DNA of 24,278 bases from a virus, in IMG/VR virus record IMGVR_UViG_3300010885_033421, positions 1 to 24,278 of that record; one strand, given 5' to 3'. Positions within the stretch are counted from its first letter, which is position 1; the number at the start of each line of letters is the position of its first letter. The notes beneath the pieces are model-generated. The model ran no database searches and was not told where the DNA came from. It worked only from the letters and a program-made list of their open reading frames with translations. The translations under genes and the position numbers were made by a program. This document shows positions 1-24,278 of the stretch, piece after piece.

Positions 1-59
1 CCACGTTGCACGCAATGTGTACCTCGCGAGGACCCCCCCTGAGCGTGGAGGCTCACCAC

Positions 60-437
60 ATGACCACAATTGACCCTCGGGAGGAGCACCGCACGCTCCT
101 CCGCACCCAGATCGAAGCCGTTGGCAAGACCGATGAGGTCGCACCGCAGCTCGTCGATCTCGCAGTCGAGACCTGGATGGTTTGGCAAGAGGCGGCCAGC
201 CTGATCAGAGCCGAAGGCGTGGTGCTCAAGACCAATGCCGGCGCAATGCCGCATCCAGCCGCCCAGATCGCGAGGCAATCGTGCCAGAGCTACACCGCGC
301 TCCTCGGGAGGATGGGGATCTCGGCGAGTCCGAGCCAAGCCCGCTACAAGGCGAACAAGCCGACGCGCCTCGCGCCGGTGGAAAGCATCGCGGAACTCAT
401 GGCAAGGCAGCCCGGAAGGGTCGCCCGCCCCTCCTGA
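60..437 (+). CDS. Terminase small subunit (P27-like)
   Basis: Predicted DNA-recognition subunit of the packaging motor, 125 aa, acting with the large terminase encoded directly downstream. The ATG at 60 is preferred over an upstream ATG at 6 because GGAGG at 47-51 lies 8 bases before it and the extra 18 residues look non-conserved. The helical N-terminal half (to about residue 60) and the C-terminal block LGRMGISASPSQARYKA resemble the C-terminal signature of P27-family small terminases, which normally reads as LGLTPxSRxxL. Length is typical of the family. The stop TGA (435-437) overlaps the point where large terminase homology begins in the -1 frame. Family assignment rests on that motif and on position, so it is probable rather than certain. 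Confidence 0.75.
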   Translation: MTTIDPREEHRTLLRTQIEAVGKTDEVAPQLVDLAVETWMVWQEAASLIRAEGVVLKTNAGAMPHPAAQIARQSCQSYTALLGRMGISASPSQARYKANKPTRLAPVESIAELMARQPGRVARPS

Positions 438-1960
438 CTGACGGCACCGTCTTTGAGGAGTTCGCTCGCCTACACATTCGCCAGTCCATTGGCCAGTTTG
501 CAGGGAAGCCGCTCATGCTTGAGCCTTTCCAGCGCGACTTCGTCAACGAGCTGCTGGAGCGCGACCCTAAGACTGGGCGACGGATCTACCAAGAAGCCGC
601 CCTACTCCTCCCGCGTAAGGCGGGAAAGTCCACCCTCATTGCCGCCCTTGCCGTCTTTCAGACAATCCGAGACCAGGGCACCGAACCGCAGACGGTGGTG
701 GCAGCCGCCAGTCGCGACCAAGCCCAGATCATCTTCCGCCAGATCAAAGCCTTCATCGGCGCCAACCCCGAACTTTCCCGCATCCTGACCCCGCGCCAGT
801 ATCAGATCGACGTGGCGGGAGGCGGCTTCATTCGCGTGGTCTCCTCCGACGGTCGGCTCCAGCACGGTTCCAATCCGAGCATGGTGATTGTTGACGAGCT
901 CTGGGCGCACCGCGATGACGGCGAGTTGTACACCGCCCTCACCTCCGGCTCAGGTGCCCGCGAGGAGCCCCTCGCCGTGGTCATCTCCACCCCTGGCTAC
1001 GACCGGGAGCAGATCCTCGGCAAGATCTATCAGCGCGTCATTGAGACGGCGCCTGACCAAGTCTTTGAGTCCGAGCCGTTCTACCGCCGCATCGCTCGCG
1101 ACCGCGTCAATGGCTTTCTGCTCTACCACTACGGCGCACCCGATGACGCCGATCCCGATGATCCGCAGGTCTGGCGCAAAGCCAATCCCGCTCCGTGGAT
1201 CACCGAGGACTATCTCCGCAAGCAACGCCACAAGCCGTCCAGTCGCCTTGAGGAGTTCCGCCGCCTGCACCTCGCCCAATGGGTGAACGCGGGTGAAGAG
1301 TCATGGCTCCCCGCTGGCCTTTGGCAAGAGTGCGCGGTTCCAGGGATCAAGATGGACCCGCACCTCCCCATCGCCGTCGGCATCGACGTTGGCGTGACCT
1401 ACGACACCTCGGCAATCGTCATCGCGCAGAAGCAGGACAACCGCATCATCGTGGAGTCCAAAGTCTGGGCGAACCCCTACCCGTTGGATTCGGCGTTGCA
1501 TGACGCCTGGCGCGTGGACATTGAAGAGCTGCGCGAACACCTGCGTGAGCTACGCCGCCGCTTCCCCGAACCCGCAATTCGCGTGGACGGGCGTTCCATT
1601 CCGGGTCCCGCTTTCTGCTACGACCCCTGGTCGTTCCGTGAATCGGCGCAGATCCTTGAGTCCGAGGGACTCGCCATGGTGCAAGTCAACCAAACCGACG
1701 CGCGCATGGTGCCAATGACGACCGACCTGTACCAAGCAATCACCACCAAGCGCATCGCCTACGACCCAAAGACGAACGGCATCTTGACCCAACACCTCAT
1801 GAACGCAATGGCGGTGCCACGAGGAGACGCTGGGTGGAGGATCAGAAAACCCCGAGGGAGCCGCAACGCCAAGATCGACGCGGCGATCGCACTGATTCTC
1901 GCAGTCTCGCAGAGCCTACAACCGGCACCGAAGAAGAGCGTCAGCGCCTTCCTCGCCTGA
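434..1960 (+). CDS. terL: Terminase large subunit (Terminase_1-like)
   Basis: ATPase and nuclease of the DNA packaging motor. Numbering from 434, a Walker A motif PRKAGKST sits at residues 60-67, a Walker B VIVDEL at 151-156 followed by the coupling-motif-like VVISTPGYD, and the nuclease domain starts with GIDVGVTYD around residue 318, carrying the first metal-binding Asp. About 508 aa is normal for the family. The start is uncertain. Conserved sequence (FEEFARLHIRQSIGQFAGKP) begins almost at once after 434, yet no ATG, GTG or TTG in this frame lies between 281 and the ATG at about 515. Options are a CTG start at 434 overlapping the small-subunit stop (CTGA), a -1 frameshift near 428-434 joining it to the small subunit, or the GTG at 281. 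The open frame also extends to an ATG at 182, but that stretch looks like shadow sequence of the small subunit. Confidence 0.93.
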   Translation: MTDGTVFEEFARLHIRQSIGQFAGKPLMLEPFQRDFVNELLERDPKTGRRIYQEAALLLPRKAGKSTLIAALAVFQTIRDQGTEPQTVVAAASRDQAQIIFRQIKAFIGANPELSRILTPRQYQIDVAGGGFIRVVSSDGRLQHGSNPSMVIVDELWAHRDDGELYTALTSGSGAREEPLAVVISTPGYDREQILGKIYQRVIETAPDQVFESEPFYRRIARDRVNGFLLYHYGAPDDADPDDPQVWRKANPAPWITEDYLRKQRHKPSSRLEEFRRLHLAQWVNAGEESWLPAGLWQECAVPGIKMDPHLPIAVGIDVGVTYDTSAIVIAQKQDNRIIVESKVWANPYPLDSALHDAWRVDIEELREHLRELRRRFPEPAIRVDGRSIPGPAFCYDPWSFRESAQILESEGLAMVQVNQTDARMVPMTTDLYQAITTKRIAYDPKTNGILTQHLMNAMAVPRGDAGWRIRKPRGSRNAKIDAAIALILAVSQSLQPAPKKSVSAFLA

Positions 1961-2061
1961 ACCCCCAATCCAGCGACTGTTCGTGCCCTGAGCCGTACCT
2001 TGACGAGGACGACTTCTGTTGGCGATGCGGCCGCCTCACGATGGAGACCACTGACGTATGA
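1957..2061 (+). CDS. Tiny Cys-rich (zinc-finger-like) protein
   Basis: This fills the 97 bases between the large terminase and portal genes. The frame encodes about 34 aa with four cysteines as C-x-C-x10-C-x2-C (CSC ... CWRC) and an acidic stretch between the pairs, a plausible single zinc-binding knuckle. Its TGA (2059-2061) overlaps the portal ATG (2058) as ATGA, the coupling used throughout this genome. There is no ATG, GTG or TTG close by. A CTG at 1957-1959 overlaps the terminase stop (CTGA), and the frame stays open upstream to an ATG at 1834 inside terL. Function is unknown; a role in head assembly or packaging is suggested only by position. It could be non-coding, but the regular Cys pattern argues against that. 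Confidence 0.45.
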   Translation: MNPQSSDCSCPEPYLDEDDFCWRCGRLTMETTDV

Positions 2062-3605
2062 CGACTCCTTTCAATCCAGCCGATCCGCGCAACGTGGTTG
2101 ACCCGAGCCGCAAGGACTCCCTCGCCACGTGGCAGGCGTTCTTCGGCATGCTGGAGCAGTCCACCGACCGCTACACCACGCGCTCCGACTGGGCCAAGGC
2201 GCCCGCCGACGAAGCGTTTGTCTTTAGCGCAGTACGACTCCGCGCCATGGCTGCGACGCAGCCACCGCTCCGCGTCTACGTCAAGCAGGGACACGACCTC
2301 GTCCCCTCCGACCTGACCAACGACACGGCGGCCAAAGAGTTGCAGCACCTGCTGGACTTTGTAAACCCGGACACAATGAGCGCGTCCGACCTGAAGGCGA
2401 CGCTGCTTTCATCTATCTCCGTCTACGGCGAGGCGTACCTCGTCAAGACCCGCGGTCGCCTTGGCGGTCGCCCGCAAGAGTTGCACTTCTTGAATCCCGC
2501 CGCCGTCTCGCCCGTCATGGGCGACCACTGGATTGACGCCTACGAGTATCGTCCAACGGGGACGAATAAGTTTTCAACCTATCTGCCAAAAGACATCGTC
2601 CCGTTCCGCACGCCGGGCAACTTTGTTGACCCGACACGCGGGCTCTCGCCCATGTCGGCAATCCGCAACGAGATCAGCACCTCACGCATGGCGGGCGAGC
2701 ATACGAATAATCAGCTCCGCAATCACGGCGTGCCTGCGGGCGTCTGGGTCGTCCCGAAGGACACCGAAGTCACACCGCAAGACCAGTCCGCCATTCGCCG
2801 CGTCCTTGCAAGCCTGCGCGGACCGCGCAACGCGGGCAAGACCGCCGTCCTTCCTGGCGGCCTGACCTGGCAGAATCTCGGACTCCCTGAAGCCGACGCG
2901 CAGTATCTGAACGCCCGCAAGATTAGCCGCATGGCAATTGGCGCAGCGTTCGGCATCCCGCTCGCCCTGCTCGGTGACGACGAGAAGACCGCCGTCTACC
3001 GCAGCATTCGCGACGCCGAGGAAATCTTCTGGCGCCGCTTCTCCTCCGAGCTGAACTGGGTTGCCTCAACGTTTGACTCGTGGCTCACGCCTGAGTTTGA
3101 CCCGACGGGCGATCACCTCACCGTTCGCTTTGACCTGAGCGCCATTGAGGCGCTGCGCCCATCGTTGCAAGAGCAGACGATGCTGTGGCAGTCACTACTT
3201 GACCGGGGCGTCGTGACGCCAAACGAGGCGCGCACGCACTTCGGCGTCGGGTTGCCAACCGAGTGGGGCGATAAGCCGATCCTCACCACGCAGGTCACCG
3301 TTCAGCCCGTCGTGGGCGCGACGCCGCAGATCGCGGAGGCGGTTCCCGTGGAGCAGCCAGTGGACGGCGAAGAGGTGCAACCTCTCGCGTCACTCGTGAT
3401 CCCCGCCGACCTGTACAAGCACCCCGCCGTCCGAGCATTCGTTGCCGGCGCACCCCTTGACGCAACCGCCCTCTTGGGCGGAGAGACAAGCACCAAGCAA
3501 GCCGAGGCGCTTGAGGTCGGCATTCGCCGGCGCTACACGCCGCAGCAAATCTCCGAAGGCGTCCCCGCAGAGGGCTTCCTCGGTCTAGCAGGAGAAACCC
3601 TATGA
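2058..3605 (+). CDS. Portal protein (HK97-type)
   Basis: Dodecameric ring protein at the capsid vertex through which DNA enters and leaves, and the docking site for terminase and connector. The 515-aa product carries typical HK97-type portal features: an N-terminal alpha/beta region, the segment LLSSISVYGEAYLVKTR around residues 115-131, LHFLNPAAVSPV near 143-154, and the clip-proximal segment NHGVPAGVWVVP near residue 220. Next comes ISRMAIGAAFGIPLALLGD near 290-310, as in portals that read fGVPp.ll. The C-terminal roughly 90 residues are Pro/Val-rich and probably variable. The start ATG overlaps the upstream small gene, and the stop overlaps the protease ATG (ATGA at 3602-3605), implying translational coupling. 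Confidence 0.93.
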   Translation: MTTPFNPADPRNVVDPSRKDSLATWQAFFGMLEQSTDRYTTRSDWAKAPADEAFVFSAVRLRAMAATQPPLRVYVKQGHDLVPSDLTNDTAAKELQHLLDFVNPDTMSASDLKATLLSSISVYGEAYLVKTRGRLGGRPQELHFLNPAAVSPVMGDHWIDAYEYRPTGTNKFSTYLPKDIVPFRTPGNFVDPTRGLSPMSAIRNEISTSRMAGEHTNNQLRNHGVPAGVWVVPKDTEVTPQDQSAIRRVLASLRGPRNAGKTAVLPGGLTWQNLGLPEADAQYLNARKISRMAIGAAFGIPLALLGDDEKTAVYRSIRDAEEIFWRRFSSELNWVASTFDSWLTPEFDPTGDHLTVRFDLSAIEALRPSLQEQTMLWQSLLDRGVVTPNEARTHFGVGLPTEWGDKPILTTQVTVQPVVGATPQIAEAVPVEQPVDGEEVQPLASLVIPADLYKHPAVRAFVAGAPLDATALLGGETSTKQAEALEVGIRRRYTPQQISEGVPAEGFLGLAGETL

Positions 3606-4672
3606 GCCTTAAGTACCTGAAACTCGACGACGGCTCCCTCCAGATTGAGGGCGTCGGCATTCCGTTTGGCGGCCCCGTTGCCGGCAAAGACCTCCACGGG
3701 CAGTTCTTCAGCGCGAAGACGGACTTTGCCTGGGACCTGATTCCCGACGGGCAACGCCCGCTCCTTTACCAGCACGGCCTCGACACCTCCGTAAAGACCG
3801 CCGTCATTGGACGCTGGTCGGTCAAGAAGGTGGACGACAAGGGCGTCTGGGTGCAGGCGCAACTCAACGCGCGCGCGGAATACCTTGACGAGATCAAGGA
3901 CCTCCTTGACTCCGACGCGCTTGGACTCTCTTCCGCCACGATGGGTCACCTCGTAAAGGTCTCCGCCAAGACGGGCGAGATTCTGCGCTGGCCCGTGGTT
4001 GAGTTGAGCCTCACCCCAAATCCAGCCAACCCTGCGGCGTATGTCGTCAAGACCGCCGAGGAGATTGAGGCGCCTGAGTACGTCTCCGCAAAGCTTGCCG
4101 TTCTTGGTGAGCCAGAGCCAGAAGAGGTACCAGCGCCCGAGAGCGAACCAACCCCAACCCCTGACGAGGTTCCCGCCGCTAAAGAGACGACGATTATCGT
4201 CGCAACCGATGCGGACATGGGCGAGTCAGAGGACAACGATTATGACAACGATGACTTTGAGACCTGGAGCGACGTTGCAAAGCACGCCGCTTCGTGCCTC
4301 ATTGAGTTGCTTGAGATGACCGACCTTGTGGTCGGGGATGCAGAGATGCAAGCGGCGCTTGACGCCGTCATCACCCCGCTTATGACTTACATCACGGCGT
4401 GCGAGCAGTACGCCGTCGCCGGTACTCCTCTTCCCGCTTCGGTCGACATGGCCGAGATGGTGGATGAGTCCGCACCGTTGGAGTTGGCGCAGCCAGCCCC
4501 GACGGCTTCCCTTGAAACTCTCCCAGAAGAGCCAGTGGCGCAACCTGTCGCCCGCCTCGCGATCATCGCGGGAACGAAGACGGAACGCACCCCAGCAAAC
4601 CTGGACGAGCTAAAAGCGCAAGTCCGAGCAATCGCTTTGGATGCCGCGCGCCAAACCCTTGAGCGCCGCTAG
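3602..4672 (+). CDS. Prohead protease with C-terminal scaffold-like extension
   Basis: HK97-type (U35/S78) capsid maturation protease, which in this family cleaves the scaffold or delta domain during head assembly. Residues 1-150 form the protease. Candidate catalytic His58 lies in YQHGLD, Ser110/111 in LGLSSATMGHL, and the conserved VVELSLTPNPANP (131-143) contains Glu134. Residues from about 150 to 356 are not protease. An acidic, Pro-rich linker (about 170-195) is followed by an acidic helical region and a basic C-terminal helix, which fits a fused scaffolding domain, although the downstream capsid protein also has a delta-like N-terminal region. The 356-aa length is about twice that of a bare protease. 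It is coupled to portal by ATGA and followed by a short gap with the capsid gene's ribosome binding site. Confidence 0.9.
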   Translation: MSLKYLKLDDGSLQIEGVGIPFGGPVAGKDLHGQFFSAKTDFAWDLIPDGQRPLLYQHGLDTSVKTAVIGRWSVKKVDDKGVWVQAQLNARAEYLDEIKDLLDSDALGLSSATMGHLVKVSAKTGEILRWPVVELSLTPNPANPAAYVVKTAEEIEAPEYVSAKLAVLGEPEPEEVPAPESEPTPTPDEVPAAKETTIIVATDADMGESEDNDYDNDDFETWSDVAKHAASCLIELLEMTDLVVGDAEMQAALDAVITPLMTYITACEQYAVAGTPLPASVDMAEMVDESAPLELAQPAPTASLETLPEEPVAQPVARLAIIAGTKTERTPANLDELKAQVRAIALDAARQTLERR

Positions 4673-4699
4673 GCGACTCAACTTACAAGGAGACTAATC

Positions 4700-5344
4700 A
4701 TGTCCGACTTCCTGTCGGCGGATGCGGTCAAGGACATCGTCAAGGACGCCGTTGGTGAAGCCGTCAAGGCCATCAACACCGTTGCCGACGAGGCCCGACC
4801 TGCAGCCGTCAAGAGCGTGAACGTCATTCGCCGAGCCTATGGCCTACCAAAGGTCGGGGTCGCAATGAAGGCGGTCACCCGCAGCAACAACAACGGCGCC
4901 GAGTTTGAGAAGGATTTCTCACAGGCAGCCTCCGAGCTGTTCGGTTACGGCGCTGACCGCGAAGGATCGCGTTCAATCGTCTGGCCAAAGAGCATGGACG
5001 AAGCCATTCAGGTTCTTGACGCCATGGGCGAAGGCAAGCATGCCGACCTCGTGAACACCGCCAAGGCCATGGCCGAAGGTTCCACGGGAACAGGCGGCGC
5101 GCTTGTTCCACCTCAGTATCTCCAGGAGGCGTTCGCTTACGCGCTCACCCCTGGGATCGTTGTCCGCAATCTTCCAGGCGTGACCGTCATGCCAGTGAAG
5201 ACCGGCACCACGGTCTACCTGCCACGAGAAGACGTCCGCGCCGGTGGCGCTTCGGCTGCTGAAGCCGCAAGCCTTTCCGCCCAGGACGTAACCTTCGCGC
5301 AGCAGGCTCTGACAATCAAGAAGCAGTACGGTCGTGAATACGCA
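4700..5344 (+). CDS. Major capsid protein, exon 1
   Basis: 5' part of the HK97-fold major capsid gene, read from ATG 4700 with AAGGAG (4687-4692) upstream. Residues 1-60 are helical and charged, like a delta or scaffolding domain. GGALVPPQYLQEAF (around residue 132-145) is the usual start of the mature HK97-fold subunit, followed by LPGVTVMPVKTGTTVYLPRE. Read without splicing, the frame hits TAG at 5354-5356 after 218 residues, in the middle of the fold. The homologous continuation, ELLADADPAW, resumes in the same frame at 5588. The end given here is the junction that yields ...GREYAF-SNELLAD...; because TTC occurs at both edges, the true junction could lie up to 3 bases further on without changing the protein. 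Confidence 0.88.
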
Positions 5345-5587
5345 TTCAGCGCGTAGCTGAATGTAAAGATAGCCGTAGTAAAATCTCCCGAAAATCGGTG
5401 AAGGTCTAGACCAGATAACACCGAGGCGAAAGTGCGAAAGCACCTGACCGTAGAGACTACCGGGCGACACTTCCATCATCGGATGGTTGTGAAGGTATAG
5501 TCCGAACTCCGTGGGGACACGGAGACGCTGGCAGAAATGATCAGCGGCACTCTTCATCTAAGAGTGGCTAACAGTGTGTATCGACAG
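5345..5587 (+). ncRNA. Group I intron in the major capsid gene
   Basis: A stretch of about 243 bases with no homology-bearing frame interrupts the capsid gene and folds by hand into a group I catalytic core. P1: 5343-5350 with 5356-5363, perfect 8 bp. P3: CCCG 5387-5390 with CGGG 5461-5464. P4: 5395-5400 with 5419-5424. P5: 5403-5405 with 5410-5412. P6a: GTGC/GCAC (5432-5443) with a GAAA loop. P7: GACTA 5455-5459 with TAGTC 5498-5502. P8: 5468-5477 with 5482-5491. P9: 7 bp, 5507-5513 with 5518-5524. A further hairpin lies at 5548-5566. GAAGGTATAGTCC (5491-5503) closely matches the conserved group I 'S' element. No endonuclease gene is present. Exact ends are uncertain by about 3 bases. Confidence 0.9.
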
Positions 5588-6268
5588 TTCTCAAACGAGC
5601 TTTTGGCTGACGCTGATCCAGCATGGAATCAGTTCATTACCAAGACGCTTCTTCGCGACGTCGCGCTGTACCAGGACGCTCAGTATCTTGAGGGTGCCGG
5701 CACCGGCAACTTCATCACTGGGTTCTCCGCTTACGGTTCAACCACCACTGGGCCAATCCCAGGAACGGCTGGCGGAACCAACGGCGGAACCATCACGCTC
5801 GATAATCTGCAGGACGCTGTATACAACCTCAGGGCTGTAAACGTCGAGCCGCAGCAGGGCTCAGGGTTCTTCATCATGCACCCGCGCACGCTGAACACTC
5901 TGACGAAGATCAAGGACACGACTGGAAACTACATCGTTTCCAACTTCCAGGGATACAACGCCCCGGCAATCTTTGGCGGCCAGCTTGCTGGTTCCAACGG
6001 GCCTAAGGCGATGATCCTCGGAGTGCCAGTTTACCTGACCTCGCAGATCGGAATCGCCAACACGGTTGGCACTTCGACAGACTGCTCGAACATCTACGTC
6101 GGCGATGCCAGCAAGGTCATCATCCTGGAGCGCGCAGGCATTGAGCTTGCGTTCAGCGACCAGGTTGGGTTCGCAAACGACCAGAGCGCATGGCGCGCCA
6201 TTGGCCGTTCGGCTGTGGCAGTGACCCAGCCAACCGCCCTCGAAGTGATCAAGGGCGTCCGCGCCTAA
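5588..6268 (+). CDS. Major capsid protein, exon 2
   Basis: 3' part of the capsid gene. It continues exon 1 in the same frame with FSNELLADADPAW, the SNELLADS-like segment that follows the E-loop and spine-helix region in HK97-fold capsid proteins. LRDVALYQDAQYLEGAGTGNFITGF follows, corresponding to the family's dxafl.G.G.p.Gi block. The rest contains NLQDAVYNLRAVNV, GFFIMHPRTLNTL and a C-terminal ERAGIELAFSDQVGFANDQSAWRA block, all typical of the A-domain and C-terminus. The spliced product is about 441 aa. An ATG at 5537 inside the intron opens the same frame but lacks a convincing Shine-Dalgarno site and would add intron-encoded residues, so I do not treat it as the start. The gene is followed by two hairpins. 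Confidence 0.88.
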   Translation, partial: FSNELLADADPAWNQFITKTLLRDVALYQDAQYLEGAGTGNFITGFSAYGSTTTGPIPGTAGGTNGGTITLDNLQDAVYNLRAVNVEPQQGSGFFIMHPRTLNTLTKIKDTTGNYIVSNFQGYNAPAIFGGQLAGSNGPKAMILGVPVYLTSQIGIANTVGTSTDCSNIYVGDASKVIILERAGIELAFSDQVGFANDQSAWRAIGRSAVAVTQPTALEVIKGVRA

Positions 6269-6277
6269 GCACTTCCC

Positions 6278-6292
6278 GCCTAAGCGTTAGGC
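6278..6292 (+). promoter_or_regulatory. Small hairpin after the capsid gene
   Basis: GCCTAA / TTAGGC forms a perfect 6-bp stem with a GCG loop 10 bases after the capsid stop codon. The unit GCCTAAGC also occurs at the stop codon itself (6263-6270), so the two copies are a short direct repeat. It sits just upstream of the larger UUCG hairpin. It may protect the mRNA 3' end, but function is not shown. Confidence 0.4.
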
Positions 6293-6294
6293 AC

Positions 6295-6326
6295 GCGCCC
6301 CTCGGGTCTTCGGACTCGGGGGGCGC
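6295..6326 (+). terminator. UUCG-capped GC-rich hairpin after the capsid gene
   Basis: A 14-bp stem (6295-6308 with 6313-6326, two G-U pairs) is capped by the very stable TTCG tetraloop. There is no T-run after it, so it is an incomplete intrinsic terminator: more likely a partial terminator or RNA-stability element that separates high capsid expression from the downstream connector gene. A similarly built hairpin with a T-run follows the major tail gene (13965-14001). Confidence 0.6.
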
Positions 6327-6355
6327 ATACCAACCCCCCACCACGAGGAGTCTCC

Positions 6356-6994
6356 ATGTCCACTTCCTTTGGAACCTACGCGACCCTCACCGCCGTAAAA
6401 CAACGATTGGGGATTGGCGCCGCCGACACGACCGACAACGCAGAGATTCAGGTCATCTGCGACCAAGTCAATGGCTACATTGAGTCGCTGACGGGTCGCC
6501 CTATCTGCGACCTTGGCACCGCGACCTACACCTTTGACGGCTACGATTCGCTTGACAATCGCCTGCTCTTCGTGGACCGCGGCGTGCGCACCATCACCAG
6601 CCTTGAGACCGCCACCTACTCTGGCGGCTCGTTCTCCACCGTGCCGTCCACCGACTACTTCCTCCGCCCTGCAACGCAGGAGCTTGACCCAGGTTGGCCC
6701 TACACGCAAGTCCTCATGACCAACGTGCCAAGCGCGAACAACTACTCGCCGCTCTTCTACGCCGGGTACAACACCGTCCGCATCACGGGCACCTTTGGCT
6801 GGAGCCAAATTCCCGATGAAATCAAGGAGATTGGGGAGGTCATGGCGGTTCGTTCGTGGAGCGCGCGCCAGGCTGGTCAGACCGACCAGATTGGCGTGAG
6901 CGAGATGGGGCAACCCGTCATCTCCCGAACACTTTCCATCCGTGACCGCGAGACGCTCGCGCGGTATCGCGTGAAGCGCCCCGCAAAGATCTAG
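6356..6994 (+). CDS. Head-tail connector (gp6-like adaptor)
   Basis: Predicted adaptor that forms a ring below the portal. The 212-aa protein opens with a helix (YATLTAVKQRLGI) and an acidic helix ending GYIESLTGRPI. The mid region contains beta strands, and the closing block VRITGTFGWSQIPDEIKEIGEVMAVRSW is the hallmark of gp6-like connectors, where a beta strand and G[YF]G precede a long helix. The C-terminus (ISRTLSIRDRETLARYRVKR) fits the usual basic tail. A strong GAGGAG (6345-6350) sits 5 bases before ATG 6356. It lies between the capsid and the sugar cassette, the expected position for the first head-completion gene. Confidence 0.82.
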   Translation: MSTSFGTYATLTAVKQRLGIGAADTTDNAEIQVICDQVNGYIESLTGRPICDLGTATYTFDGYDSLDNRLLFVDRGVRTITSLETATYSGGSFSTVPSTDYFLRPATQELDPGWPYTQVLMTNVPSANNYSPLFYAGYNTVRITGTFGWSQIPDEIKEIGEVMAVRSWSARQAGQTDQIGVSEMGQPVISRTLSIRDRETLARYRVKRPAKI

Positions 6995-7003
6995 GCAACG
7001 GGT

Positions 7004-7018
7004 CCGCCACCACGGCGG
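7004..7018 (+). promoter_or_regulatory. Hairpin between connector and sugar cassette
   Basis: CCGCC / GGCGG with a 5-base ACCAC loop lies in the 59-base gap after the connector stop, upstream of the strong AAGGAGGAGG site of the glycosyltransferase. There is no T-run. It could mark a transcript end, a processing site or a modest attenuator. Confidence 0.35.
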
Positions 7019-7053
7019 CACGCACCAAAGACATACGCAAGGAGGAGGCCCCT

Positions 7054-8310
7054 ATGCGCATCTCGTGGATCAGCAACGCTCCGTGGACCCCAACGGGCTA
7101 CGGACAACAGACGGCAGAGATCACCCCGCGCCTAAAGGCAGACGGTCACGAAGTGGCGGTCATGTCAAACTACGGCTTGGCGGGAACCATCTCCGACTGG
7201 AACGGCATTCCTGTTTATCCGCACGGGATGGACCCGTACTCCAACGACCTTGCCCCGTTCCAGGCGCAAGATTGGACGCACAAGAACACCAAGGGCTGGA
7301 CGATCTCGCTCTACGATTCGTGGGTCTTTAAGGGCCCAGGCTTTGAGGAGTTGAACATCGCCGCGTGGACGCCGATTGACCACCGCCCGGTTCCGCCTGC
7401 GGTCATGGGATTCTTTAACAGCGGCAAGGGGAAGCGCTACGCGATCGCCATGTCCAAGTTTGGCGAGCATGCGCTCCTTGACGCGGGGCTCCCCCGCGAG
7501 CGCGTCATGTATGCGCCGCACTGCATCAACACCAAGGTCTTTCGTCCCGTAAAGACCGAGATTCGCAAAGAGCTCGGCATTCCCGAGGACGTGCACCTGA
7601 CCACCATCAACGCTGCAAATAAGGGCAACGTTCCGATCCGCAAGTGCTGGCCCGAGATGTTGCTCGCGTGGCGCACCTTTGCCGAGACGCACACGGATGC
7701 TTGGCTGTATCTGCACACCGACGAGACGGGTGTTGCCAACGGCTTTAACATTCCGAGATTCTTGGAGCACATCAACGCGCCGATGGATCGCATCCGCATC
7801 GTGCCGCAGTACCCCTACAAGTTGGGACTTCCAAACACCACGGTCGCAAACATTCTCTCCGCGTCCGACGTCTACCTCTCCACAAGCCGTGGGGAAGGCT
7901 TTGGCATTGGGGTTATTGAAGCCCTCGCCTGCGCCGTCCCCGTGATCGTCACCGACTGGACCGCGCAGACCGAGCTTGCGGGCGTCGGCTGGAGGGTGGA
8001 CGGTCAGCCCGAGTGGGACGAGCATCAGCTCTCGTGGTGGAAGGTTCCCAACGTTGACATGATCATCCAGGCGCTGGAAGAGGCGTATGCGGCCCGGCAA
8101 GATTCCGAGCGCTGGGCAGCGATGCAGGCGGCAGCCGTCGCCTTCGCCGCCGACTACGACACCGCCCGCGTCTACGAAACGCACTGGAAGCCGATTCTGG
8201 CCCGTCTAAGCGCAGAAGTGGGTACCGACTCCACATTGACCCTTAACGCCCCGCAGTGGGGCGCAAATAGGGCTCAGCGGCGAGCCCTGAAGAGGGTCGG
8301 GAGCCGATAG
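7054..8310 (+). CDS. Glycosyltransferase, GT4-like (GT-B fold)
   Basis: Predicted retaining glycosyltransferase of 418 aa that transfers a sugar from a nucleotide-sugar donor; acceptor unknown. The N-terminus MRISWISNAPWTPTGYGQQT matches the GT-B opening with a Gly-rich acceptor loop. The donor-binding half contains the family's E-x7-E motif as EGFGIGVIE (Glu281 to Glu289), followed by ALACAVPVIVTD. VMYAPHCINTKVFRP (around 150-165) corresponds to the conserved viphGvDtevF segment. The C-terminal 40 residues include an Arg-rich tail ending RAQRRALKRVGSR. The strong AAGGAGGAGG before ATG 7054 suggests this is the lead gene of a coupled cassette: its stop TAG (8308-8310) overlaps the next GTG. 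Likely roles are decoration of virion proteins or alteration of host surface glycans. Confidence 0.85.
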   Translation: MRISWISNAPWTPTGYGQQTAEITPRLKADGHEVAVMSNYGLAGTISDWNGIPVYPHGMDPYSNDLAPFQAQDWTHKNTKGWTISLYDSWVFKGPGFEELNIAAWTPIDHRPVPPAVMGFFNSGKGKRYAIAMSKFGEHALLDAGLPRERVMYAPHCINTKVFRPVKTEIRKELGIPEDVHLTTINAANKGNVPIRKCWPEMLLAWRTFAETHTDAWLYLHTDETGVANGFNIPRFLEHINAPMDRIRIVPQYPYKLGLPNTTVANILSASDVYLSTSRGEGFGIGVIEALACAVPVIVTDWTAQTELAGVGWRVDGQPEWDEHQLSWWKVPNVDMIIQALEEAYAARQDSERWAAMQAAAVAFAADYDTARVYETHWKPILARLSAEVGTDSTLTLNAPQWGANRAQRRALKRVGSR

Positions 8311-8492
8311 TGCCGATCTACGAGTTTAAGTGCCCAGCCTGCGGCAAGGTTGAGCAGCGCATCCAGGTCAGCTACGAGCCGGTCAAGCCGCGCTGCGAGT
8401 GCGGCCCGTGGATGGTGCTGCAACTGGTCGCGACCCCCGTGCACTTTCAAGGCGACGGCTGGGCAAAGAAAGATCGACGGAGCGGCAAGTGA
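8310..8492 (+). CDS. Small zinc-ribbon protein (FmdB-like)
   Basis: A 60-aa protein starting MPIYEFKCPACGKVEQRIQ, the classic FmdB-type putative regulatory zinc ribbon (PxYeyxCxxCG). The first metal pair is C-x2-C (CPAC), and the second side, expected as C-x-C, is CEC in RCECGP. The C-terminus is basic. Start is GTG at 8310, sharing its G with the TAG of the preceding glycosyltransferase. The stop TGA overlaps the GTG of the next glycosyltransferase (GTGA). The biochemical role of this family is not settled. Sitting between two glycosyltransferases in one coupled unit, it may act as a partner or nucleic-acid-binding protein. Confidence 0.8.
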   Translation: MPIYEFKCPACGKVEQRIQVSYEPVKPRCECGPWMVLQLVATPVHFQGDGWAKKDRRSGK

Positions 8493-9043
8493 GCCTTCCA
8501 ATCACGGTCATCACCCCGAGCCTTCCCGCGCGCATCTCAGAACGAAGCCGCGCGATCACCTCGGTGCACGCGCAGACGCAGCGCCCCGAGGATCACCTCG
8601 TCCTCGTTGATCACCGCAAAGAGGGCGGGCATCGCCCGCTCAATGTGCTCATGCGAGCCGTGGAGACGGAGTGGACGCAGATCCTCTGCGACGATGACGC
8701 GCTAATGCCCGAGCACTTTGAGAAACTCTGGCCCCTGACCGCCGACGCCGACGTCGTCTACTCACCACCAACGACCATTGGACCAAATCCGTGGGCGGGC
8801 TACCTTGAACCCTTTGACGCAGGTCGCCTGCGCACCTCCTCCATCGTCAGCCACATCGCCCTCGTCCGCACCGAACTTATCCGCGAGGTTGGGGGCTGGG
8901 ATGCAGGCGCCGGGTACGACTGGAACTTCTGGGTCAAGTGCCTAGACGCGGGTGCGCGCTTTGCGCGATTCAACGAACCCACCTGGATCTACGATCTTGA
9001 GGAGGGCAAGTGGCACGAGAGCAGGCCCGACCTCGGGCGGTAA
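8489..9043 (+). CDS. Glycosyltransferase, GT2-like (GT-A fold)
   Basis: A 184-aa short GT-A glycosyltransferase. It opens with SLPITVITPSLPAR, the Rossmann-like first strand of family 2, and carries the metal/nucleotide-sugar DxD-type triad as CDDD (Asp68-Asp70) followed by ALMPEHFEKL. REVGGWDAG...YDWNFWVKCLDAG (about 130-155) fits the acceptor-site block usually written GGFDE...EDxDLxxRL. It is shorter than most family members (about 220-300 aa) and ends soon after this block. The start GTG 8489 overlaps the zinc-ribbon stop as GTGA; the frame is open further upstream, but that part is shadow. The last 34 bases overlap the next gene. Confidence 0.8.
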   Translation: MSLPITVITPSLPARISERSRAITSVHAQTQRPEDHLVLVDHRKEGGHRPLNVLMRAVETEWTQILCDDDALMPEHFEKLWPLTADADVVYSPPTTIGPNPWAGYLEPFDAGRLRTSSIVSHIALVRTELIREVGGWDAGAGYDWNFWVKCLDAGARFARFNEPTWIYDLEEGKWHESRPDLGR

Positions 9044-9636
9044 TCCTCGCCGCGGGTCGCAGCTCGCGACTGGGCGGCACGAACAAACTGCTCGTGGAAG
9101 CGGGCGGACAGCCGGTGCACGAGTGGCACCGCAAGGCACTCGCCGACTACGAGGTGAACGTCGTCGTCCGCCCGAATGACGCGCAAGCGGTGCGCGACGC
9201 GATGCCGTGGGTGCACCTCGTCGTGACGCATGACCGCTTTGACGGCCCAGGCGGTGCACTGCACTCGTACCTGGAACGCATTGACGAACCCGACGGGCTG
9301 CTCGTGCTCTTTGCCGACACGCTGCTCCGCGCCATCCCCGACGATTCAGGCGACTGGGTTGGCGTGGCGACGCCACCGGGGCGCGTGTGGGATTACTGGG
9401 ACGGCGACTGGATGCGCGGTGTGCCGCGCGTCAACGTCTGTGTCGGCGTCTACCACTTCGCCTGCACTGAGTGCCTAACGCGCTCCCTCGCGCTCCTCGT
9501 TGAGGGACTTGCCGTCGAGGTCTCCTTCGCCGATCTTCTGCGGCATTACAGCCGCGAGCACTACGTCAACCACACCCAGATCAACGACTGGCAAGACGCG
9601 GGCGATCCCGACGCTCTTGCCCGCGTTCAACCCTAA
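9010..9636 (+). CDS. Sugar nucleotidyltransferase-like (MobA-like NTP transferase)
   Basis: A 208-aa protein with the nucleotidyltransferase signature VILAAGRSSRLGGTNK at residues 11-26: the LAAGxxxRLG loop holds the NTP phosphates and Lys26 is the usual catalytic Lys. FADTLL contains Asp103, in the position of the metal-binding Asp of this fold (usually GD). NDWQDAGDPDAL near the C-terminus resembles the closing Asp-containing block of NTP_transferase proteins. It probably makes an activated sugar (NDP- or CMP-linked) for the two upstream glycosyltransferases; the actual sugar cannot be read from sequence. GTG 9010 is preceded by GGAGGG at 9001-9006 and lies inside the end of the GT2 gene (34-base overlap), so translation is coupled. 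Confidence 0.78.
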   Translation: MAREQARPRAVILAAGRSSRLGGTNKLLVEAGGQPVHEWHRKALADYEVNVVVRPNDAQAVRDAMPWVHLVVTHDRFDGPGGALHSYLERIDEPDGLLVLFADTLLRAIPDDSGDWVGVATPPGRVWDYWDGDWMRGVPRVNVCVGVYHFACTECLTRSLALLVEGLAVEVSFADLLRHYSREHYVNHTQINDWQDAGDPDALARVQP

Positions 9637-9649
9637 CAAGGAGGACCTC

Positions 9650-10003
9650 ATGGTCAGCAGCAACCTTTACACCTTGGAGATTCAGCAGGGCGCAACCCTG
9701 TCGCTGGTCGCAACGTGGAACGACTCTACGGGCGCAGCCATCAACCTGACCGGGTACACCGCGCGCCTTCAGGTGCGCACCTCGTACTCCGCAACCTCAA
9801 GCATCCTCAGCCTAACCAGTTCAAGCGGAATCGCCCTGGGCGGCACGGCTGGAACCATCACGATCACGGTCTCGGCAACCGATACCGCAGCGCTGACCGC
9901 GCCGTGGATCGGCGTCTACGATCTTGAGCTTGTCAGTGGCGGCGGCGTTGTCACCCGACTGTTGGAGGGTACGGCAACCGTTTCGCCAGAGGTCACTCGA
10001 TGA
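9650..10003 (+). CDS. Small beta-sandwich structural protein (BppU-N-like)
   Basis: A 117-aa, strand-rich protein starting SSNLYTLEIQQGATLSLVATW. The motifs qGxTfxl.w.d..G..inLTGyTArlqvR and gvYDLELVS...TRLLEGTATVSPEVTR match a small domain common in phage structural modules, similar to the N-terminal domain of BppU-type baseplate proteins. ATG 9650 has AAGGAGG (9638-9644) upstream; the longer frame back to 9500 overlaps the previous gene and is rejected. The stop TGA overlaps the fibre gene ATG (ATGA at 10000-10003), so it is made together with the fibre and probably forms the adaptor or attachment point for it. Fold call is by motif; the role is inferred. Confidence 0.7.
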   Translation: MVSSNLYTLEIQQGATLSLVATWNDSTGAAINLTGYTARLQVRTSYSATSSILSLTSSSGIALGGTAGTITITVSATDTAALTAPWIGVYDLELVSGGGVVTRLLEGTATVSPEVTR

Positions 10004-12171
10004 GCGTGACGGTGGTCAAGACCACGCAGACGGTCACCATCGTTGACGCCAACGGAACGGTGGTCGTCACGCCGATCACGCAGTCGGTCTCGCTGGCCTC
10101 CTCTGGCCCGCAGGGCGCAACGGGCGCCACGGTCGTCTCCGTCGCGGTCGGATCGACCACCACAGGTGCTGCTGGTACTTCCGCATCCGTTAGCAACTCA
10201 GGCACGTCTACTTCCGCTGTCCTAAACTTCACCATCCCACAGGGTATCCAAGGCGCCACAGGATCAACTGGTGCCACTGGCGCAGCGGGAAGCGCGGCGA
10301 CAATTTCGGTCGGAACCGTTACTACAGGGACCGCGGGATCAAATGCGACGGTCACGAACGCCGGCACGTCGGGCGCGGCAGTATTCAACTTCACCATTCC
10401 ACGCGGAGACACCGGCGCGCAGGGCAGTGCAGGAGCTCAGGGACCAAAGGGGGATACCGGTCTGACCGGTGCCACAGGCACGGCGGCGACAATTGCAATC
10501 GGAACCGTTAGCACAGGGACCGCGGGATCAAACGCAACAGTGACGAATTCGGGCAGCGCAGGTGCCGCGATCTTCGACTTCAGCATTCCAAGAGGTAATA
10601 CCGGATCGCAAGGCAGTGCCGGACCGCAAGGCGCACCAGGTGCAACGGGCACAGCCGCGACGATTACCGTCGGAACGGTTAGCACGGGAACCGCTGGGTC
10701 ATTGGCAACCGTAACCAATAGCGGCACGGCAGGGGCTGCGATTTTTGATTTCGCCATTCCACGCGGAGACACCGGGGCACAGGGCAGTGCAGGACCGCAG
10801 GGACCAGCGGGAACGGGAGTGCCGATCGGCGGCACCGCCGGTCAGGTGCTCGCAAAGATTGACGGCACCAATTACAACACGCAATGGACGACGCCAGCCA
10901 CAGGTACCGTCACGAGCGTCACAGGCACTGCGCCGATCGTATCATCTGGAGGCACGACTCCAGCCATTAGCGTCACCGCTGCATCAACTTCAGCCTCTGG
11001 CGTGGTGCAGTTGACGGACTCGACCAGCTCAACATCAACCACGACGGCAGCCACGCCAAACAGTGTCAAGACAGCCTACGACTTGGCAAACGGCGCAGTA
11101 CCAAAGTCGACTGTCACCACCAAGGGCGATCTCGTCGTTGCATCCGGCAACGCAGCAGTCGCTCGAGTTGGCGTTGGCGCTGACACCTATGTCTTGACCG
11201 CAGATTCAACCGCAACCAACGGCATCAAATGGGCTGCTAGTGGCGGCGGCGGAGTCACAAGCGTCACTGGCACTGCGCCGATTGTCTCGTCTGGCGGCAC
11301 GACTCCAGCCATCAGCGTCACGGCAGCATCAACATCAGCCGCTGGCGTTGTGCAGCTCAGTGATTCAACGAGTACCACGAGCAGCGTGCTTGCCGCTACG
11401 TCGACCGCAGTAAAAGCAGCAAAGGATGCTGCGGATGCAAAGGTCGCAACCGTTAGTGGCACGTCGCCAATCAGCACAAGCGGCACGACTGCAATCACGG
11501 TCAGCGTCAGCGCAGGATCAACCAGCGCGGCTGGCGTACTACAGCTCACTGACTCAACCAGCTCAACATCAACCACCACGGCGGCTACGCCAAATAGTGT
11601 GAAGGCCGCCTATGACATTGCAACCGCAGGTTGGGAGTTTTTCAACTTCGGTACCAGTGGAGTAGTTGCGAGCCATCCAAGGTTTGTGTTAACGACTACA
11701 AATTCGCTGAGTAACCAAGTCATTGTTTTCATTCGTTTGATGCCGCACAAAACAATTACGGTTTCCAGTATTGCAATGACCGCTGTCACCGCTGCGTCTG
11801 GAAGCACCCTGGTGCGAATGGGGATTTATACAAGGAGCGGCACGACGATGACGCTGGTTGCTAGAACTGCCAGTGATACAACCTTATTTGATACAGCAAC
11901 AACAAAGTATTCAAGATCGCTTTCGACAACAGGTGGGTATCCTTTGACCTATACCTTGAACCAAGGAACTGAATACTTTGTAGGAGTTATTTGGGTTGGA
12001 ACAACCACTGCTCCAACCGTTCTAGCGGCACTTGCAAGAGGGTCAGGTGCGATCGCGACAGTTGGCGCGGAAAGATACCAAAAGGCCGTTCAATCAGATT
12101 TGGGCGCAACAGTCTCAACCATTTCAACCAGCAGCGACACGACTGTTGTGCCTTATGCGGAGGTTTCCTGA
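10000..12171 (+). CDS. Collagen-like repeat fibre / receptor-binding protein
   Basis: A 723-aa fibre with clear modular build. Residues 1-40 are an N-terminal attachment region. Residues 44-270 hold four beta units of about 37 aa, each ending in [F/A/S]xIP[RQ]G, joined by Gly-x-Y collagen-like runs (such as GAQGSAGAQGPKGDTG), which should form a trimeric shaft. Residues about 300-540 contain three copies of a SVTGTAPIVSSGGTTPAISV ... VQLTDS ... AAYD-type module common in phage fibres. The C-terminal domain, about 545-723 (WEFFNFG onward), is unique, beta-rich and encoded by visibly more AT-rich DNA, as expected for an exchanged receptor-binding tip. It lies before the tail terminator gene rather than after the tape measure, so a head or neck fibre is possible. 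Confidence 0.85.
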   Translation: MSVTVVKTTQTVTIVDANGTVVVTPITQSVSLASSGPQGATGATVVSVAVGSTTTGAAGTSASVSNSGTSTSAVLNFTIPQGIQGATGSTGATGAAGSAATISVGTVTTGTAGSNATVTNAGTSGAAVFNFTIPRGDTGAQGSAGAQGPKGDTGLTGATGTAATIAIGTVSTGTAGSNATVTNSGSAGAAIFDFSIPRGNTGSQGSAGPQGAPGATGTAATITVGTVSTGTAGSLATVTNSGTAGAAIFDFAIPRGDTGAQGSAGPQGPAGTGVPIGGTAGQVLAKIDGTNYNTQWTTPATGTVTSVTGTAPIVSSGGTTPAISVTAASTSASGVVQLTDSTSSTSTTTAATPNSVKTAYDLANGAVPKSTVTTKGDLVVASGNAAVARVGVGADTYVLTADSTATNGIKWAASGGGGVTSVTGTAPIVSSGGTTPAISVTAASTSAAGVVQLSDSTSTTSSVLAATSTAVKAAKDAADAKVATVSGTSPISTSGTTAITVSVSAGSTSAAGVLQLTDSTSSTSTTTAATPNSVKAAYDIATAGWEFFNFGTSGVVASHPRFVLTTTNSLSNQVIVFIRLMPHKTITVSSIAMTAVTAASGSTLVRMGIYTRSGTTMTLVARTASDTTLFDTATTKYSRSLSTTGGYPLTYTLNQGTEYFVGVIWVGTTTAPTVLAALARGSGAIATVGAERYQKAVQSDLGATVSTISTSSDTTVVPYAEVS
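10129..10809 (+). repeat. Four collagen-linked beta repeats in the fibre gene
   Basis: In-gene tandem repeat: protein units start near residues 44, 100, 163 and 220, giving periods of about 56-63 codons. DNA identity between units is high in places (for example ACAGGGACCGCGGGATCAAA occurs in units 2 and 3), which would allow unit number to change by recombination. The first unit is the most diverged. Confidence 0.8.
10905..11625 (+). repeat. Three copies of a fibre shaft module
   Basis: Copies begin near 10905, 11251 and 11442. They share GTxPI-SxSGTT-AIxV...SAxGVxQLxDSTS followed by a helical AAT...VKxAxD segment. Between copies 1 and 2 lies an insert (KSTVTTKGDLVVASGN...) of a type widespread in phage fibres. 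Parts of copies 1 and 3 (CAGCTCAACATCAACCAC) are identical at DNA level. Confidence 0.75.
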
Positions 12172-12299
12172 TGGCAGTGATCACTGACGCGCCATACCTA
12201 GACGAGCAGACTGGTATGCTCACCGAGATCGTCCGAGACGCAGAGACTGGCAAGATCGTTGGCAAGAATGAGCGTATGCCTGAGGAGGCCCCAGAGTGA
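12171..12299 (+). CDS. Hypothetical 42-residue protein
   Basis: A short acidic protein starting MAVITDAPYLDEQTGMLTEI and ending MPEEAPE. ATG 12171 shares its A with the fibre TGA (TGATG), GGAGG lies at 12160-12164, and the stop TGA overlaps the following GTG start (GTGA at 12296-12299). Such tight coupling on both sides supports a real gene. I recognise no family; the D-x-x-TG-x-L and D-x-E-TG-x-I pattern looks like two short beta hairpins. It may be a fibre accessory or chaperone, from position only. Confidence 0.6.
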   Translation: MAVITDAPYLDEQTGMLTEIVRDAETGKIVGKNERMPEEAPE

Positions 12300-12736
12300 G
12301 TTACAACGACGCCAGCATCGCCGCCGCCATCGCGACTCGCGTCGCCACGGTCACCGTCCCCGCAGGCGTGCCCGCCATTCGCGGCGCCACCTCCACACCG
12401 CCCGACGTCTTGCAGGTGCTCCCATACGCGATCGTCTTGCCAGGCAATGATCAGATTATCTACGGCGCAGCGTCTCGCATCATCACCGGCACGTTCACCG
12501 TGCGCCTCTACCTTGGCTCACCAACCGACTTCGCCCGTCGGTTCCCCGCGCTGCATGCCTACCGAACGGCCCTGCGCGACATCTTCCTCGGTGCAACCAC
12601 CCTCTCGGGATTGGTTGACCAGGTGAGCGTCATTAACACCTCCATCGCAACGGACGACTACGGCGGCTCTGAGCTCGTCGTCGTTGACGTGACGGTTGAG
12701 GCAACGAAGGGCGAGTCATACAACGCCAGCGCCTAG
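12296..12736 (+). CDS. Tail terminator / tail completion-like protein
   Basis: A 146-aa alpha/beta protein placed directly before the major tail protein, the usual place of the tail terminator. The N-terminal helix (YNDASIAAAIATRVATV) and the central strands LPYAIVLPGNDQI and TFTVRLYLG fit proteins that cap the tail tube. A helix (FARRFPALHAYRTALRDIF) and C-terminal strands (ELVVVDVTVEATKGE) follow. Start GTG 12296 overlaps the previous stop as GTGA. Assignment is by position, length and secondary-structure pattern, without a diagnostic motif. Confidence 0.6.
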   Translation: MSYNDASIAAAIATRVATVTVPAGVPAIRGATSTPPDVLQVLPYAIVLPGNDQIIYGAASRIITGTFTVRLYLGSPTDFARRFPALHAYRTALRDIFLGATTLSGLVDQVSVINTSIATDDYGGSELVVVDVTVEATKGESYNASA

Positions 12737-12784
12737 CTGGGGTGAAGCGCCGACCACAGGGTGGCGGCAGGAGTTAATCAACAG

Positions 12785-12801
12785 CCGAGGGATCACCTCG
12801 G
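12785..12801 (+). promoter_or_regulatory. Hairpin abutting the major tail gene ribosome binding site
   Basis: CCGAGG / CCTCGG (6 bp, loop GATCA) ends 2 bases before AAGGAG (12804-12809), which serves ATG 12817. A 5' hairpin this close to a strong ribosome binding site is a known way to stabilise abundant phage mRNAs; the effect here is inferred. Confidence 0.45.
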
Positions 12802-12816
12802 AGAAGGAGTTAGCAC

Positions 12817-13935
12817 ATGGCTGCAATCACAAGCGGCTCGATTCTCCTGTCGAAGGCGGTGCTCAAGAGTGAGTCAACCTTCGGCACGAGCCCGAGCTTT
12901 ACATCGGGCGGACGCCGCCTCATGGTTGACCCGACCGGGTACATCAACGCAGGCGTCACCGTTGACGACCAGTCCGACCGCAGCGTCGGGCTTCTCGTTA
13001 AGGGCATCGCGCAGCGCACCACGGTCACGGCAAAGATGCCAACCATCTCTCTGAACGAGCCAGGCGTCCCCGTTAACGAACTTCCCGTCTGGCTTGCCGG
13101 CGTACAGAACGCCACGGCTGGAACGCCAACCGCGCTCGGAACCGCAGGCGCAACCGCCCTCGGCCTTGCCGGCACGGCGAACGTCTGGGACTACAACTTC
13201 GTCCTTTCGGGGACGGCAATCCCAGCGCCAAAGTCCTTCTCCCTTGTGGCGACGGGCGGCAACTCCAACCCAGGGACCGAGCAGTACCTGCTGAACTATG
13301 TTCTCCCGACCAAGATTGGTCTGAAGGCATCGGCAGACGGTTTGACCTCGGCGACGATTGAAGCGTTCGGGCAGACGTTGAGCAAGGACACGACCGTCCT
13401 CGCCGACGTACTTCCGACCGACATTGCCAACCTTGCGGGGCGATTGTGGAAGGCGTACTTCTACGCCGACGGCACCGCCTTTGCGGTCAACGCCGCATCC
13501 ACCGCATCGGGCACGGCGGCGATCACGGGCGGAACAGCGTTCAGCTACCTGAGCGACTGGTCCCTTGACATCACCACGCCGAACCAGGCGATCGCCTACC
13601 AGAACGGCTCTGTCTCGTTCACGGGCCACTCGGCGTTTGCCGCTCCGCTCCTCGGCGAGCTCGCGCTCACCGTCAGCGGCGGCACGGATGCCATCGCCCA
13701 GATCTACGACAAGTTTGTCGCAGGCACGCCAACCTATTGGCGCCTGACCTGGACGGACGGATCGCGCCAGGTCGACATCCTCGCTTGTGTGATCTTCGCC
13801 GAAGTGACGCCCCTTGCCGGCGACACCAACGGCGTGACCACGATTAGCGCGCGCGGCGTGGTGAACTACGACACCGTCAGCGGTGCCGCACTCCGCATCC
13901 GCGTAATCAGCGACACGCTCGCCGTTCTCCCGTGA
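12817..13935 (+). CDS. Major tail protein (tail tube)
   Basis: A 372-aa protein predicted to polymerise into the tail tube. It is beta-rich with an N-terminal strand-loop (AAITSGSILLSKAVLKSESTFG), a WDYNFVLSGTAIPAPKSFSLVATGG block (about 123-148), IEAFGQTLSKD and DWSLDITTPNQAIAYQNGSVSFTGH near 250-275. A closing region (FAEVTPLAGDTNGVTTISARGVVNYD) resembles other siphophage tube proteins with a large surface insertion. Its position, between the tail terminator and the frameshifted tail chaperones, is diagnostic. A hairpin plus strong AAGGAG precede it and a terminator-like hairpin follows, as expected for one of the most abundant virion proteins. Confidence 0.8.
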   Translation: MAAITSGSILLSKAVLKSESTFGTSPSFTSGGRRLMVDPTGYINAGVTVDDQSDRSVGLLVKGIAQRTTVTAKMPTISLNEPGVPVNELPVWLAGVQNATAGTPTALGTAGATALGLAGTANVWDYNFVLSGTAIPAPKSFSLVATGGNSNPGTEQYLLNYVLPTKIGLKASADGLTSATIEAFGQTLSKDTTVLADVLPTDIANLAGRLWKAYFYADGTAFAVNAASTASGTAAITGGTAFSYLSDWSLDITTPNQAIAYQNGSVSFTGHSAFAAPLLGELALTVSGGTDAIAQIYDKFVAGTPTYWRLTWTDGSRQVDILACVIFAEVTPLAGDTNGVTTISARGVVNYDTVSGAALRIRVISDTLAVLP

Positions 13936-13954
13936 TCTAATCGCTCCCGTGATT

Positions 13955-13971
13955 GGGGGCGTCGCGCCCCC
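13955..13971 (+). promoter_or_regulatory. Alternative hairpin overlapping the tail-gene terminator
   Basis: GGGGGCG (13955-13961) pairs perfectly with CGCCCCC (13965-13971) around a TCG loop. The same CGCCCCC is the 5' arm of the terminator hairpin next to it, so only one of the two structures can form at a time, an antiterminator-terminator geometry. Confidence 0.5.
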
Positions 13972-14001
13972 TGAGCCTTCGGGCTTGGGGGGCGTTTATT
14001 T
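13965..14001 (+). terminator. Intrinsic terminator after the major tail gene
   Basis: A 13-bp stem (13965-13977 with 13982-13994, two G-U pairs) with a TTCG tetraloop is followed by TTTATTT (13995-14001). This is a good rho-independent terminator, probably partial because essential tail genes lie downstream. It would lower chaperone and tape measure expression relative to tube protein. Confidence 0.75.
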
Positions 14002-14027
14002 CATCCAACAAAAGTAGGAGGCATCTC

Positions 14028-14324
14028 ATGGCAACCGCAGCAAAGCGACCAGAATCCCGCACCGTCACAATCAACCTTCCCGAGCCGTGGGTCGGCTGGA
14101 CCGCCACGCTTCGCGTGACGTTTCCGCTCAAGCGCCTGCAGGACCTGCAGTCGGGCGACTTTGACCGTATCGCCGAGGCGTGGGACGCCATCTGCGTTGA
14201 GCACAACTTTCCGGATGACGAGGGCGGCGTTGCCGCGTCGGCTGCAACCGTCTGCGACTACGACGCGGTCGGCAAGGCGATCACGCTCTGGTCGGAGGCC
14301 ATGGCGACGCTCCCCCCTCGCTGA
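14028..14324 (+). CDS. Tail assembly chaperone, short form (G-like)
   Basis: A 98-aa product of the unshifted frame. ATG 14028 has AGGAGG (14016-14021) upstream; an upstream ATG at 13953 would overlap the terminator hairpin and is rejected. SRTVTINLPEPWVGWTATLRV and a helical, acidic second half (DFDRIAEAWDAICVEHNFPDDEGG...) fit small tail chaperones that coat the tape measure protein during tail assembly. It ends ...MATLPPR-stop, and the slippery sequence CCCCCCT (14312-14318) lies two codons before the TGA. Its place between the tube protein and the gp10-like and tape measure genes matches the lambda G/GT arrangement. Confidence 0.8.
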   Translation: MATAAKRPESRTVTINLPEPWVGWTATLRVTFPLKRLQDLQSGDFDRIAEAWDAICVEHNFPDDEGGVAASAATVCDYDAVGKAITLWSEAMATLPPR

Positions 14325-14503
14325 GGCAGCAGGCGACGAGAATCGCCCTCGGTCACCCGGTCGTTCCGTCGATCGAGGTAATCGCGCACCTGCTCGCCAA
14401 GATCTTTCACAAACTCCCCCACGAGATTCTGGAGGAGGAGGACGGCGCCGCTCTGCTCCGCGCTTGGCAACTTGAGCAGGACCTGACCCCAAAGGAGCGA
14501 TGA
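14028..14503 (+). CDS. Tail assembly chaperone, -1 frameshift product (GT-like)
   Basis: Slippage by -1 on C CCC CCT (14312-14318) leads from ...ATLPP into SLRQQATRIALGHPVVPSIE and on to a stop at 14501-14503, giving about 158 aa. The shifted part has sensible protein composition (SIEVIAHLLAKIFHKLPHEI, LLRAWQLEQDL), has no start codon close to its beginning, and ends at an ATGA overlap with the next gene. The +1 frame in contrast is Arg/Ser-rich shadow sequence. In lambda-like tails the ratio of short to shifted chaperone is set by such slippage and is needed for tape measure recruitment. The heptamer fits the X XXY YYZ rule exactly. Confidence 0.82.
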
Positions 14504-15087
14504 TGCCAAACAATCCAAAGGCGATGGGGCGGGTCCAATCAGAATTTGAGGTGAAGTTCACCGACGAGACGTATCAAGCGCTCAAGGCGTTTGAGGACGA
14601 GATCGAACGCCGCTACGACGCAAAGACGTTCGCAACGGTCTTGCAATCCGCCCTGACCAGCGGCGCGAAATCCATTGTCCCCGACGTCCGCGCCCAGGTG
14701 CCAAGTCAGAAATACGGCACCAGAAGACTTCGCGGCGCTATCCGCGCGCGAGCCTCGCGGTTCATGACGCCTGCCTCGGTTGTCGGCATTGGGCTCGGCG
14801 CCCGCCGCTCTGATCGCAAGGGTGCGTGGTACGCCTGGATCTACACTAAGGGAGCTCGACCGCACAGCATTGAGGCTCGTCGTCACCGCTTCCTTCACTT
14901 CGGCTCCAAAGTGGTGAGCCGCGTGGAACACCCAGGCTTCACCGGCCGCCCATTCGTCCCCGCCGCTGTTGAGCGCGCCTCGCCAAAGATGCTTGCCAAC
15001 ACCGCAAAGATCACCAACAAATTCCTCGTTGACGATGCCTTCCAACAGCGCATCCTCAACATCCGCGCAAGACAGACGGGAGAATAG
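14500..15087 (+). CDS. HK97 gp10-like tail/neck protein
   Basis: A 195-aa basic protein. The N-terminal half is helical (ETYQALKAFEDEIERRYDAKTFATVLQSAL). The C-terminal half contains WYAWIYTKGARPHSIEARRHRFLHF and VEHPGFTGRPFVPAAVE, the two signatures of gp10-like proteins (fGt..pHtI and hPGt.arPFlrpA). In many phages this gene lies between the connector and tail terminator; here it follows the chaperones. ATG 14500 overlaps the frameshift product's stop; a second ATG at 14503 is an equally possible start. It probably acts in head-tail joining or tail completion. Confidence 0.75.
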   Translation: MMPNNPKAMGRVQSEFEVKFTDETYQALKAFEDEIERRYDAKTFATVLQSALTSGAKSIVPDVRAQVPSQKYGTRRLRGAIRARASRFMTPASVVGIGLGARRSDRKGAWYAWIYTKGARPHSIEARRHRFLHFGSKVVSRVEHPGFTGRPFVPAAVERASPKMLANTAKITNKFLVDDAFQQRILNIRARQTGE

Positions 15088-15089
15088 CC

Positions 15090-16805
15090 ATGGCGTCTAA
15101 CGATCGACAGATCAACGTTGGCATCGTCGGGAAAGATGCCGTCTCTCGCCCAATGCGCAAGATCCGCGTTGAGGCGGGATTACTCGGAAAGTCGTTCAAG
15201 GCCGTTTCCTCAACCGCAAGCACCTTCGGTTCCGACTTTAAGAAAATCGGCGCGGGCGTCGGGCTTGCAACCGCTGGGGTGATCGCCTTTGCCGCAAGCG
15301 CCGTCAAGGCCGCGGCTGAAGACCAGGTCGCGTCCACTGGCCTCGTTGCCGTCCTTAAGGCGCGCAAAATGGCAACCGACGCCAACCTTAAGAGCGTGGA
15401 CGCTCTAATCAAAAAGGGTCAAGAACTCGCGTTCACCGACGACGAAACCCGAGCGTCTATTGCCACGGCAACCCAGTTCACCAAGAAGTTCTCGGACGCG
15501 CAAAAGATCAACACGGTTGCGATGGAGGTTGCGCGCGCCAAGCACATGGGCCTTGCCGAGGCGACCGCCCTTGTTGGCAAGGCGTACCAGGGAAACGGCA
15601 AAGCCGCAAAGCAGCTTGGCATTGAGCTCAAGACCAGCACAAAGGTCACGAGCGAAAAGATCAAGCTGGACAAGCAGGGCCAGGCGGTCGTCGTCTCCAC
15701 TACAAAGACCATCAACAACCAGATCAAGGGGCTCGCGGCGGTCAACGCAATCAACGCCAAGTTCACGGGGTCCACGGAAGCCTACGCGAACACCTTTGCC
15801 GGCTCCTTTGCAATTGTGCAAGATAACCTTCGCGAGCTTAAGGAGAGCATTGGAACCGCCCTGCTCCCCGCCGTCACCAAGGTCTTCAACGGGCTAAAGC
15901 CAATCCTTGCCAAGGTCATTGGCGACATTACTCAGAACCTCCCAAAGATCCAAGCGTTCGCGGATACCATTGCGACCAAGATCCTTGCCAAACTACCAAG
16001 CGTTGTCTCGTCGGTTGAAGGCGCTATCCCAAAGATTAAGGACTACATTCAAGGTCTGATCGACAAGTTTGTCGGCATGGGGAAGTCCGCCAACGACATC
16101 CTCGGACCAGGCGGCTCTATTCGCGTCGCCCTGACGGGCCTTGGCGCAGCACTCGGCGGCATCCGCGGCGCTATTGCCGCTAACTTTATTGCCTCGGGCG
16201 TTGACCCGATTCAGGCGTACTTTGCGGGAACCGTTGCAAAGGGCGTGATTGAAGGCATGACCGAGGGGCTAACCGGACAAGCCGTCGCAATCTTAATCAA
16301 GAAGTTCGCTGGGAACCTTGGCACCGCAACCGCTGGGAGCGCCCTGGGCTCTGCGGCCGCCCCAGGCGGAACGCTTGCCGCAGGCGGCTTAACGGTTGCC
16401 GCCGCCGTTCCATTCCTTCTTGCGGTCCTTGCCGTTGCCGCCGTGGTGGCAACGATCAACCAGATCGCGCAGGGAGAAAACTCTCCAGCCGCTAAGGCGA
16501 AGCGCGCTGCGGATCGCGCGCAGCGAGACCTTGGCAGAAAGATTCAAGACGGCCTCAAGGCGGAAGCGAAAAAGCAGCCCGTCATCGGACCCGGAAAAGG
16601 GACGACCCCGTTCAACCCGATCAAGAACGGAACGCCTATGGTGCCCGCATACGGAGGCGGAGCCACTACGCCATGGGCTCCCGCGGTCACGGTCAAGAGC
16701 ACCTGGAAGATGGGGCGTGACGCCTACTCCTCGCTGAACACCGAGCTTTACTTCCAGTCAAAGAACATCGCCCCAAACTCCCGCGTCACTGGTCGGAATA
16801 AGTAA
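15090..16805 (+). CDS. Tail tape measure protein
   Basis: A 571-aa protein that sets tail length and probably enters the host envelope at infection. The N-terminus (DRQINVGIVGKDAVSRPMRKIRVEAG) and the following Ala-rich helix (GVGLATAGVIAFAASAVKAAA, about 54-74) are typical of tape measures. FTDDETRASIATATQFTKKFSD and AKHMGLAEATALVGKAYQGNGKAAKQLGI (about 135-180) match the conserved tape-measure core. FAIVQDNLRELKESIGTALLPAV follows. A long hydrophobic stretch (about 430-460, TLAAGGLTVAAAVPFLLAV onward) could span a membrane. With roughly 1.5 angstrom per residue, a tail near 85 nm is expected; this is a rule-of-thumb inference. The ATG follows the upstream stop by 2 bases. Confidence 0.88.
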   Translation: MASNDRQINVGIVGKDAVSRPMRKIRVEAGLLGKSFKAVSSTASTFGSDFKKIGAGVGLATAGVIAFAASAVKAAAEDQVASTGLVAVLKARKMATDANLKSVDALIKKGQELAFTDDETRASIATATQFTKKFSDAQKINTVAMEVARAKHMGLAEATALVGKAYQGNGKAAKQLGIELKTSTKVTSEKIKLDKQGQAVVVSTTKTINNQIKGLAAVNAINAKFTGSTEAYANTFAGSFAIVQDNLRELKESIGTALLPAVTKVFNGLKPILAKVIGDITQNLPKIQAFADTIATKILAKLPSVVSSVEGAIPKIKDYIQGLIDKFVGMGKSANDILGPGGSIRVALTGLGAALGGIRGAIAANFIASGVDPIQAYFAGTVAKGVIEGMTEGLTGQAVAILIKKFAGNLGTATAGSALGSAAAPGGTLAAGGLTVAAAVPFLLAVLAVAAVVATINQIAQGENSPAAKAKRAADRAQRDLGRKIQDGLKAEAKKQPVIGPGKGTTPFNPIKNGTPMVPAYGGGATTPWAPAVTVKSTWKMGRDAYSSLNTELYFQSKNIAPNSRVTGRNK

Positions 16806-19268
16806 ATGGCAGGCACCGCGCCGTTCTGCCTGTACATGGACGTCAACCCGGTCGCCTCCGCGATCGGCGTGGGCGGTACCGTCACGGTCACCACCTCGTC
16901 CTCGCACGGATTGTGGACGGGTGCCGTGGTGCAAATGGCGGGAATGACGGGAGCCGGCACGGCGTTCAACGGCGTCGGCACGGCGACGGTCACGAGTGGC
17001 ACGGCGTTTACCTACGTCTTCGGAACCGCAAGCGGCACGGCAACGGTCACCTCGGCGGTTGCCTCCGTGGACCTGCTCCCGCCGACGATCAACTACACCT
17101 CGGGCACGGCGCGCAACAACGCGCTCTACATCGAACTCGGCTCAGTGAGCATGGGCGCCTCGGGCGACTCTCAGCCGTCGTCGCTCGGCTTCATGGTGCA
17201 CCAAGACGTCACCCCGTCTACGGGCCCGTGGTTTACCACGATCCCCGACCAGACACGCTTCCGCATGATTAAGGCAAATACTGGGGCAACGCCCGCCGCA
17301 GACTTCTCCGACATCCTCTTCGTCGGATTCTTGGACTCGGTAGACGCGCAGCTCAACAAGGGCGGTCAAGGTACGGACGCGCAGGTTGGGCTCATTGACC
17401 TGAACGGCACGCTGGACCGCTTGGTCGCCGTGGGCGCCCCTGCAACCACCGCAACAATTGACTTCGGCACGCCGCCCGTCTCCTCGGGCGGAACCGTCAC
17501 CGTGACCACGTTGACCCCGCACAACTTCTCGACCTCGCCCGCCACAAACATCACCATTCGCAACGTCATCGGCGGAGGAACGGCGTTGGCGTCGGGGTTC
17601 AACGTTACAAACGTGGCGGTCACGAGCGTCAACGCGGCGACTAACCAGTTCACCTACGTCTATGGAACGGCAGACGGCACCGCTCCAACCTCGACCGACG
17701 CCGCTGGCAACACCATCAACGCCGTCTCCATCACGAGCATCTCAGCGGTTGCGAACGCAACTGGATTCTTGCAGGTTGTCTCAACGGGACAGCGGCACGC
17801 GTTGACCCCGACGTACACCATCGGCTCCGACACCTACAAGACCAGCGTAGTGATCACGGGTCTGGCGTATACGAGCGGCGGCACGTTCAAGGTTGACGGC
17901 GTCGCCTCTACGGGCGCGGCCTTTGTGCGAGCGATAAACGGAACGCCACTGACCTTTAGTCTTTCGGGTTCGGGAGTGGTAGCCGCGACTAACATGCTCC
18001 TACCAAGAATCTATGACGCGGGCTGGCAAGTTAGCGGCACCCCCGTCTTTAGCCTTACCAACGCAAAACTGTCTGTCTACGAGCAGGCAAACGTGATCCC
18101 GCTCAACTCGTCAACGGCGGCGCTCACCTCCACGATTACCATCCAGCCAGGCACTCGGGAGTCGGATGCGGTCAAGCAGGTGCTTGCCGCTGCAAACGTC
18201 AAGCACTCCTCGGACAAGGCCGTGCAGCGCCTGCTCGCAACTGGGACGACGACCATGATCACCGCGCCCAAGGATTCTACGTTGACCGAGCAGCCGAACT
18301 CCACCAACTTCGTTATTAACGCAAGCACCCTGCGCGGCGCGTTGGATACCGTGATTGAGGCGTACACGGGGCAAGATCAGCGGGTGCGTCGGTACTGGGT
18401 CGACAACCAGGCGCGGCTCAACTATGCCGCCGCCGACACGACCGTGAAGCCAACCTTTGCCACCGCGCCCTACGCCATTGCGATCACCGGCAACGAGAAC
18501 CCCGACACCGTTGGAAAGTCGGTCATCTCGCCGTTCGCCCTTGCAATCCGCTGGGATCACAACGCGGTCAAGCAAGGCATCTTCCTTAGCGCCTCGGGGG
18601 CGGGCGCGCAGACGTTGACGTACACGAAGGCGGGCTACGCTTCGCGCCCGGGCTCACCCGTCTTTGACCAGGTGGTGGACTACTCCCTCACCACGGGCGC
18701 CGACGCTACGAAGACGCTTGCCCGCACCGCCTCATCATTCTTCCTTGAGCGTTCGGTGCCACTTCTTGCGGGCTCTACCTTTGAGCTACGCGGTGCGGGA
18801 ACCGCTTCGTGGAACAACCTTGGCTTCACCGCAGGTTACGCGGTCAACGGCACCGCAACCGTCACGGGCGTCAGCGCCGCGGCTGGGACCATGACGTACA
18901 CCTACTCGTCAAGTGCGGGAACCTTTGCGGTGGGGCAACTCGTCACCACCGCAAGCCTCGGGCTTGCATCGTCCGGCTACACCGTCACGGGTGGAACCAT
19001 CGTCGGCGCCGACTCCACTACGTTCAAGGTCGCAGGATCGGGAACGGGAACTACCACGGGTCTGACGGGGACCGCGACAACCTTCTCAATGGTCAACTCA
19101 TGGCAACCGGGCCAATGGGTGGAGATCAACGCAGGCCCCCTCGCGCTTTCTGGCTTGTACCGCATCGAGCAGGTGGACTGGTCGCTGGAGCCTGGCTCGT
19201 TCTACCAAGTTGTCCGCATCACCTTCAACCGCCGCGGGGTGAATACCCTCACCGCGCTTATCAAGTAG
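16806..19268 (+). CDS. Large minor tail protein with inserted beta repeats
   Basis: An 820-aa protein directly after the tape measure, where distal tail and hub proteins lie. The framework (FCLYMDVNP, YIELGSVSMGASGDSQPSSL, FVGFLDSVDAQLNKGGQGTD, TSTITIQPGTRESDAVKQVL, VIEAYTGQDQRVRRYWVDNQ, and a C-terminal block ending GPLALSGLYRIEQVDWSLEPG...RITFNRRG) resembles tail-hub or adsorption-platform proteins. Interposed are Thr/Val/Gly-rich modules at about residues 15-90, 217-312, 315-390 and 690-770. Each has the pattern GTVTVTT...HGL...G..V.I.g..g.g..FNg...VT....TF.Y, resembling FCCH-like insert domains. These probably decorate the tail tip and bind carbohydrates. The start ATG abuts the tape measure stop. 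Confidence 0.7.
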   Translation: MAGTAPFCLYMDVNPVASAIGVGGTVTVTTSSSHGLWTGAVVQMAGMTGAGTAFNGVGTATVTSGTAFTYVFGTASGTATVTSAVASVDLLPPTINYTSGTARNNALYIELGSVSMGASGDSQPSSLGFMVHQDVTPSTGPWFTTIPDQTRFRMIKANTGATPAADFSDILFVGFLDSVDAQLNKGGQGTDAQVGLIDLNGTLDRLVAVGAPATTATIDFGTPPVSSGGTVTVTTLTPHNFSTSPATNITIRNVIGGGTALASGFNVTNVAVTSVNAATNQFTYVYGTADGTAPTSTDAAGNTINAVSITSISAVANATGFLQVVSTGQRHALTPTYTIGSDTYKTSVVITGLAYTSGGTFKVDGVASTGAAFVRAINGTPLTFSLSGSGVVAATNMLLPRIYDAGWQVSGTPVFSLTNAKLSVYEQANVIPLNSSTAALTSTITIQPGTRESDAVKQVLAAANVKHSSDKAVQRLLATGTTTMITAPKDSTLTEQPNSTNFVINASTLRGALDTVIEAYTGQDQRVRRYWVDNQARLNYAAADTTVKPTFATAPYAIAITGNENPDTVGKSVISPFALAIRWDHNAVKQGIFLSASGAGAQTLTYTKAGYASRPGSPVFDQVVDYSLTTGADATKTLARTASSFFLERSVPLLAGSTFELRGAGTASWNNLGFTAGYAVNGTATVTGVSAAAGTMTYTYSSSAGTFAVGQLVTTASLGLASSGYTVTGGTIVGADSTTFKVAGSGTGTTTGLTGTATTFSMVNSWQPGQWVEINAGPLALSGLYRIEQVDWSLEPGSFYQVVRITFNRRGVNTLTALIK

Positions 19269-19278
19269 GAGGCTGAAC

Positions 19279-21033
19279 ATGGCAGACCGATTCGGCTCGT
19301 CAGACAACTCGCTCGTCGCCCGCATGTCGGGGATCGTTGACGCCTCAGGGAACCGAGTAATCTCTTCAGGCAACAGCTTTGGCGACAGCCCGCTCGGCGC
19401 TGCACCGCTCTTGCAATCCATCTACACCCTTGCCAACCCGACCTTCAACCAGACGCCGCCAAACGTCAGCTCGGCAATCAGCGACTCGTCCAACCCTCTC
19501 CCGTACTGGTCGGTCGACGACTCTTCCGCCGGCAACATCTCGGCAACCATGTCGTTTTCCACGGCGACGGGCACCTGGGGCGTCAAGATTGACCCGACGA
19601 CCGCGGTCTCGGGCGATACGTTCGTGCTGAAGACTCGCTCCTACATTCCCGCCAACGACGACAACCTCGGCCTGCGCCAGAAACTTTTTGCCGTGCTCAC
19701 CAAGAACGGAACGTACTCCAGCACGACGCAATGGAACTTCGCCGCCTCCGTGGTCTATTACGACGGCGGCGGTTCAAGCGTTGGATCGGCAACCGTGGGG
19801 ACGGTCTACGACAACACGACGTGGACGAGCCTCAGCGGATTCACCACGACCAATGGGACGGCCATCAACGCAAGCGCCGAGATTGTTGACGTGACGTTCA
19901 CCCTCACCGCGACCGCCGACGTGACCTCGGGAACGAGCGTCACCATCCAATCCGCGCTGCTCTCCACCAAGGTCGGCGCTAACTCTGCCTTCCTTGTGAC
20001 CGAGACGTTCACCTCGTCGGGAACCTGGACGCGACCAACCGGAGTCAATTATCTCGTTGGCGTCATTGCCGTTGGCGGAGGTGGCGGTGGAGGCGGTGGC
20101 AGCGTGCGCCGCGCCAACAGCACTACGGGCGGCGCAGGGCCATTTGGCGGCGGCGGAGGCGCGTCTTCGCGTTGGGCCTACGCACAAAACCTTTACGTCG
20201 GCGACGTCTCAACAATCTCAATCGGCATTGGAGCGGGTGGGGTTGGTGGCACCGCGGCCGTGACGGTCAAAGCCAGCGGCAATGCAGGAACCGCCATTGA
20301 AGCATACGGCGGAGTCGGCGCAAACGGGGGCGCTACGACGTTCGGCTCTTATCTTTCAATTCCAGGCGGCGGTGGAGGAAGCGCAAACGCAAGCACGGCT
20401 GGAACTGGTTCGGCTGGAGGTATCGCTGGGGCAACAGCGACGACGACAATCTACGGACTTGCATTGCTCGCAAGCGTGGGCGGAGCAGCAACGCTCGCTG
20501 CAGGTACCAACGTTCTGACCGCTGACCCGTCGGGAACCGTGAGCACGCAATACGCGACGCCCCAGATGCCCGTCTACTCAACGTTTACGGCTGGAGGCGC
20601 GGGAGGAACCGGCGTCGGAACCGTAACGGTTGCAGGTGGCACGGTAACTACCCTAAACGTCACTAGCGGCGCAGGCGGAGCAGGCGGTGCGGCTGGAATC
20701 ATTGCGAGCGGCGGGGCTGGCGGATATGGCGGGAAGAACGACAGTCCGTCGGAAATTCGCGCGGGCGGCGCGGGCGGAAACGGCGGCGGCGGAGGAGCCG
20801 GAGGCGGCTACTTCTACAATCTCACAAGTTACACGGGCAGTGGAACTGCAATCGTATCGATTACAGGTGGGGCGGGCGGAACTGCTTCGGCAAACAGCGG
20901 CGCGGGGGGCGGTGGTGGTGGCGGAGTTGCGTGGCAATACCCTTCGGCTACGGCGAGACAAGACGGAACCGCCACGGCGGGGACGGGCGGAAAGGGCGGC
21001 GACGGAATCGTTGTCGTCGCGTACATCGCCTGA
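19279..21033 (+). CDS. Glycine-rich tail adhesin
   Basis: A 584-aa protein. Residues 1-60 form an N-terminal attachment region (SSDNSLVARMSGIVDASGNR). Residues 60-240 are a beta-sandwich (YWSVDDSSAGNISATMSF, a carbohydrate-binding-like fold by pattern only). From residue about 243 it has the FTSSGTWTRPTGVNYLVGVI strand pair that introduces glycine-rich phage adhesin domains, followed by many runs of 4-9 Gly (GGGGGGGGGS, GGGGAGGGY and so on) to the end VVVAYIA. Such glycine-rich tips resemble the polyglycine sandwich of T-even gp38-type adhesins, which carry receptor loops between Gly helices. AGGAGG (19267-19272) lies before ATG 19279. It is likely a receptor-binding protein at the tail tip. 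Confidence 0.75.
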   Translation: MADRFGSSDNSLVARMSGIVDASGNRVISSGNSFGDSPLGAAPLLQSIYTLANPTFNQTPPNVSSAISDSSNPLPYWSVDDSSAGNISATMSFSTATGTWGVKIDPTTAVSGDTFVLKTRSYIPANDDNLGLRQKLFAVLTKNGTYSSTTQWNFAASVVYYDGGGSSVGSATVGTVYDNTTWTSLSGFTTTNGTAINASAEIVDVTFTLTATADVTSGTSVTIQSALLSTKVGANSAFLVTETFTSSGTWTRPTGVNYLVGVIAVGGGGGGGGGSVRRANSTTGGAGPFGGGGGASSRWAYAQNLYVGDVSTISIGIGAGGVGGTAAVTVKASGNAGTAIEAYGGVGANGGATTFGSYLSIPGGGGGSANASTAGTGSAGGIAGATATTTIYGLALLASVGGAATLAAGTNVLTADPSGTVSTQYATPQMPVYSTFTAGGAGGTGVGTVTVAGGTVTTLNVTSGAGGAGGAAGIIASGGAGGYGGKNDSPSEIRAGGAGGNGGGGGAGGGYFYNLTSYTGSGTAIVSITGGAGGTASANSGAGGGGGGGVAWQYPSATARQDGTATAGTGGKGGDGIVVVAYIA

Positions 21034-21245
21034 TGAATACTATCTTTCTCAATTCTCAAAACGTAGTCGTGCAAGTCATTGCGGGCGAGCTCAACGAAGT
21101 GCAACGCGACGCGTTCCTGCGAACCTACGCGGCGCTCTTTGGCGCTACCTCGCTTATCACCACGGACCTCCCCGCCTGGATCGGCGGCACCTATGATGCA
21201 ACCACGGGCGAGTTCTCGCCCCCACCAACCGAGGAGCCAGCATGA
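21033..21245 (+). CDS. Small fibre-associated protein
   Basis: A 70-aa protein opening MNTIFLNSQNVVVQVIAGEL, with a C-terminal IGGTYDATTGEFSPPPTEEP. The Gx.Yd..TGxFxPPP ending is typical of small accessory proteins encoded after phage fibre genes, including tail fibre assembly-type proteins. It starts in a TGATG overlap with the adhesin stop and ends in an ATGA overlap with the next gene. Its role is likely assembly or capping of the adhesin; inferred from motif and place. Confidence 0.6.
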   Translation: MNTIFLNSQNVVVQVIAGELNEVQRDAFLRTYAALFGATSLITTDLPAWIGGTYDATTGEFSPPPTEEPA

Positions 21246-21427
21246 CTCGCAACCAGGTAGATGCAATCATTGAGCGCCTTGACGCGCAGAGCGAAAAGAT
21301 TGACCGCCTTCAGTCCCAGCTTGACCAGATGAAGGGCGGCCTCACCGTCCTCAAGGGAATTGGCGCCTTTTTGGGAGTCTCGGGTGTTGGCGCCCTGCTT
21401 GCCTGGCTTCAGTCCCAAGGTAAATGA
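21242..21427 (+). CDS. Coiled-coil plus membrane-segment peptide
   Basis: A 61-aa protein. Residues 1-35 form an amphipathic heptad coil (VDAIIERLDAQSEKIDRLQSQLDQM). Residues about 36-57 form a hydrophobic segment (LTVLKGIGAFLGVSGVGALLAWL), and the tail is SQGK. This layout resembles XhlA-type lysis accessory proteins and other small phage membrane proteins at the start of lysis cassettes. It is coupled on both sides by ATGA overlaps (21242-21245 and 21424-21427). Family membership is not certain. Confidence 0.6.
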   Translation: MTRNQVDAIIERLDAQSEKIDRLQSQLDQMKGGLTVLKGIGAFLGVSGVGALLAWLQSQGK

Positions 21428-22578
21428 AACGCGTTGCGTTCCCGCTCCTCGGTCTGATCTTCACCACAATCTTCTTCCTTCCGATCGTCCGAGCTGAAGA
21501 GCCGCCGCAGCCAGGCGTGACGATGACCGTCTACAGCGGCTTCACCGCGCAGGCATTTCACCCGTGGGAGACGCCGCCTGATTGGGAGCCGTGCTACGTC
21601 GCCGTCGTCCCGAACATTGACTTTGACTGGGGTGGAGGCGTCGTCTCCGACGGTTGCCCACGCGACCAGTTCATGGTGCACTTCTCTGGCTGGCTTACCG
21701 TTCCAGAAAGCGGCCAATGGGAGTTCCTCAACTGGAGCGATGACGGCTGGTACATGACGCTGGACGGCGTGGTGACCATTGACGACTGGAATTTCCACGG
21801 TTGCGGCGGGCACTGGTCGGGACCGAACGAGGGCTACTCGCAACTGGTCGCCGCTCAGTCCTACGCACTAGACGTCTGGATGTTTGAGTGGGGTGGTGGC
21901 GCGTGCGCACGCCTTGACTACGGATCACCAAGCGGCTACGGCACTGTCCCGCCTGCGTGGCTCACCACTTCCCCACTGCCAATCCCTGAACCATCGCCGT
22001 CGGTTGAACCGTCAACGGAGGCAACGCCAAGCCCGACGCCAACTGAGGAGCCGACCATTGACCCATCACCAACCGAATCTCCAACACCGGACCCGACTGC
22101 CACACCCGAGCCGACGCCCGAACCGTCACCATCCGTGGAACCTACGCCAATTGCTACGCCTGAACCTACTCCTAGCGCTACTCCTACTCCTCGCCCTGGT
22201 CCTTCAGAAGTCGTAAGCCCGTCGCCTACCGCGACACCTACGCCAACACCACCGCCGACGCCATCACCGTCACCGATTGAGTCCTCATCACCTGATCCGT
22301 CTCCTGCAGCGTCGCCTTCGATGGAGCCCACACCTACGCCTACAGAAACACCGCAGCCTCCGGCAAATGCCGTTGAGGCCGTATCGCAAGCGGTAGACGC
22401 GGCAACGAAAGCGGTTGCTGAGGCGGTCGGCGCCGCGGTCTCAAAGATCACCAAGCTCGGGCAAGACCTCAGCCCCGCGCAGAAAGCCAAAGCGCGCCCC
22501 GTCGCCGTCGCGCTGGTCATCTCCCAAATCGCATCCGCAGCGGCAGCGGCTGCAACCAACATCCGAAAGGCGAAATGA
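21424..22578 (+). CDS. Secreted PA14-like protein with Pro/Thr-rich stalk
   Basis: A 384-aa protein. Residues 1-24 form a signal peptide (KR, then a hydrophobic core, then VRA before EE). Residues about 32-175 resemble a PA14 carbohydrate-binding domain: VHFSGWLTVPESGQWEFLNW, then SDDGWYMTLDGVVTIDDW and a closing YALDVWMFEWGGGACARLDY. Four cysteines (57, 78, 127, 161) could form two disulfides, which fits export. Residues about 185-338 are a low-complexity stalk of P-[TS]-P-x repeats. Residues about 339-384 are Ala-rich and helical, with a moderately hydrophobic segment and a basic end. It is coupled to the peptide upstream by ATGA and is followed by the holin candidate. A virion, cell-surface or lysis role are all possible. 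Confidence 0.75.
   Translation: MKRVAFPLLGLIFTTIFFLPIVRAEEPPQPGVTMTVYSGFTAQAFHPWETPPDWEPCYVAVVPNIDFDWGGGVVSDGCPRDQFMVHFSGWLTVPESGQWEFLNWSDDGWYMTLDGVVTIDDWNFHGCGGHWSGPNEGYSQLVAAQSYALDVWMFEWGGGACARLDYGSPSGYGTVPPAWLTTSPLPIPEPSPSVEPSTEATPSPTPTEEPTIDPSPTESPTPDPTATPEPTPEPSPSVEPTPIATPEPTPSATPTPRPGPSEVVSPSPTATPTPTPPPTPSPSPIESSSPDPSPAASPSMEPTPTPTETPQPPANAVEAVSQAVDAATKAVAEAVGAAVSKITKLGQDLSPAQKAKARPVAVALVISQIASAAAAAATNIRKAK
21980..22370 (+). repeat. Low-complexity Pro/Thr/Ser-rich coding repeat
   Basis: In-gene degenerate repeat encoding P-[ST]-P-[ST]-x-E-P units in the stalk of the PA14-like protein. Codons are mixed (CCA, CCG, CCT, CCC), so the repetition is at protein rather than DNA level, which suggests selection for a stiff extended stalk and not recent slippage. 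The middle (about 22140-22220) uses more CCT/ACT codons than its surroundings. Confidence 0.7.
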
Positions 22579-22581
22579 ACC

Positions 22582-22761
22582 ATGTTGAAGCGCTTCATCA
22601 ACGATCTGATCTCTGGCCTCTGGGTAGTGATTGGACTGCTGTTTGCCTTACTGGCACTGCCGTCCGGCAGCGAAACCCAAAGCACGATGACCGCCCTGTT
22701 CTTAGGGCTCACGTTGGTATGGCTCGCAACGGGCCCATTGCGATGGAAGGACGGCGACTAG
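22582..22761 (+). CDS. Two-segment membrane protein, holin candidate
   Basis: A 59-aa protein from ATG 22582, 3 bases after the PA14 gene stop, ending at TAG 22761 immediately before the next ATG. It has MLKRF at the N-terminus, a first hydrophobic segment ISGLWVVIGLLFALLAL, a short polar turn (SGSETQS), a second segment MTALFLGLTLVWLA, and a charged C-terminus RWKDGD. Two membrane segments, a positive N-terminus and location just upstream of an endolysin candidate fit a class II holin. GAAAGG lies at about 22564-22569. There is no family motif, so holin is inferred from topology and place. Confidence 0.6.
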   Translation: MLKRFINDLISGLWVVIGLLFALLALPSGSETQSTMTALFLGLTLVWLATGPLRWKDGD

Positions 22762-23013
22762 ATGACGACTGCAGATCACATTGAGGACATCCACGAGCAG
22801 GGCTGGACGAAGATTGACACCGCCCCCGGTGAGTGGGTGGCGCTTGTCCCGAATGATAACAACAGCGCCTACGGCGGCACCTTGTGGATTCGTGCTGAGG
22901 ACGGCAACGACTACGCCGAGGGCGTGACCGAAGGCTTTCCCGTAAGCGCCGCGCTGGATCACGAAGCCGCAGGGCGCGCAATCGCAATTATCGTCAAGAA
23001 GGGAATCGCCTGA
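22762..23013 (+). CDS. Hypothetical protein, 83 aa
   Basis: A small acidic protein containing TKIDTAPGEWVALVPND and YGGTLWIRAEDGNDYAEGV, a beta-rich core followed by a helix (AALDHEAAGRAIAIIVKKG). No family recognised. The ATG directly follows the stop of the holin candidate, and its TGA shares its A with the ATG of the peptidase gene (TGATG at 23011-23015), so it is part of the same coupled lysis-region operon. Soluble by sequence. Confidence 0.65.
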   Translation: MTTADHIEDIHEQGWTKIDTAPGEWVALVPNDNNSAYGGTLWIRAEDGNDYAEGVTEGFPVSAALDHEAAGRAIAIIVKKGIA

Positions 23014-23660
23014 TGCAATACCGCGTCAAGTCGCAACTCTACGCCGACGCCGAGGCTCAAGTGAAAGGCGTCGCCAATCAGATCCTAGACGACTGCACCT
23101 GGAGCAGCTCCGCTGCGTGCGTCTCTTGGGTGAATCAGTACGCACCCGGCAAGGACTTCTCCGCCGCTGACGGCGTTGCAGCGTTTGAGAAGGCCACCGG
23201 GCGCAAGGATAAGCAAGGCGTCAACGACGCAGGCGGCTCACTCCCCGAGGCTGCTAAGACGATTGCCGTGCTCGGTGCCAAGGCGAGATACGCAAAGTCA
23301 TGGGACGACGCAATGACCGCCGCCAAGGCTGGCGCGGCGCTTATGGTCTGGGTCCAACAGGGTCCATCATTTTATCCGCCTGAAGTGCACATCTCGAAAT
23401 GGCACGACGCTTGGGCAAAGTGGTGGGCGAAGACCGATCCTGCTCACTTCAAGAAAGGCTACGGGCACATGACCTCCGCCGCGTGGTGCGCCGATCACAA
23501 GTTCCAGTGGGCCTGCCCAACGCGCGACGACAAGACGGATGCCGAGAAGTTTGCCGTCCCCGTCACCGAGGCGCAGCTTCGACAAATCGCCAGCAGCAAG
23601 GTAAAGGCTGGCGTCATCTCCGCCGACTACAAGGCGCTTCTGATTGTGACCGCCAAGTGA
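23013..23660 (+). CDS. C39-like cysteine peptidase, endolysin candidate
   Basis: A 215-aa protein. DDCTWSSSAACVSWVNQY places Cys28 before a helix, like the catalytic Cys of papain-like C39 peptidases (QxxCxxxS/A). KAGAALMVWVQQG forms the central strand, and YGHMTSAAWC contains His152, the likely catalytic His, with Asp161 or Asp172 as possible third residue. C36, C159 and C168 are additional cysteines. KWHDAWAKWW is an aromatic-rich surface. The C-terminal roughly 40 aa are helical (TEAQLRQIASSKVKAGVISADYKALL), possibly a wall- or peptidoglycan-binding tail. Position after a holin candidate suggests an endolysin that cleaves peptidoglycan cross-links; the match is motif-level, so confidence is moderate. 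The stop overlaps the next GTG. Confidence 0.55.
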   Translation: MQYRVKSQLYADAEAQVKGVANQILDDCTWSSSAACVSWVNQYAPGKDFSAADGVAAFEKATGRKDKQGVNDAGGSLPEAAKTIAVLGAKARYAKSWDDAMTAAKAGAALMVWVQQGPSFYPPEVHISKWHDAWAKWWAKTDPAHFKKGYGHMTSAAWCADHKFQWACPTRDDKTDAEKFAVPVTEAQLRQIASSKVKAGVISADYKALLIVTAK

Positions 23661-24043
23661 CGGCCAAGAAGTCGCCCACGGTCGCCGAAGAGTTGGAGCA
23701 GCTCAAGGACGCCGACTGGAAGGGCATCGCCTCTGAGGGCGTGAACGTTATCGCCGCGGCAACCGCCGCGACAGGAAAGGAACACACCATGACCGCAAAG
23801 ATCATCGCATTCCTCAAGCACATCAAGGACAACACCGGCATTGACGAAGCCCTTCTTGAGTTCAGCCGCTGTTTCTTGCTCGTATCCATCTCATGCGCGT
23901 TGGGCCTCGGAGTGCCATTACTCCAAATCGACGGACCAAACATGAGCATTGTGCTCTCGGCTGGTCTTGCCTCGGGCCTTCAGGTGCTGGTCAAGTACCT
24001 TGACCCTAAACAAACGGCGTTTGGAATCAAAGAGAAGAAGTAA
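23657..24043 (+). CDS. Membrane protein, holin-like, with possible internal start
   Basis: A 128-aa protein from GTG 23657, coupled to the peptidase stop by GTGA. Residues 1-44 are soluble and Ala/Glu-rich. An in-frame ATG at 23789 (residue 45) has its own AGGAAAGG (23773-23780) and would give an 84-aa protein. The membrane part has segments CFLLVSISCALGLGVPLL and MSIVLSAGLASGLQVLV, ending in a charged tail (KYLDPKQ...KEKK). Two segments and a Lys-rich end fit a holin or holin antagonist. If both starts are used, a long and a short form of one membrane protein would be made, as in other dual-start holins. Which form dominates cannot be read from sequence. Confidence 0.6.
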   Translation: MTAKKSPTVAEELEQLKDADWKGIASEGVNVIAAATAATGKEHTMTAKIIAFLKHIKDNTGIDEALLEFSRCFLLVSISCALGLGVPLLQIDGPNMSIVLSAGLASGLQVLVKYLDPKQTAFGIKEKK

Positions 24044-24044
24044 A

Positions 24045-24078
24045 GGTCGGAGATACCGACCGTCCGAGCGGGGCTCGG
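24045..24078 (+). terminator. Tandem hairpins after the lysis region
   Basis: Two 6-bp perfect hairpins lie back to back: GGTCGG-agata-CCGACC (24045-24061) and CCGAGC-ggg-GCTCGG (24064-24078). Neither has a following T-run, so they are either weak terminators or RNA stability structures. They mark the only clear break between the coupled lysis genes and the next gene. Confidence 0.45.
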
Positions 24079-24116
24079 CAATCGCCAGCAGCGAAGCAGT
24101 AGGAGGCTTGTGGCTG

Positions 24117-24278
24117 ATGGGAAACCTAGCAGAAGCGATCGCTGGGATTAGTGCGCGGCGGCGTGGTCCGCAGTGCACGGTCTCGGTGATCCTCGACAAA
24201 CTTGCAACGACGGACCAGAAAGAACTGGCAAACGTCTTGGCGGATCACGCGATCTCGTCGCAGATTATCTCGCAGGGA
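24117..24278 (+). CDS. Partial gene, small helical (HTH-like) protein
   Basis: Starts at ATG 24117 with AGGAGG at 24101-24106 (a TTG at 24108 in the same frame is too close to the ribosome binding site). The frame is open to the window end, 54 codons: MGNLAEAIAGISARRRGPQC, then TVSVILDKLATTDQKELANV, then LADHAISSQIISQG. The pattern of a short Leu-rich helix, a D-x-x-E-L-x-x-x-L helix and SxxIIxxG resembles small HTH-like DNA-binding proteins found in actinobacterial phages, where the last segment would be the recognition helix. The C-terminus lies beyond the window, so the call is tentative. Confidence 0.6.
   Translation, partial: MGNLAEAIAGISARRRGPQCTVSVILDKLATTDQKELANVLADHAISSQIISQG

What the first reader, a model, noticed from the sequence alone, without database searches (positions are those of the whole stretch)
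5345..5590. Small group I intron without homing endonuclease interrupts the major capsid gene
The two halves of one HK97-fold capsid protein are separated by about 243 bases that fold into P1, P3, P4, P5, P6a, P7, P8 and P9, with a near-consensus P7/J8-7 strand. Phage group I introns are usually reported in genes such as polymerase, ribonucleotide reductase, thymidylate synthase, lysin or terminase, often with an endonuclease gene. One in the most heavily expressed structural gene, in a near-minimal size and with no endonuclease, is unusual and ties virion production to self-splicing.
Basis: partly seen in the sequence, partly recalled or inferred. Interest (0 to 1): 0.85.

Follow-up and report, generated by a model that had tools for sequence, protein, structure and literature searches.

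The report
Group I intron in phage capsid gene
A 246-base self-splicing RNA (a group I intron with no homing enzyme gene) interrupts the main shell-protein gene of an uncultured phage; it is a well-supported new example of a known kind, and it belongs to a little-described group of similar small introns that sit repeatedly in phage shell and tail genes.

Summary
Confirmed, with corrected boundaries. The capsid gene (4700-6268) is split by a 246-nt group I intron at 5333-5578, not 5345-5590. Seven uninterrupted capsid homologues covering the junction (78-95% aa identity per half) join at exactly this point. Removing 5333-5578 restores a gap-free 440-aa HK97-type capsid protein. Exon 1 ends in U and the intron ends in G. 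A single guide sequence (GAUAGCCGUA, 5368-5377) pairs with both exon ends; among all U/G site pairs tried, only this one fits.

Rfam RF00028 matches over its full length (27.8 bits, E=1.8e-5) but below its gathering score. A covariance model built from 14 relatives without the window scores the window at 82 bits, E=3e-25. P3-P9 are supported by strong covariation; no homing endonuclease was recognised in the window.

The claimed oddity is weaker than stated. Capsid-gene group I introns are published for mycobacteriophage LittleE (RT-PCR), Tuc2009 (as cited there) and crAss-like phages, and an endonuclease-less tail-gene intron for BAKA. New here is context: the window's intron is a divergent member of a clade of small introns that recur in major head and major tail genes, usually with an early in-frame stop. 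Splicing itself is inferred.

The parts
4700..5332 (+). exon 1 of the major capsid gene (211 codons, ends ...AAG CAG TAC GGT)
   Evidence: homologues 78-89% aa identical, uninterrupted across the junction; PHROG major head protein E 7e-7 for the fragment 4700-5353
5333..5578 (+). group I intron, 246 nt, preceded by U, last base G
   Evidence: RF00028 27.8 bits over model 1-253; window-free covariance model 82 bits E=3.4e-25; unique guide-sequence solution; absent from homologues
5579..6268 (+). exon 2 of the major capsid gene (TAT CGA CAG ... stop)
   Evidence: PF05065 Phage_capsid E 2e-31; HK97 capsid structures matched across the junction by the spliced-protein profile
5327..5332 (+). P1 exon strand UACGGU, with U.G wobble at the splice site
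5342..5364 (+). 9-bp hairpin with loop GCGUA inside the P1 loop
   Evidence: minimum-energy fold, z -4.5 for 5318-5385
5354..5356 (+). in-frame stop UAG closing exon-1 translation, in the loop and first closing base of the hairpin
   Evidence: first in-frame stops lie similarly early in most related introns
5368..5377 (+). internal guide sequence GAUA (P10 with exon 2 UAUC) + GCCGUA (P1)
5385..5390 (+). P3 5' strand; pairs with 5461-5466
5395..5424 (+). P4 (5395-5399/5420-5424) enclosing P5 (5404-5407/5413-5416)
5425..5449 (+). P6 (5425-5426/5448-5449) and P6a with GAAA tetraloop (5432-5435/5440-5443)
5455..5502 (+). P7 (5455-5459/5498-5502), enclosing P3' (5461-5466) and P8 (5468-5491); J8/7 AAGGUA
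5507..5524 (+). P9 with GGGA (GNRA) tetraloop
5526..5566 (+). P9.1 (5526-5531/5541-5546, loop CAGAAAUGA) and P9.2 (5548-5554/5560-5566)
5569..5578 (+). 3' end UAACAGUGUG; UAACA invariant in the aligned relatives, terminal G

Best explanation
The insert is a group I self-splicing intron of 246 nt (5333-5578) in the major capsid gene of a tailed phage known from an environmental contig. Proposed mechanism: ribosomes translate exon 1 and stop at the UAG in the hairpin of the P1 loop, 8 codons past the splice site, so they do not enter the catalytic core. The core (P3-P9) folds. P1 docks the exon end UACGGU on GCCGUA; a guanosine bound in P7 attacks after U5332; P10 (GAUA with UAUC) aligns exon 2; the released exon attacks after G5578. 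The ligated mRNA encodes a 440-aa HK97-type capsid protein. Shown here: homology, the exact intronless junction, guide-sequence fit, conserved core with covariation, and no recognised endonuclease gene in the window. Inferred: that it splices, that it does so unaided, and that the stop codon protects folding.
For: Uninterrupted homologues join at exactly Gly211|Tyr212. U at the 5' site, G at the 3' end and one 10-nt guide sequence matching both exons; among all U/G pairs within the 110-nt search ranges only (5332, 5578) fits, it is in frame, and Markov-shuffled introns contain it with frequency 2.8e-4. RF00028 full-length match. Window-free model of relatives gives E=3.4e-25 and no match in intronless loci L001-L003. 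Covariation: 41 of 48 pairs change on both sides, 94% of cells paired against 69% in shuffles, 0/500; the window itself has 16 two-sided compensations and 2 non-standard pairs out of 48. Plain folding recovers P1. Full-length HK97 capsid homology spans the junction.
Against: RF00028 stays below its gathering score. P3 has one U-C mismatch and P5 fits the family poorly. The window is about 60% identical to its nearest relatives. The relatives were fetched by P7-region patterns, so similarity there is by construction. The CM-derived alignment leans towards the structure. No transcript, ribozyme or virion data exist; a splicing-defective remnant cannot be excluded from sequence alone.
Confidence: 0.95

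Rival explanations
1. Decayed or pseudogenised capsid gene: the insert is a dead intron or a random insertion and the capsid is not made from this locus.
For: No expression data; one P3 mismatch.
Against: Both exons are open and 78-92% identical to homologues with no other lesion; the RNA core, guide sequence, U and G ends are all intact; no other capsid gene was recognised in the 24-kb window.
Confidence: 0.03
2. Two separate proteins: exon 1 and exon 2 are independently translated and assemble as a split capsid protein (the insert only looks like an intron).
For: Both halves are open reading frames; an ATG at 5537 is in frame with exon 2.
Against: Every homologue is one chain; the break falls inside the HK97 fold; the 5537 ATG lies in a conserved RNA loop (CAGAAAUGA) and no clear ribosome-binding site precedes it; a guide-sequence match to both exon ends would be unexplained.
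Confidence: 0.01
3. Translational bypass like T4 gene 60 rather than RNA splicing.
For: A stop codon lies next to a stable hairpin soon after the exon end.
Against: 246 nt is far longer than the ~50-nt T4 gap (own knowledge); a complete covarying group I core is present.
Confidence: 0.01

Closest known systems
Capsid-gene intron of mycobacteriophage LittleE (PMC3706429)
   Same: interrupts the major capsid gene; U at exon end, G at intron end; spliced out (RT-PCR, N-terminal sequencing)
   Different: about 820 nt with a reverse-strand LAGLIDADG-like endonuclease; group I assignment there was tentative
Tail-gene intron of mycobacteriophage BAKA (PMC3706429)
   Same: 265 nt, no endonuclease gene, virion structural gene, U/G ends
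   Different: minor tail protein gene; not known to share the P3-P9 sequence found here (not compared)
Group I introns in MCP genes of crAss-like phages, Delta and Zeta groups (PMC7886860)
   Same: group I introns inserted in the major capsid gene
   Different: identified through intron-encoded endonuclease domains, up to four insertions per gene, different hosts
Small (~206 nt) group I introns of Jug phages (PMC12363816)
   Same: small introns; splicing supported by metatranscriptome reads for 37 of 76
   Different: huge Bacteroides phages; named examples are terL and nrdD
Related introns in IMG/VR contigs found here (e.g. L031, L059, L096, L107, L125 in major head genes; L045 type in a major tail gene)
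   Same: same P3-P9.2 architecture, UAACA near the 3' end, early in-frame stop
   Different: in the related introns examined closely (L031, L045, L059) P1 lies before a separate P2 hairpin; in the window the hairpin lies inside the P1 loop, and the core is only ~60% identical

Membership tests
Group I intron (Rfam RF00028) | match to the family covariance model | tested here: met
   full-length match 1-253, 27.8 bits, E=1.8e-5 on 271 nt, but below the curated 50-bit gathering score
Group I intron (Rfam RF00028) | P3-P9 core with P7 guanosine site and P3/P7 pseudoknot | tested here: met
Group I intron (Rfam RF00028) | U at end of exon 1 paired to G of the guide sequence; terminal G of intron | tested here: met
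Group I intron (Rfam RF00028) | precise exon junction equals intronless homologues | tested here: met
Group I intron (Rfam RF00028) | GTP-dependent self-splicing | not testable with these tools
   no RNA data available
Mobile (homing) group I intron | intron-encoded endonuclease | tested here: not met
   no reading frame of useful size inside 5333-5578; no endonuclease domain among the window proteins scanned
HK97-type major capsid protein | family profile match of the interrupted gene | tested here: met
   PF05065 E 2e-31 on exon 2; HK97 gp5 structures matched over residues 151-348, across the junction

The most novel reading that the evidence does not exclude
The intron belongs to a clade of small group I introns, mostly without endonuclease genes, that settles preferentially in phage major head and major tail genes at many different sites, keeps an in-frame stop codon shortly after the 5' splice site, and spreads without its own endonuclease (by trans-acting endonucleases or reverse splicing); the window shows a variant in which the stop-bearing hairpin has moved into the P1 loop.
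Probability: 0.4. Interest if true: 0.6.

Novelty: new member of a known kind. Interest (0 to 1): 0.42.

Why it matters
It is a clean, testable case in which the most abundant virion protein should be made only after self-splicing, with homologous intronless alleles as controls. It also led to a group of similar introns in capsid and tail genes of environmental phages. That bears on how endonuclease-less introns persist and move, and on annotation: such capsid genes look truncated, and RF00028 at its default threshold misses this one.

Tried and rejected
Rfam at the gathering threshold on the whole window, and the permissive search on 551 nt, gave nothing; the shorter 271-nt search gave the match. 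Three tight core patterns found no relatives in IMG/VR and one found none in bacterial genomes. The capsid alignment found no prophage relative in bacterial genomes, so the host is unknown. Distant DNA search found only one significant match, 40 nt of P7-P9, in an intron near the RNA polymerase gene of a Burkholderia phage, and nothing in plasmids. Recent intragenic copying of introns was considered: copies within one locus are 66-86% identical, and several of the most diverged copies in multi-intron genes resemble introns of other phages more (e.g. L125_3439 with L112_2125 and L115_11743), so recent copying is not supported overall, though the L110 pair are each other's best match.

Full report
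OBSERVATION. ORFs 4700-5356 and 5537-6268 carry two parts of one major capsid protein: PHROG major head profiles on both parts, and Pfam PF05065 (E 2e-31) on the second, starting at profile position 81. Around them lie terminase (182-1960), portal (2058-3605), a head-tail adaptor (6356-6994) and tail genes, i.e. an ordinary tailed-phage structural module. The window is a 24,278-base virus record.

BOUNDARIES. Eight IMG/VR contigs carry close capsid homologues (78-92% aa identity per half over most matches, up to 95% on one short end); seven cover the junction and all are uninterrupted there. They read ...KKQYG-YR.FSNELLADADP..., i.e. AAGCAGTA[C/T]GG[A/C] TAC CG. The window has AAGCAGTACGGT, then 246 extra bases, then TATCGACAG. 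Removing 5333-5578 gives a 440-aa protein that aligns without a gap at the junction (85-90% identity). A profile of the spliced protein and three homologues matches HK97 gp5 structures over residues 151-348, which span the junction at 211/212.

SPLICE-SITE CHEMISTRY. Exon 1 ends in U (5332) and the insert ends in G (5578). One guide sequence, GAUAGCCGUA at 5368-5377, pairs with the last six bases of exon 1 (UACGGU, with the U.G wobble at the splice site) and the first four of exon 2 (UAUC, P10). Trying every U/G pair of sites in 5290-5399 x 5530-5639, only 5332/5578 has such a 10-nt match, and it is in frame; Markov-shuffled introns contain the sequence with frequency 2.8e-4. Energy folding alone forms this P1, with a 9-bp hairpin in its loop (z -4.5). 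The intronless relatives have GGA/GGC TAC at this place, which would not fit the guide sequence.

RIBOZYME CORE. RF00028 matches 5338-5524 over its whole length (27.8 bits, E 1.8e-5); this is under the 50-bit gathering score, so default annotation misses it. Pattern search with the P7/J8-7 motif brought 71 phage contigs, among them a set with the same layout from P3 to P9.2 and UAACA near the 3' end. A covariance model from 14 of these, without the window, gives 82 bits (E 3.4e-25) at 5378-5578, the only match in the window, and none in the intronless loci L001-L003. On 26 sequences, with P7 added as a pseudoknot, 94% of cells pair (69% in shuffles), 41 of 48 pairs change on both sides, 0/500 shuffles reach this, and slid controls collapse. 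The window alone has 16 two-sided compensations, 2 non-standard pairs and 4 gapped pairs out of 48. Caveats: P7 similarity is partly by selection, and the alignment is fitted to the structure.

MECHANISM. Established group I chemistry (own knowledge; review PMC3984707) predicts guanosine attack at U5332 and exon ligation at G5578. The reading frame of exon 1 stops at UAG 5354-5356, in the hairpin that precedes the core. The same review notes that in-frame stops early in such introns are viewed as a way to keep ribosomes off the ribozyme. In the related introns the first in-frame stop is usually in the corresponding region: in 39 distinct contexts, 18 end ..AA-stop and 25 end in A-stop; a few contexts have a wrongly chosen upstream frame. 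This is a pattern, not a test of function. No endonuclease domain was found among the window proteins scanned, and none fits in the intron. How this intron moved is unknown; trans-acting endonucleases for ORF-less introns are known in phages.

CONTEXT AND NOVELTY. Prior reports: an intron in the capsid gene of mycobacteriophage LittleE, verified by RT-PCR, with an endonuclease gene; an endonuclease-less 265-nt intron in a tail gene of BAKA; a capsid intron of Tuc2009 cited there (PMC3706429); group I introns in MCP genes of crAss-like phages (PMC7886860); thousands of ~206-nt introns in Jug phages (PMC12363816). So neither capsid location nor small size nor lack of an endonuclease is new singly. 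A second core pattern (P4-P6-P7) found 51 contigs. PHROG assigns the interrupted genes to major head proteins in L031, L042, L047, L052, L059, L072, L093, L096, L099, L101, L102, L107-L111, L113-L115, L117, L119, L121 and L125 (L112 and L123 not scanned; L112 dropped for its uncertain frame), and to a major tail protein in the L045 type; a minority are other genes (L118, L124: helicase-like or unknown; L105/L063: phrog_13692, unknown function). Several capsid-gene loci hold two or three such introns. The searches selected on the RNA core, not on the gene, but no systematic comparison with other gene classes was made, so preference for structural genes is suggestive only. The window's copy is divergent (about 60% identity to the nearest).

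VERDICT. The finding is right in kind; the coordinates and P1 need correction, and its rarity was overstated. New member of a known kind, with an interesting group behind it.

Noticed in passing
L031, L042, L045, L059, L072, L096, L099, L101, L102, L107-L111, L113-L115, L117, L119, L121, L125: Many small group I introns sharing one core, mostly without endonuclease genes, interrupt phage major head or major tail genes at many different sites, with the first in-frame stop at a similar early position.
   Followed up: partly
L125, L112, L108, L110, L113, L115, L105: Two or three related introns in or around one capsid-gene locus; several copies resemble same-type introns in other phages more than each other.
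   Followed up: partly
L015:534-1530: Four group I intron matches packed into a 1.5-kb stretch; host gene not determined.
   Followed up: no
L042:2619-3260: A capsid gene with a first intron lacking an endonuclease and a second one followed by a GIY-YIG homing endonuclease frame; possible help in trans.
   Followed up: no
L010:2358-2540 (Burkholderia phage vB_BpP_HN02): Unannotated group I intron match between ORF21 and ORF22, near a gene annotated RNA polymerase 2; shares the P7-P9 sequence with the window intron.
   Followed up: partly
window 7054-9636: Glycosyltransferase genes and a MobA-like nucleotidyltransferase lie inside the structural module, between head-tail and tail genes.
   Followed up: no
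window 10000-12171: Predicted tail fibre with collagen-like Gly-X-Y stretches and three Phage_fiber_2 repeats (PF03406).
   Followed up: no
window 21424-22578: Protein with a PA14 domain followed by a long Pro/Ser/Thr-rich repeat tract.
   Followed up: no
window 3602-4672: No Pfam match, but the sequence reads like a prohead protease (GLSSATMGH, ELSLTPNPANPAA) with an extended C-terminal, possibly scaffold-like part.
   Followed up: no
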